NCBI RefSeq assembly: GCF_020892095.1
Contig: NZ_AP024845.1
Location: 2,294,001-2,358,000 of the forward strand
From: Claveliimonas bilis
GTDB taxonomy: Bacteria; Bacillota; Clostridia; Lachnospirales; Lachnospiraceae
Length of the DNA: 64,000 nt
Reading direction: 5' to 3'
Shown here: in pieces, positions 1 through 64,000 of the stretch
Numbering within the stretch: position 1 is the stretch's first letter
How the letters are laid out: every line of letters starts with the position of its first letter
The notes under the pieces: generated by a model
The model's database searches: none
Told to the model about the DNA's origin: nothing
Seen by the model: only the letters and a program-made list of their open reading frames with translations
Position numbers and translations under genes: made by a program

Positions 1-27
1 TTATTATGATGGAAAGAAGGTGGAAAC

Positions 28-912
28 ATGAGTGAATTTTGTCTTGTATGCTCAATGACCAGATTGAATTTCCTGGGGTGGAAGAAAAATCCCCAGATTG
101 TTTTGGCGTTTATTCTGGCATTTGTGTTCTGTGTTATGATGTCTGCCAAGGCTATTATGTTTGCCCGGACCTATGGAACGATCATGCAGATTTTTGAACC
201 TTTTGTATGGGCATTCAGTGATGGAAAATCAATTCTGCTTGCTTCTTTTCTTTTGATTTTCTTCTTTATGGACATGCCCTTTATCAACGAAGCAACACCC
301 TATTATCTGGTCAGGGCCAGGCGAAGTACCTGGATCTGGGCCCAGATCCTGTATATTGTGGCTGTAACATTGATCTATATGTTTTTTATACTGATAGTAT
401 TTTGTATATTATGTGCACCCCTCTCGTTCGTGGGGAATATGTGGAGCGAGACAGGAGCTCTTTTAGGGTACTCTGGTGTGGGAGAGAAGGTGGCGCTTCC
501 TGCTTCAGTGAAAATAATGGAAATGTCAAAACCTTATAAGTGTACGGCCGCTATTTTCTTTTTGATGACCTTATATACCCTATTGGCAGCAACGCTCATG
601 ATGATCTTTAATCTGCTGAAAAATAAGTTTGGCGGCGTTGTAAGTGTATTCATCCTGAATCTTTATGGCCTTCTTCTGAATCCGGATATGGTAGGCAGGC
701 TTTTAAATATACCGGATATATTGCAATATAAAAGTAATGTGATTACTGGGTGGATTTCTCCTTTGAATCATGCCACCTATTATATGCACAATTTCGGCTA
801 TGATCTGTTGCCAAGGTTATGGCACAGTTATCTGATTCTGGTTGTGTGGGTTCTGTTAAATATTTTGATTATCAGAAAGCTGGCCAGGCGTTACCAGTTC
901 GTATTTTCATAG
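28..912 (+). CDS. ABC-2 type transporter permease
   Basis: Integral membrane protein of 294 residues with about six to seven hydrophobic segments (near residues 23-45, 70-85, 105-130, 175-200, 205-225 and 265-285). It has no nucleotide-binding domain. It is probably the membrane half of an ABC exporter, because the next gene 18 bp downstream encodes an ABC ATPase. The start ATG is preceded by GAAAGAAGG at good spacing. No family signature fixes the substrate; ABC-2-like permeases of this size in Firmicutes move lantibiotics, drugs or lipids, and nothing here decides between them. The operon probably begins upstream of the window. The membrane-protein call is firm; the ABC-2 family assignment is moderately sure. 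Confidence 0.75.
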   Translation: MSEFCLVCSMTRLNFLGWKKNPQIVLAFILAFVFCVMMSAKAIMFARTYGTIMQIFEPFVWAFSDGKSILLASFLLIFFFMDMPFINEATPYYLVRARRSTWIWAQILYIVAVTLIYMFFILIVFCILCAPLSFVGNMWSETGALLGYSGVGEKVALPASVKIMEMSKPYKCTAAIFFLMTLYTLLAATLMMIFNLLKNKFGGVVSVFILNLYGLLLNPDMVGRLLNIPDILQYKSNVITGWISPLNHATYYMHNFGYDLLPRLWHSYLILVVWVLLNILIIRKLARRYQFVFS

Positions 913-930
913 AGAAACGGAGGGCAGACG

Positions 931-1575
931 ATGAATGAAGTAATGGTAAAAGTTGAAAACTTGAGAAAGACCTTTCGGGAGCAGGAAGTTCTCAAAGGGA
1001 TAAACTGTGAGTTTTTAAGAGGAAAGACGTATGCTGTGATCGGAAACAACGGTTCCGGAAAAAGTGTATTTTTTAAATGCGTATGCGGTTTTCTTACGCC
1101 TACAGCCGGTCAGGTTACAGTAGGAGGAAAGCAGATTGGAAAAGATGTAGATTTTCCTGAATCTATTGGCCTTCTGATTGAACATCCGGGCTTTATGCAG
1201 CAGATGTCAGCATTTAAAAATCTCCGGTTAATGGCGGGAATCCGCGGTCAAATTACGGATGAGCAGATCAAAGAGGTCATCCGTAAAGTGGGTCTGGATC
1301 CGTCTTCAAAAAAAGCAGTGGACAAATATTCTATGGGAATGAAGCAGAGACTTGGCATTGCCCAGGCAATCATGGAAGCCCCGGAATTGCTGATACTGGA
1401 TGAACCCTTTAATGGATTGGATAAGGGGGGAGTGGAGGAGATACGCGCTTTATTGATGGAGTGGAAGGAGAAAGGGAAAACGATCCTTCTAACCAGCCAT
1501 AACAGTGAAGACATTACTCTTTTGGCAGACCATGTGTGGGAAATGGATGCGGGAAAAATGACACGCGTTAAATAA
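931..1575 (+). CDS. ABC transporter ATP-binding protein
   Basis: Cytoplasmic ATPase of 214 residues that powers the adjacent permease. Walker A is GNNGSGKS at 38-45, the Q-loop region follows near 80-90, a slightly degenerate signature SMGMKQ lies at 134-139, and Walker B LLILDE lies at 153-158, followed by the D-loop and an H-loop in LLTSHN. The length is typical of a stand-alone ABC domain, at the short end because there is no C-terminal extension. It resembles the CcmA/bacitracin-exporter type of ABC-2 ATPase. The start is supported by GGAGGGCAG upstream. It is followed by a hairpin terminator, so it ends the operon. Confidence 0.88.
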   Translation: MNEVMVKVENLRKTFREQEVLKGINCEFLRGKTYAVIGNNGSGKSVFFKCVCGFLTPTAGQVTVGGKQIGKDVDFPESIGLLIEHPGFMQQMSAFKNLRLMAGIRGQITDEQIKEVIRKVGLDPSSKKAVDKYSMGMKQRLGIAQAIMEAPELLILDEPFNGLDKGGVEEIRALLMEWKEKGKTILLTSHNSEDITLLADHVWEMDAGKMTRVK

Positions 1576-1639
1576 AAATATCTGTCTTTACACAATAAAT
1601 ATATTTCAAAATCATTACATAAGATGCATTTATATTGAG

Positions 1640-1684
1640 AATACCTTGAAATTTAATTTATTAATTTTTGAGGTATTTTTTTTA
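1640..1684 (+). terminator. Rho-independent terminator after the ABC genes
   Basis: AATACCT at 1640-1646 pairs with AGGTATT at 1671-1677 across an AT-rich loop, and a run of T follows. It lies 65 bp after the ABC ATPase stop codon. Confidence 0.65.
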
Positions 1685-1717
1685 TTTAACAGGAACTTTG
1701 CTCCCTGTTAAATAAAA
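1681..1717. repeat. Perfect inverted repeat (hairpin) in intergenic DNA
   Basis: TTTATTTAACAGG at 1681-1693 is the exact reverse complement of CCTGTTAAATAAA at 1704-1716, with a 10-base loop. On the minus strand the second arm runs into an A/T-rich tract, so it could act as a terminator in either direction. The rest of the 407-bp gap (1576-1982) holds the upstream terminator, AT-rich sequence without a convincing ORF, and the promoter and operator of the next gene. Confidence 0.6.
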
Positions 1718-1893
1718 CGCTCTGTGGGATATGTATTTGCGCGAAGCGGAAATTGTTGTTTTGGATAAAACTGACGATAAAAAAGAAATGTGAAAATTTA
1801 TCGCTCAATAGAAGTAATAATAGTATAATATCACAAAAATAAAAATATAAATTGTGCATAATTGATGAAAAATAAAAATAGCAGGAAAATATA

Positions 1894-1922
1894 TTGACTA
1901 TTTTACCTAAAAGTAGTAATGT
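1894..1922 (+). promoter_or_regulatory. Sigma-A promoter of the KARI-like gene
   Basis: -35 box TTGACT at 1894-1899, a 17-bp spacer, and -10 box TAATGT at 1917-1922. The predicted transcript start is near 1929, just upstream of the palindrome at 1940. Confidence 0.6.
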
Positions 1923-1939
1923 GATAACAGATATAAGAC

Positions 1940-1953
1940 ATCTGATATCAGAT
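1940..1953. promoter_or_regulatory. Palindromic operator candidate
   Basis: ATCTGATATCAGAT is a perfect 14-bp palindrome located about 10 bp after the predicted transcription start and upstream of the ribosome binding site AAGGAGG. Its position fits a repressor roadblock site. The FadR-type GntR regulator encoded at 4431-5135 is the obvious candidate ligand, but this is inference. Confidence 0.45.
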
Positions 1954-1982
1954 TAGCAAAAAGGGTTAAGGAGGAAAAAGAA

Positions 1983-2969
1983 ATGGCAAACATTTATTAT
2001 GACAAGGATGCGGATTTAAGTCTGGTAACGGACAAAGTAGTGGCAATCGTAGGATATGGAAATCAGGGACGCGCGCAGGCGCTGAATATGAAAGATTCCG
2101 GCGTAAAGAGGATCATCGTAGGAAGCCGTCATGATGGATCTTATGATCAGGCGGAAAAGGACGGATTTGAGGTGTTTCCAATCGCTGAGGCCTGCAAGAT
2201 GGCTGATGTGATCTTCATGCTTCTTCCAGACGAATTTGCACCGAAGATTTTTGAAGAGCAGATCGCTCCTGGATTGGAAAAGGGCAATATTGTTAATTTC
2301 GCTTCCGCCTACAATATTACATTCAAAAAGATTATTCCGCCTGAGTATGTAGATGTTGTTATGGCAGCTCCAAGAATGATTGGAGAAGGAGTTCGTGAGA
2401 TGTATCTAAGAGGAGAAGGCTTCCCAGCATTTGTAGGCGTTGCGCAGGATGCGTCCGGGAAAGCGCTGGAATATGGCAAAGCCCTTTGTAAAGCGATAGG
2501 TTCCACGAAAAAAGGTGCAATTGAGGTATGCTTTGATGATGAAACATGCCTGGATCTGATGACAGAACAGGGAATTTGGCCGATTATCTATCATGTATTT
2601 GTAGAAGCATTTAAACTTCATGTAGAAATGGGACATCCGGAAGAAGCAGTACTGATGGAGGAATACATTTCAAAAGAACCTATGTTCATGATGGAGAAGG
2701 CAGCAGAAATGGGAATGTTCAAACAGCTTCCGTTCCACTCACATACAAGCCAGTATGGACAGCTTAAAAGTTTTGAACTTTTTGATCCGACACAGATTAA
2801 AGAATTTCTCCGCGACAGATATGACAGAATACGCAACGGTGCATTTGCAGAGGAATGGGAGAAAGAACAGAAGGAGAATGATCTGGCGACTCTGAAAGAA
2901 CTGAGCCAAAAGGCAATGGAAAGCGAACTTACAAAGGCAGAAGAACGACTCTTTGAAAAGATTAATTAA
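1983..2969 (+). CDS. Divergent ketol-acid reductoisomerase-like oxidoreductase
   Basis: Protein of 328 residues, the length of class I KARI (IlvC). The N-terminal Rossmann fold carries GYGNQG at 24-29, and the all-helical KARI-type knotted domain begins near residue 185. The acidic metal-ligand pattern D191-x3-E195 and the later E226/E232 region are kept. Two canonical KARI landmarks are altered: the AHG histidine is S108 (FASAYNI) and the lysine of APKGPG is R131 (APRMIGEG). It stands in a GntP/GntR/SDR locus, not with ilvB, ilvN, ilvD or leuA. This suggests an oxidation or isomerisation of a sugar acid or hydroxy acid and not branched-chain amino acid synthesis. The fold call is confident; the substrate is unknown. 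Confidence 0.75.
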   Translation: MANIYYDKDADLSLVTDKVVAIVGYGNQGRAQALNMKDSGVKRIIVGSRHDGSYDQAEKDGFEVFPIAEACKMADVIFMLLPDEFAPKIFEEQIAPGLEKGNIVNFASAYNITFKKIIPPEYVDVVMAAPRMIGEGVREMYLRGEGFPAFVGVAQDASGKALEYGKALCKAIGSTKKGAIEVCFDDETCLDLMTEQGIWPIIYHVFVEAFKLHVEMGHPEEAVLMEEYISKEPMFMMEKAAEMGMFKQLPFHSHTSQYGQLKSFELFDPTQIKEFLRDRYDRIRNGAFAEEWEKEQKENDLATLKELSQKAMESELTKAEERLFEKIN

Positions 2970-2977
2970 TATTACGT

Positions 2978-3012
2978 AAAGGGACGGCGGATCGAACAGA
3001 CCGTCCCTTTCT
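2978..3012 (+). terminator. Intercistronic hairpin, partial terminator
   Basis: AAAGGGACGG at 2978-2987 pairs with CCGTCCCTTT at 3001-3010. The T tract is short, so it may reduce rather than stop transcription into the GntP gene, or stabilise the upstream message. Confidence 0.6.
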
Positions 3013-3036
3013 AAAAGGAAGAAGGGAGGAAAGAAT

Positions 3037-4377
3037 ATGTCTGAAATGGCACAGGTATCATTATGGCTTATTATTTCAATCGTTGTGATTTTGATTTCTA
3101 TTATGAAATTGAAATTAAGTCCAGTTATCGGGTTGATCTTTGGAAGTCTTGTCATGGGGCTTGGATGCGGCATGAATCTGTTAGATACAGCGACAACAAT
3201 TGGAACCGGATTTGGCGACCTAATGGCTGGAATCGGTCTTCCAATCGGTTTAGGCGTTATTTTAGGAAAACTGCTGGAAGAAAATGGAGGCGCTCGTGTG
3301 ATTGCAGAAACGCTGGTAGCAAAAGCCGGCGAGAAATATGCGCTTTACGCTCTTGGATTTGCGGGATTTCTTCTTGCAATACCGGTATTTTTTGATATTA
3401 CTTTTATTATCCTTGTACCTCTTGCAATTGAAGTAAGTAAAACTTTGAAAAAACCTTTGCCATACGCCATTGGCGCTGTAACGATCGGTGCGGCCGGAGC
3501 ACATACTCTGGTTCCGCCTACACCAAATCCTCTTGCAGCTGCACAGATCTTTCATTTTGATCTTGGTATCATGCTTGGTGTAGGGGCAGTTGTCTCCCTT
3601 TTCGTCTATATTATAGGAACAACGATTTATTTTAAAATGCTGGATAAAGGGTTCTGGAATAAAGAAAAAGATGAAACGGGAATTTTGGAAATGAGTGAGT
3701 CAAAGCCAATCCCGGAAGGAGCACCAAGCTTCGGTATGGCTCTGATTCCTTTGCTGCTCCCGGTTGTCTGCATCCTGCTTGACACAGTCAGTACAGCATT
3801 TGGAGTGGATTCCGCTGTACTGTCATTTCTCGCAGACAAAACAATCGCCATGCTCCTTGGAACTCTGGCTGCTTATTTGATCTCTATTAAATCTATTGGG
3901 AAAAATCTGGAAAGTGTAGCGAATAAGGCAGTTGCAGATTCCGGTATCGTTCTTCTGATTACCGGAGCCGGCGGATCGTTTGGAGCTGTGATCAGTGCCA
4001 CCGGATTTGCTGACATCATTGCGGAAAGCTTTACATCAATTGGAACTTCGCCGGTTGTTCTGGTACTGTTTGCCTTTATCATAGCGGTAGTGTTCAGAAT
4101 AGCGCTTGGTTCAGGAACAGTTGCTTCCATCACTTCCATGAACATAATGGCTGGTTTTGCCAGTATGACAACACTGCATCCGGTTTTTATCGCACTGGCG
4201 TGCCTGGCCGGCGGAATCAGTGTTGGACATGTAAATGACAGTGGTTTCTGGGTTGTAACCAACATGTCCGGCTACACTGTAAAGGGAGGACTTAAGTCCT
4301 ACACACTGGCAGGCATATTTATAGCCGTATTCACAATGATTGTTTGTATTGCGGCAGCACTAATCAGCTCCATATAG
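3037..4377 (+). CDS. GntP family gluconate/sugar-acid:H+ symporter
   Basis: Polytopic permease of 446 residues with about 12 hydrophobic segments. Family features include the glycine-rich region GLPIGLGVILGKLLEENGGA near residues 68-87, the VPPTPNPLAAA loop near 160-170, GAGGSFGAVI in the C-terminal half, and GGISVGHVNDSGFWVV near 390-405. GntP proteins import gluconate and related hydroxy- or sugar acids with protons. The gene is preceded by GGGAGGAAAG and lies 67 bp after the KARI-like gene, separated by a hairpin. The neighbouring dehydrogenase and reductoisomerase-like genes suggest that the imported acid is their substrate. The exact substrate cannot be read from the sequence. Confidence 0.88.
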   Translation: MSEMAQVSLWLIISIVVILISIMKLKLSPVIGLIFGSLVMGLGCGMNLLDTATTIGTGFGDLMAGIGLPIGLGVILGKLLEENGGARVIAETLVAKAGEKYALYALGFAGFLLAIPVFFDITFIILVPLAIEVSKTLKKPLPYAIGAVTIGAAGAHTLVPPTPNPLAAAQIFHFDLGIMLGVGAVVSLFVYIIGTTIYFKMLDKGFWNKEKDETGILEMSESKPIPEGAPSFGMALIPLLLPVVCILLDTVSTAFGVDSAVLSFLADKTIAMLLGTLAAYLISIKSIGKNLESVANKAVADSGIVLLITGAGGSFGAVISATGFADIIAESFTSIGTSPVVLVLFAFIIAVVFRIALGSGTVASITSMNIMAGFASMTTLHPVFIALACLAGGISVGHVNDSGFWVVTNMSGYTVKGGLKSYTLAGIFIAVFTMIVCIAAALISSI

Positions 4378-4391
4378 TAAATCAAAAGGTT

Positions 4392-4432
4392 TTCGGACTG
4401 GCATATCTTGCGGAACTGCCAGTCCGAATTTT
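4392..4432. terminator. Bidirectional terminator between converging genes
   Basis: TTCGGACTGGCA at 4392-4403 pairs perfectly with TGCCAGTCCGAA at 4417-4428, flanked by T and A tracts on both sides. It serves the GntP gene from the left and the GntR gene from the right. Confidence 0.85.
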
Positions 4433-5135
4433 AATGATGCAGTGTCAGGGTATCCCACTTATTGATAGAGTGAAGAATTGCGTCGTGCATGGCATTTTGA
4501 TCTCTCTTTTTAAAGGCTTGAAGGATCCGTTCATGGTTTTCCAGCACAATATTCTGATAGATGGAGTTGGAAACCTCCATGGAAGGCTTGAACAATTTCA
4601 TGATCGCATTCCCGATACAGGAAAAAAAAGGATTTTTTGTTGCGGAATAGATATATTCATGAAACTGGACATCTAATTCCAATGTGTCTTCCTTTTTTTC
4701 GGCTTTTTCTTTCATTTGTTCATGCAACTTTTCTAGAAAAAGGATCTCTTCATCAGTAATTGTATTTACGGCAAGGCAGCTGACAGCGTTTTCAATGATG
4801 CGACGAAATTCAACCAGATTATCCTGTGAAGAATTGCTCTGGAGGATCAGCTGATAGGTCAGCGGGTTTAAGGCATCGGAATCAATAGAAGTACGGATAC
4901 GGCTGCCGTGTCCTTTTACAATTTCTACGACGCCGACTGCCTCCAGCATTTTTATTGCTTCACGGATGCTGGATTTTCCGACTCCCAGGTTTTCAGAAAG
5001 TTGATTTTCGGAAGGAAGATACTCACCGGGTTTGAGCTGTCCGGTTGCCAAGGCTTCGGTAATTTTATCAGTAACCATGCGGCTCAAATTTTTTTTGGGC
5101 ATGGGCAAAAGCCATGATTCATTTGATTCTATCAT
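4431..5135 (-). CDS. GntR family transcriptional regulator (FadR/FCD type)
   Basis: DNA-binding regulator of 234 residues. The N-terminal winged helix-turn-helix (residues about 12-75) carries the GntR pattern LPSENQLSENLGVGKSSIREA. The all-helical FCD ligand domain follows, with the metal/ligand histidine pattern around FHEYIYSATKNPFF. FCD regulators sense small organic acids or sugar acids. The start at 5135 is chosen over an upstream ATG because AGGAGG sits 7 bp before it. It is transcribed divergently from the SDR gene and convergently with GntP, so it is the likely local regulator of the 1.9-6.6 kb locus, possibly through the palindrome at 1940. Confidence 0.88.
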   Translation of the reverse strand: MIESNESWLLPMPKKNLSRMVTDKITEALATGQLKPGEYLPSENQLSENLGVGKSSIREAIKMLEAVGVVEIVKGHGSRIRTSIDSDALNPLTYQLILQSNSSQDNLVEFRRIIENAVSCLAVNTITDEEILFLEKLHEQMKEKAEKKEDTLELDVQFHEYIYSATKNPFFSCIGNAIMKLFKPSMEVSNSIYQNIVLENHERILQAFKKRDQNAMHDAILHSINKWDTLTLHH

Positions 5136-5279
5136 ATAAAAACCTCCTAATATTCTAATTTTAACATAATTCAACGACCAATTCTATTTATTTTTGAAAA
5201 ATAGAGTGAATCGATGTAAAAAATATATTTTATCATTTGTGTTGGAGTTTCTGGTACAACTATAGAAAGGGGAAGAAAT

Positions 5280-6059
5280 ATGGGTTTTGAAAAAATGTTT
5301 TCTCTGAACGGAAAAAATGCGTTGATCGTTGGAGGGTCAAGGGGACTTGGAAGGGGAATGGCAGAAGCTCTTTCGGAGGCAGGAGCACAGGTAATCCTTG
5401 CTAGCAGAAAAGAAGAAGAATGTAAAAAAGCAGCAGGAGAAATACAGAAAAAAACCGGCGGAAAGGCTTTTGGACTACGAGCAGATATCAGTGGGAAAAA
5501 CGGTGCTTCCCAGCTGGTGGCAGAGGCGGTAGATTTGGCAGGACATGTGGATATCCTTTTGAACAGCGCAGGAGTCAATGTCAGAAAACCGTCAGTGGAT
5601 TATACGGAAGAAGATTGGGATAGGGTACAGGAGGTACAGCTGAAAGGTGTGTTTTTTACCTGTCAAGCTGCGGCAAGGCATATGATAGAAAAAAAGATCA
5701 GAGGGCGGATTATTAATGTTGCGTCCATCAATGCAAAGGTTGTTGCAAGGGAGGATATCGTTTCTTATGTGGCCGCCAAAGGCGGTGTGATGCAGATGAC
5801 AAAAGCGCTGGCAGCAGAGTGGGCGTCTCATGGAATTACGGTGAATGCGGTCGCACCGGGATTTTTCCAGACAGAACTTACAAAAGTTTTGTTTGAAGAT
5901 TCGGATGTAAGATCCAAATTGTTAAGCCATATACCGATGCGGCGTTTTGGAGATCCAGATCAGGATCTAGGAGGGATTGCCGTATTCTATGCGTCAGATC
6001 TGTCAGCCTATACAACCGGACAGATGTTGTGTGTGGACGGAGGTTATACATTGATATAG
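5280..6059 (+). CDS. SDR family oxidoreductase (gluconate 5-dehydrogenase/KduD-like)
   Basis: Classical short-chain dehydrogenase of 259 residues. The cofactor motif is GGSRGLGRG near residues 18-26, the NNAG equivalent is LNSAGV near 94, the catalytic serine lies in INVASINA, and the YxxxK pair is YVAAK. The C-terminal VDGGYT motif is present. The closest functional groups by overall pattern are gluconate 5-dehydrogenases and 2-deoxy-gluconate or 5-keto-4-deoxyuronate dehydrogenases. The gene starts with a good GAAAGGGG site and diverges from the GntR gene over a 144-bp regulatory gap. A role in interconverting the keto and hydroxy forms of the acid brought in by GntP is inferred. Confidence 0.85.
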   Translation: MGFEKMFSLNGKNALIVGGSRGLGRGMAEALSEAGAQVILASRKEEECKKAAGEIQKKTGGKAFGLRADISGKNGASQLVAEAVDLAGHVDILLNSAGVNVRKPSVDYTEEDWDRVQEVQLKGVFFTCQAAARHMIEKKIRGRIINVASINAKVVAREDIVSYVAAKGGVMQMTKALAAEWASHGITVNAVAPGFFQTELTKVLFEDSDVRSKLLSHIPMRRFGDPDQDLGGIAVFYASDLSAYTTGQMLCVDGGYTLI

Positions 6060-6110
6060 ACGCAGAAAAAAATGATATAATAATATATTAATGACAAGCG
6101 GAGGAAGAAA

Positions 6111-6620
6111 ATGAAATTTAAAGAAATTACTGTGGAAGATATGACATTCAATCCCTTTACAAGGACAAATAAAGACTGGATCCTGATTGCGGCAGGGGAT
6201 GAAGAGGAAAATAATCTGATGACGGCATCATGGGGGTTGTTTGGAACACTCTGGAGAAAAAGTATTGTGGAAATTTTTATCCGCCCTCAGCGCTATACCA
6301 AAAAATTTGCAGACGAGAATGATATGCTCACTATATCTTTCCTGCCGGACGGTTACCGGGAAGCATTGAAGATCTGTGGTACAAAGTCGGGAAAAGATAT
6401 GAATAAATGGGAAGCTGCGGGTCTTCATCCCTATTATGTGGATGGGACAGTAGGAGTAGAGGAGGCAGAACTCATTATTGTGGGAAAGAAACAGTATACG
6501 CAGTGGGTGGATCCGACACTGTTTATTGAAAAAGAGAATGACATAAAATGTTATCCGGAGAAGGACTACCATGAGATGTATATGCTGGAAATTGTAAGGA
6601 TTCTGCAAAAGGAAGAGTAG
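6111..6620 (+). CDS. Flavin reductase-like (FMN-binding split-barrel) protein
   Basis: Protein of 169 residues with the pattern of small flavin reductase-domain proteins: an N-terminal segment on obtaining cofactor contacts (ASWG near residues 42-45), FIRPQRYTKKF in the middle, then LTISFLP. These proteins bind FMN and may reduce it with NAD(P)H. The gene follows the SDR gene after 51 bp with a GGAGGAAG ribosome site, so it may share its transcript. Its stop codon TAG forms the first bases of the inverted-repeat element at 6619-6895. The link to sugar-acid metabolism is positional only. Confidence 0.75.
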   Translation: MKFKEITVEDMTFNPFTRTNKDWILIAAGDEEENNLMTASWGLFGTLWRKSIVEIFIRPQRYTKKFADENDMLTISFLPDGYREALKICGTKSGKDMNKWEAAGLHPYYVDGTVGVEEAELIIVGKKQYTQWVDPTLFIEKENDIKCYPEKDYHEMYMLEIVRILQKEE

Positions 6621-6895
6621 CGTCGGTGTACAAGGGGCAACACGGTCGGTGAAGGGTAGATTTTAGTCCCTTCTTCGTTACTTTCACTCCGCGTACGTCT
6701 CTGTACGCGTCGTTCAAGTGCCTAAAAGGGGCTAAAATCTGCTCCTTCCCGACTCACAGACTCCAGCCGCAGGAATTTCGGGGTTTTTCAAGGCAGACGA
6801 TTGAGGCGTACTGGACGTACGCCGAATGAGGATAACAAAGAAAATCCCCGAAATTACGCGGCTTGGAGCGTATTGTCCCCTTGTACACCGACGCT
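6619..6895. repeat. Composite two-armed inverted-repeat element (MITE-like or structured RNA)
   Basis: Terminal inverted repeats AGCGTCGGTGTACAAGGGG at 6619-6637 and its complement ending at 6895 enclose two large hairpins. Arm A (6645-6753) pairs GTCGG...GATTTTAG with CTAAAATC...CCGAC and contains a GCGTAC/GTACGC mini-hairpin (6691-6708). Arm B (6761-6868) pairs CTCCAGCCGC..AATTTCGGGG with CCCCGAAATT..GCGGCTTGGAG and contains a GGCGTAC/GTACGCC mini-hairpin (6805-6823). The apical part of arm B, read on the other strand, resembles that of arm A (CTTYGTTA...CGTACG). No ORF of note lies within it. It fills the gap between the flavin reductase-like gene and the MATE gene. Confidence 0.8.
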
Positions 6896-6914
6896 AACAT
6901 TTGATTATGACAAA

Positions 6915-8267
6915 CTAGGAGACCGGTTTGGTGGCGCAGCGGCGCCGGTTCAACCTCCGGTATACAAAGATTCCGGTCAGGTCTGCTAAAGCCCATCCGA
7001 TCGGAACGGACAGCCATATGCCGGTAACCCCGATCCACGGCACCATAGAGAGTGTGTAGGCCAGCAGTACACGGGTTCCAAGGGAAATGACTGTCAGAAC
7101 GACAGACATGCCCGGGCGGGCGATAGCGCGGTACAGCCCGTATAATAAAAACAAAATACCAATCCCAAAATAGCAGGAGCCTTCAATGCGAAGATAGTGG
7201 ACTCCGGCTTCGATGATCTGCGTCTCATCGGCAGATACAAAGATCTGCATAAGAGGACGGGCAAAGATACAGACGAGAAGACTGACAGCCAGACAGAAGA
7301 AAAAGGAAACAAGGAATGCGCTTCTGATTCCCTGTCTGATGCGGTCTTCTTTTTTTGCTCCGAAATTTTGTGCAATAAAAGTGGAGAAGGCATTTCCGAA
7401 ATCCTGTACCGGCATATAGGCGAAGGAATCGATTTTTACAGCAGCGGCAAATGCAGCCATAATAACCGGGCCAAAGCTGTTGACAAGTCCCTGCACCATG
7501 AGGATACCGAAATTCATGACTGACTGCTGGATACAGGTGAGGAAAGAAAAACCGGTGATTTCCCGGAAAATTTTTTTATCCCACTTGAAATTCTCTTTTC
7601 GGGGGCGAAGAGAGGGAAAATGAAAAAGAGTATACAGCGCAAGTCCGATTCCGGAGACATACTGAGACAGGATAGTCGCAAAGGCAGCGCCCGCTACGCC
7701 CCAATGGAAAGAGAGGACAAAAAGGAGATCCAGTACAATATTCATGACGGCAGAAACAGCCAGAAAGATCAGTGGAATCCTGGAGTTTCCAACAGAGCGG
7801 AGGAGGCAGGCAAAATAATTATAGAAAAAAGTGGCAGGAATCCCTGCAAAAATGACAAGCAGATAGTCCCGCATCAGATCAGTGACAGAAGCGGGGACGC
7901 GAAGGAACCAGATAATGCTGTTGATGCCAAGAAAAACAGCCAGGTTGAGAACAACAGTAACGGCTCCGATAAAAAGGAACGATTGAAAAATAGCTCCCTT
8001 CATACGAACTTCATCCTGTTTTCCATAGCTGATGGAAAAGGAAGCGCCGCTGCCCATACACAGGCCCAGGATGATGGAAGTAAGAAATGTCATCAGAGTG
8101 TAAGAAGAACCTACCGCAGCCAGAGCATCGGCCCCAAGGAAGCGTCCGACGATAATTGTGTCAGCAATATTGTAAAATTGCTGGAGCAGATTTCCGGCAA
8201 TCATGGGAAGTGCGAAAACCAGCAGACTTTTTGTAATATTTCCGGTTAAGAGTTTACTTTCCTGCAT
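6915..8267 (-). CDS. MATE family efflux transporter
   Basis: Membrane protein of 450 residues with about 12 hydrophobic segments arranged as two homologous halves, typical of MATE transporters (drug or metabolite/cation antiport). Family features are PMIAGNLLQQFYNIADTIIVG near residues 21-41 and the matching second-half segment near 240-260. The C-terminus is short, charged and Arg-rich. The start is supported by AGGAGG ten bases upstream. It converges on the inverted-repeat element, whose end is only 20 bp from the MATE stop, and diverges from ccdA-tlpA. The substrate is unknown. Confidence 0.9.
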   Translation of the reverse strand: MQESKLLTGNITKSLLVFALPMIAGNLLQQFYNIADTIIVGRFLGADALAAVGSSYTLMTFLTSIILGLCMGSGASFSISYGKQDEVRMKGAIFQSFLFIGAVTVVLNLAVFLGINSIIWFLRVPASVTDLMRDYLLVIFAGIPATFFYNYFACLLRSVGNSRIPLIFLAVSAVMNIVLDLLFVLSFHWGVAGAAFATILSQYVSGIGLALYTLFHFPSLRPRKENFKWDKKIFREITGFSFLTCIQQSVMNFGILMVQGLVNSFGPVIMAAFAAAVKIDSFAYMPVQDFGNAFSTFIAQNFGAKKEDRIRQGIRSAFLVSFFFCLAVSLLVCIFARPLMQIFVSADETQIIEAGVHYLRIEGSCYFGIGILFLLYGLYRAIARPGMSVVLTVISLGTRVLLAYTLSMVPWIGVTGIWLSVPIGWALADLTGIFVYRRLNRRRCATKPVS

Positions 8268-8402
8268 CGGTGTTGATCCTCCTGAATATTTCTGATCCTG
8301 GCGTAATACTGCAATTTCAGAGCAGCAATAATATTATTATAGAAGAGAGGCGGGAGGACTGTCAAATCCATTCGCTGCATATGGATGGGTATGTAATTTT
8401 TG

Positions 8403-8431
8403 TTGACAGAAGGAAGTAAGACCTATATGAT
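8403..8431 (+). promoter_or_regulatory. Sigma-A promoter of ccdA-tlpA
   Basis: TTGACA at 8403-8408, a 17-bp spacer, and TATGAT at 8426-8431, about 25 bp upstream of the first ATG of the fused gene. Confidence 0.65.
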
Positions 8432-8456
8432 GGTAAAAAACAAAAAGGAGAGGTTT

Positions 8457-9742
8457 ATGGGATTTGATCTGAATATAAGTATTCCGGTAATTACAGTATT
8501 TCTGCAGGGGATCTTAAGCTTTTTTCACCTTGTATTTTTCCGTTGATCCCTTTATATATCGGTTATCTGTCAGGGGGAGCGGTCAGAAGAGGTGACAGCG
8601 GAGAGCTGCAATACCAGAAAGGAAAGGTTCTGACCCATACGCTGTTTTTTGTGGCTGGGATCAGCTTTACTTTCTTTTTGCTGGGGATGGGTGTGTCAGC
8701 TGCAGGAGAGTTCTTTTCCGAACATCAGGCTGTGTTTGCCAGAGTGGGAGGAGCCCTTGTGATCCTTCTTGGATTGTATCAGTTTGGCCTTTTGGGGACG
8801 TCTAAACTTCTTGGAAATGAACATCGGCTTCCCTTGAAATTTGACCGGATGGCTATGTCTCCGGTTACAGCGCTGCTGATGGGATTTACATTCAGTTTTG
8901 CATGGACGCCGTGTGTGGGACCGGCGTTGTCTGGCGTGCTGCTGATGACGGCATCAGCGGCCACAAGGACGAAAGGATTTCTGATGATCGGTGTCTATAC
9001 GCTGGGATTTGTCATTCCCTTCCTGGCTGTCGGTATATTTACCACAACTTTACTGAAGATTTTCAAAAAGCATGGAAATATTGTAAGATATACGGCGCGG
9101 ACAGGAGCGGTGCTGATGATCCTCATGGGGCTTATGATGATGACAGGAAAGATGAATGGAGTGACAGGGTATCTGTCAACACCCTCCCTGGAATCAGAGT
9201 CCGTGCAGAATGATGAAACAAAAGACAATGGGGAAGAGGACAGTGTAGAAGAAGGAGAAGGAGAAAACGCAGAAGAAGACAGTGGAAAGACAGATCCTTC
9301 GGCAGCTGTTGATTTCACTTTGACAGATCAGTATGGGCAGGAGCACAGGCTGTCAGATTATCGGGGGAAGGCAGTCCTTTTGAATTTCTGGGCAACATGG
9401 TGTACGGTATGCAAGAGGGAAATGCCCGACATACAAAATCTGTATGAGGAATATCAGGCGAAAGGCAGCGGGAGCGATACGGTAATTTTGGGAGTTGCTT
9501 TTCCGGGAATTTCGGGAGAAGGAAGCAGGGAAGAAATTACTGCCTTTCTTGAGGAAAACGGCTATACTTATCCCGTGCTGATGGACGAATCAGGACAGCT
9601 GATGGAAAGATTCGGGATCATGGCGTATCCTACAACCTATATGATCGATAAGGAAGGGAAAATTTACGGCTATGTAAGCGGCATGGTTGGCAAAGAAGGT
9701 CTGGAGAGTATGATCAGCCAGACGCTGGAAGGAGAAAAATAA
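8457..9742 (+). CDS. CcdA-TlpA fusion, thiol-disulfide transfer protein, with -1 frame change
   Basis: Membrane thiol-redox protein: a CcdA/DsbD-like half passes electrons from cytoplasmic thioredoxin to an extracellular TlpA-like domain. The ATG at 8457, after AAAAAGGAGAGG, opens a frame that runs through SIPVITVFLQGILSFF and then stops at 8544-8546. Shifting -1 on TTTTTT (8520-8525) restores SPCIFPLIP and about 400 further residues. The CcdA part holds the second cysteine in WTPCVGP; an acidic linker follows near 9200-9300; the redoxin domain carries WCTVCK. Everything but the frame change looks intact. Either the frame is recoded or variable, or the gene is broken or mis-sequenced. The downstream frame alone would begin at a TTG inside the conserved motif and lack the first membrane helix. 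Confidence 0.8.
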
Positions 9743-9775
9743 TGAGGCAGGCGGACAATTGTCCGGCCTGCCTCA
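9743..9775. terminator. Bidirectional terminator between ccdA-tlpA and the aminotransferase
   Basis: TGAGGCAGGC at 9743-9752 pairs with GCCTGCCTCA at 9766-9775; the loop side contains GGACAATTGTCC, which extends the stem. Both genes converge on it. Confidence 0.8.
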
Positions 9776-9789
9776 ATTTATGAAGGGGG

Positions 9790-11079
9790 TTATTTAGAGG
9801 CCAGTATTTTTTCGATGCTGACCAGTTTTACACTTAATACAAAAATTTCAGTAGCGATCTTCAGTTCCTCGGTGGTCGGATAGGATGGAGCAATACGGAT
9901 GTTGCTGTCCTGCGGATCCTTTCCGTAGGGGAAGGTAGCTCCGGCGTCTGTCATGACAAGACCGGCTTCTTTTGCTTTGGCAACAATTTTCTTTGCGCAT
10001 CCCGGAAGAGCGTCAAAGGAGATAAAATAGCCGCCGCGGGGAGCCAGCCAGGAGCCGATGCCGAGCCCTCCGATTTCCCGTTCCAATGTTTCCAAAACGG
10101 CATCAAATTTAGGACGCATGATATCTGCATGCTTTTTCATGTGCTGTACCATGCCGTGAATATCTTTAAAATATCTTGCGTGGCGGAGCTGGTTTACTTT
10201 ATCGTGACCGATGGTCTGGATCTTCATCTGCTCGCGGATTGCCTTAAGGTTTTCAGTGGATGCAGCGATGGCGGCAATTCCGGAACCCGGGAAACTGATC
10301 TTGGAAGTAGAGGAGAACTTATATACCATATCCGGATGTCCTTCCTTCTTACATTCCATAAGGATTTCAATGAGATAATCCTGCTTGTCTTCATATAAAT
10401 GATGGATTCCATAAGCATTGTCCCAGAAGATACGGAAATCTTCGGCAGCAGGATTCAGTTTTGCAAAACGGTGCACTGTCTCGTCAGAGTAAGTGATTCC
10501 CTGGGGGTTGGAATATTTTGGAACGCACCAGATTCCTTTGATGGCCGGATCGGAGCTGACAAGCTTTTCTACAATATCCATATCAGGGCCGGTTGGAGTC
10601 ATTGGCACGTTGATCATTTCAATGCCGAAATATTCTGTAATTGAAAAATGTCTGTCGTATCCGGGAACCGGACATAAGAATTTGACTTTATCCAGTTTGC
10701 ACCAGGGAGTGCTTCCCATTACTCCGTGAGTCATAGAGCGTGCAATCGTATCATACATGATGTTCAGGCTGGAATTTCCAAAAATTACAATGTTTTCCTT
10801 TGGAACTTCCATCATATCAGCAAGCAGCTGCTTTGCTTCACGTATGCCGTCCAGGACACCGTAATTGCGGCAGTCCACTCCTTCCTCACAGACAAGGTCA
10901 GAGTCGCTGTTCAGGACATCCATCATTCCCATAGAGAGATTCAGCTGTTCTGTAGACGGTTTGCCCCGGGACATATCCAGCTTCAGTCCCTGTGCCTTTA
11001 CCTTTTCAAATTCAGCTTCCAGTTCTGATTTTATTTCCAGCAATTCTTCTTTTGATAATTCTTCATATGTTGTTGCCAT
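9790..11079 (-). CDS. Aminotransferase class I/II, aspartate aminotransferase subgroup Ic type
   Basis: PLP enzyme of 429 residues. The N-terminal LDMSRGKPSTEQLNLS pattern is characteristic of the subgroup Ic (MocR-like) aspartate aminotransferases described in Corynebacterium and related bacteria. The PLP-binding lysine lies in FSSTSKISFPGSG, and DNAYGIHHL matches the cofactor-pyridine aspartate region. It probably transfers amino groups between aspartate and 2-oxoglutarate. The start at 11079 is chosen because GGAGG lies 8 bp upstream; in-frame ATGs further upstream lack a site. It stands alone, convergent with ccdA-tlpA. Confidence 0.82.
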   Translation of the reverse strand: MATTYEELSKEELLEIKSELEAEFEKVKAQGLKLDMSRGKPSTEQLNLSMGMMDVLNSDSDLVCEEGVDCRNYGVLDGIREAKQLLADMMEVPKENIVIFGNSSLNIMYDTIARSMTHGVMGSTPWCKLDKVKFLCPVPGYDRHFSITEYFGIEMINVPMTPTGPDMDIVEKLVSSDPAIKGIWCVPKYSNPQGITYSDETVHRFAKLNPAAEDFRIFWDNAYGIHHLYEDKQDYLIEILMECKKEGHPDMVYKFSSTSKISFPGSGIAAIAASTENLKAIREQMKIQTIGHDKVNQLRHARYFKDIHGMVQHMKKHADIMRPKFDAVLETLEREIGGLGIGSWLAPRGGYFISFDALPGCAKKIVAKAKEAGLVMTDAGATFPYGKDPQDSNIRIAPSYPTTEELKIATEIFVLSVKLVSIEKILASK

Positions 11080-11254
11080 CCTTGCATCCTCCATCTCATT
11101 TTCCCATATTTTACTCAATGCTACCATTGTAGCGGTAAATTGAAGAATCGTCAATTGGTTCTTGCAAAAATATTGATAAAAACCAGTAATTCTGTAAAAA
11201 ACTACAAGAAATATGAAGTTTTTTAAAGTTTTTTATTCATTTATTAGGAGAAAT

Positions 11255-11291
11255 ACAAAAAAGAAAGGCGGGACTTTTGACAGTCCCGTCC
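11255..11291 (-). terminator. Terminator after the spore coat genes
   Basis: On the minus strand GGACGGGACT pairs with AGTCCCGCC (11267-11291) and a T-rich tract follows (11255-11266). Confidence 0.75.
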
Positions 11292-11336
11292 CCGATGAAA
11301 AAATCTGTTTTTAATGAAGCGGCCTGCTTCCGGCAG

Positions 11337-11597
11337 TTATTTCATTGTCGGCTGTGTCAGGATTGAACGGACATGTTCGATTTCCTGCTGTGATGCTTTT
11401 GCGGCAGGAACGTAATAACTGCGGGATCTTGCCAGCTCAAAAATTTTCTCCTGTGACATCTCGCAGGCATTTCTCATCTGTTTCAGACACTGTTTTAATT
11501 CCTGATTTTCTGTCTGCGGGATCATTTCACCAAAACGGGTCAGCTCGCCGTTGACTCCTGCCAGAGCGTCAGCTACCATTGTCTTTTCGTTTAACAT
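11337..11597 (-). CDS. CotF-like spore coat protein
   Basis: Small helical protein of 86 residues, soluble, without signal peptide. The pattern (helical N-terminal half, then SRSYYVPAAKA and a C-terminal helix) resembles the coat F domain family of spore coat proteins in Clostridia. It is preceded by AAAGGGAGGG and lies 78 bp downstream of a second small gene of the same kind, which supports a two-gene sporulation operon. In this family the products are outer-layer or coat-associated proteins made in the mother cell. No sigma-E or sigma-K promoter was confidently identified. Confidence 0.7.
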   Translation of the reverse strand: MLNEKTMVADALAGVNGELTRFGEMIPQTENQELKQCLKQMRNACEMSQEKIFELARSRSYYVPAAKASQQEIEHVRSILTQPTMK

Positions 11598-11675
11598 TTC
11601 TTTCCCTCCCTTTGAGTTTACATGTTCATGCCGGATGGACCGGCTTGTGAAAAGGCGTACAGTCCTTTAGGAAAG

Positions 11676-11858
11676 TTACAGGAAACGCATCAGTTCCTGT
11701 TTGTTTTTCATGGCGCTGTCGGCAGCGTCCTGAAAAAGCTTTTTGATCTCGGCATCCTCAGTCATGTTTGCATATTCTGTCATTTTGCAATGACTTGTGT
11801 CATAGCCGCCGATAAGGTGGCGAAGGTTTTGAAGATCCAAAACGGATAATTCTGACAT
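11676..11858 (-). CDS. Small CotF-like spore coat protein
   Basis: Sixty-residue helical protein beginning MSELSVLDLQNLRHLIGGYDT. It has a conserved-looking His/Cys segment near residues 20-25 and matches the short partner that often precedes a CotF-like gene in Lachnospiraceae. The ribosome site AAGGAGG is 7 bp upstream of the ATG. It is the first gene of a two-gene minus-strand unit with the 86-residue CotF-like protein. The function is assigned by pattern and neighbour, so it is moderately sure. Confidence 0.65.
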   Translation of the reverse strand: MSELSVLDLQNLRHLIGGYDTSHCKMTEYANMTEDAEIKKLFQDAADSAMKNKQELMRFL

Positions 11859-11964
11859 TTCTTTTCCTCCTTGCTGTTGACTTTATTTGACAGGATTAGT
11901 ATGGTTAAAAGGCAGAGAAAATATGCAGTAAATGCAATATAAAAATATAGCGGAGGAAGAAAAA

Positions 11965-12933
11965 ATGAAAGTAGGAATCCTTGGAGCGGGAAATATTGCG
12001 AAAAAAATGGCGGAAACACTGAATGGAATGGAAGGAGCAAGCGCGTATGCAGTTGCTTCCCGAAGTCTGGAAAAAGCGGAAGAATTTGCAAAATTAAACC
12101 ATGTGGAAAAAGCCTACGGCTCTTATGAAGAAATGCTTCAGGATGAACAGGTGGAGCTTATCTATGTAGCGACTCCCCATTCTCACCACCTGGAACACGG
12201 AAAATTATGTATAAAATATGGAAAGCCGATTTTGATGGAGAAAGCATTTACAGCCAACGCCGATCAGGCGCGCGAGCTTTTGGACTGTGCCAGAGACAGA
12301 GGGGTTTTTATTACAGAGGCCATCTGGACCAGATATATGCCTTCCAGAAAGAAAATAGACCATATCATTGCCTCCGGGCAGCTGGGAGAGATCTGTTCTC
12401 TTACAGCAAATCTGGGCTATGCCCTGACAGATAAGAAGAGGATGACAGATCCGGCCCTGGCAGGCGGAGCGCTTTTGGATGTGGGAATCTATCCTTTGAA
12501 TTTTGCAAGTATGGTGCTGGGTAATGATGTTGAAAAAATGACGTCCGCATGTGTGAAATATAAGACTGGCGTGGATGCACAGGACAGCATCATACTGTCC
12601 TATCCGGAAGGGAAAACAGCGACTATCCACACCGGGATGCTGGCGGCGACAGAACAGTACGGTATTGTTTACGGTACAGAGGGTTATCTCATTGCATACA
12701 ACATTAATAACATTGACCGGATTGAGATCTTTACGCCGGACAGAAAGTTAAAAGAAAGGATCGATATCCCTCCTCAGATCACCGGTTATGAGTACGAGGT
12801 GCGCTCCTGTAAAAAGGCTCTGGAGGAGGGACGCCTTGAATGCCCGGAAATGCCTCACAGTGAAACCTTAAAAATGATGGAATGGATGGACGCTCTGAGA
12901 AAAGACTGGGGAATCCGCTATCCTTTTGAATAA
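11965..12933 (+). CDS. Gfo/Idh/MocA family oxidoreductase
   Basis: NAD(P)-dependent dehydrogenase of 322 residues. The N-terminal Rossmann motif is GILGAGNIAKKMA (residues about 4-16), followed by VATPHSHH and the EKAFT segment that carries the family's EKP-like lysine (ILMEKAFTAN). The C-terminal alpha/beta domain includes GGALLDVGIYPL, where the aspartate and tyrosine equivalents lie. Related enzymes oxidise or reduce sugars, inositols or trans-dihydrodiols. The start at 11965 is taken over an upstream ATG because GGAGG precedes it by 8 bp. It has no co-oriented neighbour, so the substrate is unclear. Confidence 0.85.
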   Translation: MKVGILGAGNIAKKMAETLNGMEGASAYAVASRSLEKAEEFAKLNHVEKAYGSYEEMLQDEQVELIYVATPHSHHLEHGKLCIKYGKPILMEKAFTANADQARELLDCARDRGVFITEAIWTRYMPSRKKIDHIIASGQLGEICSLTANLGYALTDKKRMTDPALAGGALLDVGIYPLNFASMVLGNDVEKMTSACVKYKTGVDAQDSIILSYPEGKTATIHTGMLAATEQYGIVYGTEGYLIAYNINNIDRIEIFTPDRKLKERIDIPPQITGYEYEVRSCKKALEEGRLECPEMPHSETLKMMEWMDALRKDWGIRYPFE

Positions 12934-12971
12934 AGGGAGCAGAGATTAGGGCAGCAGTCAAGAAGCGAAAG

Positions 12972-13688
12972 TTATATTCCCCTGGACGCGGCAGATATAA
13001 AAGAGCGGAACAGCCGCCGCATTTTTGCGGAGTTCATCATGCATTCGGGGTGCCACTGGACACCCACCGCGAAGGGACGACCGGTCAGTTCTATCCCTTC
13101 TGCAATGCCGTCGGGAGAGTGGGCTGTGATGGATATTCCTTTTCCGGCAGTCAGGACAGCCTGATGATGAAAACTGTTGACTTCCACATAATTTCCTAAA
13201 ATATTATATAGTATACTATCTTTGTGGAGGGCGATGGAATGGCAGGGATCGCTTCTTAGACGGGAATGCTGCATGTGGCACAGACAGGGTTCGCTGTGAA
13301 GGGAAAGATCCTGCAGAATTTCCCCTCCCCGCACAATGTTCATAAGCTGCATTCCCCGGCAGATACCCAGGACGGGGCGCGACAGAGTGAGAACATGTTT
13401 CATGAGGGACAGCTGAAACAGATCGGTTTGGAAATCTGTTTCTCCGGCAGAGGAAAGGGGCGGCCGGTCAAAAAGAAGGGGCGTCACATCTCCTCCGCCG
13501 CAGAAAAGAAATCCGTGGCAGATGGAGGCGGCCTGAAGTGATGCCTCCTTTTTCCCTGTGCAGGGCAGGACAATGGGGCATCCCCCGGAGCGGACAATGG
13601 CAGAGATGTAGGAGTGGGTGACGAACTGGCGCTGATCCATAAAACCGCACATAACGACACCAATAAAAGGAAGGGAAGTGGGAGTCAT
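12972..13688 (-). CDS. Gamma-glutamyl-gamma-aminobutyrate hydrolase family peptidase (C26)
   Basis: Class I glutamine-amidotransferase-like hydrolase of 238 residues. The nucleophile cysteine lies in LGICRGMQLMN and the catalytic histidine in VGVQWHPE; FCGGGDVTP marks the oxyanion-side loop. PuuD-type enzymes in this family cleave gamma-glutamyl bonds of polyamine or other small amides. The start at 13688 is preferred because GGAGG precedes it by 7 bp; the frame upstream has no support. It diverges from the M19 dipeptidase gene over 61 bp, which suggests that both serve peptide or amide turnover under a shared regulatory region. Confidence 0.85.
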   Translation of the reverse strand: MTPTSLPFIGVVMCGFMDQRQFVTHSYISAIVRSGGCPIVLPCTGKKEASLQAASICHGFLFCGGGDVTPLLFDRPPLSSAGETDFQTDLFQLSLMKHVLTLSRPVLGICRGMQLMNIVRGGEILQDLSLHSEPCLCHMQHSRLRSDPCHSIALHKDSILYNILGNYVEVNSFHHQAVLTAGKGISITAHSPDGIAEGIELTGRPFAVGVQWHPECMMNSAKMRRLFRSFISAASRGI

Positions 13689-13749
13689 AGTACTTCCTCC
13701 GTCTTGATAAAGTAGTATAAGTATATGTATGAAAGAAAGGAGCACAAAT

Positions 13750-14721
13750 ATGAGTGTGATCGATCTGCACTGTGATACCATATGGCGCCTTATGGATCTG
13801 GGAGGAAAGGGGGATCTTTTGGAAAATGACGGCGCGGTCAGCATCAGAAAAATGCAGGCAGGAGAAGTTGCAGTACAGTTTTTCGCCTGCTTTTTGTACC
13901 GTGACGCCATGGAAGGGAGAACAGAAGAGGAAAAATATGAAAATGGCTACTTCCATGTTCTTGATATGATCCGATATGGGAAAGAGCAGATGGAAACTTA
14001 TGGCAAAGAAATTGTTCCGATTACGGGAAAAGAAGAACTTGGAGATTTCCGGACGGGAAAAAAATGCGGAGCAGTGCTGACAGTAGAAGACGGAGGGATC
14101 CTGAATGGAAAAATAGAGCGGCTGGAAGAACTCTGGGACAGAGGAATCCGACTTCTGACCCTTACCTGGAACTATGAAAATTGCATTGGGTTTCCAAACA
14201 GCAGCGAAAAAGTCAGGATGGAAAAGGGACTGAAGAATTTTGGAAAAGAAGCGGTGGAAAGGATGAATGAGCTGGGAATGCTCGTAGATCTCTCCCATGC
14301 CTCTGACGGTACCTTCTGGGACGTTCTCCATCAGAGCAAAAAGCCGGTGACAGCTTCTCATTCCAATTGCAGAGCGCTTGCCAACCATCCGAGAAACTTA
14401 AGTGATGAAATGTTAAGGGCGCTGGGAGAAAATGGAGGGATAGCAGGCCTTAATTTTTACGGTCCATTTCTTGGTACACCGAAAGAATCCCGGATAGAGG
14501 AAATGACTGCTCATATCAGACATATGATCGATAAAGGCGGAGAGGACCTTCCCTGCCTGGGAACGGATTTTGACGGATTTGACGGAATGGATAAGATGGA
14601 TCTTCCGGATCAAAGCTTTCTGGGGCAGCTGTGGGATGCCTTGAAAGGGGTGGGACTTACAGAGCGCCAAATAGAGAAAATTTGCTTTGAAAATGTCTGG
14701 AGAGTCTGGAAAGAAAGGTAG
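13750..14721 (+). CDS. Membrane dipeptidase family protein (peptidase M19)
   Basis: Zinc-dependent dipeptidase of 323 residues. The N-terminal HCD metal motif is in VIDLHCDTIWR; the bridging glutamate lies in VEDGG; histidines follow in DLSHASD and TASHSNCR; and the last metal motif is GTDFDGFDG. It lacks a signal peptide, so it is probably cytoplasmic, as in most bacterial M19 enzymes. The start at 13750 is chosen for the AAAGGAG site 7 bp upstream. It is divergent from the C26 hydrolase. Its length and motifs are complete. Confidence 0.9.
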   Translation: MSVIDLHCDTIWRLMDLGGKGDLLENDGAVSIRKMQAGEVAVQFFACFLYRDAMEGRTEEEKYENGYFHVLDMIRYGKEQMETYGKEIVPITGKEELGDFRTGKKCGAVLTVEDGGILNGKIERLEELWDRGIRLLTLTWNYENCIGFPNSSEKVRMEKGLKNFGKEAVERMNELGMLVDLSHASDGTFWDVLHQSKKPVTASHSNCRALANHPRNLSDEMLRALGENGGIAGLNFYGPFLGTPKESRIEEMTAHIRHMIDKGGEDLPCLGTDFDGFDGMDKMDLPDQSFLGQLWDALKGVGLTERQIEKICFENVWRVWKER

Positions 14722-14728
14722 AAGATAA

Positions 14729-14899
14729 ATGATTTACTCAGGATATGAAATACTTTGGCTGTTCTTTGTTTACAGCTTTTTAGGGTGGATAGCAGAGACG
14801 GCGGCATTTGGAGCAGATTTATCCCAATGCGGCGCAGGCGCAAAAAGGGACGGGGTAAATCGCAGTTTTACCCATGGTAAAATGCAATTTGGGACGTAA
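14729..14899 (+). pseudogene. Truncated CmpB-type membrane protein (putative ABC transporter permease family) remnant
   Basis: A 56-codon frame whose first 27 or so residues (EILWLFFVYSFLGWIAET) match the start of the CmpB-type 'putative ABC transporter permease' membrane family, normally about 150-300 residues or more. After this first helix the sequence turns into unrelated polar residues and stops inside a long palindrome. It lies 7 bp after the dipeptidase gene. I read it as a decayed 5' fragment left after a deletion; a functional micropeptide cannot be excluded. Confidence 0.55.
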
Positions 14900-14928
14900 C
14901 AAAGTTTAACTTTGTTACGTCCCAAATT
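14886..14928. terminator. 43-bp palindrome, terminator of argG
   Basis: AATTTGGGACGTAACAAAGTT at 14886-14906 is the exact reverse complement of 14908-14928, with a single-base centre. It lies 2 bp beyond the argG stop codon and also ends the small remnant frame. The imperfect inverted repeat at 14853-14890 (AAATCGCAGTTTTACC / GGTAAAATGCAATTT) is nested beside it. Confidence 0.75.
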
Positions 14929-14930
14929 AA

Positions 14931-16157
14931 CTATTTCGTCTCTTTTTTTACTTCCTGCATTTTCATAGCGCGCACCTTCAGAGGCAGTCCGAACAGATTG
15001 ATGAATCCGTCGGCATCATGGTGATCGTAGAGATCGCCGGTTGTGAAGCTTGCCAGGGATTCACTGTAAAGAGAGTATGGAGAAGTTGTGCCGGCTTTGA
15101 TGATATTGCCTTTGTACAGTTTAAATTTAACTTCGCCTGTTACATACTCCTGTGTGCTTTCGATAAATGCCTGAATGGCTTCCCGCAGAGGAGTAAACCA
15201 TTTTCCTTCATATACAACCTGGGCAAGTTTATCACCCATTTCTTTCTTTACTTCATAAGTAGCGCGGTCCAGTACAAGTTCTTCTAACTGCTGATGTGCT
15301 TCGTAGAGAATGGTTCCGCCGGGAGTTTCATATACGCCGCGGGATTTCATGCCGACAACGCGGTTTTCAACAATGTCGATGATACCGATTCCGTGTTTTC
15401 CGCCCAGTTCATTTAACTTGCGGATGATGTCGGAAACTTTCATTTCCACTCCGTTGATACTCTTTGGTACACCTTTCTCAAATGTCATAGTTACATATTC
15501 TCCTTCATCAGGAGCCTTTTCCGGAGTAACGCTAAGCACCAGAAGATCATCGTAATTTGGCTCGTTTGCCGGATCTTCCAGCTCCAGTCCTTCGTGGCTG
15601 ATGTGCCACAGGTTACGGTCGCGGCTGTAGCTGTGTTTTGCGTCAAAAGGAAGCTCGATACCATGTTTTCTGCAGTATTCAATCTCGTCTTCACGGGAGT
15701 TCATGGTCCATACATCTGTCATACGCCATGGAGCAATGATCTTAATGTCCGGAGCCAGAGCCCGGATACTGAGCTCGAAGCGGATCTGGTCGTTCCCTTT
15801 TCCGGTTGCGCCGTGGCAAATGGCAACAGCGCCTTCTTTTCTTGCAATGTCTACAAGACGTTTTGCAATGGCAGGGCGGGCCATGGATGTTCCGATCAGG
15901 TATTTGTTCTCATATACTGCGTGTGCCTGTACACATGGAACAACGTAATTGTCGCAGAAGTCATCTACAATATCCTCGATATATAATTTGGAAGCGCCGG
16001 ATAATTTTGCACGTTCATTGAGTCCGTCCAGTTCTTCGCCCTGTCCGCAGTCTACACAGCAGCAGATGACCTCGTAATCAAAAGTTTCCTTTAACCAGGG
16101 AATGATTGCGGTAGTGTCAAGACCGCCTGAATAAGCAAGTACAACTTTTTCTTTCAT
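14931..16157 (-). CDS. argG: Argininosuccinate synthase
   Basis: Joins citrulline and aspartate using ATP to give argininosuccinate, the penultimate step of arginine synthesis. The 408-residue length is standard. The PP-loop motif is LAYSGGLDTTA at residues 6-16; GATGKGNDQIRFE and YSRDRNLWHIS are family signatures. The start at 16157 follows AGGAGG by 7 bp; an upstream ATG is less plausible. It is divergent from argC, and its promoter contains an ARG-box-like sequence. No argH is adjacent, so that step must be encoded elsewhere. Confidence 0.96.
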   Translation of the reverse strand: MKEKVVLAYSGGLDTTAIIPWLKETFDYEVICCCVDCGQGEELDGLNERAKLSGASKLYIEDIVDDFCDNYVVPCVQAHAVYENKYLIGTSMARPAIAKRLVDIARKEGAVAICHGATGKGNDQIRFELSIRALAPDIKIIAPWRMTDVWTMNSREDEIEYCRKHGIELPFDAKHSYSRDRNLWHISHEGLELEDPANEPNYDDLLVLSVTPEKAPDEGEYVTMTFEKGVPKSINGVEMKVSDIIRKLNELGGKHGIGIIDIVENRVVGMKSRGVYETPGGTILYEAHQQLEELVLDRATYEVKKEMGDKLAQVVYEGKWFTPLREAIQAFIESTQEYVTGEVKFKLYKGNIIKAGTTSPYSLYSESLASFTTGDLYDHHDADGFINLFGLPLKVRAMKMQEVKKETK

Positions 16158-16215
16158 GATATTTCCTCCTGAAAATTTATTTTCATTTTTACAGTTCATG
16201 TTAATCGCAAGGATT

Positions 16216-16244
16216 ACTATACACTATATTTAATAATTATGCAA
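16216..16244 (-). promoter_or_regulatory. argG promoter with overlapping ARG-box-like site
   Basis: On the minus strand, TTGCAT (16239-16244), a 17-bp spacer and TATAGT (16216-16221). The -35 region reads TTGCATAATTATTAA, similar to ArgR/AhrC half-sites, so repression by arginine is likely. There is no direct proof of binding. Confidence 0.65.
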
Positions 16245-16291
16245 CTAAAAGTTGAAAAAAGAATATTTTAATGTTTGATATACAAAATATC

Positions 16292-16320
16292 TTGCATAAT
16301 ATTCATAAAAGATGTATAAT
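16292..16320 (+). promoter_or_regulatory. argC operon promoter with two ARG-box-like sites
   Basis: TTGCAT at 16292-16297, a 17-bp spacer and TATAAT at 16315-16320. TGCATAATATTCAT overlaps the -35 and TGTATAATCATGCA overlaps the -10, both similar to ArgR/AhrC boxes. This mirrors the architecture of the divergent argG promoter. Confidence 0.7.
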
Positions 16321-16428
16321 CATGCAATATCGGAGGAGGGGAGGCCTGTTTTGCTACTTTACAGGAAAAAGAAAGTGGTATAAACTTGAACAGGTAACCT
16401 TATTAATAGGAAGAAAGGATGTACAGCA

Positions 16429-17469
16429 ATGATAAAAGTTGGAATTATTGGTTCCACCGGATATGCCGGCGGGGAGCTGGTGCGCATACTGACGGGACAC
16501 AAGGATGCAGAAATTGTATGGTACGGCTCCAGAAGTTATATAGATCAGAAATACGCAGATGTTTACCGGAACATGTTTCAGATTGTAGATGCAGCCTGTA
16601 TGGATGACAATATGGAGGCGCTGGCCGCACAGGCGGATGTGATCTTTACGGCAACTCCACAGGGGCTGTGCGCTTCACTGGTGAATGAGAACATCCTGTC
16701 ACAGGTCAAAATCATTGACCTTAGCGCGGATTTTCGTATAAAAGATGTAAAAACTTACGAAAAATGGTACGGAATTGAGCATAAAAGTCCGGAATTTATT
16801 TCAGAGGCAGTTTATGGTCTCTGTGAGATTAACCGAAATGATGTGAAAAAGGCAAGACTGATCGCAAATCCGGGATGCTATACAACCTGTTCCATTCTGA
16901 CAGCCTACCCGCTGGCAAAAGAGGGGCTGATTGATATGGATACACTGATTATCGATGCAAAGTCCGGGACCTCAGGGGCAGGACGAGGAGCGAAGCTTCC
17001 AAATCTTTTCTGTGAGGTCAATGAAAATATAAAGGCGTACGGTGTGGCAACCCACAGACATACGCCGGAGATCGAGGAACAGCTTGGATATGCTTCCGGC
17101 AGGGAAGTTGTCCTGAATTTTACCCCTCATCTTGTGCCCATGAACCGGGGCATTCTTGCGACAGAATATGCGAAGCTTACAAAAGATGTAACCTATGAAG
17201 AAGTAAAAGCAGTATATGATAAATATTATAAGGATGAGAAATTTATCCGTGTGCTTGACAAAGGCGTTTTCCCGGAGACAAAATGGGTAGAGGGAAGCAA
17301 TTACACGGACATTAATTTCCAAATCGATCCGCGCACAGGCAGAATCATTATGATGGGCGCTATCGACAATCTGGTGAAAGGAGCGGCCGGACAGGCAGTA
17401 CAGAATATGAACCTTGCCTTTGGATTGCCGGAGGATGAAGGGTTAAATCTTGTACCGATGTTCCCGTAG
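16429..17469 (+). CDS. argC: N-acetyl-gamma-glutamyl-phosphate reductase
   Basis: Reduces N-acetylglutamyl phosphate to the semialdehyde in the arginine pathway. The 346-residue length is typical. The nucleotide-binding motif is GSTGYAGGELVR at residues 8-19; the catalytic cysteine is C150 in NPGCYTT; and the histidine motif HRHTPEIEEQL follows. The start ATG is preceded by GAAAGGA. It is the first gene of argC-GNAT-argJ-argB-argD, directly downstream of the ARG-box promoter. Confidence 0.96.
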   Translation: MIKVGIIGSTGYAGGELVRILTGHKDAEIVWYGSRSYIDQKYADVYRNMFQIVDAACMDDNMEALAAQADVIFTATPQGLCASLVNENILSQVKIIDLSADFRIKDVKTYEKWYGIEHKSPEFISEAVYGLCEINRNDVKKARLIANPGCYTTCSILTAYPLAKEGLIDMDTLIIDAKSGTSGAGRGAKLPNLFCEVNENIKAYGVATHRHTPEIEEQLGYASGREVVLNFTPHLVPMNRGILATEYAKLTKDVTYEEVKAVYDKYYKDEKFIRVLDKGVFPETKWVEGSNYTDINFQIDPRTGRIIMMGAIDNLVKGAAGQAVQNMNLAFGLPEDEGLNLVPMFP

Positions 17470-17479
17470 AGTGAAAAAA

Positions 17480-17929
17480 ATGACGATCCGTGAAATGAAA
17501 ATAGAGGATTATGATCAGGTATACAAGCTGTGGAAAAAGATCAAGGGCTTCGGCATCCGCAGCATTGATGATTCCAGAGAAGGAGTTGCCCGCTTCCTTC
17601 AGAGAAACCCTACTACCAGCGTCGTAGCGGAAGAGAATGGAAAAATTGTAGGCGGAATCCTGTGCGGACATGACGGAAGAAGGGGATGCCTTTATCACGT
17701 CTGTGTGGATGAGGCATACCGGCGTCACGGAATTGGAAAGGCTATGGTAGTAAAGGCCATGGAAGCGCTGAAAGCAGAGAAGATCAATAAAGTCTGTCTG
17801 ATCGCATTTACCAAAAATGATATCGGAAATGCATTTTGGAATACAATCGGCTGGACAGAGAGGGAAGATCTGAACTATTATGATTTTGTGCTAAATGATG
17901 AAAATATTACGGCTTTTAATGAGCAATAG
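17480..17929 (+). CDS. GNAT family N-acetyltransferase in the arginine operon
   Basis: Acetyltransferase of 149 residues with the GNAT fold: motif A lies in YHVCVDEAYRRHGIGKAMV (acetyl-CoA pyrophosphate loop R-R-H-G-I-G), followed by a C-terminal AFWNTIGW motif. It starts 11 bp after argC without a good Shine-Dalgarno site and is probably translationally coupled. Its place between argC and argJ suggests a link to N-acetylglutamate supply. However, argJ appears to be the bifunctional type, so an extra glutamate N-acetyltransferase would be redundant, and the acceptor is not proven. Confidence 0.85.
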   Translation: MTIREMKIEDYDQVYKLWKKIKGFGIRSIDDSREGVARFLQRNPTTSVVAEENGKIVGGILCGHDGRRGCLYHVCVDEAYRRHGIGKAMVVKAMEALKAEKINKVCLIAFTKNDIGNAFWNTIGWTEREDLNYYDFVLNDENITAFNEQ

Positions 17930-17964
17930 AAAATGAACAGCTGATAAGCAAGGAGTGTGTGGAA

Positions 17965-19188
17965 ATGGAGATTATCAAAGGCGGAGTGACCGCAGCAAAG
18001 GGATTTGAAGCAGCATGTACAGCTGCAGGATTAAAGTACAAGGATCGCACGGATATGGCGCTGGTGTACAGTCAGGTACCGTGTGTGTGTGCCGGTACGT
18101 TTACGACAAATGTGGTAAAAGCAGCGCCGGTAAAATGGGATCAGAAGGTAGTAAAAGGCGGAAAGAAGTCACAGGCAGTCATTGTAAATTCCGGTATTGC
18201 CAATGCATGTACCGGAGAAGAAGGGTACGGCTACTGCCAGGAGACCGCACAGAAAGCAGCAGAAGTCCTGGGCGTGGATGCGGACGGCGTCCTCATCGGA
18301 TCCACAGGCGTGATCGGCAGACAGATGCCCATTGAGAAACTGAAAAAAGGAATCGAAGCCCTGGGTGAGAAAAAGGAGGATTCACTGGAGAGCGGAACCG
18401 CTGCTGCAAAGGCCATCATGACTACAGATACAGCTGAAAAAGAGCTGGCTGTAACGATTGAAGCCGGCGGGAAAACCGTTACCATCGGAGGTATGGCGAA
18501 GGGTTCCGGAATGATCCATCCTAATATGTGCACCATGCTTGCATTTATCACAACAGATGCAGTCATCTCCAAGGAAGCGCTCCAGAGTGCTCTTAGCGAA
18601 GATGTGCCGGATACCTACAATATGATTTCCGTAGACGGCGATACATCCACAAACGATACGGTTCTTCTCCTCGCAAACGGGCTGGCGGAAAATGAAGAGA
18701 TCCAATACGGAACAGAAGATTATGATAAATTCAAAGAAGCGCTTCATGTGATCAATGAATATCTGGCCAAGAAAATTGCCGGCGACGGAGAAGGAGCTAC
18801 CGCGCTTTTTGAGGCGAAAATCGTGGGAGCGGAGACAAAAGAGCAGGCAAAAATCCTGGCAAAAGCCATTGTATGCTCTAACCTTACGAAGACAGCCATT
18901 GCCGGACACGACGCAAACTGGGGAAGGATCCTGTGCGCCATGGGATATTCCGGCGCGCAGTTTGATCCGGAAAAAGTGGACCTTTTCTTTGAGAGCAGCG
19001 CCGGAACTATTCAGATCATTGAAAACGGAACTGCTGTAGATTACAGTGAAGAAGAGGCAACCAAAATTTTGTCGCAGCCGGAGGTGACGGCCAGAGCTGA
19101 CGTTAAGATGGGAGAAATGACAGCGTCTGCCTGGGGCTGTGATCTCACCCATGGTTACATTGAGATTAATGCAGATTACAGGAGTTAG
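17965..19188 (+). CDS. argJ: Bifunctional glutamate N-acetyltransferase/ornithine acetyltransferase
   Basis: Transfers the acetyl group from N-acetylornithine to glutamate, and can also make N-acetylglutamate from acetyl-CoA. Length 407 residues. The self-cleavage and nucleophile region [14 protein letters not shown] places the catalytic threonine at residue 190; the residue before it is Cys instead of the common Ala. The oxyanion pair lies in GSTGVIG near 112-118. The start at 17965 is preferred over an adjacent GTG because of AAGGAG spacing. It sits in the arg operon, 35 bp after the GNAT gene. Confidence 0.95.
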
Positions 19189-19193
19189 AAAAA

Positions 19194-20093
19194 ATGGATA
19201 ATAGTATGCAGAAATATCTGGACAAGGCGGAGGTTCTGATTGAAGCCCTCCCCTATATCCAGCGGTTTAACCGGAAAGTCATTGTTGTAAAGTACGGCGG
19301 AAGCGCCATGGTGGATGAGGAGTTGAAAGAACATGTCATTCAGGATGTGACGCTGCTTAAACTGGTAGGATTTAAGCCTATCATTGTACACGGCGGAGGG
19401 AAAGAGATCAGCCGCTGGGTCGGAAAAGTAGGAATGGAGCCGCAGTTTGTTAACGGGCTGCGTGTGACAGACGAGGCCACCATGGAATTGGCAGAGATGG
19501 TTCTTTCCAAAGTAAATAAAGAGCTGGTACAGCTGGTGGAAGGCCTGGGAGTAAGAGCAATCGGAATCAGCGGAAAGGACGGAAGGCTTCTGAAGGTAAA
19601 GAAGAAACTGTCCGGCGGCGAAGACATTGGTTTTGTAGGAGAAGTAACGGAAGTAAATGCAGATATTTTGTGGGATCTTCTGGAAAAAGATTTTCTTCCT
19701 ATTGTGTGTCCGGTTGGATTGGATGAAAAATTTTACACTTACAATATCAATGCTGACGATGCAGCCTGTGCTATTGCAAGGGCAATGCATGCAGAAAAAC
19801 TGGCGTTTCTTACAGATATCGAAGGCGTTTACAAAGATCCCAAGGATCCGGAAACACTTATATCAGAGCTGACTGTCACAGAGGCAAGAGGTCTGATGGA
19901 GGACGGATATATTGGAGGCGGTATGCTGCCAAAACTGAACAACTGTATTGACGCTATTGAGAACGGAGTGTCCAGAGTGCATATCCTGGATGGAAGAATA
20001 CCCCACTGCCTGCTTTTGGAGATCTTTACAAATAAGGGAATTGGAACTGCGATTTTGGATGATGAAGGGAGTAGATTTTGCCATGAAGAATAA
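19194..20093 (+). CDS. argB: Acetylglutamate kinase
   Basis: Phosphorylates N-acetylglutamate with ATP, usually the arginine-feedback step. Length 299 residues. Family motifs are VKYGGSAM near residues 27-34, [12 protein letters not shown] near 63-74, and the C-terminal GGMLPKLN near 242-249. The N-terminal extension of about 20 residues ([17 protein letters not shown]) is of the type found in arginine-sensitive hexameric enzymes. It starts 5 bp after argJ and its end overlaps argD by 11 bp, so the two are translationally coupled. Confidence 0.96.
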
Positions 20094-21261
20094 ATGGATG
20101 GATGAGGCGGATCATGCGCTTCTCCACACTTACAATCGGTATCCTATTGTGCTGGAAAAGGGAGAAGGCGTGTATCTGTATGATACAGAGGGAAAGAAAT
20201 ACCTTGATTTTGCAGCCGGAATTGCCGTGTGCAGCCTGGGATATGGACATAAAGGCTATACAGAAGCATTGAAATCACAGATAGATCTTTTGCTGCATAC
20301 GTCTAATCTCTACTACAGCCGTCCGGCAGCGGATGCGGCGGCCAAGCTTGCCAAAGCAGCACAGATGGACCGGATCTTTTTTACCAACAGCGGCACAGAG
20401 GCTATCGAAGGAGCACTGAAGGCGGCAAGAAAGTATGCTTACACAGAAGGTTCCGGAAAATTTGAGATCATTGCTATGGAACATTCTTTCCACGGAAGAA
20501 GTATGGGAGCGCTTTCTGTGACAGCCACAGAAAGCTACAGGACACCATTTGAACCGCTGATCGGAGGTGTGAAATTTGCCCGTTATAACGATCTGGAAAG
20601 CGTAAAGGAACAGTTTTCTGATAAGACCTGTGCGGTCATCATGGAAACCCTTCAGGGAGAGGGCGGCATTTATCCTATAGATCCGGAATTTTTCCGGGGA
20701 GTGCGAGAGCTTTGTGATGAGAGAGGAGCGCTTCTCATCCTGGATGAGATCCAGTGCGGCATGGGACGGACAGGAACTATGTTTGCCTGGCAGGATTACG
20801 GTGTGAAGCCGGATATTATGGCAATGGCAAAGGCTATCGGAGGAGGCGTCCCGGTAGGGGCATTTGCCATGACAGAAAAGGTGGCAGAGAAGTCTCTGGC
20901 ACCCGGAGATCATGGAACAACCTATGGAGGAAATCCTTTTGTATGTGCGGCAGTTTCCAAAGTTCTTGACATTTATGAGGAGGAACATATCCTGGAACAC
21001 GTCAAAAAGGTGTCGGCGTACCTGGAAAAGAAGCTGGATGCACTTGCAGCCAAGAGCGATGCTGTAAAAGAACGGCGCGGAAAAGGTCTGATGCAGGGGC
21101 TTGCAATGAACGTTCCGGTAGGAGAAGTGATCGCAAAGGCGCAGGAGGAAGGACTGCTTGTCATTTCAGCAGGAGGGAATGTCCTCCGCATTGTACCGCC
21201 GCTTATCATCACGGAAGATCATGTGGATGAAATGATTGAAAAGCTGAAAAAGGCGTTATAA
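20083..21261 (+). CDS. argD: Acetylornithine aminotransferase
   Basis: PLP-dependent class III aminotransferase, 392 residues, converting N-acetylglutamate semialdehyde to N-acetylornithine. Motifs: [14 protein letters not shown] near 100-113, [12 protein letters not shown] near 217-228, and the PLP lysine in [12 protein letters not shown] near 245. The start at 20083 overlaps the argB end; the frame extends upstream only as a shadow of argB. It is the last gene of the arg operon. Confidence 0.93.
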
Positions 21262-21318
21262 AACAGCCGGCTGTAGGAGATACTATTCCTTAATTATGAA
21301 AGAAGGAAGGTATTTCTT

Positions 21319-21750
21319 ATGGCTGGTTTTTTCATTGCGCTTTTGTCCGGTGCATTGATGAGCGTACAGGGGGTATTCAATACACAGGTGACAAAGACAA
21401 CAGGGATGTATGTCAGCAATGGCTGGGTACAGTTCAGCGCCTTTTTGGTCTGCCTGGCAGTGTGGTTTTTTATGGGACGTGACAGTATCGGGGCCATTGC
21501 CCGTGTGGAACCCAAATATATGCTGCTGGGAGGCGTGATCGGAGCAGGAATTACCTGGACAGTTATTAAAAGCATGGAGCAGCTGGGACCGGCAAAAGCG
21601 GCGCTTCTCATTGTCATCGCACAGCTTACGGTAGCTTATGTGATAGAATTGTTCGGCATGTTTGGCGTTGAAAAAGAACCGCTGGAATGGAGAAAACTGG
21701 GAGGACTTGCGTTGTCTTTGATTGGAGTTGCAATTTTCCAATGGAAATAG
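21319..21750 (+). CDS. DMT family transporter (DUF606/YdcZ-like)
   Basis: Small membrane protein of 143 residues with four to five hydrophobic helices, in the single-domain DMT arrangement. The start FFIALLSGALMSVQGVFNTQVTK and the terminal GLALSLIGVAIFQWK fit the DUF606 (YdcZ) group. Such short proteins may function as dimers. The start ATG follows AGAAGGAAGG. The substrate is unknown. It lies between the arg operon and comEA, probably as its own unit. Confidence 0.75.
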   Translation: MAGFFIALLSGALMSVQGVFNTQVTKTTGMYVSNGWVQFSAFLVCLAVWFFMGRDSIGAIARVEPKYMLLGGVIGAGITWTVIKSMEQLGPAKAALLIVIAQLTVAYVIELFGMFGVEKEPLEWRKLGGLALSLIGVAIFQWK

Positions 21751-21815
21751 TACAATAACGGTGTCTAGGCATAAAGAGGGGTGTTTACGGTTTTTTAACT
21801 GTAAAGGAGGATTTT

Positions 21816-22469
21816 ATGCGTAGAAAACCAGGGATGGTTCTTATAATTTTGACAATGATGACGTTTGTGCTAAGCGGCTGCCAAAGCGATGAGATTACCG
21901 GGGAGGAAGTTACCCTGGAGGAGGAAGCGCTGCAGGAGGGAAAAGGCTCCGGTGAGGAGCAGGCAGACGGGGAGAGTCAAGAGCAGCGGGAAGGAGCAGG
22001 CAAAGAGCAGACAGGCAGAACAGATGAGGGAAAGATCTGGGTGTATGTCTGCGGACAGGTGGCTTCGCCAGGAGTCTATGAACTGCCGGAAGAGTCCAGA
22101 ATCTATGAGGCAGTCGAAAGCGCCGGAGGGATTTTGGAACAGGGAGCGGCGGAGAGCGTCAATCTGGCGGAAAAAGCGTCGGACGGACAGCGTATTTATA
22201 TACCGTCAAAAGAAGAGGCGGCCGCTATGCCGGCTGAAACTCCGGACGAAGGAAGCAGCGGCGGCATGAATGATGAGAGAGTAAATTTAAATACAGCGGA
22301 TAAGGAAGAGCTGATGACGCTGACGGGAATAGGAGAGACGCGGGCGGAGGCAATTCTGACTTACCGTGAGGAAAATGGAAGCTTTCATTCCCCGGAGGAT
22401 ATTATGAATGTCCAGGGGATCAAAGAAGGCATCTATGAAAAGATTAAGGAGCAGATCAAAACAGAATGA
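21816..22469 (+). CDS. comEA: ComEA family DNA-binding lipoprotein
   Basis: Surface DNA-binding protein for competence-type DNA uptake, 217 residues. The N-terminus is a lipoprotein signal with lipobox LSGC (cysteine near residue 23), in contrast to the plain membrane anchor of Bacillus ComEA. A long acidic, Gln-rich linker follows to about residue 68. Then comes an SLBB-type region (VYVCGQVASPGVYELP) near 72-135 and a C-terminal double helix-hairpin-helix (VNLNTADKEELMTLTGIGETRAEAI). It overlaps the response regulator start by 4 bp (ATGA), so it is translationally coupled with it. Confidence 0.85.
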   Translation: MRRKPGMVLIILTMMTFVLSGCQSDEITGEEVTLEEEALQEGKGSGEEQADGESQEQREGAGKEQTGRTDEGKIWVYVCGQVASPGVYELPEESRIYEAVESAGGILEQGAAESVNLAEKASDGQRIYIPSKEEAAAMPAETPDEGSSGGMNDERVNLNTADKEELMTLTGIGETRAEAILTYREENGSFHSPEDIMNVQGIKEGIYEKIKEQIKTE

Positions 22470-23155
22470 GCAAAAAAGTATTAGTGGTAGACGATGAAAA
22501 ACTGATTGTTAAGGGGATACGTTTCAGTCTGGAGCAGGATGGAATGAAAGTGGACTGTGCCTATGACGGAGAAGAGGCTCTGAAGTTGGCGGCGGAAAAT
22601 ACATACGATATCATCCTTCTGGATGTAATGCTCCCAAAAAAAGACGGATTTGAGGTGTGTACACAGATCCGGGAATATTCGGATGTGCCCATTATCATGC
22701 TGACTGCAAAGGGCGATGATATGGATAAGATCCTGGGCCTGGAATATGGAGCAGATGACTATATTACAAAGCCTTTTAATATTCTGGAAGTCAAAGCCAG
22801 GATCAAGGCCATCATGCGCCGTACAGGCAAGAAAACCGAAGAGACAGAAGATAAAAAGATCTTCGTCAAAGGCGAAATGAAAATAGACTGTGAAAGCCGG
22901 AGAGTTGTAATCGGCGAAAAGGAGATCAACCTGACGGCAAAGGAATTTGATCTTCTGGAACTTCTGGCAACAAATCCGGGAAAAGTGTACAGCAGAGAAA
23001 GTCTGCTCAATATTGTGTGGGGCTATGAGTATCCGGGAGATGTCCGAACGGTAGATGTACATATCCGGCGTCTCAGGGAGAAGATAGAGACCCATCCAAG
23101 CGATCCGAAATATGTTTATACAAAGTGGGGAGTTGGTTACTATTTCAGGGGTTAG
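22466..23155 (+). CDS. OmpR-family response regulator
   Basis: Transcriptional regulator of 229 residues. The receiver domain has acidic residues DDE near 9-11, phospho-acceptor aspartate in ILLDVMLPKKDGF near 52, threonine in MLTAKG and lysine in ITKPFN. The C-terminal winged helix follows from about residue 130 (LTAKEFDLLELLA ... VDVHIRRLREKIE). Start and stop overlap with the neighbours indicate co-translation with comEA and the histidine kinase. The regulon is not visible from this sequence. Confidence 0.93.
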   Translation: MSKKVLVVDDEKLIVKGIRFSLEQDGMKVDCAYDGEEALKLAAENTYDIILLDVMLPKKDGFEVCTQIREYSDVPIIMLTAKGDDMDKILGLEYGADDYITKPFNILEVKARIKAIMRRTGKKTEETEDKKIFVKGEMKIDCESRRVVIGEKEINLTAKEFDLLELLATNPGKVYSRESLLNIVWGYEYPGDVRTVDVHIRRLREKIETHPSDPKYVYTKWGVGYYFRG

Positions 23156-24578
23156 GCTGTATATAAGAAATCATTTTTTTAAAAGTCTCAGATTTCGTAT
23201 TATCTTTTTACTCATGCTGGTAGGGATTCTTCCCTGCCTGATTCTGAAATCCATTATCCTGAAAAGTTATGAAGACAGGGCGGTAGATGTCCAGACCGCC
23301 CAGATACAAAATCAGTGTACCATTCTGTGCAATCAGCTTGCCGCTATGGGTTATCCTGGAAAGAAAGCGGCGGAAGCAATGCTGCCTGAGCTGGAGCAGC
23401 TGTCCAGCATATATAACGGAAGGGTCATGCTGATAGACAGTCAGTTTCAGATTGTGGAAGATACCTATGATCTGGATGAAGAAAAGACAATCGTATCAGA
23501 AGATGTGATCCAATGTTTTGAGGGCGAGGGGACAAAGATTTACGATGCCAAAAGCGGATATATAGAAGTAACATCACCTATTTTTGCAGCGGATAAGGAG
23601 AGCGTAACAGGGGTTATGCTTGTCAGTGTATCCACCACACCTATCCTTGACAGCATTGAAGTGCTGGATGCAAAAGCATGGATCGCGGAAGGGATCATCA
23701 TTCTGACTGTGGCGGTGCTTGCGATTATTCTGGGGGCGGTAATGGTGCGGCCTTTTGCCAGAATTACATCTTCCATTGAGGCGGTGAATGAGGGATACGA
23801 TGACAATTATCTCCATGAAAATACTTACACAGAGACAAGGCTGATATCAGAAGCTTTTAACAAAATGCTGGGACGCCTGAAAATCCTGGACGATTCCAGG
23901 CAGGAGTTTGTGGCGAATGTTTCTCACGAGTTGAAAACACCGATTACTTCTATGAAGGTTCTGGCGGATTCACTGCTTGCCCAGGAAAATGTGCCGGTGG
24001 AGCTGTACCAGGAATTTATGCAGGATCTTTCAGAAGAGATTGAAAGAGAGGACAAGATCATCAATGATCTTCTCTCACTTGTAAAAATGGACAAAACAGC
24101 AGCTTCTCTGCAAGTGAAGCAGGAAAACATCAATGATCTTTTAGAAAAGATACTGAAGAGACTTCAGCCGATTGCCGCTGCCAGAAATATTGAAGTAGTG
24201 TTTGAAAGCTTTCGTCCGGTAAACGCAGAAGTTGACGAAGTAAAGCTTTCTCTTGCTATAACAAATCTCGTAGAAAATGCAGTAAAATATAATATAGACG
24301 GCGGATGGGTACACGTGTCTCTGAATGCAGATCATAAGTTTTTTTATATTGAAGTGGCAGATTCCGGAATCGGAATACCGGAAGAGTCCAAAGAGCATAT
24401 CTTTGAGAGATTTTATCGGGTGGACAAATCTCATTCCAGAGAAATCGGAGGAACCGGACTGGGTCTTGCGATTGCCCGTAATGCAGTAGTTATGCACCGC
24501 GGAGCGATCAAGGTATACAGCCAGCTTGGAGAAGGAACAACATTTACTGTAAGGATTCCGCTGAATTATATTGCCTAG
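23112..24578 (+). CDS. Two-component sensor histidine kinase
   Basis: Membrane kinase of 488 residues at most. The first membrane helix lies near 27-47, an extracytoplasmic sensor domain of about 140 residues follows, and the second helix lies near 191-213 with a HAMP linker after it. The phospho-acceptor histidine is in FVANVSHELKTPIT. The N box is NLVENAVKYN, the G1 box DSGIGIP and the G2 box GTGLGLA. The start is uncertain: ATG 23112 and TTG 23133 both lie inside the response regulator and neither has a clear ribosome site, so translation is likely coupled. It pairs with the response regulator immediately upstream. Confidence 0.92.
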   Translation: MFIQSGELVTISGVRLYIRNHFFKSLRFRIIFLLMLVGILPCLILKSIILKSYEDRAVDVQTAQIQNQCTILCNQLAAMGYPGKKAAEAMLPELEQLSSIYNGRVMLIDSQFQIVEDTYDLDEEKTIVSEDVIQCFEGEGTKIYDAKSGYIEVTSPIFAADKESVTGVMLVSVSTTPILDSIEVLDAKAWIAEGIIILTVAVLAIILGAVMVRPFARITSSIEAVNEGYDDNYLHENTYTETRLISEAFNKMLGRLKILDDSRQEFVANVSHELKTPITSMKVLADSLLAQENVPVELYQEFMQDLSEEIEREDKIINDLLSLVKMDKTAASLQVKQENINDLLEKILKRLQPIAAARNIEVVFESFRPVNAEVDEVKLSLAITNLVENAVKYNIDGGWVHVSLNADHKFFYIEVADSGIGIPEESKEHIFERFYRVDKSHSREIGGTGLGLAIARNAVVMHRGAIKVYSQLGEGTTFTVRIPLNYIA

Positions 24579-24589
24579 GAGGGATGGAT

Positions 24590-25522
24590 GTGAAAAAGAA
24601 ACATAAAAGTGTCCTGTGGATTTTCATATGTATACTTTTGTGCACCGGCTGTTCGGCAGATAGCGGAAAAGAAGCAGAAAAAGGCCCCTATGTGTACTAT
24701 ATTAATGAAAAGGGGACTTCACTTGTCCGTACAGCGTGGGATTCTTCCTTGACTGAAGGCAGTGCAAAAGAACAGGCAGAGGAGGCTATGGAGCTCCTTT
24801 CATCGCCCACAAGTGATATTTATAAAAGTGCGGTTCCCGAAGGGGTGGAGGCAGCAGTAGAAAGGATAGAAAAAGGTTATGCGGATCTGTCCTTTAATGA
24901 AGCCTACAGGAATATGAAAAAGAAGGACGAAGTGCTGATGCAGGCGGCAATTGTGCAGACATTGGTTCAGATAGAGGGAATTGACCGTGTGGGGTTTTTT
25001 ATCGGAGAGGAGCCGGTCAAGAACGAGGATGGTACCAGCGCAGGCTATATGACGGAAGATGATTTTGTACAGAATATCGGTTCAGCGCTCCATTCTTATC
25101 AGAAGGCGGAGCTGAAGCTCTATTTTTCCAATATAGAGGGAAATGCTCTGGCAGAACAGACGGTAAACGTGCGTTACAACAGCAATACATCTTTAGAAAA
25201 GCTGATCGTGGAACAGCTGCTGAAAGGCCCTAAAGATGACAGCTGTCTGCAGACTCTTCCACCGGATGCGGTTCTTCTGGGGATTTCCGTAAAAGCCGGA
25301 ATATGTTATGTGAATTTTGATGAAGGATTTCTTGTACAGGGTTATAATAATGCAGAACCGGAAACAGTTATCTACTCTCTTGTCAATTCTCTTACGGAGA
25401 GTGAAAGTGTGCGTGAGGTACAGATTTCCATTAACGGGGAATCAGATGTTCTTTTTGGAAATTCCATTGATTTGAGTAAAACTTTTTCCAGAAACATGGA
25501 AATTGTGGAGGAAACAAAATAA
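24590..25522 (+). CDS. GerMN domain lipoprotein
   Basis: Exported lipoprotein of 310 residues: a signal peptide with lipobox LCTGC, then two GerMN-type repeats (around 35-150 and 165-290; the second contains NSNTSLEKLIVEQLLKGP and CYVNFDEGFL). GerMN proteins are linked to spore germination or envelope assembly, and such proteins often sit next to a two-component system. The GTG at 24590 is preferred, because AGGAGG directly abuts the alternative ATG at 24584 and only the GTG has normal spacing. It is 11 bp after the kinase and 2 bp before comEC. Confidence 0.85.
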   Translation: MKKKHKSVLWIFICILLCTGCSADSGKEAEKGPYVYYINEKGTSLVRTAWDSSLTEGSAKEQAEEAMELLSSPTSDIYKSAVPEGVEAAVERIEKGYADLSFNEAYRNMKKKDEVLMQAAIVQTLVQIEGIDRVGFFIGEEPVKNEDGTSAGYMTEDDFVQNIGSALHSYQKAELKLYFSNIEGNALAEQTVNVRYNSNTSLEKLIVEQLLKGPKDDSCLQTLPPDAVLLGISVKAGICYVNFDEGFLVQGYNNAEPETVIYSLVNSLTESESVREVQISINGESDVLFGNSIDLSKTFSRNMEIVEETK

Positions 25523-25524
25523 TT

Positions 25525-27777
25525 TTGAAAAAAAGAATATTATTTACAATATGTCTTTTCCTTTTCTGTTTGGGATTTGGGGCGGTTCATTTTGCAGGAG
25601 AATATTTCCTGGAGGAACTTCAGCCCTCCCAGACAGAGAAATATATTCCGCCTGACAGTACAGTACATCTGGAAGGGGAAGTATACCGGAAGGAAGCAAG
25701 AGAAGACTACCAGATCTTATATCTGAAAAACAATTCTATTATCTATAATCGACCATTCAAAAACAATTCATTGCAGGAATCAAAAATACTCTTATATGAT
25801 CCACAGAAAACAGCAATCAAAACAGGAAATAGGGTGCAGGCGTCAGGCAATCTGTTTTTCTTTGATGAAGCCAGAAATCCCGGGGGTTTTGACCAGAAAT
25901 TCTATTATCAGAAACAAAATATCCATGCAGCCATCTGGGGAAAGGAGGTCCGCGTGACAGACCAAAAGGTTTCTTTTCTTCAAGATAAACTGGAGCAATT
26001 CCGCGACAAATGGAAAGCGTCGCTTTATAAAGCTGCAGGTGAAGAAGACGGAGGAATCTTAGCGGCCATGATCATCGGAGATAAGGCCGGGATGGATGCG
26101 GAAATAAAGGAACTCTATCAGGTCAATGGGATTGCACATATTCTTGCTATATCGGGGCTTCATCTTTCTTTTATCGGGACGGGAGTATATCAGTTTTTAA
26201 GAAAACAGACCGGCTCCTATTTGGCAGGCGGTGTGGCAGGAATGATGTTTCTGCTTCTTTATGTTATGATGATCGGTCTGACAGTGTCGGCGCTTCGGGC
26301 GCTGGTTATGTTTTTGATACGGGTGGGGGCTGATATGAGCGGACGGGCATATGACATGCTGACCTCCCTTTTGGCGGCCGCTGTTATTGTTGTGCTGTGG
26401 CAGCCGCTCTCTTATTATGACGGAGGATTCCAGATGTCTTTCGGTGCAATTCTGGGCATCTGGATTGCAGGGCAGGTACAGCGGAAAGCGGAAAAAGAAA
26501 GAGAGAAGGGGAAAAACAGCAGGAGGGAAAGCGGAAGACTTGCGGGGAAATGGAAAAGCTCGCTGATGGCCAGCCTGGGTGTGCAGGCAGTTCTGCTGCC
26601 AATTACCTTATATCATTTCTTTTCCTACCCACTTTATTCGGTTTTTTTGAATCTTCTGGTCATTCCCCTTATGTCGCTGCTTCTTGTGCTGGGAGCAGGC
26701 GGCAGTCTTCTCTATTGGGTGTTTCCTCAAGGTGGCGGTGTTTTGATCTGGATCTGTAAAAGGATACTGGATCTCTATGAAATCTCCTGCAGGGCAGTGA
26801 TGAGGATTCCTGCCAGTGAGATTGCTGTGGGCCGGCCGGAATTAGAAACTGTCATTTTTTACTATGGAACTGTTGCGGTGGCTCTGTGGATTTTTTTCAA
26901 ACATGTGGGAAGAAGAAAGTGGGGAAGTCTGCTTTGTGTTTTTACGGCATGCGGAACTCTTATGCTGGCAGGACAGGTATCCGTATATGGGAAGACTTAC
27001 ATTACTGTGCTGGATGTGGGGCAGGGGGACAGCATTTTTATGAGAGGCGCAAAAGGAACCACGGTGCTTGTAGACGCCGGAAGCAGTACGGAGAAACAGA
27101 TTGGAAAATATAGAATCGAGCCCTTCCTAAAGTCTCAGGGCGTGGGTCAGTTGGACTACGTATTTGTCACTCACGGGGACAGTGATCATATGAATGGAAT
27201 AGAAGAAATGTTGTCCAGACAGGGCAGAGGGGTGGAGATTTCCTGCCTCATTTTTCCCGCAAGGGAGATGTGGGATGAAAAATTGGAGGCACTTGCTGCA
27301 TTGGCTGAGCAATATGAAGTGAAGATTCGTACGGTGGAAAGAGGGCAGGGAATCATTTCCGGGGAGTGGAGGATTACCTGCATACAGCCGGAAGGGAAAG
27401 ATAAGTTTGAAAAGGGAAATGAGGCTTCCCTTGTTTTAGATGTCAGTCTGGGAAAATTTGACCTTCTGCTGACAGGAGATGTGGAAGGAGAGGGGGAAAA
27501 GATTCTGGAAGAGCGGACCGGGAAGTCATATGATGTGCTGAAAGTGTCCCATCACGGTTCTAAAAATTCAACTTCTGCAGAATTTCTTGAGGAAGTCTCT
27601 CCGGACTATGCGCTGATTTCTGCCGGAGAAAACAACCGTTACGGCCATCCCCATCCGGATACGGTTGAGCGTCTGGAAGATCGGGGATGCAGCATATATA
27701 CCACGATCCAAAACGGAGCTGTCACTATCTGTACAGATGGGAGGAAGATGGAAATACAAAGTTTCCTGCAAGAATGA
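25525..27777 (+). CDS. comEC: ComEC/Rec2 family DNA internalisation protein
   Basis: Large membrane protein of 750 residues that forms the channel for single-stranded DNA entry in competence. An N-terminal OB-like domain (DUF4131 type) occupies about 30-150; the Competence membrane domain covers about 170-460, including NGIAHILAISGLHLSF; and a metallo-beta-lactamase-like domain follows from about 490 (LDVGQGDSIFM, THGDSDHMNG, LKVSHHGSKNS). The start is TTG at 25525 with GGAGG upstream. It ends the comEA-to-comEC cluster. Length and motifs are complete, so the gene looks functional. Confidence 0.92.
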   Translation: MKKRILFTICLFLFCLGFGAVHFAGEYFLEELQPSQTEKYIPPDSTVHLEGEVYRKEAREDYQILYLKNNSIIYNRPFKNNSLQESKILLYDPQKTAIKTGNRVQASGNLFFFDEARNPGGFDQKFYYQKQNIHAAIWGKEVRVTDQKVSFLQDKLEQFRDKWKASLYKAAGEEDGGILAAMIIGDKAGMDAEIKELYQVNGIAHILAISGLHLSFIGTGVYQFLRKQTGSYLAGGVAGMMFLLLYVMMIGLTVSALRALVMFLIRVGADMSGRAYDMLTSLLAAAVIVVLWQPLSYYDGGFQMSFGAILGIWIAGQVQRKAEKEREKGKNSRRESGRLAGKWKSSLMASLGVQAVLLPITLYHFFSYPLYSVFLNLLVIPLMSLLLVLGAGGSLLYWVFPQGGGVLIWICKRILDLYEISCRAVMRIPASEIAVGRPELETVIFYYGTVAVALWIFFKHVGRRKWGSLLCVFTACGTLMLAGQVSVYGKTYITVLDVGQGDSIFMRGAKGTTVLVDAGSSTEKQIGKYRIEPFLKSQGVGQLDYVFVTHGDSDHMNGIEEMLSRQGRGVEISCLIFPAREMWDEKLEALAALAEQYEVKIRTVERGQGIISGEWRITCIQPEGKDKFEKGNEASLVLDVSLGKFDLLLTGDVEGEGEKILEERTGKSYDVLKVSHHGSKNSTSAEFLEEVSPDYALISAGENNRYGHPHPDTVERLEDRGCSIYTTIQNGAVTICTDGRKMEIQSFLQE

Positions 27778-27816
27778 GTCTAGCCAGAAACAGGAAAATC
27801 CATTATAATTGTGGGT

Positions 27817-28800
27817 ATGAAAAGTTTAAATGAAGATATTAAGACAGGACAATTGAAAAACATGTACCTTCTCTACGGAGAGGAAGCTTATCTGAAAAAG
27901 CAGTACAAAAAAAGACTGACCCGGGCGATCATACCGGAAGGGGATACCATGAACTATTCCTATTATGAAGGGAAAGGAATTTCCATCCCGGAAATCATCG
28001 ACCTGGCGGAGACTATGCCCTTTTTTTCAGACAGGAGACTGATCGTCATTGAAAATTCGGGATTTTTTAAAAATGCTTCTCCGGAGCTGGCCGACTATCT
28101 CAAGACAGCTCCGGATACTGCCTTTTTTCTTTTTATAGAAGAAGAGGTGGACAAGCGGGGAAAAATGTACAAGACGGTCAAAGAAAAAGGACGTATTACA
28201 GAACTGGGATACCAGGATGAGAAAACACTTCTTCTTTGGATCGCAGGCGCGGTGAAAAGGGAGAAGAAGAAAATCCAGGAATCCACAGCAAGACATCTGC
28301 TCTCTAAGGTGGGAACAGATATGGAGAATCTGGAAAAAGAGCTGGAGAAGCTGTTTTCTTATACTGCTTTTAAGGAAGAAATTACTGTGGAAGATGTGGA
28401 CGCAGTCTGCACGACACAGATCACAGACCATATTTTTGATATGGTAGAGGCGGTCGCTATGAAACAGCAAAAGAAAGCGCTGGATTATTATTATGATCTG
28501 CTGGCCTTAAAGATACCTCCTATGAAAATCCTGGCACTTTTGACCCGGCAGTTCCGTCTTCTTATGGAGGTTAAGCTTTTGGTATCACGGGGCTATGCAA
28601 GACCTAAAGTTGCGGAAGTAACCGGACTTCACCCCTATGTGGCGGGAAAATATATGAGCCAGTGTAAAAGCTTTTCCGGAAGAGATTTAAGAGGAATCAT
28701 GGAGGATGCCGCCGAAATGGAGGAAGCAGTCAAGACAGGCCGTCTGGCAGATACGATGTGTGTGGAGCTTTTTATTGTCAAGTACAGTATGAAGGATTAG
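27817..28800 (+). CDS. holA: DNA polymerase III subunit delta
   Basis: Clamp-loader delta subunit of 327 residues that opens the beta clamp. It begins MKSLNEDIKTGQLKNMYLLYGEE, the usual opening of Firmicute HolA, with an inactive P-loop-like region and the AAA+ lid and collar domains afterwards (EKELEKLFSYTA; KILALLTRQFRLLMEVK). The start is given at the ATG 27817; a GTG two codons upstream is possible. It lies 39 bp after comEC, the common comEC-holA order in Firmicutes. Confidence 0.93.
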   Translation: MKSLNEDIKTGQLKNMYLLYGEEAYLKKQYKKRLTRAIIPEGDTMNYSYYEGKGISIPEIIDLAETMPFFSDRRLIVIENSGFFKNASPELADYLKTAPDTAFFLFIEEEVDKRGKMYKTVKEKGRITELGYQDEKTLLLWIAGAVKREKKKIQESTARHLLSKVGTDMENLEKELEKLFSYTAFKEEITVEDVDAVCTTQITDHIFDMVEAVAMKQQKKALDYYYDLLALKIPPMKILALLTRQFRLLMEVKLLVSRGYARPKVAEVTGLHPYVAGKYMSQCKSFSGRDLRGIMEDAAEMEEAVKTGRLADTMCVELFIVKYSMKD

Positions 28801-28934
28801 GAAAGAGGATTGCCAAAAGAGGCGGTATCGTGATATGATAGCCTGTGCGGGAGAATCAGCCCGCATATGAGATGGAACATTTATAAAATCAGATGAATTT
28901 GAAAAAAGAATTTGTAATGGAAGGAACGATAGAA

Positions 28935-30749
28935 GTGGAAGGAATTGAGCAGAGCAAAATACGTAATTTTTGTATTATTGCACACATTGATCACGGAAAA
29001 TCTACACTTGCCGACCGTATTATCGAGATGACCGGACTTCTGACAAGCCGTGAGATGCAGTCTCAGGTTCTGGACAACATGGAGCTGGAAAGAGAGCGTG
29101 GAATTACGATCAAGGCCCAGGCGGTCCGTACGGTATACAAGGCAAAGGACGGAGAAGAATACATTTTTAATCTGATCGATACACCGGGACATGTGGATTT
29201 TAACTATGAGGTATCCCGCAGTCTGGCAGCCTGTGACGGTGCAATTCTTGTGGTGGACGCCGCACAGGGAGTAGAGGCCCAGACTCTGGCAAATGTGTAT
29301 CTTGCATTGGACCATGATCTGGATGTGATGCCGGTTATCAACAAGGTGGATCTTCCAAGTGCGGAGCCGGAGAGAGTAATAGAAGAAATTGAAGATGTCA
29401 TCGGTATTGAAGCGGAGGATGCTCCGCTGATCTCTGCAAAGACAGGCCTTAATGTGGACGAAGTGCTGGAACAGATCGTACAGAAGATTCCGGCGCCAAA
29501 AGGGGATCCGTCCGCACCTTTGCAGGCCCTTATCTTTGATTCAGTCTATGATTCCTACAGGGGAGTTATTGTCTTTTGCAGAATTAAGGAAGGAACCATC
29601 CGGAAAGGAACAACGATCCGCATGATGGCAACCAAAGCAGAGGCGGAAGTTGTTGAGGTGGGATATTTCGGAGCAGGGCAGTTTATTCCGTGCGATGAGC
29701 TGGCAGCAGGAATGGTAGGTTATTTTACAGCCAGCCTGAAGAATGTGAAAGATACCAGGGTAGGTGATACAGTTACCAATGCAGATCACCCCTGCAGTGA
29801 ACCGCTTCCGGGGTATAAAAAGGTAAATCCTATGGTTTACTGTGGTATGTATCCGGCAGACGGGGCGAAATATCCGGATCTTAGGGATGCTCTGGAAAAG
29901 CTCCAGTTAAATGATGCAGCTTTGCAGTTTGAACCGGAGACGTCGGTGGCTCTTGGGTTTGGATTCCGGTGCGGATTTTTAGGACTTCTGCATTTGGAGA
30001 TCGTACAGGAAAGACTGGAAAGAGAATACAATCTGGATCTGGTGACAACAGCGCCGGGAGTTGTTTACAAGGTGCATAAAACAAACGGAGAAGTGATAGA
30101 GCTGACAAACCCTTCCAATCTTCCGGATCCGTCGGAAATTGACTACATGGAAGAACCTATGGTAAAGGCGGAGATCATGGTAACATCCGAATATATCGGT
30201 TCCATCATGGAACTTTGCCAGGAAAGAAGAGGAATCTATCAGGGGATGGAGTATATGGAAGAGACAAGAGCAGTACTCCACTATCACCTGCCGCTGAATG
30301 AAATCATTTATGATTTCTTTGATGCGCTTAAATCCCGTTCACGGGGATACGCGTCCTTTGATTACGAGATGATGGGATACCAGCAGTCAGAACTGGTGAA
30401 ACTGGATATTCTGATCAATAAGGAAGAAGTAGATGCCCTTTCCTTTATCGTACATGCAGGAACAGCTTATGAGCGGGGCAGAAAGATGTGCGAGAAGCTG
30501 AAGGAAGAGATACCAAGGCAGCTCTTCGAGATTCCGATCCAGGCAGCGATCGGAAGCAAGATTATTGCAAGAGAAACAGTGAAAGCCATGAGGAAAGATG
30601 TGCTTGCAAAATGTTACGGCGGTGACATCAGCCGAAAGAGAAAGCTGCTGGAAAAACAGAAAGAAGGAAAGAAGCGGATGCGCCAGGTGGGAAATGTAGA
30701 AATACCACAGAAGGCTTTTATGAGTGTGCTGAAGCTGGACGACCGTTAA
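28935..30749 (+). CDS. lepA: Translation elongation factor 4 (LepA)
   Basis: Ribosome-bound GTPase that can back-translocate ribosomes. Motifs: AHIDHGKST (G1), the switch region [21 protein letters not shown] (G3) and NKVD (G4), followed by the LepA-specific C-terminal domain ([21 protein letters not shown]). Length 604 residues from the GTG at 28935, which has GGAAGGA nine bases upstream and gives the usual family length. In-frame ATGs at 28893 and 28917 would add up to 14 residues without better support. A hairpin terminator follows. Confidence 0.95.
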
Positions 30750-30754
30750 TGGAG

Positions 30755-30781
30755 GGCGGGGATTTTTTAATCCCCGTCCTT
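30755..30781 (+). terminator. Terminator-like hairpin after lepA
   Basis: GGCGGGGATT at 30755-30764 pairs with AATCCCCGTC at 30769-30778 over a tight T-rich loop. The downstream T tract is weak, so readthrough into hemW is possible. Confidence 0.65.
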
Positions 30782-30855
30782 AATTAGAATCACCATATCC
30801 TTTTGAAAAGCTATTAGATTCTTTTGAAGGAAATGGAGAGGAGAGAAATAAAAAT

Positions 30856-31956
30856 ATGGCGAAAGAACTGGAATTATATATTCATATACCATTCTGTGTC
30901 AGCAAATGCAGGTACTGTGATTTTTTGTCGGCTCCGGCAGATGAAGAGGAACGGGAAAGATACGTGGAAAGCCTCTGCAGCAGGATACGATCCTGCAAAG
31001 AATTTGCAAAAGACTGGCATGTGAGCAGTATATTTGTGGGAGGAGGTACTCCTTCTCTTCTTACAGGAGAGCAGATGGGATATATTTTCAGAGACATAAG
31101 AGAAACGTTCCGGGTGGATGATATGGCGGAGATTACAGTGGAAATGAATCCGGGAACTGTCTCGGAAGAAAAGTTAAAGGCATACAGGGAAGCGGGCATT
31201 AACCGGCTCAGTATCGGTCTTCAGTCAGCCAACGATCAGGAGCTGAAATGTCTCGGAAGGATCCATACCTATGAAATGTTTGTTCATAGCTATCAGATGG
31301 CAAGAGACTGCGGATTTTCCAATATTAATGTGGACTTAATGTCAGCCATTCCGTTTCAGACTCCGGAAAGCTACGAAAAAACTCTGCGGACAGTGGCAGA
31401 GCTTGTGCCGCCTCCGGAACATATATCAGCATACAGTCTTATCATCGAAGAGGGAACGCCTTTTTATGAGCGATACGGAGAAGGAAAACATGCCGAGGAA
31501 CTTCCTGCAGAGGAGGAAGAAAGGGAAATGTATGTAAGGACGAAGGAGGTTTTGGAGGAATACGGATATATCCGTTATGAAATATCCAACTATGCCAAGA
31601 GCGGATTTGCATGCAGACATAATCTGGGATACTGGAACAGGACACAGTACCTTGGCATAGGTACAGGAGCCTCCTCTTTGATCGGAAATAAAAGGTGGAG
31701 GGAAGGGGAGGAGCCGGAAATATTGACAGAAAAAGAGGAAATGGAAGAATTTATGTTTCTGGGACTTCGTAAAATGGAAGGAGTGTCCGAAACAGATTTC
31801 CGGAATGTTTTCCAGAAAGAAATGCAGGAAGTTTACGGCCTGATCCTGCAGAAGATGAAAGAGGAAGGACTCATGGAACAGGCAGGTGACAACTGGAGGC
31901 TGACAGAGCGGGGGATTGACATCAGCAATTATGTAATGAGTGAATTTTTGTTCTGA
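30856..31956 (+). CDS. hemW: HemW family radical SAM heme chaperone
   Basis: Radical SAM protein of 366 residues. The [4Fe-4S] motif is CVSKCRYCDF (CxxxCxYC plus the extra cysteine common to HemN/HemW), near residues 14-23. GGGTPSLL follows, and the HemN C-terminal domain covers about 275-360. HemW proteins act as heme chaperones; older annotations call them coproporphyrinogen III oxidase. The lepA-hemW order is conserved in Firmicutes, though hrcA and the heat-shock genes that often follow are absent here. Confidence 0.9.
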   Translation: MAKELELYIHIPFCVSKCRYCDFLSAPADEEERERYVESLCSRIRSCKEFAKDWHVSSIFVGGGTPSLLTGEQMGYIFRDIRETFRVDDMAEITVEMNPGTVSEEKLKAYREAGINRLSIGLQSANDQELKCLGRIHTYEMFVHSYQMARDCGFSNINVDLMSAIPFQTPESYEKTLRTVAELVPPPEHISAYSLIIEEGTPFYERYGEGKHAEELPAEEEEREMYVRTKEVLEEYGYIRYEISNYAKSGFACRHNLGYWNRTQYLGIGTGASSLIGNKRWREGEEPEILTEKEEMEEFMFLGLRKMEGVSETDFRNVFQKEMQEVYGLILQKMKEEGLMEQAGDNWRLTERGIDISNYVMSEFLF

Positions 31957-32015
31957 AGAGAGTGTTTGGAGAAGAGAGTATCCGGATAGAAAAGGCAGCT
32001 TATTGTAAATGGCAA

Positions 32016-32077
32016 AAAGAGGGTGTCCCAAAACTATGAAGTTAAAATCCATAGCCTGGGGACGCCCTCTTTCGATT
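32016..32077. terminator. Bidirectional terminator between hemW and pyrG
   Basis: AAAGAGGGTGTCCC at 32016-32029 pairs with GGGACGCCCTCTTT at 32059-32072 (one wobble), with an inner CTATG/CATAG stem. A and T tracts flank it on both sides. Confidence 0.8.
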
Positions 32078-32093
32078 ATTCTTCCAGGGAAGT

Positions 32094-33719
32094 TTATCTT
32101 TCGTTATCTTTGCGGCTGTTCTGATATGCCAAAGCTGCCTCTACAAATCCGCGGAAAAGAGGATGCGGACGGTTGGGACGGGATTTCAGTTCAGGATGGG
32201 CCTGTGTTGCGATGAACCAGGGATGTTCCGGAATCTCTACCATCTCTACGATCCGTCCGTCAGGGGAGAGGCCGGAGAGCTTCATGCCATGACTGGTGAG
32301 ATCCTCCCGGTAGTCGTTGTTGACTTCGTAGCGGTGCCGGTGCCGCTCTTTTATTTCTTCACTCTGATAAAGTCTGTATGCCTTGGAAGTTTTATCCAGG
32401 ATACAGGGATATGCGCCGAGGCGGAGAGTTCCTCCAATATCTTCCACACCTACCTGGTCAGGCATGATATGGATGACAGGATGGGTGGTATCGGGATCCA
32501 GTTCAGCACTGTGGGCATCGTGGAAACCGACAACATCCCGCGCAAATTCAACGATAGCAAGCTGCATGCCAAGGCAGAGACCAAGGAACGGAACCTGATG
32601 GGTTCTTGCATAGCGGATGGCGGCAATCTTCCCGTCGATCCCGCGGCTGCCAAATCCTCCCGGTACAAGAATGCCGCTGACATCTCCAAACAGCTCGTCT
32701 GCATTGTCATCTGTCACTGTTTCAGAGTCGATCCATTTGATGTTGACGGTGGCGCGGGCAAAAATGCCGCCGTGTTTCAAAGCTTCCACCACACTGATGT
32801 ATGCATCGTGGAGCTGGATATATTTGCCTACCAGAGCCACTGTAACATCGGTGTTGGGGCTTTTCAGGTAGTCCACCATTTCACGCCAGTCTTTCAGATC
32901 CGGCTGCGGACAGTCCAGATGGAGACATTCGCAGACAACCTCGGCAAGATGCTCTTTTTCCATTGCAAGAGGCGCTTCGTACAGATATTCCACATCCAAA
33001 TTTTGAAGAACATGCTCTGCAGGGACATTACAGAACAAAGCGATCTTGTCCCTGATGGATTGATCCAGAGGGTATTCGGAACGGCAGACAATGATATCCG
33101 GCCAGATTCCCATACCCTGAAGATCCTTGACGCTTGCCTGGGTAGGTTTTGTTTTCATTTCCTGGGAAGCCCGCAGGTAGGGGATCAATGTAACATGGAT
33201 CAAAATGACATTTTCCCTGCCCCTTTCGTGCTGAAACTGCCGAATAGCTTCCAGGAAGGGCTGGCTTTCAATATCGCCGACAGTGCCTCCCACTTCAATT
33301 ATGGCAATTTCCGTATTTTTTGCTGCAGGATTACGATAGAAACGGCTCTTGATCTCATTGGTGATATGAGGGATAACCTGAACGGTTCCTCCGCCGAAAT
33401 CCCCGCGGCGCTCCTTGTGGAGTACGGACCAGTAGATCTTTCCGGTTGTGACATTGGAATTTTTGGTAAGACTTTCGTCAATGAAACGTTCATAGTGTCC
33501 GAGATCCAAATCCGTTTCGGCGCCGTCGTCTGTGACAAACACTTCTCCATGCTGTACAGGATTCATGGTACCCGGATCGATATTGATATAGGGATCGAAT
33601 TTCTGCATTGTCACCGTATATCCTCTGGCTTTCAGCAGTCTTCCAAGAGAAGCAGCTGTTATGCCTTTTCCCAGTCCTGAAACAACACCGCCTGTAACAA
33701 ATACGTATTTTACTGCCAT
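32094..33719 (-). CDS. pyrG: CTP synthase
   Basis: Makes CTP from UTP, glutamine and ATP. Length 541 residues. The synthetase domain begins [17 protein letters not shown] with its P-loop; the glutaminase domain has the nucleophile cysteine in LGLCLGMQ near residue 385 and the catalytic histidine and glutamate in [10 protein letters not shown]. The start ATG follows AGGAGG. It lies 42 bp downstream of the DUF1846 gene on the same strand, so it may be co-transcribed. I saw no room for a long pyrG attenuator leader in that gap. Confidence 0.97.
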
Positions 33720-33761
33720 AGTATCCTCCTTTTGAAACCAAACTACTTTTAAAAAAATATA

Positions 33762-35255
33762 TTATACAGCTTTTTCGTCAGAAAATACAGCCTTTTTTTC
33801 ATATTTTGGCTCAAAAGTTGCCTGAATGGCTAATTTTTTAAACTGATTAATGTCAACTGCGCTCAGCATGACCGAGGTATGAGCCTGGCATCCTTTTAAT
33901 TTTGGAAGCTGCTCCAGAGCTTTTTGCGCCTGCATATCTGTTGCCGCACTGATGGACAGGGCGATCAGAACCTCATCTGTGTGCAGCCGGGGATTCTGGC
34001 TTCCAAGATAATCAACCTTCAGCTTCTGGATCGGCTCAATGGCAGAAGGCGAGATGACATGGCAGTCATGGTCAATGCCGGCCAGTTCTTTCAGAGCATT
34101 CAGAAGAAGAGCAGCGGATGCACCGAGAAGACTGCTTGTCTTGCCGGTTACGATATGCCCGTCAGGAAGTTCCAGGGCAGCGGCAGGCGCATTGGTGGCT
34201 TCGGCGCGCTCGAGAGCGGCATCCACTACCGGACGGTCATGGACCGTGATGCCGGTCTGGCTCATCAGCATTTCGATCTTACGGACTTCATCCTGAGAGC
34301 AGGATCCCATGATAAAGCGGTCCATTGTATCATAGTATCGTCTGATGATTTCCTGAAGAGAAGCCTGTCGGCATACCTCGTCATCACAGATACAATTTCC
34401 CGCCATGTTGACGCCCATATCTGTAGGGGACTTATATGGATTTTTTCCATAAATCCGCTCAAAGATGGCGCTTAAAACAGGGAAAATTTCAATGTCCCGG
34501 TTGTAGTTTACCGTTGTTTCTCCATATGCTTCCAGATGGAAAGGATCGATCATATTTACATCGTTCAGATCAGCTGTGGCAGCCTCATAAGCAAGGTTGA
34601 CCGGGTGCTTTAACGGAATGTTCCAGATAGGGAAAGTCTCAAACTTGGCATATCCGGCGTGGATTCCTCTCTTATGTTCATGATAAAGCTGAGAAAGACA
34701 GGTGGCCATTTTTCCGCTGCCGGGGCCCGGCGCTGTCACTACAACGAGAGGACGTTCTGTCTCAATGTAATCATTCTTGCCGTATCCTTCATCACTGACA
34801 ATGAACGGGACATTTCCCGGATAACCAGGTATAACATAATGAAGATAGACCCGGATGCCAAGGCGTTCCAGGCGGGCTTTGAAAAGATCAGCGCTGCTTT
34901 GTCCACAGTACTGTGTGATGACAACGCTGCCCACATAAAGGCCGGCATGCATAAATTCTTTCCGAAGCCGGAGAACATCAGAATCATAGGTTATGCCAAG
35001 ATCTCCACGGACTTTGTTGCTTTCGATATCTCCCGCGCTTATGACGATCACGATTTCCGCCTGGTCTGCCAGCTGCTTTAAAAGACGGAGTTTGCTGTCA
35101 GGCTGGAAGCCGGGAAGTACCCGGGAAGCGTGATAATCATCAAACAGTTTGCCGCCAAACTCCAGATACAGCTTGTTGTCAAACTGTGCGATCCGGTCCC
35201 GAATGTGGGAAGACTGCATTTTCAAGTACTTATCATTGTCAAATCCAATTTTCAT
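33762..35255 (-). CDS. DUF1846 domain-containing protein
   Basis: Cytoplasmic protein of 497 residues matching the DUF1846 family throughout: KIGFDNDKYLKMQSSHI at the N-terminus, EFGGKLFDDYHASRVLPGF near 32-50, and TAPGPGSGKMATCLSQLYHEH near 175-195, the last resembling a nucleotide-binding loop. Function is unproven; structures of the family suggest a nucleotide-related role. The ribosome site AAGGGG is 9 bp upstream. It is upstream of pyrG on the same strand, and divergent from ftsH over 159 bp. Confidence 0.88.
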   Translation of the reverse strand: MKIGFDNDKYLKMQSSHIRDRIAQFDNKLYLEFGGKLFDDYHASRVLPGFQPDSKLRLLKQLADQAEIVIVISAGDIESNKVRGDLGITYDSDVLRLRKEFMHAGLYVGSVVITQYCGQSSADLFKARLERLGIRVYLHYVIPGYPGNVPFIVSDEGYGKNDYIETERPLVVVTAPGPGSGKMATCLSQLYHEHKRGIHAGYAKFETFPIWNIPLKHPVNLAYEAATADLNDVNMIDPFHLEAYGETTVNYNRDIEIFPVLSAIFERIYGKNPYKSPTDMGVNMAGNCICDDEVCRQASLQEIIRRYYDTMDRFIMGSCSQDEVRKIEMLMSQTGITVHDRPVVDAALERAEATNAPAAALELPDGHIVTGKTSSLLGASAALLLNALKELAGIDHDCHVISPSAIEPIQKLKVDYLGSQNPRLHTDEVLIALSISAATDMQAQKALEQLPKLKGCQAHTSVMLSAVDINQFKKLAIQATFEPKYEKKAVFSDEKAV

Positions 35256-35362
35256 TTGTGTATCCCCTTTTACTGCTCCGCACTACTTGGGCGGAGAAAA
35301 TATTTTCCTCACAAGTATACTACAGGGAAGTGCGAGTTTACAATCTTTTCATAATGTTTTTA

Positions 35363-35391
35363 TTGATTTTAAAAGTATGGATACTTATAAT
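35363..35391 (+). promoter_or_regulatory. Sigma-A promoter of ftsH
   Basis: TTGATT at 35363-35368, a 17-bp spacer and TATAAT at 35386-35391, 24 bp upstream of the start codon. No CtsR- or HrcA-like repeat was seen beside it. Confidence 0.7.
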
Positions 35392-35414
35392 AAGAGAAGT
35401 ACAGGAGGACAAAT

Positions 35415-37481
35415 ATGGATAACCAGAATAATCAGAACAGAAATAATAATCAGGACCCGGGCCGAAATAACCGGCAGGGCATTTCTTTTATTCTTTTAGT
35501 GACCCTGATCACTTCCATCGTGGTACTGGTTTTGTTCCAGCTGCAGGGCATGGGAAATGCAGAAGAAATTTCCTATAACAGATTTTTGCAGATGGTAGAC
35601 GACGGAAAGATCGAGAAGGTTGAAATAGGAAGCAGTCAGATCACTATCACAGCCAAAAAAGATACGGACAGTCCGACACAGCAGCAGTATTATACAGGGA
35701 CTGTCAATGACGATAAGCTGATAGACAGACTTTTGGATGCAGGAGTTGAAGTATCGCAGGAGATTCCGGACACCACTTCAGCAGTGATTTTGAATCTGAT
35801 CTTTACATTCGTGCCGATTGCCTGCCTTGTGGGCCTGTTCGTGTGGTTTACGCGGAAAATGTCTAAAGGCGGTGGAATGATGGGCATTGGAAAGAGCAAC
35901 GCCAAAATGTATGTAGAAAAAGAAACAGGCGTAACCTTTCAGGATGTTGCCGGTCAGGATGAAGCAAAGGAATCACTGCAGGAGGTCGTGGATTTCCTGC
36001 ACAATCCGGGAAGATATACCGGTGTCGGGGCAAAACTGCCAAAGGGAGCTCTTCTCGTAGGCCCGCCGGGAACAGGAAAAACTCTTCTGGCCAAGGCGGT
36101 TGCGGGAGAAGCAAAGGTACCGTTTTTTTCTCTTTCCGGTTCTGCCTTTGTGGAAATGTATGTGGGTGTCGGAGCATCCAGAGTGCGTGATCTTTTTAAA
36201 CAGGCGCAGCAGATGGCTCCCTGCATCATCTTTATTGATGAGATCGATGCGATCGGAAAGAGCCGTGATAATCAACTGGGAGGAAATGATGAGCGTGAAC
36301 AGACTCTGAATCAGCTTCTGGCAGAGATGGATGGATTTGATACAAATAAAGGACTCCTTCTTCTTGCAGCGACGAACCGTCCGGAAATACTGGATCCGGC
36401 TCTGCTTCGTCCGGGACGGTTTGACCGCCGTATCATTGTAGAAAGACCGGATCTGAAGGGAAGGATCGACGTCCTGAAGGTACATTCCAAGGACGTCAGA
36501 ATGGATGAAACAGTAGATCTGGAAGCAATTGCCCTTGCTACATCAGGTGCAGTCGGATCTGATCTTGCAAATATGATCAACGAGGCTGCCATCAATGCCG
36601 TAAAGCATGGAAGAAACGCTGTATCGCAGAGCGACCTTTTTGAGGCGGTGGAAGTGGTGCTTGTGGGTAAGGAGAAAAAAGACCGGATCATGAGCCAGGA
36701 AGAGCGAAGGATCGTTTCTTATCACGAAGTTGGCCACGCGTTGGTAAGCGCGCTTCAAAAGGATGCCGAACCGGTTCAGAAGATCACCATTGTTCCAAGA
36801 ACAATGGGAGCGCTGGGATATGTAATGCACACTCCCGAAGAAGAAAAATTCCTTAATACAAAGAAAGAACTGGAGGCAATGCTGGTGGGAATGCTGGCGG
36901 GCCGTGCAGCGGAGGAGATTGTTTTTGATACAGTAACTACCGGAGCCTCTAATGATATTGAAAAGGCTACCAGTATTGCAAGAGCTATGATCACGCAGTA
37001 CGGAATGAGCAGTAAATTCGGTCTGATCGGCTTGGAATCTATTCAAAACCGTTACCTGGACGGCAGACCGGTCATGAACTGCGGACAGGAGACGGCTTCC
37101 GAAATTGACAAGGAAGTTATGGTCATGCTGAAGTCATCTTATGAGGAAGCAAAACGACTTCTCAGTGAACATAGAGAAGCCTTGGATAAGATCGCAGCAT
37201 TCCTGATCGAAAAGGAGACGATTACAGGAAAAGAATTTATGAAGATCTTCTATGAAGTAGAAGGTATTGATCCGGAGGAAAAGAAAGCTCCGGAGCAAAG
37301 AGTTGCTCTCAAGCTTACGGCGCCGGAAACTGACACAGAAAAGAAAAGTACTGATCTGCCGGCAGATGCAGTGCCGGAAGAGAATGCTGACACGGAAAAT
37401 GAAATAAAGGCAGCAGAGACAACAGCAGCTGAAGCGGAAGCGGTTGGCGAAGAAGCAGCTAAAGAAGAAACAGAACAGTAA
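35415..37481 (+). CDS. ftsH: ATP-dependent zinc metalloprotease FtsH
   Basis: Membrane-anchored AAA+ protease of 688 residues that degrades misfolded or short-lived proteins. An Asn-rich N-terminus (residues 1-20) precedes the first helix (about 22-42); an extracytoplasmic domain runs to about 118, followed by the second helix (119-140). Walker A is GPPGTGKT at 216-223, Walker B is IIFIDEID, and the zinc motif is HEVGH at 437-441. The last 60 or so residues are a low-complexity Ala/Glu/Thr tail, as in many Clostridia and variable between species. The start has AGGAGG upstream. Confidence 0.96.
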
Positions 37482-37495
37482 GAGAAATGCAAGCG

Positions 37496-37546
37496 CCCCT
37501 GTGCGGTATGGTATGAGAAGAAAACGGGATACCGCACAGGGGTTTT
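37496..37546 (+). terminator. Rho-independent terminator after ftsH
   Basis: CCCCTGTGCGGTAT at 37496-37509 pairs perfectly with ATACCGCACAGGGG at 37529-37542, followed by TTTT. Confidence 0.88.
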
Positions 37547-37580
37547 ACAATGTCTGTTTCCGGAAAGGAGGAAGGAAACC

Positions 37581-39419
37581 GTGTTCGATATACAGGAAGA
37601 ATTGAAAAAGCTTCCGGGCAAACCGGGCGTCTATCTGATGCATGACGAGAAGGATGAGATTATTTATGTCGGGAAAGCAATCAGTCTGAAAAACCGGGTA
37701 CGCCAGTATTTCCAGACAAGCCGCAGCAAAGGGGTTAAGATAGACCAGATGGTGACCCACATCACAAGATTTGAGTATATTGTGACAGATTCAGAGCTGG
37801 AAGCGTTGGTGCTGGAGTGTAATCTGATCAAGGAGTATCGCCCGAAATATAATACTATGCTCATGGATGACAAGACCTACCCTTTTATTAAAGTGACGGT
37901 AGACGAGCCTTTTCCCCGCATTATGATGGCCCGGCGTATGGCAAAAGACAAGGCAAAATATTTCGGCCCATATACAAGTGCGGGAGCGGTCAAAGATACC
38001 ATTGAGCTGATCCGGAAGATTTATAAGGTAAGGAGCTGCAACAGAAGACTTCCCAGAGATACAGGGAAAGAGCGCCCCTGTCTGAATTATCATATCCATC
38101 AGTGCGACGCTCCCTGTCAGGGGTATGTATCTCAGGAGGACTATCGGCGTTCCATTGATGAAGTACTGCGGTTTCTGAATGGAAATTTTGACAGTATTTT
38201 GAAGGAGCTGGAGCAGAAAATGATGCGGGCTTCAGAAAATATGGAATTTGAGAAAGCCATTGAATACCGTGAATTGTTAGGAAGTGTAAAGAAAATTTCA
38301 CAGAAGCAGAAAATAACAGACACTGCCGGAAACGACAGAGATATCATGGCAATGGCAGCAGATCAGAGCGATGCGGTTGTCCAGGTGTTCTTTATACGAG
38401 GTGGAAGGCTGATCGGCAGAGATCACTTTTATTTGAAGATTATGGAAGGAGAGCTTCCGGGAGAGATTCTATCCAGTTTTATCAAGCAGTTTTACGCAGG
38501 CACTCCCTATATTCCTTCTGAACTCATGCTGCCGCAGGAAATAGAGGATACGGAAGTTCTGGAAGAATGGCTTTCACAGAAAAGAGGGCATAAGGTACAG
38601 ATCAAGGTCCCTAAGAAGGGCACAAAAGAGAAGCTGGTGGAGCTGGCTGCAAGGAATGCGCAGCTTGTTCTCCAGACAGACCGGGAGAGGCTGAAAAGAG
38701 AAGAGGGAAGAACGATCGGAGCGGTCAAAGAAATTGCGAAACTCCTCGGACTGGAAAATATCGTGCGCATGGAAGCTTATGACATTTCCAATATCAGTGG
38801 CTTTGCTTCCGTGGGATCCATGGTTGTCTATGAAAAAGGCAGGCCGAAGAAGAATGATTACCGTAAATTTAAGATTAAGAGCGTGCAGGGACCAGACGAT
38901 TATGCCAGCATGGAAGAAGTGCTGACACGCCGTTTTCGTCATGGATTGGAAGAAAAGAAGGAAGGCGGGGAAGGAGGAAGTTTTACGGCTTTCCCGGATC
39001 TTATTCTCATGGATGGAGGGAAAGGGCAGGTCAATATTGCGCTTCAGGTTCTTGATAACCTGCATCTTACCATTCCGGTGTGCGGCATGGTAAAGGACGA
39101 TAATCATCGGACAAGGGGCTTGTATTTTAACAACAAAGAAATTCCCATTGACAGAAATTCAGAGGGGTTCAAGCTGATTACCAGGATTCAGGATGAGGCC
39201 CACAGATTTGCGATTGAATTTCACCGCAAGCTAAGAAGTAAGGAGCAGGTACACTCTGTGCTGGATGATATCCCCGGAGTAGGGCCTGCGAGGAGAAAGG
39301 ATCTTATGAAGCATTTTGCCAGTCTGGATGAGATACGGGCGGCAACGGTAGAAGATTTGAAAAGGCTGCCCAGTATGAATGAAAAATCCGCAGAAGAGGT
39401 GTATCAGTTTTTTCACTGA
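37581..39419 (+). CDS. uvrC: Excinuclease ABC subunit C
   Basis: Nucleotide-excision-repair nuclease that makes both incisions with UvrA/B. Length 612 residues, with a GTG start after AAAGGAGG. The GIY-YIG domain ([18 protein letters not shown]) is at about 13-90, the UVR motif near 200-235, the RNase H-like nuclease domain around 380-540 ([31 protein letters not shown]) and the C-terminal helix-hairpin-helix pair from about 555. It heads a co-oriented run with hprK and glucokinase. Confidence 0.96.
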
Positions 39420-39463
39420 TGTGTTATACTAAGCACTATAAAAAGTAGTAAAGGAGATAGATT

Positions 39464-40387
39464 ATGTCTAAAGTTGAGATGCAGAGGATTGTAGAAAAAA
39501 TGAATCTGAAAAATCTGACTCCGGATGTGGATCTGACAGATAAATATGTAGTTGTTCCGGACATCAATCGTCCGGCATTGCAGCTGGCAGGGTTTTTTGA
39601 ACATTTTGCTGCGGAGAGGGTACAGATTATCGGATATGTAGAACATACATTTCTGGAACAGATGGAAAAGGAGGCAAAAACGAAAGTATATGACACACTT
39701 TTCTCTTACAAGATTCCGTGTATTATTTTTTGCCGTGCATTGAAACCGGATCCGGAACTTCTGGAAAAAGCGAATGAAATGCAGATACCGGTTTTTTCCA
39801 CAGAAATACAGACTTCTGCTTTTACGGCTGAGATCATTCGATGGCTGAATGTACAGCTGGCGCCATGTATTTCTATCCATGGAGTCCTTGTGGATGTTTA
39901 TGGTGTCGGTGTACTGATCATGGGAGAGAGCGGGATCGGAAAGAGTGAATCCGCTTTGGAACTGGTAAAAAGGGGACACCGGCTTGTCAGTGATGATGTG
40001 GTGGAGATCCGCAAAGTAAGTGACGACACTCTGGTAGGTTCGGCGCCTGATATTACGAGAAACTTTATTGAGCTTAGAGGAATCGGCATCGTAGATGTAA
40101 AGACATTGTATGGTGTGCAGAGCGTCAGAGAGACACAGAATATAGATCTGGTCATTACTCTTGAAGACTGGAACAAAGAAAAGGATTACGACAGGCTTGG
40201 AATGGAAGAAGAGTATACCTCTTTTCTTGGAAATAAAGTAGTCTGCCATCAAATACCGATCCGTCCGGGAAGAAATCTGGCGATTATTGTAGAAACAGCG
40301 GCTATCAACCACAGACAGAAGAAAATGGGATATAATGCGGCACAGGAGCTTTATAAGCGGGTGCAGAGAAATTTAGCGAAGAAATAG
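39464..40387 (+). CDS. hprK: HPr kinase/phosphorylase
   Basis: Phosphorylates HPr at serine for carbon catabolite control and removes the phosphate when sugars are scarce. Length 307 residues. Walker A is GESGIGKSE near 155-163; the catalytic aspartate and HxD-like residues lie in HRLVSDDVVEI; the K3 signature is ELRGIGIVDVKTLYG. The ribosome site AAAGGAG precedes the ATG. It stands between uvrC and the ROK glucokinase, 15 bp from the latter. Confidence 0.95.
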   Translation: MSKVEMQRIVEKMNLKNLTPDVDLTDKYVVVPDINRPALQLAGFFEHFAAERVQIIGYVEHTFLEQMEKEAKTKVYDTLFSYKIPCIIFCRALKPDPELLEKANEMQIPVFSTEIQTSAFTAEIIRWLNVQLAPCISIHGVLVDVYGVGVLIMGESGIGKSESALELVKRGHRLVSDDVVEIRKVSDDTLVGSAPDITRNFIELRGIGIVDVKTLYGVQSVRETQNIDLVITLEDWNKEKDYDRLGMEEEYTSFLGNKVVCHQIPIRPGRNLAIIVETAAINHRQKKMGYNAAQELYKRVQRNLAKK

Positions 40388-40402
40388 ACAGGAGCAAATG
40401 GA

Positions 40403-41341
40403 ATGAAGAAGTATTGTTTTGGAGTAGATGTTGGAGGAACAACCGTTAAAATGGGATTGTTCTCCACAGAAGGGGAATTGTTTGATAAATGGGAGATCAA
40501 GACTCGGACAGAAAATGAAGGGGAGGCAGTACTTCCTGATATCGTAGATGCTATTTTTGGTAAAATGGAGGAAAAAGGAATCAGGAAAGAGGATGTGGAA
40601 GGAGTTGGCATCGGAGTTCCAGCACCGGTAAATGAGCAGGGAATCATCAAGGACAGCGCTAATATCGGCTGGGGATATAAGGAAGTGAAGAGGGAAATCG
40701 AGGAACTTCTTGGGGGTATCCGTGCTGAGATCGGAAACGATGCAAATGTGGCAGCTTTGGGAGAGATGTGGCTTGGAGCCGGAAAAGGCTGCAGTGATAT
40801 GATCATGGTGACTCTTGGAACCGGTGTCGGAGGAGGAGTTATCACCCATGGAAAAGTCATTGTGGGAGCAAACGGTGCAGGAGGCGAGATCGGTCATCTC
40901 TGTGTCAACAGTGAGGAGACAGAAAGGTGCGGATGCGGTAAAAAAGGCTGTCTGGAACAATATGCCTCTGCTACAGGTATTGCACGTCTTGCAGGAAAAT
41001 ATCTGGAACATTATGATGGACAGACCTTACTCTCATCAAAGAGTATCAGTGCAAAGACGGTTTTTGACGCTGTGAAAGAGGGAGACAAGGCGGCAGTTGA
41101 GATCGCAGAGAAATTTGGAAGATACCTGGGATGTGCGCTGGCTAATCTTGCAGTAATTACAGATCCGGCTGTCATTGTAATTGGAGGCGGAGTATCAAAA
41201 GCCGGACCGGTTCTCCTCCCATTCATTGAGAAACCTTTCCGGGAGAGTGCATTTTTTGCAAATCAGGACACGAAGTTTGTTCTTGCAACTCTTGGAAATG
41301 ATGCAGGGATATGCGGTGCGGCCAGACTGATCATAGAGTAA
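40403..41341 (+). CDS. ROK family glucokinase
   Basis: Phosphorylates glucose with ATP to give glucose 6-phosphate. Length 312 residues. The phosphate motif VDVGGTTVKMG is near 8-18, GNDANVAALGE near 112-122, EIGH near 153, and the ROK zinc signature CGCGKKGCLEQYAS near 175-188. It is probably co-transcribed with hprK, linking glucose phosphorylation with catabolite control. Glucose is the most likely substrate, although related ROK kinases act on other hexoses. A terminator follows directly. Confidence 0.92.
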   Translation: MKKYCFGVDVGGTTVKMGLFSTEGELFDKWEIKTRTENEGEAVLPDIVDAIFGKMEEKGIRKEDVEGVGIGVPAPVNEQGIIKDSANIGWGYKEVKREIEELLGGIRAEIGNDANVAALGEMWLGAGKGCSDMIMVTLGTGVGGGVITHGKVIVGANGAGGEIGHLCVNSEETERCGCGKKGCLEQYASATGIARLAGKYLEHYDGQTLLSSKSISAKTVFDAVKEGDKAAVEIAEKFGRYLGCALANLAVITDPAVIVIGGGVSKAGPVLLPFIEKPFRESAFFANQDTKFVLATLGNDAGICGAARLIIE

Positions 41342-41355
41342 TGGACCGGCGTTTC

Positions 41356-41396
41356 AAAGAGAAATGTTCAATCAGCTATTGACATTTCTCTTTTTT
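41356..41396 (+). terminator. Terminator after glucokinase, overlapping the next promoter
   Basis: AAAGAGAAATGT at 41356-41367 pairs with ACATTTCTCTTT at 41382-41393 and a T tract follows. The right arm contains the -35 box of the tetR promoter. Confidence 0.8.
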
Positions 41397-41407
41397 ATCT
41401 GTAAAAT
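41379..41407 (+). promoter_or_regulatory. Promoter of the tetR-type gene
   Basis: TTGACA at 41379-41384, a 17-bp spacer and TAAAAT at 41402-41407. The -35 box lies in the descending arm of the upstream terminator. Confidence 0.75.
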
Positions 41408-41418
41408 ATAACAGTGAT

Positions 41419-41435
41419 ATATAACAATGTTATAT
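41419..41435. promoter_or_regulatory. Palindromic operator candidate at the tetR promoter
   Basis: ATATAACA-A-TGTTATAT is a perfect 17-bp palindrome placed just after the -10 box and before the ribosome site CCGGAGAG. Its position suits autorepression by the TetR-type protein. Confidence 0.55.
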
Positions 41436-41447
41436 CCGGAGAGAATT

Positions 41448-42074
41448 ATGAGTGAGAATGAGAAGACAACTTTAAATTTAATACAAAGAGCTGCCAGGCA
41501 GGAATTTCTTGAAAAAGGTTTCCGATCTGCTTCTTTGCGGAATATTGCCAGAGCAGCAGGTGTTACGACAGGTGCACTTTATGGGTACTATGGAAGTAAA
41601 GAGGAGCTGTTTGCGTCATTGGTCGAAGAACAATATGATTATTTTATGAATTGTTTCTGCAATGCCCAGAAGGAATTTGCAGATTTACCGGAGGAAAAAC
41701 AGCCGGAAAATCTTAGTACAGTTTCCGGCGGATGTATGCACGATATGCTTCTATATGCTTATAAATATCTGGATGAATTTAAACTGATTCTCTGCCATTC
41801 AGAGGGGACGCGTTTTTCAAAACTTATCGATAAAATGGTAGAAATCGAAACAAAAGGAACTCGCGACTATATGGAAGTGCTTAAAAAATTAGGAAGACCG
41901 TCACCTCCTATTGACGAAAGACTGGAACATATATTGATTACAGGGATGTTCAATACATTTTTTGAATTGATCATACATGAAATGCCGCTTGAAGAGGCAG
42001 AGCACTATTTAAAAGAAATGAGAGATTTCTATACTGCCGGATGGATGAAAATTATGGGACAGCAGGTAATTTGA
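41448..42074 (+). CDS. TetR/AcrR family transcriptional regulator
   Basis: Repressor-type regulator of 208 residues. The N-terminal helix-turn-helix (residues about 8-55) includes FRSASLRNIARAAGVTTGALYGYYGSKEELF; the C-terminal helical domain is the ligand-binding part and is not conserved enough to name a ligand. The start at 41448 is taken because GGAGAG precedes it. The upstream 17-bp palindrome overlaps its own promoter region. It lies directly before a two-gene ABC exporter, which is its likely target. Confidence 0.9.
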   Translation: MSENEKTTLNLIQRAARQEFLEKGFRSASLRNIARAAGVTTGALYGYYGSKEELFASLVEEQYDYFMNCFCNAQKEFADLPEEKQPENLSTVSGGCMHDMLLYAYKYLDEFKLILCHSEGTRFSKLIDKMVEIETKGTRDYMEVLKKLGRPSPPIDERLEHILITGMFNTFFELIIHEMPLEEAEHYLKEMRDFYTAGWMKIMGQQVI

Positions 42075-42090
42075 GTCTGTAGTTTTGAAT

Positions 42091-42114
42091 AATGGAAGGC
42101 GAGAGCTTTCCATT
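42091..42114 (+). terminator. Hairpin after the tetR-type gene
   Basis: AATGGAA at 42091-42097 pairs with TTCCATT at 42108-42114 around a GGCGAGAGCT loop region, with ATATTT following. Weak terminator. Downstream, TTAGTTAG/CTAACTAA (42127-42148) is a second inverted repeat that may be an operator for the exporter genes. Confidence 0.5.
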
Positions 42115-42126
42115 ATATTTGATACA

Positions 42127-42148
42127 TTAGTTAGCGTAAACTAACTAA
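42127..42148. promoter_or_regulatory. Inverted repeat upstream of the ABC exporter, possible operator
   Basis: TTAGTTAG and CTAACTAA arms are separated by six bases within a 160-bp non-coding gap that leads to the first ABC gene. The arms differ from the palindrome at the tetR promoter, so a common regulator is not certain. Confidence 0.45.
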
Positions 42149-42234
42149 AATACGAAACAACTAACCAACTGGAGATATTAGAGAATAATAAATTTATTCT
42201 CATATCATAAAAATATTTTCAAGGAGGGTTTTTC

Positions 42235-44010
42235 ATGAAAAAACAGTCTAATTTATCAAGATTGATGAGCTATGCCGGAAGACATAAGATACTGACCTAT
42301 CTTTCCTGGATATTATCAGTTATAAGTGCGCTTCTGGCACTTGTACCTTTCTGGTACATATGGCGTATCATCCACGACATACTGGAAGTGTCTCCCGACT
42401 TTTCACGGGCATACAGTATTACTCATTATGGCTGGCAGGCAGTAGGATTCGCGGTGATATCTGTTATTGTCTATATAGCGGCTCTGATGTGTTCGCATAT
42501 CAGTGCATTTAGGGTTGCATCCAATATCCGGAAAGAACTGATGCGCCATATCACCGCACTTCCTCTTGGTGTGACAGAAAAATACGGAAGCGGGAAGCTT
42601 AGGAGGATTGTGAATACATCCAGCAGTGCAACTGAAAACTATCTTGCACACAGACTTCCTGATAAGGCCGGCGCCGTTGCAACACCTGCAGGACTGCTTT
42701 TTCTGCTTGTTGTCTTTGATTGGAGACTGGGACTCTTAAGCCTGATACCGGTTGTTCTTGGCTTTTTGATCATGATGAAAATGACCGGAAAAAATATGGA
42801 GCAGAAAATGGAAGAATATCAAAATGCACTTTCAGATATGTCTAATGAGGCTGTTGAATATGTGCGGGGAATACCGGTAGTAAAAACGTTCGGACAGACA
42901 ATTTTTTCGTTTAAACGATTCAAAGGAACTATTGACAATTATGAAAAGTGGGTTATCGCATACACAAAGGCTTTGCGGCTTCCTATGATGTTTTATACGA
43001 CTGCTATCAATGGAGTATTTGCTTTTCTGATCGCCGGGGGAATTATTTTTGCAAGAGGGGGAGTAACGGATACACTGCTTTTAAACCTTATTTTCTATAT
43101 CATTATTACTCCGGTAATTGGAACGACATTGACAAAAATTATGTTTATGAGCGAGGATGCGATGATCGTAAATGACGCGATAAACAGAATTGATGAGGTG
43201 CTGAAGGAAAAACCTCTGCCGGAATGCAGAAAAGTGCAGGAACCCTTTAACTATTCTATTACATTGGAAGAAGTAAGCTACAGCTATGATGGAAAGAAAA
43301 ATGCATTGGATCATATCTCTCTTTCCATCGGGCAGGGACAGAAGGCAGCTTTGGTAGGTCCATCAGGAGGTGGAAAGACAACTCTTGCCAATATTGTGAC
43401 AAGATTTTTTGATCCGCAGAAGGGACGGATCTTGATAGGGAATGTCGATATACGAGATATTCCGAAAGAAGTACTTATGAATAAAATATCTTTTGTATTT
43501 CAGAACAGCCGCTTGATCAAGGACTCTATTCTGGAGAATGTACGTATGGGAAAACCCAACGCATCGCGAGAGGAAGTTATGCAGGCTCTGGATGCGGCAC
43601 AGTGCATGGATATTATTGAAAAACTGCCGGATGGAATAGATACTGTTGTCGGTACAAACGGTGTATATCTGTCAGGTGGCGAGCAGCAGAGAATTGCAAT
43701 TGCGAGGGCTATTTTAAAGAATGCACCTATTCTGATCCTGGATGAGGCCACTGCATTTGCGGACCCAGATAATGAAGTACGGGTAGGGCAGGCATTATCG
43801 GTTCTCTCAAAAGGAAAAACAGTAATAATGATCGCACACAGACTCTCTTCTATTACCGATGCAGACTGCATTTATGTACTGAGGGATGGGAAAATTGCTG
43901 AGAGTGGCACGCATGAAGAATTGATCGCGCAAAATGGAACATTTACTCATATGTGGAAAAATTATTCGGAAGCGGCGAAGTGGAAAATTGCAAAGGAGGT
44001 AAGTCTATGA
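42235..44010 (+). CDS. ABC transporter ATP-binding/permease, first half
   Basis: Fused six-helix membrane domain (residues about 20-300) and ATPase domain, 591 residues. Walker A is GPSGGGKTT, the signature LSGGEQQR, and the Walker B and D-loop region reads ILILDEATAFADPDNE. The FADP D-loop is unlike the usual SALD and is known from heterodimeric siderophore- or drug-type exporters such as the YbtP/Q and IrtA/B-like group. It ends in an overlap with the next half-transporter, so the two form a heterodimer. Substrate unknown. Confidence 0.9.
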   Translation: MKKQSNLSRLMSYAGRHKILTYLSWILSVISALLALVPFWYIWRIIHDILEVSPDFSRAYSITHYGWQAVGFAVISVIVYIAALMCSHISAFRVASNIRKELMRHITALPLGVTEKYGSGKLRRIVNTSSSATENYLAHRLPDKAGAVATPAGLLFLLVVFDWRLGLLSLIPVVLGFLIMMKMTGKNMEQKMEEYQNALSDMSNEAVEYVRGIPVVKTFGQTIFSFKRFKGTIDNYEKWVIAYTKALRLPMMFYTTAINGVFAFLIAGGIIFARGGVTDTLLLNLIFYIIITPVIGTTLTKIMFMSEDAMIVNDAINRIDEVLKEKPLPECRKVQEPFNYSITLEEVSYSYDGKKNALDHISLSIGQGQKAALVGPSGGGKTTLANIVTRFFDPQKGRILIGNVDIRDIPKEVLMNKISFVFQNSRLIKDSILENVRMGKPNASREEVMQALDAAQCMDIIEKLPDGIDTVVGTNGVYLSGGEQQRIAIARAILKNAPILILDEATAFADPDNEVRVGQALSVLSKGKTVIMIAHRLSSITDADCIYVLRDGKIAESGTHEELIAQNGTFTHMWKNYSEAAKWKIAKEVSL

Positions 44011-45737
44011 TTCGGATATTACAGAAACGATTTGCATTATCAAGACAGGGAGCTGTGGATTTGATAAAAGGGTGCCTTGCATGCGTGGTACAGGATATCT
44101 CCTTCATGCTGCCTGTCGGACTCCTGTATTTTCTGGTTATTGATATGATGAATGGAGGAGTAAATGGACAACGCACAGCTTTTTATGGGATAGGTATTGT
44201 GATTTGCCTTGCAGTTATATTTATTGCTGCCTGGTTTCAATATAATGCGACTTACCTGGCAACTTATGTGGAAAGCGGAGTCAGGCGTGTTACTCTGGCA
44301 GAAAAGCTTCGGAAAATTCCGCTGTCCTTTTTCGGGAAAAAGGATCTTGCAGATCTGACGAATTCTATTATGGGAGACTGTGCCACTCTTGAAACGGCAT
44401 TTTCACATTATGTTCCCGCTCTGGCAGGATCGATTATTTCTACAACATTTATTTCGCTGTGCCTTTTTGCCTATGACTGGCGGATGGCTTTGGCAGCAGT
44501 TTGGGTTTTGCCGGTTGCCTTTGCGATCACACTTTTTTCAGCGAGGATCCAGGAATATTTCAACAGAAAGTCCGTAACTGCCAATGTAGCTCTTGAAAAG
44601 GGAGTGCAGGAGTGCATCGAAACATTACAGGACTTAAAAGCAAATAACGCGGAAAAAAGGTATTTGAAAGGTCTGTATAAGAAAATCGACGATGTGGAAA
44701 AAAGACATATTATTACAGAACTTGGAACTGCTTTGTTTGTTGTTTCAGCCACATTAATTTTAAAGTTCGGTATTGCCACAGTCGCTCTCACAGGATCAGT
44801 GCTTCTGATTCGCGGTGAGATTGATATTCCACTGTTCTTTATGTTTCTGCTTGTTGCCTCCAGGCTGTATGCTCCTCTGGAAGGGGCACTGCAAAATCTG
44901 GCGGCCGTTATCTCTACAAGGACGAATATTAACCGGATGAATGAAATTCTTGATCATCCGGTTCAAGGGGGCAGCAGCAGTCTGACAAATAAAGGATATG
45001 ATATTGTATTCGATCATGTGGGATTTGCTTACAACATGGGAGAAACCGTTCTGGAAGATGTATCGTTTACTGCGAAGCAGGGAGAAGTGACTGCTCTGGT
45101 AGGTCCGTCAGGTGGAGGAAAGACCACAGTCTCCCGGCTTGCAGCGCGGTTCTGGGATGTCAGCAAAGGGAAAATTACGGTCGGAGGGATGGACATATCG
45201 GAAATAGATCCGGAAGCTTTACTGTCGCTGTACTCTATTGTATTCCAGGATGTTACGTTGTTTAATAATACTATTATGGAAAATATCAGGATAGGAAGAA
45301 AAGATGCAACAGACGAAGAAGTGCTTGCAGCTGCACAAATGGCAAACTGTGAGGAATTTGCCGGGAAGCTTCCGGATGGTTATAATAGTATGATCGGAGA
45401 AAACGGATGCGAGTTGTCCGGCGGCGAAAGGCAGCGGATTTCCATAGCCCGGGCTTTCCTGAAAAATGCACCTGTCATTTTATTGGATGAGGCCACTGCA
45501 AGTCTCGATGTGGAAAATGAAACTTTGATACAGTCCGCTTTGTCGAGATTAATAAAAGATAAAACAGTGCTTGTAATTGCACATCGCATGCGCACAGTAA
45601 GCGGGGCAGACAAGGTTGTTGTGCTTTCCGGCGGCAAGGTGGCGGAACAGGGAACGCCTGACATACTTATGGAGAAAGGGGAAATTTATCCTCATATGGT
45701 AAAACTACAGATGCTAAGCCAAAAGTGGAGTATCTGA
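44007..45737 (+). CDS. ABC transporter ATP-binding/permease, second half
   Basis: Partner half-transporter of 576 residues with a six-helix membrane domain (about 18-300) and an ATPase domain with a complete set of motifs: Walker A GPSGGGKTT, signature LSGGERQR, and DEATASLD, which is the canonical D-loop. The start at 44007 follows AGGAGG and overlaps the previous stop by 4 bp. The asymmetry of the D-loops between the two halves is typical of heterodimers with one degenerate site. A bidirectional terminator follows. Confidence 0.9.
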   Translation: MIRILQKRFALSRQGAVDLIKGCLACVVQDISFMLPVGLLYFLVIDMMNGGVNGQRTAFYGIGIVICLAVIFIAAWFQYNATYLATYVESGVRRVTLAEKLRKIPLSFFGKKDLADLTNSIMGDCATLETAFSHYVPALAGSIISTTFISLCLFAYDWRMALAAVWVLPVAFAITLFSARIQEYFNRKSVTANVALEKGVQECIETLQDLKANNAEKRYLKGLYKKIDDVEKRHIITELGTALFVVSATLILKFGIATVALTGSVLLIRGEIDIPLFFMFLLVASRLYAPLEGALQNLAAVISTRTNINRMNEILDHPVQGGSSSLTNKGYDIVFDHVGFAYNMGETVLEDVSFTAKQGEVTALVGPSGGGKTTVSRLAARFWDVSKGKITVGGMDISEIDPEALLSLYSIVFQDVTLFNNTIMENIRIGRKDATDEEVLAAAQMANCEEFAGKLPDGYNSMIGENGCELSGGERQRISIARAFLKNAPVILLDEATASLDVENETLIQSALSRLIKDKTVLVIAHRMRTVSGADKVVVLSGGKVAEQGTPDILMEKGEIYPHMVKLQMLSQKWSI

Positions 45738-45756
45738 ATACAGCGTATAGGTTAAT

Positions 45757-45803
45757 AAAAAATCAAAGGGACAAGAAATTTCTTTCTGTCCCTTTGATTT
45801 TTT
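45757..45803. terminator. Bidirectional terminator between the exporter and pbp
   Basis: AAAAAATCAAAGGGACA at 45757-45773 pairs perfectly with TGTCCCTTTGATTTTTT at 45787-45803. Long A and T tracts make it effective on both strands. Confidence 0.9.
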
Positions 45804-45829
45804 ATAATCCGCTTTTTCTTTTAATTACT

Positions 45830-48382
45830 TTATTGTCCTTCGGTATTACCGGAATCACCGGAACCGCCGCCGGTATTGCCGGAATCACCGGAACCGCCGC
45901 CGGTATTGCCGGAATCACCGGAACCGCCGCCGGTATTGCCGGAATCGCCGGAACCACTGCCGGTATTACCGGTGTTGCCAGTGTCGGTATTGCCGGAATC
46001 AGAAGACGTATTTGCATCCTGATTTGCGGTATTGTCGGAATCACCAGAATCGACGGAACCGTGACCCGGACAAACTTCAGTGGCTACATTGTCGGTAGCA
46101 AAATACTCTGTTACAGAAGGACAGCTTCCTGCCCGTGCCAGTTTTCCTGTGATCGTACAGATTGTTTTCTGTTCAACAGAAGCCGGCATCTGGAAGTCCC
46201 GTGTTTCCAGGTTGGCGTGGACACGGCTCATGATAGAGTTCCAGATCCGCAGACGGAAGGTAGTGTCAATATTTGATAGAGACTTGGGATCATCATATCC
46301 TCCCCATACACAGCAGGTATAGTACGGAGTATAACCACAGAACCAGAGGTCTTTGTCCTCATCAGCTGTTCCGGTCTTACCTGCAACAGGCATATTAGAA
46401 AGGGCGGCAGCCCGTCCGGTTCCGTCAGTAACAACGCTTTCCATTGCGCTGGTAAGAAGAGCGGCAGTGGATTCCTTGATCGCTGTATGAGATTCGGAAG
46501 GATTCTCGATCAGGACATTTCCATCATGATCCAAAATTTTTGTATAAAGAGTAGGCGTATTGTATACACCGCCGTTAGCAATGGAAGCAAAGGCAGCGCA
46601 CAGTTCATAATTGTATACGCCATCTGTCAGTCCGCCAAGAGCGATCGGCTCGTATTTATCACTGTCCACCAGAGTGCTCATAGAGAAATTCTCTTTTGCG
46701 TATTCATATCCCAGATCCGGTGTGATCTGCTGGATCGTTTTTACAGCACAGGTGTTTTGCGAATTGGCAATGGCTTCTCTTACTGTAATATTACCCATAT
46801 AGCTGTTGCCGGCATTCTTGAATTTCGTACCGTCGGAATAGGTCCAAGGTTCATCATTTATCACATCGGCAAGAGTAATCTGGTTGGTATCCAGAGCCGG
46901 TGCATATGCAGAGAGGATTTTGAAACAGGAACCGGGCTGTCTTCTGGAACCGGTGTAAGCGCGGTTCAGGCTCTGGCTTGTCTGTTTGGTGCCTCGTCCG
47001 CCTACCAAAGCTTTGATCTGTCCTGTGGTCTGATCCATCAATGTGACAGAGGCCTGCGGCTGCGGAGTAAGGATGATGGATTCGTCATAGGTATCTCCTT
47101 CCTTTGCAATGCTGGCCTTCCAAGCAGCAATGACACTGTTCGCTTCCTCTTCCGAAGAGAAGGTAAGCCCCTCTGTGCTTCCGTATGTTTCAGCGCGGAA
47201 TGCCTCGATATGACCTTCACTGTAATTTTCCACAGTGCCATCAGCTCTTGTGACAGTCAGGGCATAGGAAGAAAGTCCCACTTCTTTCAGCCAGGGGTAA
47301 TTACTGTCCTTGTTCATCTCTTCATCACAGATCTGCTGAAGGGCAAGATTCTGAGTAGAGATAATGGTAAGGCCTCCGCTGTAGAGGGCATTGTAAGCCT
47401 GAGTCTCTGTATAGCCCAGCTTGGACTGCAGATCGTTAATTACCTGTTCAGAGAGGGCGTCTACAAAATAGGAATAAGGAGAATCCTCACCAATCTGTGA
47501 ATTGACAGTCTGAATCCTTGCATATACATCATCTGCCATAGCCTCATCATATGCGGCCTGGTCAATATAGCCCTGATCCAGCATTTTATTCAGAACTTCT
47601 TCACGCCGTTTTGCGTTCTCTTCCGGATTGGTGATCGGATTGTACAGGGAAGGATTCTGCGTGATTCCGGCGATCACTGCACATTCCGATAAAGTAAGCT
47701 CTGATACATCTTTATTAAAATAACGTTTGGAAGCAGACTGAACACCAAGAGTATTCTGACCTAAGTTGATGGTATTCATATATGCCTCCAGAATCTCCTC
47801 CTTCGACATCTGCTTTTCGATATCCAGTGCCAGGAACTGTTCCTGAATCTTTCTCTCTAACCTGTCATAGAAGGTCTCTTCATTTACAAAATCAGGAAAA
47901 ATATTATTTTTGATCAGCTGCTGCGTCAGTGTGCTGGCCCCCTGAGAAAAGTTTCCCCCGGAAGCAAGACCTGTAACTGCCGCACGGAGAATACCCTGGG
48001 GATCGATTCCGTTGTGCTCATAAAAACGCTCATCCTCGATCGCTACAAATGCATGCTGGAGATTCTTCGGAATCTCATCAATGGATTTGTAGATACGATT
48101 GGAGCCGGCTTCTACAAAACGTTCAATTTCCGTGGAACCGTCATCGGCGTATACTAAAGTGGTATATCCTTTTGGGCGGACATCCTCAGGAGAGATATCA
48201 GGAGAATTATCCAGAATTCTTTTTAAAAAAATCAGACCACCTACGGCACCGATAATGAAAACGGCGATCACACAAAGGAAAAACGCCTTGATCAGTCTGA
48301 CTCCGACGCGCTTGCCCTGCATGGTCGATTTTGAGGTGATTTCTTTCTGCTTTTTAGAAATCTTTCTTTTTCCGTAATTCAT
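45830..48382 (-). CDS. Penicillin-binding protein 1A (transglycosylase/transpeptidase)
   Basis: Bifunctional peptidoglycan synthase of 850 residues. It has a basic cytoplasmic tail, one membrane helix near 34-55, and a GT51 domain (FVAIEDERFYEHNGIDP near 110-126; the second glutamate region follows). The transpeptidase domain has S-x-x-K in PGSCFK, S-x-N in NSQNT, and KTGT in AGKTGTADED. After about residue 775 a low-complexity Gly/Ser/Asn/Thr/Asp tail ends in tandem decapeptides (GSGDSGNTGG). The start is supported by AAAGGAGG. The tail is probably extracellular and unstructured. Confidence 0.93.
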   Translation of the reverse strand: MNYGKRKISKKQKEITSKSTMQGKRVGVRLIKAFFLCVIAVFIIGAVGGLIFLKRILDNSPDISPEDVRPKGYTTLVYADDGSTEIERFVEAGSNRIYKSIDEIPKNLQHAFVAIEDERFYEHNGIDPQGILRAAVTGLASGGNFSQGASTLTQQLIKNNIFPDFVNEETFYDRLERKIQEQFLALDIEKQMSKEEILEAYMNTINLGQNTLGVQSASKRYFNKDVSELTLSECAVIAGITQNPSLYNPITNPEENAKRREEVLNKMLDQGYIDQAAYDEAMADDVYARIQTVNSQIGEDSPYSYFVDALSEQVINDLQSKLGYTETQAYNALYSGGLTIISTQNLALQQICDEEMNKDSNYPWLKEVGLSSYALTVTRADGTVENYSEGHIEAFRAETYGSTEGLTFSSEEEANSVIAAWKASIAKEGDTYDESIILTPQPQASVTLMDQTTGQIKALVGGRGTKQTSQSLNRAYTGSRRQPGSCFKILSAYAPALDTNQITLADVINDEPWTYSDGTKFKNAGNSYMGNITVREAIANSQNTCAVKTIQQITPDLGYEYAKENFSMSTLVDSDKYEPIALGGLTDGVYNYELCAAFASIANGGVYNTPTLYTKILDHDGNVLIENPSESHTAIKESTAALLTSAMESVVTDGTGRAAALSNMPVAGKTGTADEDKDLWFCGYTPYYTCCVWGGYDDPKSLSNIDTTFRLRIWNSIMSRVHANLETRDFQMPASVEQKTICTITGKLARAGSCPSVTEYFATDNVATEVCPGHGSVDSGDSDNTANQDANTSSDSGNTDTGNTGNTGSGSGDSGNTGGGSGDSGNTGGGSGDSGNTGGGSGDSGNTEGQ
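45841..45960 (-). repeat. Four tandem 30-bp units coding the PBP tail
   Basis: Four units begin at 45841, 45871, 45901 and 45931; the second and third are identical and the outer two differ by a few bases. Each encodes ten residues of the GSGDSGNTGG type. The period is a multiple of three, so copy number may vary without loss of frame. Confidence 0.9.
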
Positions 48383-48523
48383 GCATTTATGCCTCCTTTA
48401 TTCCAAGTCATTATAGCAAATTTACCTATTGAAATAAAGAAGAAAATGAAAACTTCATATTTCAGTAGGAAAAACTTAAGAAATCAAGTATAGTATATAT
48501 GTATGAAAGTGAGGGATATAAAA

Positions 48524-49171
48524 ATGGAGTATCGATTAGTATATCAGGGGGGAGAAGGAGAGATCACAGAAAAAAAGTCCCGTTTTATCGCTACAGTTCT
48601 TCCGGTGTCAAACGAAGATGAAGCAGTGGCGTTTGTGGAATCTATGAAAAAGAAGTATTGGGATGCTACGCACAATTGCTCTGCTTATGTCATTGGAGAG
48701 CACTATGAAGTTCAAAGATGCAGCGATGACGGAGAACCAAGCGGAACAGCGGGTAAACCGATGCTGGATGTACTCCTGGGAGAAAATCTCCATGACACGG
48801 CAGTAGTGGTGACGAGATATTTTGGAGGAACGCTTCTTGGAACGGGAGGACTTGTGCGGGCCTATTCGGCGGCGGTAAAGGAAGGTCTTTTGTCTTCTAC
48901 TATTATAACCAGAAAACGGGGCGTTAAACTGAACCTTGAAACGGATTATACGGGACTTGGAAAAATACAGTATATATTTGGGGAGCGCAATATAGCAATC
49001 CTGGATACGGAATATACGGACCGGGTAGCGTTGGAGGCGCTGGTACCGGAAGAGCTGCTGGATAAGATAAAGGAAGAAGTAACAGAAGCAACGGCAGGAA
49101 GGGCGAACGTGGCAGAAAGGGGTCCCTGCTTTTATGCAGAAATAAATGGAAAGACCAGAGTTCTGGAGTAA
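48524..49171 (+). CDS. YigZ/IMPACT family protein
   Basis: Protein of 215 residues with the IMPACT (UPF0029) N-terminal domain: EKKSRFIATVLPV near 14-26, DDGEPSGTAGKPML near 70-83, and TRYFGGTLLGTGGLVRAYS near 98-117. The C-terminal DUF1949-like ferredoxin-type domain follows. The function is not settled; related proteins touch translation regulation. The start at 48524 is preferred for GAGGG upstream; a frame start at 48503 would add seven residues. The stop codon is embedded in a perfect palindrome. Confidence 0.88.
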   Translation: MEYRLVYQGGEGEITEKKSRFIATVLPVSNEDEAVAFVESMKKKYWDATHNCSAYVIGEHYEVQRCSDDGEPSGTAGKPMLDVLLGENLHDTAVVVTRYFGGTLLGTGGLVRAYSAAVKEGLLSSTIITRKRGVKLNLETDYTGLGKIQYIFGERNIAILDTEYTDRVALEALVPEELLDKIKEEVTEATAGRANVAERGPCFYAEINGKTRVLE

Positions 49172-49188
49172 ACTCCAGAACTCTGGTC
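49153..49188. terminator. Bidirectional terminator overlapping the yigZ stop codon
   Basis: GACCAGAGTTCTGGAGT at 49153-49169 is the exact reverse complement of 49172-49188. The left arm encodes the last residues of the YigZ protein and the stop TAA spans the centre. Facing hpf converges on it; the T tract on the plus strand is poor. Confidence 0.75.
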
Positions 49189-49208
49189 ATGAAAAAGGGA
49201 GCACCCTG

Positions 49209-49754
49209 TTATTGAAACTCCGGCTCAATCAGACCGAAGGTTCCATTTTTTCGTTTGTATACCACGTTGACTTCTTCTGTTTCCGCATTACAGAAAACAA
49301 AGAAATCATGTCCCAAAAGTTCCATTTCTATGCAGGCATCTTCCGGATACATAGGTTTGATACCAAAACGTTTGGTACGTACGATCCTGATCTCCTCATC
49401 TGCTTCGTTTTGTTCCTGGCTGTCAAAAAATTCCTGTTTGAAATTACCCCCTTCCTGGTGTCTTGCAATCAGCTTTGTTTTATATTTGCGAAGCTGACGT
49501 TCAATGACTTCCTCCACAAGATCAATGGATACATACATATCGCTGCTGACCTGCTCGGACCGGATGATCTGGCCCTTTACCGGGATAGTGACTTCGATTT
49601 TCTGACGTTCTTTTTCAACGCTCAACGTAACAATGATTTCCGTATCAGGAGTAAAATACCTTTCCAGCTTTCCTAATTTGTGTGTGATGGTATCCTTTAA
49701 ACCAGGTGTCACATCAATGTTCTTTCCGCTAATGATAAATTTCATGATGCCCAA
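49209..49754 (-). CDS. hpf: Ribosome hibernation promoting factor, long form
   Basis: Binds the 30S decoding site and dimerises ribosomes in stationary phase. Length 181 residues, the long form: an N-terminal S30AE domain (KFIISGKNIDVTPGLKDTI ... HKLGKLERYF) up to about 100, a charged linker, and a C-terminal dimerisation domain from about 125 (IVRTKRFGIKPMYPEDACIEMELLGHDFFVF). The start ATG follows AAGGAG. It is a single-gene unit. Its leader carries a small GTCAGAC/GTCTGA-type hairpin. Confidence 0.94.
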   Translation of the reverse strand: MGIMKFIISGKNIDVTPGLKDTITHKLGKLERYFTPDTEIIVTLSVEKERQKIEVTIPVKGQIIRSEQVSSDMYVSIDLVEEVIERQLRKYKTKLIARHQEGGNFKQEFFDSQEQNEADEEIRIVRTKRFGIKPMYPEDACIEMELLGHDFFVFCNAETEEVNVVYKRKNGTFGLIEPEFQ

Positions 49755-49849
49755 CTCCTTTTTAAGAGAATTTCAGACGAAATAATGTCTGACAAAATAG
49801 TAAGACAAACTATTTATATCTGATATATTGAGTATAACATGTTTTTGTG

Positions 49850-50464
49850 TCAATGTATAGCATGTATTACTTCGATTCTTGAAATTTTTCCGTCCTTCAT
49901 TTTATCGATACGAAGAGCAACATCTGCAACAGAAACACATGTACCTACTTCAGGAGTTACATTTTCTTCCGACATTTTTTCAAGTATTGCGTCATTGAGA
50001 GTAGAGGACGGACTGGGACATGGAATATGACAGGCCATTAGCTTATTGATCACCTGAATTCTGGAAGAAGCACGGAAAATATTTTTCTCCAGGAGATCGA
50101 ATCCGCAGAAAAGAAATTTTCTTGTGGCAAACAAAACGGCGATGGCACATACGCCGATCAGGCTGGAAAGAGCAGAGGAATGGCCGTTGATAATCTGCCG
50201 TGCAATGGCAAAAACCAGTACTTCAAATACCGTGTCCGGTGTGTGGTAGTACATCATACGGATCAGCTCAACACCAATGATCAGCTCAAAACAGGATTCC
50301 AGCAGATCCTCATAATTGGGATAAACATCCAGGTCCGGGATATGTACAAGAGAACCGGCCAGACGTATGCATAAAAGGATGATTCCGACTGCAAGCATCA
50401 TGGAGATAAAAAACTCCAGAAACATGGCAAGATAGGAAAGAAACATAGTAATATATTTTTTCAT
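49850..50464 (-). CDS. PsiE-like membrane protein
   Basis: Membrane protein of 204 residues: four hydrophobic helices lie within the first 125 residues (about 6-35, 60-80, 85-105 and 110-125), then a soluble C-terminal tail with DAILEKMSEENVTPEVGTCVSVADVALRI. The helical part resembles the phosphate-starvation-inducible PsiE family; the tail looks additional. The start at 50464 is chosen for AGGAGG 4-5 bp upstream. It lies 8 bp after the PAP2 gene and is probably the last gene of typA-PAP2-psiE. The function is not known. Confidence 0.65.
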   Translation of the reverse strand: MKKYITMFLSYLAMFLEFFISMMLAVGIILLCIRLAGSLVHIPDLDVYPNYEDLLESCFELIIGVELIRMMYYHTPDTVFEVLVFAIARQIINGHSSALSSLIGVCAIAVLFATRKFLFCGFDLLEKNIFRASSRIQVINKLMACHIPCPSPSSTLNDAILEKMSEENVTPEVGTCVSVADVALRIDKMKDGKISRIEVIHAIH

Positions 50465-50472
50465 AATGCCTC

Positions 50473-51372
50473 CTAAGTCTCCTGGGCGGTGCCGAGTATT
50501 TTTTGGAAAATCGCCGGATATATCACGATGATCCATAATATAAGTATAAAATATTCTATCATTTTTGCAAGTATGGATGTGCCAAGGATAAAGGAAACTC
50601 CTCCTTTGATCAGAAACAGCATACCAAGTCCGCAGATAAGTTTGGCCGCCTGGATCCGGCGGTTTTTCGCGGCTGTGGAAAACCGTATCCTTGTCCGCTC
50701 CAGATACCAGCCTACGGCAAACCCCATGCCTGCGCCGGCAGCTTTGCAGCAGTCGGAGGCAAGCTCTTCAGTAACAATGCCGTTCTTCAGAAGGAGGAGC
50801 GCATAAATGGCAGCTCCTGCAGAGAAGATAAGCATGGCAGCGAACACACTTCGGCTGTGAGGAGAATCTTCCAAAAAGAGGGCGCGAAAATGCCAGATCA
50901 GCCATGTGCAAAGAGCGGATACTCCCAGAGAAGCAAGGACATCTTTGGGAGTATGGCAGCCCAGATACATACGGGAAAAGCCCACGCATAAGGGCGCAAA
51001 AATACACAAAACCTTCAGCCATTTCTTCCGGGTCCATGTAAACAGCGGAAAGAAAAAAGAAGAGGCGCCCTGTGTATGCCCGCTTGGAAAGGAATATCCG
51101 GTAGCATCAGGAACAGCACTTTCCACAGCATGGAAGCTGGGATCCAGAACCCAGGGTCTGGGAATCCGAAAAGAAATCTTCAGTGTCTGGACGATCAGCC
51201 CGGCACTGAAATAAGTAAAGCCCAGCTGATATGCCAGCTTTTTATTTACACACCAGTAAAGAAAACAGATGATGCCCACAAGAATGAGTTCCTGTCCGAA
51301 ATAGGTGATAACCTGCATAATTTTGTCCATGGAAGGGGTGCGGATCCCTTCCAGCAGCCAGAGAAAATCCAT
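50473..51372 (-). CDS. PAP2 superfamily membrane phosphatase
   Basis: Integral membrane lipid or polyisoprenyl phosphate phosphatase of 299 residues with about eight helices. Phosphatase motifs are KxxxxxxRP (SFRIPRPW) near 70, PSGHTQGASS near 95, and SRMYLGCHTPKDV near 133-145, with the histidine nucleophile and support. The C-terminal helices (about 190-290) extend beyond the core. Possible substrates are undecaprenyl pyrophosphate, phosphatidylglycerophosphate or phosphatidate; the sequence does not decide. It follows typA by 35 bp. Confidence 0.88.
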   Translation of the reverse strand: MDFLWLLEGIRTPSMDKIMQVITYFGQELILVGIICFLYWCVNKKLAYQLGFTYFSAGLIVQTLKISFRIPRPWVLDPSFHAVESAVPDATGYSFPSGHTQGASSFFFPLFTWTRKKWLKVLCIFAPLCVGFSRMYLGCHTPKDVLASLGVSALCTWLIWHFRALFLEDSPHSRSVFAAMLIFSAGAAIYALLLLKNGIVTEELASDCCKAAGAGMGFAVGWYLERTRIRFSTAAKNRRIQAAKLICGLGMLFLIKGGVSFILGTSILAKMIEYFILILWIIVIYPAIFQKILGTAQET

Positions 51373-51407
51373 AGATAAATCCTTTCTCCATAATATAAAA
51401 GTGGTTT

Positions 51408-53237
51408 TTATGATTTGTTATTATTTCTTTTGCGCATCTTTGGATCCAGAATCTTTTTGCGGATACGAAGAGACTTCGGGGTCACTTCCAGCAGTTCATC
51501 TGTATCAATGAAATCCAGCGCTTCTTCCAGGCTTAAAATCCTTGGAGGAGTCAGCCTTAGTGCCTCATCTGCGCTGGAAGAGCGGGTATTGGTCAGGTGC
51601 TTTGTTTTACATACGTTGACTTCGATATCGTCGGTTTTGGCATTCTGACCGATTACCATGCCGGAGTAGACCTTTTCGCCGGGACCGATAAAGAGTGTTC
51701 CGCGTTCCTGAGCACTGTACAGTCCGTATGTGACGGATTCCCCTGTCTCGAAGGCGATGAGGGATCCCTGTTTGCGGTACTGGATGTCGCCTTTGTAGGG
51801 GGCATAACAGTCAAACGCTGTGTTCAGAATCCCGTTCCCTTTTGTGTCTGTGAGGAAATCGCCGCGGTAGCCGATGAGTCCCCGTGCGGGAATGGAAAAT
51901 TCCATACGGGTATAGCCGCCGCTGGCAGTGCCCATATTGCGGAGTTCTCCTTTACGCTGTCCCAGTTTTTCAATGACAATACCGGTAAATTCTTCCGGTA
52001 CATCAATGAATGCAGTTTCCATCGGCTCAAGGAGCTTTCCTTTTTCGTCCTTTTTGTACAGGACCTCTGCCTTGCTGACAGCAAACTCATATCCTTCCCG
52101 GCGCATATTCTCTATGAGCACAGAAAGATGGAGCTCGCCCCGGCCGGATACTTTGAATGTGTCCATATTTTCCGTATCCTCCACCCGGAGGCTGACATCT
52201 GTATTTAATTCCCGGAACAGACGGTCGCGGATATGTCGGGATGTAACATATTTTCCTTCCTGACCGGCAAAGGGACTGTCGTTTACCATAAACTGCATGG
52301 CAATGGTTGGTTCGGAAATTTTCTGGAAGGGAATGGCTACCGGATTTTCCGGGGAACAGATGGTATCGCCGATCGAAAGATCTGAAATACCGGAAATTGC
52401 CACAATAGAACCGATGGTAGCTTCCTTCACATCCACTTTGTTCAGACCGTCAAATTCATAGAGCTTGCTGATCCTTACTTTTTCCTGACGCTCCGGGTCG
52501 TGAGCGTTTACGACGATCATGTCCTGACCGGTGCGGATCGTGCCGTTATCTACTTTGCCGATACCGATGCGGCCTACATATTCATTATAGTCAATGGTAC
52601 TGATCAGAACCTGAGTGTCGGCATCCGGATCTCCTTCCGGCGCCGGGATGTAATCCAGGATGGTCTCAAAAAGCGGCACCATATTCTGGGGACCGTCCTC
52701 CAGCTCCAGCACGGCATAGCCTGCCTTTGCAGACGCATAGACAAAGGGGCAGTCCAGCTGCTCATCAGAAGCGTCTAGATCGATGAACAGTTCCAGCACT
52801 TCATCGATGACTTCAGAAGGGCGGGCCTCAGGACGGTCGATCTTGTTGATGCAGACGATGACAGGGAGCTTCAGTTCCAGGGCCTTTCGCAGCACGAATT
52901 TTGTCTGGGGCATAGCTCCTTCGAAAGCATCCACTACCAGGATCACCCCGTTTACCATTTTCAGGACACGTTCCACTTCGCCGCCGAAATCGGCATGTCC
53001 GGGTGTGTCGATAATGTTGATCTTTGTTCCCTTATAATAAACAGCAGTATTTTTAGAAAGAATGGTAATTCCACGCTCACGTTCAATATCATTGGAGTCC
53101 ATGACTCTTTCGGCTACTTCCTGATTTTCGCGGAATACACCGCTTTGTTTGAGCAGCTCATCTACAAGCGTTGTTTTCCCATGATCGACATGGGCGATAA
53201 TAGCAATATTACGTACATCTTCGCGTTTTGTCTTCAT
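51408..53237 (-). CDS. typA: Ribosome-associated GTPase TypA/BipA
   Basis: Translational GTPase of 609 residues that helps assemble 50S subunits under stress. Motifs: AHVDHGKTT near 15-23, DTPGHADFGGEV near 76-87 and NKIDRP near 132-137. The C-terminal domain characteristic of BipA (RGLIGYRGDFLTDTKGNG, then TPPRILSLEEALDFIDTDELLEVTPKSLRIRK) is complete. It is the first gene of typA-PAP2-psiE. It diverges from the SSB-like gene over 180 bp of AT-rich sequence. Confidence 0.96.
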   Translation of the reverse strand: MKTKREDVRNIAIIAHVDHGKTTLVDELLKQSGVFRENQEVAERVMDSNDIERERGITILSKNTAVYYKGTKINIIDTPGHADFGGEVERVLKMVNGVILVVDAFEGAMPQTKFVLRKALELKLPVIVCINKIDRPEARPSEVIDEVLELFIDLDASDEQLDCPFVYASAKAGYAVLELEDGPQNMVPLFETILDYIPAPEGDPDADTQVLISTIDYNEYVGRIGIGKVDNGTIRTGQDMIVVNAHDPERQEKVRISKLYEFDGLNKVDVKEATIGSIVAISGISDLSIGDTICSPENPVAIPFQKISEPTIAMQFMVNDSPFAGQEGKYVTSRHIRDRLFRELNTDVSLRVEDTENMDTFKVSGRGELHLSVLIENMRREGYEFAVSKAEVLYKKDEKGKLLEPMETAFIDVPEEFTGIVIEKLGQRKGELRNMGTASGGYTRMEFSIPARGLIGYRGDFLTDTKGNGILNTAFDCYAPYKGDIQYRKQGSLIAFETGESVTYGLYSAQERGTLFIGPGEKVYSGMVIGQNAKTDDIEVNVCKTKHLTNTRSSSADEALRLTPPRILSLEEALDFIDTDELLEVTPKSLRIRKKILDPKMRKRNNNKS

Positions 53238-53417
53238 ACGAAATCTTCCTTTTCTTTTGATCTATCACATTCTACATTATTTTGTAACTGTTTTAGTTTA
53301 TCATATTTCCCAAAAAAAACAAGGAATATAGTTCTAATATCTGTTTTTCCCGCATAGATTATGTAGTGACTCTAAAAAGCTTAGAATACGATTCGGAGGA
53401 AGGGAGATTTACACGTT

Positions 53418-54047
53418 ATGTCAGATAAGATTATTGAAAACAACCAGGTAACTATTATGGGGCAGATCGCATCAGGATTTACATTCAGCCACACAGTGTT
53501 TGGAGAAGGATTCTATATGGTGGATGTGCTGGTGCGTCGTCTTAGCAGCTCGCAGGACCGGATTCCGCTGATGATCTCGGAAAGACTGATGGATGTTACG
53601 CAGGATTACACAGGGGAGTTTATTATGGCGACAGGGCAGTTCCGCTCTTACAACAGGCACGATGAACAAAAGAACAGGCTGATATTGTCCGTATTCGTAA
53701 GAGAAGTGTCTTTTATTGATGAAGAGTTGGACGGGGCCAAGACGAATACGATCCTGCTGGACGGATATATCTGCAAACTGCCGGTGTACCGCAAAACGCC
53801 GCTTGGAAGGGAGATTGCCGATCTTCTTCTGGCAGTCAACAGGCCATATGGGAAATCCGATTATATTCCCTGCATCTGCTGGGGGAGAAATGCCAGATTT
53901 GCCTCTTCTTTTGAGGTGGGGGAGCATGTCCAGGTGCTTGGGCGTATACAGAGCAGAGAATACGTAAAACGTCTTTCAGAGACAGAGACAGAAAAGAGAA
54001 CGGCATATGAAGTGTCGGTAAGTAAACTGGAATGTCTGGAAGATTGA
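53418..54047 (+). CDS. Tandem OB-fold single-stranded DNA-binding protein-like protein
   Basis: Protein of 209 residues that appears to contain two OB-fold units: one near 9-100 (ATGQFRSYN, VFVREV) and one near 110-205 (LLDGYICKLPVYRKTPLGREIADLLLAV, IPCICWGRNARFA, RIQSREYVKRL). The second resembles ordinary SSB. It lacks the acidic SSB tail (DDDIPF) needed for partner binding, so it is not the replicative SSB. The start follows GGAGGAAGGG. The insertion sequence lies 70 bp downstream, and its flanking repeat contains the last 36 bp of this gene, which remains whole. Confidence 0.8.
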   Translation: MSDKIIENNQVTIMGQIASGFTFSHTVFGEGFYMVDVLVRRLSSSQDRIPLMISERLMDVTQDYTGEFIMATGQFRSYNRHDEQKNRLILSVFVREVSFIDEELDGAKTNTILLDGYICKLPVYRKTPLGREIADLLLAVNRPYGKSDYIPCICWGRNARFASSFEVGEHVQVLGRIQSREYVKRLSETETEKRTAYEVSVSKLECLED

Positions 54048-54117
54048 CAGACCATGTACCAAACTGCCCTGAAGCAGGCAACGTTCCATTGACATTGCAA
54101 ATGAATAATGATACACT
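54012..54117 (+). repeat. Left copy of a 106-bp direct repeat flanking the IS (target duplication)
   Basis: Identical to 56108-56213 over all 106 bases. It holds the last 36 bp of the SSB-like gene, a non-coding stretch, and a promoter (TTGACA at 54089-54094, TACACT at 54112-54117) that now points into the IS. Confidence 0.9.
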
Positions 54118-56107
54118 CCCGAGTTTGACACTTGTGAAAGTAAAAAGCGGCTACAGACCCAGTATTTATGCGGGCTGTAGCCATTCTCTCTTTGGAAACG
54201 ATTTGTGCTATTTTTTTACTTCTTCTGTTTTGGTGTTTTTTATTATGCTTCGCATGGCTGATTTTGAGATAAATTCATAATCCGTACGAAAGCCAAATGC
54301 CTTGTGTAAATCATCCGTCAGATCGGTTCTCTTGTAAGAAGGAATATAGCCGCTTTCTTTTGACAAAAGTGTTACCTGCATAGAACGAAGGGTGCCCAGA
54401 ATCTCGTTACAGGTATATTTGTTTCCGATTTTTTTCTCAAGCAGTCGGTACACAAGCAGGCTGATATAACATGTAAGGAAATGTGCTTTGATGCGGTCCT
54501 CCCGCCTGACATAGACGGGACGTGCTTCAAAATCCGTTTTCATGATTCGGAAGTTTTCTTCAATTTCCCAACGCTGCCTGTTGATTTTTAAGATTTCCCC
54601 AACAGCGCCTTCGAGATTTGTTATGACCGCATAAAAACCGTCATACGTTTCTTCTTCAGAAATACGTTCCAAATCCAGGTCATATATGTTTTTGCATGCA
54701 ACTTCACCCTGTTGTGTTACGGCAGTAGATTTAATAAAACGGGCTGGGTCATTTTGGTTTTTGCCACGTCTTTTTTTGCCCGGCTGTTCCATCATTTTTA
54801 CAGCGCGTGATATCTGTTGCTCGCGGATCCTTTTCTGGTATGCCTTGTATTTTGGAGAATAGGTTACGATGACGATTTCATCCATGTTTCCATTTACAAC
54901 AGGTACTTCCTTGTAAAAGATTGTTTCGTAAATATCCGGATCGGATTCATCGAGGGTGGATATATCGATGAACTTATCTGAACCAAGTCTGCGAAACTGT
55001 TTTGGATTTAAGGCAATCTGCCGGTCTTCCTCGCGCATCTTCTTTAGAGATTGTGTGATGACATAAGAACGGTTTCCAAAGCTGTTAAATCTTCGGTTTG
55101 ACTGACTGCCCAGTCCAGCATCTGAACAGAAGATAAATTCGCCGCATGCAAAGTCACGTATTATTTTTGTTTCCAAAGGTTTTAAGGTCGTCTGTTCATT
55201 CTGATTTCCCGGGAACACATCAAAAGCAAGGGGAATCCCATCCGCATCCATAAACAACCCCATTGTGACGATGGGATTTGGTCTGTTTTCTTTGCTTTTT
55301 CCATACTTTCTAAAATCATCATCCTGCTCGATTTCAAAGTAATAGTTCGTACAGTCATAGTAGAGAATCTTCTGGTTTCTCGGATGTACGAAGTTTGAAT
55401 TGCGGTACAGCTCCTCCTGGATAAAGTCGGATTCTTCTGCCATAACGGAAAGCGCGCGGTAGATGTTCTGCAGTTCATACTTAGGCGGTTCAAGCAGCGT
55501 CTGGCAGTAAGAGTAACTGCCAAGTTTACTGGAAGGTGCGAGGATTCTTGAAAAAATCTGATCCGTAAGGATTGCGCTGAAATTATAAGTGTATTTGTGG
55601 CGTTTGGAAATCTTTCGACAAATGGAATCAATTTTTAATTCCGTGCACAGTTTTTGAAGAAACAGATATCCAACCTGAAAGCAGCGTTCTTCATTTTTGG
55701 GAATATAAGCGCTTTTTGATAAAGAAACCGTAACGCTGCCTGTTTTAGCGTTGTATTCCATCGTGTCTTTTTCTGCCTCTGATTTTGCCCACGCCATCAT
55801 AGCATCATAATCTCCGGAGAACTGATCTAAGAGTTCGTTGAGTTTTCCGAGTTTTCTATGGATTTGAGTAGCAGTTTTTCCATTGCTTTTACGGTATGAG
55901 CGTTTAATATAGACATCTTTGTTATCTGAATTTCCTGTAAGTGAGATGTACATGTAAAATACCTTCCTTTTCAATATAATCTAATTATAGCACAAAGCGT
56001 ACAAAAGCGCACGTATTATTTTTAAAAATTTGACAAAAAAATAAGCCATGATTGGCTTAAATAAAGGATTTTTGCGATATGTTGTTAAAAAGAAGTGTCA
56101 AACACCC
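54118..56107 (-). mobile_element. IS1634-family-like insertion sequence
   Basis: A 1990-bp element between the two 106-bp direct repeats. Its ends share GTTTGACACTT in inverted orientation (left end CCCGAGTTTGACACTT, right end read in reverse GGGTGTTTGACACTT). It contains a single large transposase gene on the minus strand. Very long, variable target duplications are a known feature of the IS1634/IS1549 group, which fits here. The exact ends may be off by a few bases because the duplication and the inverted repeats meet there. Confidence 0.88.
54208..55953 (-). CDS. IS1634-like DDE transposase
   Basis: Transposase of 581 residues, intact. Acidic catalytic candidates are the aspartate in LYYDCTNYYFE, the one in FCSDAGLGSQSNRR, and the glutamate in RWEIEENFRIMKTDF, matching the DDE pattern with a Y-x-x-x-x-K-like helix near the end. 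The N-terminal part carries a DUF4277/DUF4338-like region. The start at 55953 is preferred because AAGGAAGG lies 8 bp upstream; an ATG seven codons earlier overlaps that site. No frameshift or stop was seen, so the element could still be mobile. Confidence 0.9.
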   Translation of the reverse strand: MYISLTGNSDNKDVYIKRSYRKSNGKTATQIHRKLGKLNELLDQFSGDYDAMMAWAKSEAEKDTMEYNAKTGSVTVSLSKSAYIPKNEERCFQVGYLFLQKLCTELKIDSICRKISKRHKYTYNFSAILTDQIFSRILAPSSKLGSYSYCQTLLEPPKYELQNIYRALSVMAEESDFIQEELYRNSNFVHPRNQKILYYDCTNYYFEIEQDDDFRKYGKSKENRPNPIVTMGLFMDADGIPLAFDVFPGNQNEQTTLKPLETKIIRDFACGEFIFCSDAGLGSQSNRRFNSFGNRSYVITQSLKKMREEDRQIALNPKQFRRLGSDKFIDISTLDESDPDIYETIFYKEVPVVNGNMDEIVIVTYSPKYKAYQKRIREQQISRAVKMMEQPGKKRRGKNQNDPARFIKSTAVTQQGEVACKNIYDLDLERISEEETYDGFYAVITNLEGAVGEILKINRQRWEIEENFRIMKTDFEARPVYVRREDRIKAHFLTCYISLLVYRLLEKKIGNKYTCNEILGTLRSMQVTLLSKESGYIPSYKRTDLTDDLHKAFGFRTDYEFISKSAMRSIIKNTKTEEVKK

Positions 56108-56213
56108 GTGTCGGTAAGTAAACTGGAATGTCTGGAAGATTGACAGACCATGTACCAAACTGCCCTGAAGCAGGCAACGTTCCATTGACATTGCAAATGA
56201 ATAATGATACACT
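56108..56213 (+). repeat. Right copy of the 106-bp direct repeat (target duplication)
   Basis: Identical to 54012-54117. It contains a duplicate 36-bp 3' fragment of the SSB-like gene (56108-56143) that is not translated, and the dapA promoter at its right end. Confidence 0.9.
56185..56213 (+). promoter_or_regulatory. dapA promoter (retained in the duplicated copy)
   Basis: TTGACA at 56185-56190, a 17-bp spacer and TACACT at 56208-56213, followed by a T-rich leader and AGGAGG before dapA. The same boxes occur in the left copy at 54089-54117. Confidence 0.75.
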
Positions 56214-56258
56214 TTTTAGAAGATATCATTTTTTATTATAGAGGTCAGGAGGAATAGT

Positions 56259-57149
56259 ATGGCTATTTTTACAGGTGCCGGGGTGGCGCTGGTTACACCA
56301 TTTCATGAAGATGGAAGCGTGAATTTTGACAAACTGGATGAGCTGATCGACTATCACTGCGAGAATGGAACAGACAGTCTGATCATATGCGGAACAACAG
56401 GAGAGTCCTCTACTTTATCAGAAGAGGAACATATGGAATGTATTAAATTTGCAGTGGAACGCACGAAAAAACGGCTTCCTGTAATCGCCGGAACAGGTTC
56501 CAACGCTACATATACGACCATTGACATGTCAAAAGAGGCAGTGGAATACGGAGTGGACGGACTTTTGATCGTTACTCCCTATTATAATAAAGCAACACAG
56601 AAAGGACTGGCTGCACATTATAAGGCTGTAGCGGAAGAAGCCAAGGCGCCGATCATCATGTACAGTGTGGCAAGTCGTACCGGGCTGAACATTGCTCCGG
56701 AGACAGCGGCAGAGCTGATCCGCGATGTGGACAATATTGTGGGGATCAAGGAAGCTTCCGGCAATATTGCACAGGTAGCGAAGATCATGTATCTGACAGA
56801 CGGGAAAGCAGATCTGTATTCCGGAAATGACGACCAGATCGTACCGCTTTTGTCTCTGGGAGGAAAAGGCGTTATTTCTGTGCTCTCTAATGTGGCTCCA
56901 AAAGAGACCCATGACATTTGTGCAAAGTTCTTTGCGGGAGATGTGAAAGGAGCCTGTGAACTTCAGCTGAAGGCAATTCCGCTGATCGAGCAGCTTTTCT
57001 GTGAAGTGAATCCGATTCCGGTAAAGAAGGCTGTAAATCTGATGGGAATGGAATGCGGAGGACTTCGTATGCCTTTGACAGAGATTTCTCCGGAACATGA
57101 AAAAAGTCTGGCACAGGCAATGAAGGATTTTGGAATAAAACTGGCATAA
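56259..57149 (+). CDS. dapA: 4-hydroxy-tetrahydrodipicolinate synthase
   Basis: Condenses pyruvate with aspartate semialdehyde, the first committed step to diaminopimelate and lysine. Length 296 residues. Motifs: GTTGESSTLSEEEH near 45-58, the tyrosine in VTPYYNK near 134, and the Schiff-base lysine in IVGIKEASGN near 163. The start follows AGGAGG. The IS insertion lies upstream but the promoter survives in the right-hand repeat. A hairpin separates it from dapB. Confidence 0.96.
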   Translation: MAIFTGAGVALVTPFHEDGSVNFDKLDELIDYHCENGTDSLIICGTTGESSTLSEEEHMECIKFAVERTKKRLPVIAGTGSNATYTTIDMSKEAVEYGVDGLLIVTPYYNKATQKGLAAHYKAVAEEAKAPIIMYSVASRTGLNIAPETAAELIRDVDNIVGIKEASGNIAQVAKIMYLTDGKADLYSGNDDQIVPLLSLGGKGVISVLSNVAPKETHDICAKFFAGDVKGACELQLKAIPLIEQLFCEVNPIPVKKAVNLMGMECGGLRMPLTEISPEHEKSLAQAMKDFGIKLA

Positions 57150-57187
57150 AAGCCAGAGCATGAGTGGTGAGCTGAAAAAAGCTGAAT

Positions 57188-57230
57188 AAAAGGGACAGGA
57201 TCAAAAGACAGCATGATTTCTGTCCCTTTC
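57188..57230 (+). terminator. Terminator-like hairpin between dapA and dapB
   Basis: AAAAGGGACAG at 57188-57198 pairs with CTGTCCCTTT at 57220-57229. The T tract is short, so partial readthrough is possible. Confidence 0.65.
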
Positions 57231-57279
57231 ACGTATGAAAATAAGTACGTATGAGGATGGAAAGCGGAGGTAAAAGAAA

Positions 57280-58038
57280 ATGGTAAGACTGATTATGCAC
57301 GGCTGCAATGGGAAAATGGGACAGGTGATCACACGGATGGTCAAAGAAGATCCGGAAGTGGAAATTGTTGCCGGAGTGGACAAATATACCGGGATTTCCA
57401 ATGATTATCCAGTGTATGATGAGATTGGAAAATGCAGTGTGGAGGCGGATGCGCTGATCGACTTTTCCAATGCGGCGGCAGTAGACGAGCTTCTTGCATA
57501 CTGCAGAGAGAAGAAACTTCCGGTAGTGCTGTGTACCACAGGACTTTCAGAAGAACAGCTGAAAAAAGTGGAAGAGGCTGCTAAGGAGACGGCGGTTCTG
57601 CGCTCGGCCAATATGTCTCTTGGAGTAAATCTTCTTATGAAGATTCTGAAAGACGCAGCCCGTGTGCTTGCCCCGGAAGGCTTTGACATTGAGATTGTGG
57701 AAAAGCATCACAACCGGAAGGTGGACGCTCCCAGCGGAACAGCCATTGCCCTGGCGGATTCTGTCAATGACGCTCTTGACGGAGTCTATTCCTATACCTA
57801 TGACAGAAGCAGGGAGCGGAAGGCAAGAGATTCCCGCGAGATTGGTATCTCGGCAGTGAGAGGCGGCACCATTGTGGGAGAACATGAGGTGATCTTTGCC
57901 GGAGAGGACGAGGTGATCGAATTTAAGCATACCGCTTATTCCAAAGCGCTTTTTGCCCGGGGAGCTGTGGCGGCAGCCAAGTATCTGGCGGGAAAACCGG
58001 CAGGACGTTATGATATGTCGGATGTAATACAATTTTAA
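57280..58038 (+). CDS. dapB: 4-hydroxy-tetrahydrodipicolinate reductase
   Basis: Reduces dihydrodipicolinate with NAD(P)H in lysine/DAP synthesis. Length 252 residues. The cofactor loop GCNGKMGQVI is near 8-17; the catalytic and substrate motif EKHHNRKVDAPSGTA is near 143-157; and FKHTAYSKALFARGAV is near 213-228. The start ATG follows AAAGCGGAGG. It directly precedes the fructose-bisphosphatase gene by 27 bp. Confidence 0.96.
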   Translation: MVRLIMHGCNGKMGQVITRMVKEDPEVEIVAGVDKYTGISNDYPVYDEIGKCSVEADALIDFSNAAAVDELLAYCREKKLPVVLCTTGLSEEQLKKVEEAAKETAVLRSANMSLGVNLLMKILKDAARVLAPEGFDIEIVEKHHNRKVDAPSGTAIALADSVNDALDGVYSYTYDRSRERKARDSREIGISAVRGGTIVGEHEVIFAGEDEVIEFKHTAYSKALFARGAVAAAKYLAGKPAGRYDMSDVIQF

Positions 58039-58065
58039 ATACATATGAAAATGGGGAGGATGGAT

Positions 58066-60018
58066 ATGGAAGAGCTAAAAATGAAGTATCTGGAGAGGCT
58101 CTCGGAGTTGTATCCCACAATTGCCAGTGCTTCTACAGAGATCATCAATCTGCAGGCAATCCTGCACCTGCCAAAAGCGACAGAGCATTTTCTGACTGAT
58201 ATTCATGGAGAATATGAGGCTTTTTCGCATGTGCTGAAAAACGGATCGGGATCCATCCGCCGGAAGATCGACGATGTATTTGGGAATACTATGAGTAGCC
58301 GGGACAAACAGTCCCTTGCTACTCTTATTTATTATCCCACAGAAAAGATGGATCGGATCAGGCGGGAGGAACCAAACATGGAAGACTGGTACAAGATCAC
58401 GCTGTACCGGCTGATCGAGGTATGCAAGCGTACTATGAGCAAATATACCCGTTCTAAGGTACGAAAGGCCCTGCCGAAGGATTTCGCTTACGTGATCGAA
58501 GAGCTGATCACAGAGAAAGCGGATGTGCTGGATAAAGAATACTATTATAATTCCATTATCAGCACGATTATTGAGACAAGTCGGGCAGAGGAGTTTATTG
58601 TGGCTTTAAGCGAAGTGATCCAGAGGCTGACGGTAGATCACCTGCACATTGTGGGAGATATTTATGACAGAGGACCCGGTCCCCATATTATCATGGACAA
58701 GCTGATCCGCCATCATTCTGTGGATATTCAATGGGGAAATCATGATGTGCTGTGGATGGGAGCTGCCGCCGGACAGAGGGGGTGTATTGCCAATGTTATC
58801 AGAATTTGTGCAAGATACGGAAATCTGGATATTCTGGAAGACGGATATGGCATCAACCTGCTTCCTCTTGCAACATACGCGTTGGAAACCTATGCCGACG
58901 ACCCCTGCACCTGTTTCGCACTCAAGGGAAGCACAGGATACACGGCAAGGGAAAAAGAGATGGAAGTGAAAATGCATAAGGCTATTTCCATTATCCAGTT
59001 CAAGGTGGAAGGGCAGATCATAAAGAAGAATCCGGGATTCAAACTGGAGAAAAGGAATCTCCTCCATCACATTGATTTTGAGAATGGTACGATTGAGCTG
59101 GACGGAAAGGTCTATGAACTGCTGGACAAAAACTTCCCGACGATTGATCCGCGCCGTCCTTATGCGCTGACAGAGGAGGAAGAGGATATTATGGACCGCC
59201 TGGAACGGGCGTTTCTCGGATGCCAGAAGCTGCAGGAACACATGAGGTTCCTTTTGAATAAGGGCGGACTTTATAAAGTCTACAATCAGAACCTTCTCTA
59301 TCACGGATGCGTTCCGCTGAATCCGGACGGAAGTCTAAAATCCGTAAGGATTTATGGGAAGGTATATAAGGGGAAAGCTCTTTACGAAGTGCTGGAGAGC
59401 TATGTGAGAAAAGGCTTCTTTGCTCTTGACAAGAAAGAGAAGGAGAGAGGCAAAGATATGATGTGGTATATCTGGCTTCATGAAAATTCACCGCTTTTCG
59501 GTAAAGATAAGATGGCCACCTTTGAGAGGTATTTTCTGGCCGAGAAAGAAACCCACAAAGAAAAGAAAAATCCTTATTATGAATTTCTGGAAAATGAAGA
59601 AGTGGTCGATCGGATTTTGGCGGAATTTGGCCTTCCGGGAGAAGGAACTCACATTGTCAACGGGCATGTGCCGGTGAAGTCAAAAGCAGGGGAAAGTCCT
59701 ATTAAATGTCAGGGGAAGGTTCTTGTCATAGATGGAGGCTTTTCCAAAGCATATCAAAAAGAGACAGGAATTGCAGGTTATACGCTGATCTATAATTCCT
59801 ATGGACTTATCCTGGCTGCCCATGAGCCTTTTGAATCTACAGAAGCAGCCATTGAAAAGGAAAGTGATATCCATTCTGACAGCACGATCGTGAAGCGTGT
59901 CATTGCAAGAAAGACGGTGGGGGATACCGATATCGGAAGAGAACTGAAAAAGCGTATTGAGGATCTCGCCTGGCTTCTGGAATCCTACAGGGAAGGAATT
60001 ATTGCAGAAAAAATTTAA
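58066..60018 (+). CDS. fbp: Fructose-1,6-bisphosphatase class 3
   Basis: Gluconeogenic phosphatase of 650 residues, the large class III form found in Firmicutes. It carries the calcineurin-like metal motifs GDIYDRGPGPH and WGNHDVLWMGAAAG, then NGHVPVKSKAGESP further on, and a C-terminal region ending in KKRIEDLAWLLESYREGI. The start at 58066 is chosen because GGGGAGG lies 6 bp upstream; the frame begins at 58045. It may share a transcript with dapB. Confidence 0.95.
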   Translation: MEELKMKYLERLSELYPTIASASTEIINLQAILHLPKATEHFLTDIHGEYEAFSHVLKNGSGSIRRKIDDVFGNTMSSRDKQSLATLIYYPTEKMDRIRREEPNMEDWYKITLYRLIEVCKRTMSKYTRSKVRKALPKDFAYVIEELITEKADVLDKEYYYNSIISTIIETSRAEEFIVALSEVIQRLTVDHLHIVGDIYDRGPGPHIIMDKLIRHHSVDIQWGNHDVLWMGAAAGQRGCIANVIRICARYGNLDILEDGYGINLLPLATYALETYADDPCTCFALKGSTGYTAREKEMEVKMHKAISIIQFKVEGQIIKKNPGFKLEKRNLLHHIDFENGTIELDGKVYELLDKNFPTIDPRRPYALTEEEEDIMDRLERAFLGCQKLQEHMRFLLNKGGLYKVYNQNLLYHGCVPLNPDGSLKSVRIYGKVYKGKALYEVLESYVRKGFFALDKKEKERGKDMMWYIWLHENSPLFGKDKMATFERYFLAEKETHKEKKNPYYEFLENEEVVDRILAEFGLPGEGTHIVNGHVPVKSKAGESPIKCQGKVLVIDGGFSKAYQKETGIAGYTLIYNSYGLILAAHEPFESTEAAIEKESDIHSDSTIVKRVIARKTVGDTDIGRELKKRIEDLAWLLESYREGIIAEKI

Positions 60019-60131
60019 GATATGAAAAGATTTTTAGAGTTTTAGAAAAAAATGGAACACAGGAACATGTATAAATTTTTCATAAGCTGCGGATAGTATT
60101 CATAGAAAATGAAGAAAGGGAGTACAAACTT

Positions 60132-60452
60132 ATGAAACAGTTAAAAAGAGGAATTTTAATCTTCCTGTGTGTGCTGTCATCCTTTGGAACTCTGGCAGGC
60201 TGCGGAAGAAATGAAGAAGATAACGGAGCAGTAAAGGAAGAAAACAGTACTGACAACACGATGAATGATGCTACAGACGGGACGAAAAATGACGGAGCAG
60301 CCGAGAATATCGGAGAGGATATCAAGGATGAGGCACAGGACATCGGAGAAGACGTCAGAGATGGAGCAGAAGATATAAAAAATGACGTGGAACAGGGTGC
60401 TGAAGATGCCAGAGAGGATATAGAAAACAGTAATAATAATACAAACAGATAA
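60132..60452 (+). CDS. Small lipoprotein with acidic helical repeats
   Basis: Exported lipoprotein of 106 residues: a signal peptide with lipobox LAGC (cysteine at residue 24), a polar Asn/Asp/Thr segment, and then about 45 residues of DI/DV-x-D/E-x-A-x-D pattern with a near-eleven-residue period (GEDIKDEAQDIGED, VRDGAEDIKND, VEQGAEDARED), likely an amphipathic helix. The start ATG follows GAAAGGGAG. No named family was recognised. A hairpin terminator follows. Confidence 0.7.
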   Translation: MKQLKRGILIFLCVLSSFGTLAGCGRNEEDNGAVKEENSTDNTMNDATDGTKNDGAAENIGEDIKDEAQDIGEDVRDGAEDIKNDVEQGAEDAREDIENSNNNTNR

Positions 60453-60455
60453 GCG

Positions 60456-60500
60456 ATACCACAGGTGGATTTTCAAGTCTGCCTGTGGTATGATTATTTT
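60456..60500 (+). terminator. Terminator after the small lipoprotein
   Basis: ATACCACAGG at 60456-60465 pairs with CCTGTGGTAT at 60482-60491, followed by GATTATTTTT. Confidence 0.75.
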
Positions 60501-60561
60501 TGGAATAATTTGACAATGTTTTTCAATCATTCACCGAAGAAGGGAATGAAGGGAGGCAGAT

Positions 60562-61332
60562 ATGAGATTCAGACCGTGCATAGATATACATAACGGCAAA
60601 GTAAAGCAGATTGTGGGAGGAAGCCTGAAGGATCATGGAGATAAGGCTGTGGAAAATTTTGTTTCCGGATATGATGCGGCGTTTTATGCAGAGCTTTATA
60701 AAAAGGACAATCTGAAAGGAGGGCATGTGATCCTCTTGAATCCGGTTTCATCGGAATATTATGAGAAGAACAGGCAGCAGGCGCTTGCGGCGTTAAAGGT
60801 ATTTCCCGGAGGTCTGCAGGTAGGAGGGGGCGTTACGGCAGAGAATGCGGCGGAATTTATTGAGGCGGGGGCCAGCCATGTTATTGTGACGTCCTATGTA
60901 TTCCGGGAAGGGCAGATACAGTGGGATAATCTGGAAAGACTGGTGCACGCTGTAGGAAAGGAGCACATTGTTCTGGATTTAAGCTGCCGGAAAAAAGATG
61001 CTTCCTATTATATAGTAACGGACCGATGGCAGACATTTACCAAAATCCAGGTAAATGAAGAGATTTTGTACTGGCTGAAGGAATCCTGCAGTGAATTCCT
61101 CGTCCATGGGGTGGATTCGGAAGGAAAAGCGGCCGGTGTGCCGGAAGATCTGGTTGCTCTGCTCTCTAAAATCAGGGGAATCCCCATTACATATGCAGGA
61201 GGGATCGGAAGTCTTAAGGATCTGGAACAGTTTCGGCAGATCAGCGGAGGGAACCTGGATTTTACCATTGGAAGCGCCCTGGATTTGTTTGGAGGAACGA
61301 TTCCCTATGATGCGGTGAAAAATATGTCATGA
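60562..61332 (+). CDS. HisA-family isomerase, eukaryotic-type (His6-like)
   Basis: TIM-barrel phosphosugar isomerase of 256 residues. The first motif RFRPCIDIHNGKVKQIVGG has the HisA-style catalytic aspartate, and the later DLSCRKKDASYYIVTDRWQ and YAGGIGSLKDLEQF fit the eukaryotic His6/plant HisA branch, which has longer loops, and not the compact bacterial HisA. It would isomerise ProFAR to PRFAR in histidine synthesis. No his gene is adjacent. The start ATG follows AAGGGAGG. Confidence 0.82.
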   Translation: MRFRPCIDIHNGKVKQIVGGSLKDHGDKAVENFVSGYDAAFYAELYKKDNLKGGHVILLNPVSSEYYEKNRQQALAALKVFPGGLQVGGGVTAENAAEFIEAGASHVIVTSYVFREGQIQWDNLERLVHAVGKEHIVLDLSCRKKDASYYIVTDRWQTFTKIQVNEEILYWLKESCSEFLVHGVDSEGKAAGVPEDLVALLSKIRGIPITYAGGIGSLKDLEQFRQISGGNLDFTIGSALDLFGGTIPYDAVKNMS

Positions 61333-61363
61333 CTGTGAACATTATGAACACTTTATAAATTTG

Positions 61364-61392
61364 TTGAATTGGATTTGGGATAGTGATAAAAT
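61364..61392 (+). promoter_or_regulatory. Sigma-A promoter of secA
   Basis: TTGAAT at 61364-61369, a 17-bp spacer and TAAAAT at 61387-61392, about 39 bp before the secA start codon. Confidence 0.7.
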
Positions 61393-61430
61393 GTGGAATA
61401 GAGTAATTTTTTGAATAAGGAGTTAACAAC

Positions 61431-64000
61431 ATGGGTTTTATAGAGAAAATATTCGGAACGCACAGTGAACATGAGCTGAAGCGGATCTATCCCATTGTGG
61501 ATCATATTGAGGCTCTTGAGCCGGAAATGAAGCAGCTTTCTGACAGTGAACTGAAGGACAAGACAAGAGAGTTTAAAGAAAGGCTGGACAAGGGAGAGAC
61601 TCTGGATGATATTCTGCCGGAGGCTTATGCAGTAGTAAGGGAAGCAGCTTCGCGCGTGCTGGGGATGCGCCATTATCGTGTGCAGCTGATCGGAGGAATT
61701 ATCCTTCATCAGGGACGTATCGCAGAAATGAAGACAGGTGAAGGTAAGACGCTTGTATCTACACTGCCGGCCTATTTAAATGCACTGACCGGGCAGGGAG
61801 TCCATATCGTAACGGTCAATGATTATCTGGCAAAGCGTGATGCGGAGTGGATGGGCCAGGTACATGAGTTCCTGGGACTGAAGGTAGGCGTTGTGCTGAA
61901 CAGCATGGACAATGATGAACGCCGGGAGGCATATAACTGTGATATTACTTATGTGACAAATAATGAGCTGGGCTTTGATTACTTAAGAGATAATATGGTG
62001 ATCTATAAAGAACAGCTTGTGCAAAGAGGGCTGAAGTTTGCTATCATTGATGAGGTTGACTCTGTTCTGATCGATGAAGCCAGAACTCCTCTTATTATCT
62101 CCGGGCAGAGCGGTAAGTCTACAAAGCTCTATGAGGCCTGCGATATTCTGGCAAGACAGATGGAAAGAGGAGAAGCCAGCGGTGAGTTTTCCAAGATCAA
62201 TGCCATTATGGGCGAGGAGATTGAGGAGACAGGAGACTTTATTGTCAATGAGAAAGAAAAGACGGTCAACCTTACAGAAGACGGTGTGAAGAAGGTAGAG
62301 AAATTCTTCCACATTGATAATCTTGCAGATCCGGAAAATCTGGAGATTCAGCATAATATTATTCTGGCTCTCCGTGCCCACAACCTGATGTTCCGCGACC
62401 AGGATTATGTGGTGAAGGATGACGAAGTTCTGATCGTCGATGAGTTTACGGGACGTATCATGCCCGGAAGAAGATATTCTGACGGTCTTCATCAGGCAAT
62501 TGAGGCCAAGGAGGGCGTGAAAGTAAAAAGGGAGAGCAAAACTCTTGCAACGATCACGTTCCAGAATCTGTTTAATAAATATGAGAAAAAGAGCGGTATG
62601 ACAGGTACGGCGTTGACAGAGGAGAAGGAGTTCCGTGAGATCTACGGCATGGATGTTGTAGAAATCCCGACGAATGTACCGGTGATCCGTGTGGATATGG
62701 AAGATGCTGTATATAAGACCCAGAAAGAAAAATTCCGGGCTGTGTGTGATGAAGTGGAGAAGGCTCATGCAAAGGGACAGCCGGTTCTGGTAGGTACGAT
62801 CACTATTGATGTGTCAGAGCTTTTAAGTGGAATGCTGAAAAAGAGGGGGATTAAGCATAACGTCCTCAATGCCAAGTTCCACGAGATGGAAGCAGAGATC
62901 GTTGCACAGGCAGGACAGCATGGAGCAGTCACCATTGCTACAAACATGGCAGGCCGTGGTACCGACATCAAGCTGGATGATGAAGCAAGAGAAGCTGGCG
63001 GGCTGAAGATCATCGGTACCGAGCGCCATGAATCCAGACGTATTGACAACCAGCTGCGCGGACGAAGCGGACGTCAGGGAGACCCGGGAGAGTCCAGATT
63101 TTATATTTCCCTGGAAGATGATCTGATGCGCCTGTTCGGTTCGGAACGTCTGATGAATGTATTCAACGCCCTTGGTGTTGAGGATGGTGAACAGATTGAA
63201 CATAAGATGCTTTCAGGCGCCATTGAGAAGGCACAGGAGAAAATAGAGAATAATAACTTTGGAATCCGTAAAAATCTTCTGGAATATGATCAGGTTATGA
63301 ATGAACAAAGAGAGATCATATACGAAGAGAGAAGAAGAGTTCTGGATGGAGAGAGCATGCGGGATTCCATCTATCATATGATCAGTGAATATGTGGAAAA
63401 TCTGGTGGACAAGGAAATTTCAGCAGACCAGGAGCCGGAAGACTGGGATCTGACGGAATTGAATGTAAGCCTTCGCGGAAGCATTCCTATGATGGAGCCT
63501 GTTTCACCGGAGGATGTCAAAGACATGTCCCAGAAGAAGCTGAAACATTTCCTGAAAGAAAAAGCAGTAAAAGCATATGAAATGAAGGAAGCGGAATTTC
63601 CGGAGCCGGAGCATCTCCGCGAGATTGAGCGGGTCGTGCTTCTGAAGGTGATTGACGCCAAATGGATGGATCACATTGACGATATGGATCAGCTTCGCCA
63701 GGGAATCGGTCTGCAGGCCTACGGTCAGAGAAATCCCAAGGTGGAATACAAAATGCTGGGTTATGATATGTTCGATGAGATGACAAAATCCATCACCGCA
63801 GATACAGTTCGTACGCTGTTCCACATCAAGCTGGAACAGAAGGTGGAAAGAGAGCAGGTTGCCAAGGTGACTGGAACCAATAAGGATGATACTGCAGTGA
63901 ATGCACCGAAGAAGCGCACGGAGAAGAAAATTTATCCCAATGATCCGTGCCCGTGCGGAAGCGGAAAAAAATACAAGCAGTGCTGCGGAAGGAAAAAGGC
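61431..64000 (+). CDS. secA: Preprotein translocase ATPase SecA (3' end outside the window)
   Basis: ATPase that drives proteins through SecYEG. The frame from ATG 61431 (after AAGGAG) stays open to the window edge, covering about 856 residues. Walker A is MKTGEGKT near 100-107, Walker B is AIIDEVDS, followed by the preprotein cross-linking domain and the second ATPase half ([21 protein letters not shown]). The C-terminal zinc motif [13 protein letters not shown] is present just before the edge, so only a few codons and the stop should be missing. It is the ordinary housekeeping SecA by length and motifs. Confidence 0.96.

Follow-up and report, generated by a model that had tools for sequence, protein, structure and literature searches.

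The window analysed here is a 64,000-nucleotide stretch of the Claveliimonas bilis genome (G000). A palindromic element occupies positions 6618-6896 and sits between convergent open reading frames (ORFs), forming a TA...TA unit of 279 bp that includes both boundary TAs. The upstream ORF (6111-6620) encodes 169 aa and its stop codon is the TAG at 6618-6620, the TA of which is the element boundary. On the other side lies a minus-strand MATE gene, whose end at 6915 is 18 bp from the element. An earlier note on this DNA had described a 277-bp element at 6619-6895, directly after a stop codon and 20 bp from the converging MATE gene. The element is real and the MATE gene does converge on it from the minus strand; the bounds and the distance have been corrected, and the element starts inside the stop codon rather than behind it. 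Removal of the element with one TA would give GAAGAG-TA-ACATTTG, which contains a TAA stop; this TAA, the stop codon of the upstream gene, was probably the site of the insertion, which then supplied TAG in its place.

The unit opens with a left terminal inverted repeat (TIR) that begins with the boundary TA (6618-6637, plus strand; TAGCGTCGGTGTACAAGGGG) and closes with a right TIR that ends in the other TA (6877-6896, minus strand). These outer repeats are 20 bp long and were found to be 100% complementary by the repeat finder. The TIRs enclose arm A (6645-6753, plus strand), a long imperfect stem identified by the fold, the repeat finder and covariation. Its stem strands lie at 6645-6672 and 6726-6753, and its conserved tip, GTTACTTTCACTCCGCGTACGTCTCTGTACGCGTCGTTCAAGTGCCT, at 6677-6723. 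Arm B (6761-6868, minus strand) is related to arm A in inverted orientation but has another sequence in its stem (strands 6761-6789 and 6840-6868), and its conserved tip lies at 6790-6836 on the minus strand (AAGGCAGACGATTGAGGCGTACTGGACGTACGCCGAATGAGGATAAC on the plus strand). The mean majority-base frequency in 26 copies is 0.90 for the tip of arm A and 0.91 for that of arm B, compared with 0.64-0.71 for the stems. The tips are inversely related, with 79% complementarity between 6671-6699 and 6814-6842. The outer repeats of about 20 bp, the two long arms and the resemblance of the arm B tip, read on the other strand, to that of arm A had all been noted earlier, and each was recovered by the repeat finder. 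Identity between the two halves is 36% in the stems, 75% in the tips and 94% in the TIRs. This combination of unlike stems, related tips and near-identical TIRs marks the unit as an inverted dimer, each half comprising a TIR and an arm.

The RNA fold of positions 6600-6910 has an energy of -154.8 kcal/mol, against -90.5 +/- 5.2 kcal/mol for dinucleotide shuffles (z -12.4; 0 of 100), and folding with DNA parameters gives a z of -12.95 (0 of 200 shuffles). The shape is that of an outer stem with two long arms (T-shaped). Covariation was assessed in an alignment (A4) of 26 copies with identities below 93%. Standard pairs fill 95.0% of the pair cells, and two-sided compensated changes occur at 68 of 99 pairs. 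The covariation score is 0.482, while shuffled alignments reach 0.156 and slid structures no more than 0.098, a positive outcome of the covariation check proposed in the earlier note. Part of the covariation in the stems could be due not to selection but to templated correction of palindromes. A single long hairpin, in which the arm A tip pairs with the arm B tip, is the energy minimum for the G145 consensus; this candidate was rejected, as covariation favours the two-arm fold.

The C. bilis genome (3.04 Mb, one contig) holds two full copies with 99% identity, the second at genome position 429864, together with a shortened 205-bp copy at 1432731 and approximately 14 short palindromes or single ends with the same terminal repeat. 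Full-length relatives of 73-78% identity are present in other Lachnospiraceae genera. A scan for the conserved tip, with one genome per bacterial or archaeal species, returned at least 118 stretches; the 80 matches listed are mainly from Lachnospiraceae/Clostridia and gut MAGs. Searches of the element's own and related genomes, as suggested in the earlier note, therefore gave a multi-copy family with strong covariation, not the single copy without covariation that was named there as counter-evidence. DNA similarity search with the element gave no match in phage or plasmid records, and the tip pattern was not found in IMG/VR viral contigs. No ORF is conserved across the family copies. The open-access literature searched held no description of such a family of small, gene-less mobile elements in gut Lachnospiraceae, which is apparently undescribed. 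The earlier statement that no established family fits is borne out in the searches made, with no match in Rfam or the literature.

Among 72 full-length copies at distinct places, TA is present at the start in all 72 and at the end in 70, and the length is 275-284 bp in 71 and 250 bp in one. Their flanks are unrelated; the only trend in them is weak and symmetrical, palindromic in form, with A preferred at -4 and T at +4. Two element copies abut at L077:5170-5215 and at L140:6755-6800, with one TA in common (...GATGCTAGCATC...). The search for empty sites, also suggested in the earlier note, yielded a clean one. In G000 the site reads GGCAAAGGA-TA-AATATATAAAA with a single, undisturbed TA, whereas in G152, a sister strain of the same species, GGCAAAGGA-TA is followed by 68 bp ending in TA and then by AATATATAAAA. 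The single TA in one strain against the TA-flanked copy in the other indicates that insertion duplicated the TA. As this polymorphic copy is a 70-bp arm-less form, the role of the arms is inferred, and arm-less forms may move. The second full copy (429864) offers no empty site, its flank being absent from the sister strain.

Recent spread of the full-length unit is indicated by G145, which carries 14 full copies at distinct sites. Six of these are letter-identical, and the remainder have 1-4 substitutions and no compensated Watson-Crick change. With ORFs called mechanically, 40 of 55 copies were found to lie outside ORFs, whereas random positions in the same loci lie inside them in 138 of 174 cases (79%). 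The genes neighbouring the 39 scored intergenic copies are in tandem for 27, divergent for eight and convergent for four. The TA boundaries, the empty site and the identical copies at different sites point to a non-autonomous, MITE-like mobile element moved in trans. The element is thus very probably a non-autonomous DNA transposable element, an inverted dimer inserted at TA by a transposase encoded elsewhere.

Several copies appear in shortened form. The 205-bp copy at G000:1432731 matches a single TIR at the same site in G152. In a 250-bp copy, precisely the arm B tip is missing, and CGATTGAGG direct repeats, recognised by reading the sequence, flank the deletion, which measures 25 bp (L159/L401). 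The junctions of short palindromes within one genome mostly differ, which suggests separate deletions. The same junction occurs at different sites in two mini-palindrome pairs (L383/L385 and L389/L390), and so the short forms might also move. In [Clostridium] citroniae, single ends TACCATCAGTGTACAAGG lie close upstream of start codons (L188, L189, L190 and L200), and the one in L190 apparently supplies an AAGGAGG ribosome-binding sequence. These half-sites upstream of genes at first resembled regulatory sites. One of them keeps arm sequence, which makes deletion remnants the simpler reading, albeit not one proven for all of them.

An autonomous parent was not found by TIR pattern in eight genomes, nor with up to three mismatches in G145, nor among TA-bounded inverted pairs screened in approximately 1.1 Mb of G000. 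The TIR search of the C. bilis genome and the loci scanned likewise gave no autonomous transposon with the same ends. Across all fetched loci, no pair of TIRs with a spacing of 0.4-4.5 kb encloses a transposase gene; one pair that was checked holds only ordinary genes, and the pairs in G145 are neighbouring copies with ordinary genes between them. The DDE_Tnp_1 and IS loci that were fetched and inspected have ends different from the TIR of the element. One such IS, present in six copies in G000 (L271, L278, L284, L289, L294 and L298), encodes a DDE_Tnp_1 transposase of 445-459 aa and lies within palindromic GGGACGTA... repeats. It is possible, judging from these surroundings, that it targets REP-like palindromes. 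A RAYT-like gene in G149 (L306) has flanking repeats similar to the same palindromes. A Y1 (RAYT-like) gene at G000:2195683-2196012 (L305) and G152:2463506 (L312) is flanked by a 30-bp inverted repeat, AAGTGGTGTGTATTTTTGCAAAATACCCTG, which is unrelated to the element.

A structured non-coding RNA, dispersed as a gene and selected for its RNA fold, would also be expected to covary strongly in a T-shaped fold and to have conserved tips. An RNA constraint should clearly prefer G-U to A-C mispairs. Leaving out one invariant T-G pair, the stems contain 88 G-T/T-G and 69 A-C/C-A mispairs (p 0.15), and the outer stem 16 and 18, respectively. The similar frequency of both types bears no mark of a strand-specific RNA, and a constraint on the DNA accounts better for the fold. 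No Rfam family was matched up to E=1, the one sub-threshold hit lying outside the element, and promoter-like sites are no more frequent than in shuffles. With TA-bounded insertions and an empty site added to this, an RNA gene is improbable; of the structured RNA proposed in the earlier note, the fold is upheld by covariation and the RNA level is not. That note had also offered a strong bidirectional terminator, here fixed between convergent genes. The position of the element in the window agrees with this, but the convergent setting is shared by so few of the scored intergenic copies (4 of 39), and the copies are so dispersed and TA-bounded, that such a role is extremely improbable. A search for a GC-rich stem followed by a T tract gave no terminator-like hit.

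IS630-type transposases are the usual TA-duplicating kind, and the TA target duplication and inverted repeats are consistent with an IS630/Tc1-mariner-derived MITE of the RUP or Correia type, its parent absent or diverged in the examined genomes. This would be a special case of the main MITE reading. The IS630-type domain DDE_3 (PF13358) had no match in seven of the nine carrier genomes (G000, G152, G145, G146, G149, G150 and G151), although G145 holds identical, recent copies; it was matched in the other two, G147 and G148, as transposase matches alone. The TIRs of the examined IS loci do not match either. RUP, the repeat unit of pneumococcus, is a small, gene-less intergenic repeat with inverted-repeat ends, a terminal TA, target duplication and proposed movement in trans (PMC2229807, PMC3049150). 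It measures 107 bp and its TIR 9 bp, no functional motif has been reported inside it, and its presumed parent, IS630-Spn1, is known and was proposed to move it at TA (PMC2229807). The element resembles RUP in being gene-less and mostly intergenic, with inverted-repeat ends, TA duplication and proposed movement in trans; it differs in its length of 275-280 bp, its TIR of 20-27 bp, its two conserved hairpin arms and the lack of IS630 in the main carrier genomes. An IS630 derivation is possible, if somewhat unlikely, and the element was not classed with the IS630-derived MITEs, since a search of the main carriers for the transposase expected of them found none. The RAYT option of the earlier note, in which a Y1 HUH transposase moves REP palindromes, draws on the paired hairpins in opposite orientation and the one Y1-type gene (272 aa) of the C. 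bilis genome. That gene is flanked by an unrelated 30-bp repeat, however, and no Y1 transposase is present in G145, G150 or G151, all carriers of the family. REPs are 20-40 bp long with an unpaired GTAG or CGTC tag (PMC3733652). No such tagged palindrome is present in the element, the TIR being paired throughout and CGTC not conserved in the family, and this origin is highly improbable.

The reading as a non-autonomous mobile element is preferred. It works like a MITE and displays the testable features of one: it is small, codes for nothing, ends in inverted repeats, duplicates the TA and occurs in dispersed copies, some of them recent. The MITE option of the earlier note is upheld by the multiple copies, the inverted-repeat ends, the TA duplication at the empty site and the absence of an ORF, and the family appears to be new, with an unusual architecture. 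Each half consists of a TIR and, next to it, a hairpin arm whose tip is conserved. A transposase encoded elsewhere would act on the ends and insert the unit at a TA, which it duplicates. Following insertion, the interior of the long, unstable palindromes is lost, and short TIR-TIR palindromes or single TIRs remain; the arm-tip deletion between direct repeats and the single TIR at the site of a longer copy in the other strain show such losses directly. The conservation of the tips and the compensated stem changes without strand bias argue for a function of the arms as DNA. There is close to an even chance, judged from these sequence patterns, that the arms are recognition or assembly sites, either because the transposase or a host protein binds the tips, or because the arms act as folded hairpins or cruciforms. 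A more speculative and unlikely extension is a new transposition system of gut Lachnospiraceae in which the enzyme would read folded DNA. The arms with their conserved tips would then act as hairpins, in a cruciform or single strand, the stems would be kept only as shape, and cutting would occur at the TA-flanked TIRs. Integron attC sites and parvovirus terminal hairpins are DNA hairpins recognised by shape, and a T-shaped outer stem with two arms is found among them. These serve as an analogy only, with no relation in sequence or setting claimed.

Among further known repeats, the Correia elements (NEMIS) of Neisseria have a TIR of approximately 24 bp, a terminal TA, target duplication and stem-loop transcripts (PMC2229807). 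Compared by description, they are shorter and belong to another phylum, and the accounts of them do not include two conserved arms arranged as an inverted dimer. The BOX elements of Streptococcus pneumoniae are modular, structured and MITE-like, with a TIR and variable length (PMC3049150). By description they differ in their boxA/B/C modules and in their proposed mobiliser, ISSpn2. REP/BIME sequences with RAYT share with the element the paired palindromes in intergenic DNA; their GTAG type is linked to a Y1 transposase, and the element has neither such a tag nor such a link. Among the described bacterial MITEs that were consulted (PMC2229807, PMC3049150), a pair of conserved hairpin arms is unusual.

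With this family, a small mobile element that is widespread and recently active becomes known from Lachnospiraceae, a major gut family. RNA-discovery pipelines could take the element for a non-coding RNA on account of its strong covariation, and counting G-T against A-C mispairs is an easy means of distinguishing structure at the DNA level from structure at the RNA level. The conserved hairpin tips, together with the mobilising enzyme, make structure-guided transposition testable.

A separate observation concerns the neighbouring MATE gene. The sister strain carries a second copy of the MATE gene region (G152:2347938-2348700), which is 90% identical to positions 6938-7700 of the window and lies approximately 2 kb from the first.

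Follow-up and report, generated by a model that had tools for sequence, protein, structure and literature searches.

A clade of IS1634-family insertion sequences that probably inserts beside sigma70-type promoters and duplicates them

Members of the IS1634 family of insertion sequences are 1,500-2,000 bp long and have ends of the form C-----YT (PMC2266710), and most of them duplicate 5-6 bp of target DNA on insertion (PMC2266710, PMC6352166, PMC3281130, PMC8024623). ISPfe2, ISGka5 and ISTth3, which share the transposase family of the element described here, differ from it in having duplications of this short kind (PMC3281130, PMC8024623, PMC6352166). IS1549 of Mycobacterium smegmatis and IS1634 of Mycoplasma mycoides are themselves named as exceptions to the 5-6 bp rule (PMC2266710); both match our element in transposase family, size class and C/YT ends, and both likewise have long, copy-specific duplications, in their case of 8-514 bp (PMC2266710). 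At the time of that account there was 'no mechanistic model' for these long and variable duplications and, unlike for the clade considered below, its available text describes no promoter targeting by either element (PMC2266710). Here we analyze an IS1634-family element in a window of 64,000 nucleotides from Claveliimonas bilis (contig NZ_AP024845.1, positions 2,294,001 to 2,358,000; coordinates below are those of the window unless stated otherwise). Comparison of its target site with those of its relatives indicates that it very probably belongs to a clade whose transposase inserts beside promoters of the sigma70/sigmaA type and duplicates them.

The element and its target duplications

Bases 54012-54117 of the window are identical to bases 56108-56213, exactly over 106 bp, and this stretch does not occur again in the 3.04-Mb single-contig genome. 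Between the repeats lies one long open reading frame on the minus strand, an intact transposase frame of 588 codons. The first-pass annotation described an intact transposase element of 1990 bp within a 106-bp target duplication. In relatives whose ends could be anchored, the outermost G of the ...CACCCG end (transposase-5' side, window orientation) belongs to the element, whatever base adjoins it; since this terminal G is constant, the element occupies 54118-56108 on the minus strand (1,991 bp) and the canonical duplication is 105 bp, with copy 1 at 54013-54117 and copy 2 at 56109-56213 (plus strand). The 106th base of the maximal repeat is equal by coincidence, and such a coincidence is favored by the frequent G immediately before the repeat (35 of 61 copies in the clade defined below, p about 1e-10). 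The intact element and the exact 106-bp repeat of the annotation therefore stand, with both lengths shifted by one base at the consistent boundary. The terminal inverted repeats are imperfect, CCCGAGTTTGACACTT and CGGGTGTTTGACACTT being equal at 13 of 16 positions; the former lies at 54118-54133, at the transposase-3' end that is joined to a -10 box, and the transposase-5' end at 56093-56108 reads AAGTGTCAAACACCCG.

The transposase scores 370 bits against the NCBIfam model of IS1634 transposases (NF033559, cut-off 100), which bears out the IS1634-like identity first proposed for it. Residues D197, D275 and E462 are invariant across 23 aligned rows, with 186 residues between D275 and E462, and the YREK motif as defined in PMC2266710 is, by our own assignment, incomplete, with R458, E462 and K469 present and N in place of Y. 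Both ends of the element start with C and carry TT at positions 7-8. The model score, the DDE triad with its long D-E spacer, the incomplete YREK motif, the length of 1,991 bp and the ends all agree with the IS1634 family; the duplications of 105 bp here and 145 bp at a second locus depart from the 5-6 bp typical of most members, and do not exclude membership because IS1549 and IS1634 are named exceptions. Assignment to the IS4 family proper, with a complete YREK motif and duplications of about 10 bp, was rejected on a score of 39.7 bits against NF033592, under its cut-off of 115, and on the 105-bp duplication.

A second copy of the element lies at contig positions 1691912-1693901, is 100% identical over 1,990 bp, and has different unique flanks and a different exact repeat of 146 bp (145 bp canonical). 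In a genome labelled as the same species (G446), the 106-bp stretch is present once at the window locus and, over 1,400 flanking bases, there are 7 mismatches on one side and 1 on the other, which excludes chance as the source of the repeat. At the second locus the query gave two matches in G446 overlapping by 146 bp, equivalent to a single copy; the element part of that query had no match in this genome, and a transposase search of it at E <= 1e-50 found none. Because G446 is single-copy and element-free at both loci, both insertions are recent and both repeats are target duplications. The first-pass annotation had proposed examining an empty site in a sister strain and the duplication length at other copies; the former holds one copy rather than two, the latter gives a different length, and the identity of the two element copies fits the recent insertion that it inferred. 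The locus thus has long, copy-specific duplications of the IS1634/IS1549 type, 105 and 145 bp, each with an empty site.

The transposase gene, identified as an open reading frame with profile matches, extends over 54208-55974 (minus strand) when its 588 codons are counted from TTG; an ATG at 55953, preceded by AAGGAAGG, is the likelier start. A TATAAT read at 55984-55989 (minus strand), within TGTGCTATAAT upstream of the gene, is probably the -10 box of the transposase promoter. Between the transposase stop and the element end, folding identified a hairpin at 54149-54182 followed by a T-rich stretch (minus strand). It is absent from the listing of the terminator pattern scan, and its fold has a z-score of -3.1 on the minus strand and -1.9 on the plus strand, so that its fold suits a terminator for the transposase transcript, which it probably is, better than one for a transcript entering from the opposite side. 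The pattern scan reported a terminator-like hairpin with a T run inside the transposase-5' end (56042-56059, minus strand), which folds no better than shuffled sequences and could block minus-strand read-in.

The dapA promoter on both sides of the element

The repeat ends in TTGACA-17-TACACT, a promoter of the sigma70 type, and stops exactly at the -10 box. Copy 1 of this promoter (54089-54117, plus strand; TTGACA 54089-54094, 17-bp spacer, TACACT 54112-54117) adjoins the element and points into it, while copy 2 (56185-56213, plus strand; TTGACA 56185-56190, 17 bp, TACACT 56208-56213) precedes dapA, the gene for dihydrodipicolinate synthase (56259-57149, plus strand), whose start codon lies 45 nt past the -10 box. 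A promoter scan found four sites including both copies, each with 10 of 12 matches, but shuffled sequences yield 5.6 sites on average and the scan alone therefore proves nothing. TTGACA-17-TANNNT also occurs upstream of dapA in eight other genomes of the genus (L159-L166); four of these keep it almost unaltered, and the surrounding sequence differs. Such conservation amid varying surroundings shows the dapA promoter to be real. With the repeat ending exactly at the -10 box, the element has landed directly after that box and duplicated the whole promoter, so that dapA is the spared downstream gene and promoter copy 2 serves it. The first-pass annotation was silent on the repeat being the dapA promoter cut at its -10 box, and on the same arrangement throughout a subgroup.

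On the other flank, an SSB-like gene for a PRK05813-like single-stranded DNA-binding protein (53418-54047, plus strand) is intact and ends inside repeat copy 1, as the annotation had noted in calling it unbroken. Full insulation of the element by terminators was considered but is not supported, the hairpin at 56042-56059 being the only one listed near an outer end and its fold being no better than that of shuffles; promoter copy 1 may well, therefore, drive transcription into the element, antisense to the transposase.

Joints of related elements

Relatives were gathered as 80 loci from named genomes and by searching 391 genomes of the class, 54 of which carry the family, and were supplemented with further copies from six of these 54 genomes and with plasmid loci that have additional copies in one record. 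Among the 182 loci examined, 79 had a repeat pair at recognized ends and 103 had none; in many of the latter the contig ends at the element or the ends are of another type. Five of the 79 (L114, L123, L174, L180 and L215) were dropped by judgement from the listing, their boundary not lying at a genuine element end. The others were sorted by terminal-repeat core, after the data had been seen, into group A (TTTGACA and close variants, n=61) and group B (TTTCCAA, TTTGGAA, TTTAGAA, TTTCTCA and TTTCTAA, n=13). In a transposase tree (FastTree, in which long branches are flagged) a branch with support 95 separates the 57 group A rows used from all others; the tree, and no other analysis, omits four near-identical copies of an element from genome G102. 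An earlier, narrower extraction of 47 loci gave the same picture. A fresh set of 49 further loci, obtained by searching 397 genomes of the family, was treated under an end rule fixed beforehand; 14 duplicates and 7 loci without a usable end were excluded, and 28 were scored. A search of viral contigs for fresh copies found none.

In group A the six bases next to the transposase-3' end agree with TATAAT at five or more positions in 39 of 61 copies, against a background of 1.8%, and at four or more in 49 of 61 (background 10.5%). At the stricter level no background offset exceeds 6.6%, and the motif peaks at a single offset; with one base of slip, 57 of 61 copies have a match of at least four. 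Both copies in this genome abut a -10-like hexamer. The fresh loci gave matches of at least five in 22 of 28, of which 14 also have a -35 box (at least 4/6) at 16-18 bp, and of the 103 loci that lack a repeat pair 57 could be scored at an end, with a match in 33. The remaining 22 of the 61 clade copies fall below five matches exactly at the joint. Four of the five copies of the G102 element have no good -10 box there (L126, L145, L146, L205 and L210, with 2, 3, 5, 3 and 2 matches of six), nor do L097 and, in the fresh set, L238, L257, L269, L271, L273 and L246. In group B the abutting hexamer reaches five matches in 2 of 13 copies and four in 4 of 13, and one of the non-A subgroups, with equally long repeats and no motif, occurs in the same genome, G392. 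The -10 match was accordingly rejected as a trait of the whole family, since elements of Mycoplasmopsis and two Clostridia subgroups lack it. At the variable end the 61 copies show no strong motif beyond the frequent G that precedes the repeat.

The transposase-3' end is thus joined to the final base of the -10 box, while the other end is variable and at least 29 bp upstream in 60 of 61 copies; the stretch between the two joints, comprising the -10 box and mostly also the -35 box, is present twice, and the downstream gene keeps a copy of the promoter. In the window the same features are found as TACACT (54112-54117) outside the transposase-3' end, TTGACA 17 bp upstream of it and the 105-bp duplication. 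Several further signals accompany the hexamer. A -35 box with at least four of six matches stands at 16-18 bp in 27 of the 39 group A copies with a good -10 box, whereas for TATAAT-like hexamers of the window and flanks the figure is 486 of 3,290 (odds ratio 13), and for those that precede a gene by 15-200 nt it is 35 of 180 (odds ratio 9.3, p 4e-9). The TGn of an extended -10 box is present in 14 of these 39 copies, against 7.4%. The longest frame downstream of the joint points away from it in 48 cases and towards it in 10 (n=58; upstream control 28:30), and none of the 61 group A copies has an opposite-strand -10 box at the other element end. Downstream frames were found in 44 cases and 20 were searched in Pfam; the spared genes include, besides dapA, those for IMP dehydrogenase (L034) and carbamoyl-phosphate synthase (L073). 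Taken together, the -35 box, TGn, frame direction and strand bias point to working promoters, used in one fixed orientation; because selection filters the copies that survive, they are no proof that the transposase is guided by promoter activity and not by the motif.

Duplications in group A range from 13 to 1,018 bp with a median of 89, and all but one of the 61 reach 29 bp or more, 29 bp being the distance from the first -35 base to the last -10 base with a 17-bp spacer. Those of group B range from 43 to 680 bp (median 125) and come without the motif, so long duplications are more widely distributed than the targeting and do not result from promoter-keeping selection. The G102 element, with its weak -10 matches, has duplications of 853 and 1,018 bp, longer than the maximum of 514 bp given for IS1549 and IS1634 (PMC2266710). 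Repeat lengths show no significant helical periodicity at periods of 10-11 bp (p about 0.18), and in the lack of helical phasing nothing independent indicates a protein-wrapped target.

How the promoters may be found and duplicated

In standard DDE chemistry the two 3' ends of an element are joined to opposite strands of the target, and this strand-transfer geometry is the ground for assigning the two joints to strands. It follows that the transposase-3' end attacks the template strand immediately past the -10 box, near -7/-6, that the second end attacks the non-template strand at a point lying tens to hundreds of bases further upstream, and that the promoter stretch between them is copied when the gaps are filled. 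In an RNA polymerase open complex the template strand is unpaired at about the -7/-6 bond. This makes a melted or polymerase-bound promoter the likely target, and the transposase may find its site in that form. A more specific version, which we advance tentatively and at a little under even chances, has the open complex itself as the landing site, with one end on the melted template strand and the other on the non-template strand upstream; promoters would then be located and duplicated in one step, and the variable duplication would reflect the reach of the second end around the polymerase. A comparison of the predicted transposase fold, made to look for a sigma-like target-reading part, gave only Tn5-like transposase cores, at low TM-scores, among the best matches, and carries no information on targeting. 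The long separation of the joints, presumably inherited from long-duplication IS1634 elements, would render insertions nearly harmless.

A transposase that reads TATAAT itself, with promoter activity irrelevant and copies inside genes cleared by purifying selection, would account for the single-base precision with which the joint follows the hexamer, a precision also seen when insertion is simply sequence-specific, and selection certainly acts on the surviving copies; this explanation has a substantial minority chance of being right. It does not, however, readily accommodate the -35 enrichment, which persists against gene-upstream hexamers (27/39 versus 35/180), the roughly fivefold enrichment of TGn, or the use of good promoters whose hexamer is weak, TACACT in the window being an example. 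Selection might alternatively have done all the work, with insertion at random, long repeats, and survival only of those insertions that keep a promoter. The shortest repeats (29, 30 and 32 bp) do just suffice for a -35 and a -10 box and the genes downstream are of housekeeping type, yet a single-base register is invisible to selection, the motif is concentrated at a single offset (39 of 61), and other IS1634 elements in the same host have equally long repeats and no motif, all of which makes such an origin very unlikely.

The reading implied by the first-pass annotation, an ordinary element of the IS1634/IS1549 type with a long duplication and no special target, would leave the dapA promoter as a coincidence. 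Variable repeats of 8-514 bp are indeed cited for IS1549 and IS1634 (PMC2266710), but a -10-like hexamer adjoins both copies here and most copies in the clade, which contradicts such a reading unless the sets scored share an unseen bias, and we regard it as very improbable. That the repeats are older duplications, recombination scars or assembly errors is barely credible: assembly can go astray where a genome has two identical elements, but the two loci differ in their repeats and unique flanks, and both sites are single-copy in the same-species genome. Insertion beside promoters, with their duplication, is the reading that we retain.

Comparable arrangements exist in other systems. ISAjo2 and the IS1202 family, as described in the sources available, are likewise target-specific and fixed in orientation beside a functional DNA site, but they belong to a different family and target pdif/dif sites rather than promoters. 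IStrons, in which an insertion sequence is combined with a group I intron, are likewise described as making insertion harmless, but by RNA splicing. The target repeats of the Neisseria CREE miniature elements resemble a -10 box (PMC9330008), but they are 2-5 bp long and are discussed, in the text available, as forming fusion promoters and not as duplicating a whole promoter (PMC9330008). The relatives from Mycoplasmopsis that we analyzed have long repeats, as a rule without a -10 match, unlike the present clade. Within the titles, abstracts and text passages covered by a search of the open literature, there was no earlier report of an IS1634 element that targets the -10 box or duplicates promoters. 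Long duplications were already known; targeting of promoters together with their duplication is, with due caution and within the literature searched, new.

Duplication of the promoter, which spares the downstream gene, suggests that the element can spread with little harm. A joint fixed at the -10 box provides an anchored coordinate for a model of the duplication, including which strand is attacked where. If our reading is true, this is a mobile element that inserts at housekeeping promoters without silencing them and leaves spare promoters behind, and the insertion sites of the clade could map working promoters in gut Clostridia, perhaps as a promoter-finding tool.

Base preference at the variable end

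In clade A, the proposed promoter-targeting subgroup of the IS1634 family, the variable end is the joint of the element that lies on the non-template strand of the target promoter. At this end a G is found immediately upstream of the repeat in 35 of the 61 copies with a repeat pair, and G is the second base of the repeat in 30/61. The G bias at the non-template-strand joint of these duplications is a weak preference.

Extremes of duplication length

The shortest duplication among the set belongs to a clade member on the Ligilactobacillus salivarius plasmid NZ_CP089852.1 (locus L169, element at about 1789-3845), which carries a repeat of merely 13-14 bp, a length insufficient for retaining the -35. 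This element is immediately preceded by TGTGCTATAAT, and its downstream neighbour is an erm(C) leader region. At loci L145 and L210 of genome G102, the target repeats match exactly over 853 and 1,018 bp, exceeding the 514 bp cited for the IS1634 family in PMC2266710; the element at these loci has a weak -10 match. A distant IS1634 relative on the Aliarcobacter cryaerophilus plasmid NZ_CP099557.1 (L172) is flanked by a direct repeat some 650-680 bp long. Crp/Fnr-family regulator genes are annotated on either side of the element, which suggests that most of a gene was copied along with the repeat.

Multiple copies and element kinds within one genome

Three copies of one clade element (L197, L203 and L208) lie within about 14 kb on contig C11 of genome G141, each at a separate promoter-like target and with a repeat of its own length (143, 121 and 112 bp, respectively). 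Genome G237 holds an IS1634-model relative in seven copies (L225-L230, L233), with ends CTCACATTCAGCATGAATAA and matching of just 7-8 bp at the ends in the copies where it was seen; this is apparently a short-duplication subgroup that shares its host with a long-duplication subgroup. The single genome G392 carries two kinds of IS1634 element (L221-L224 and L218, L220), where one adjoins promoter-like hexamers and the other, with the terminal-repeat core TTTGGAA, has long repeats without a promoter-like target. This pair of elements provides a natural control for host effects.
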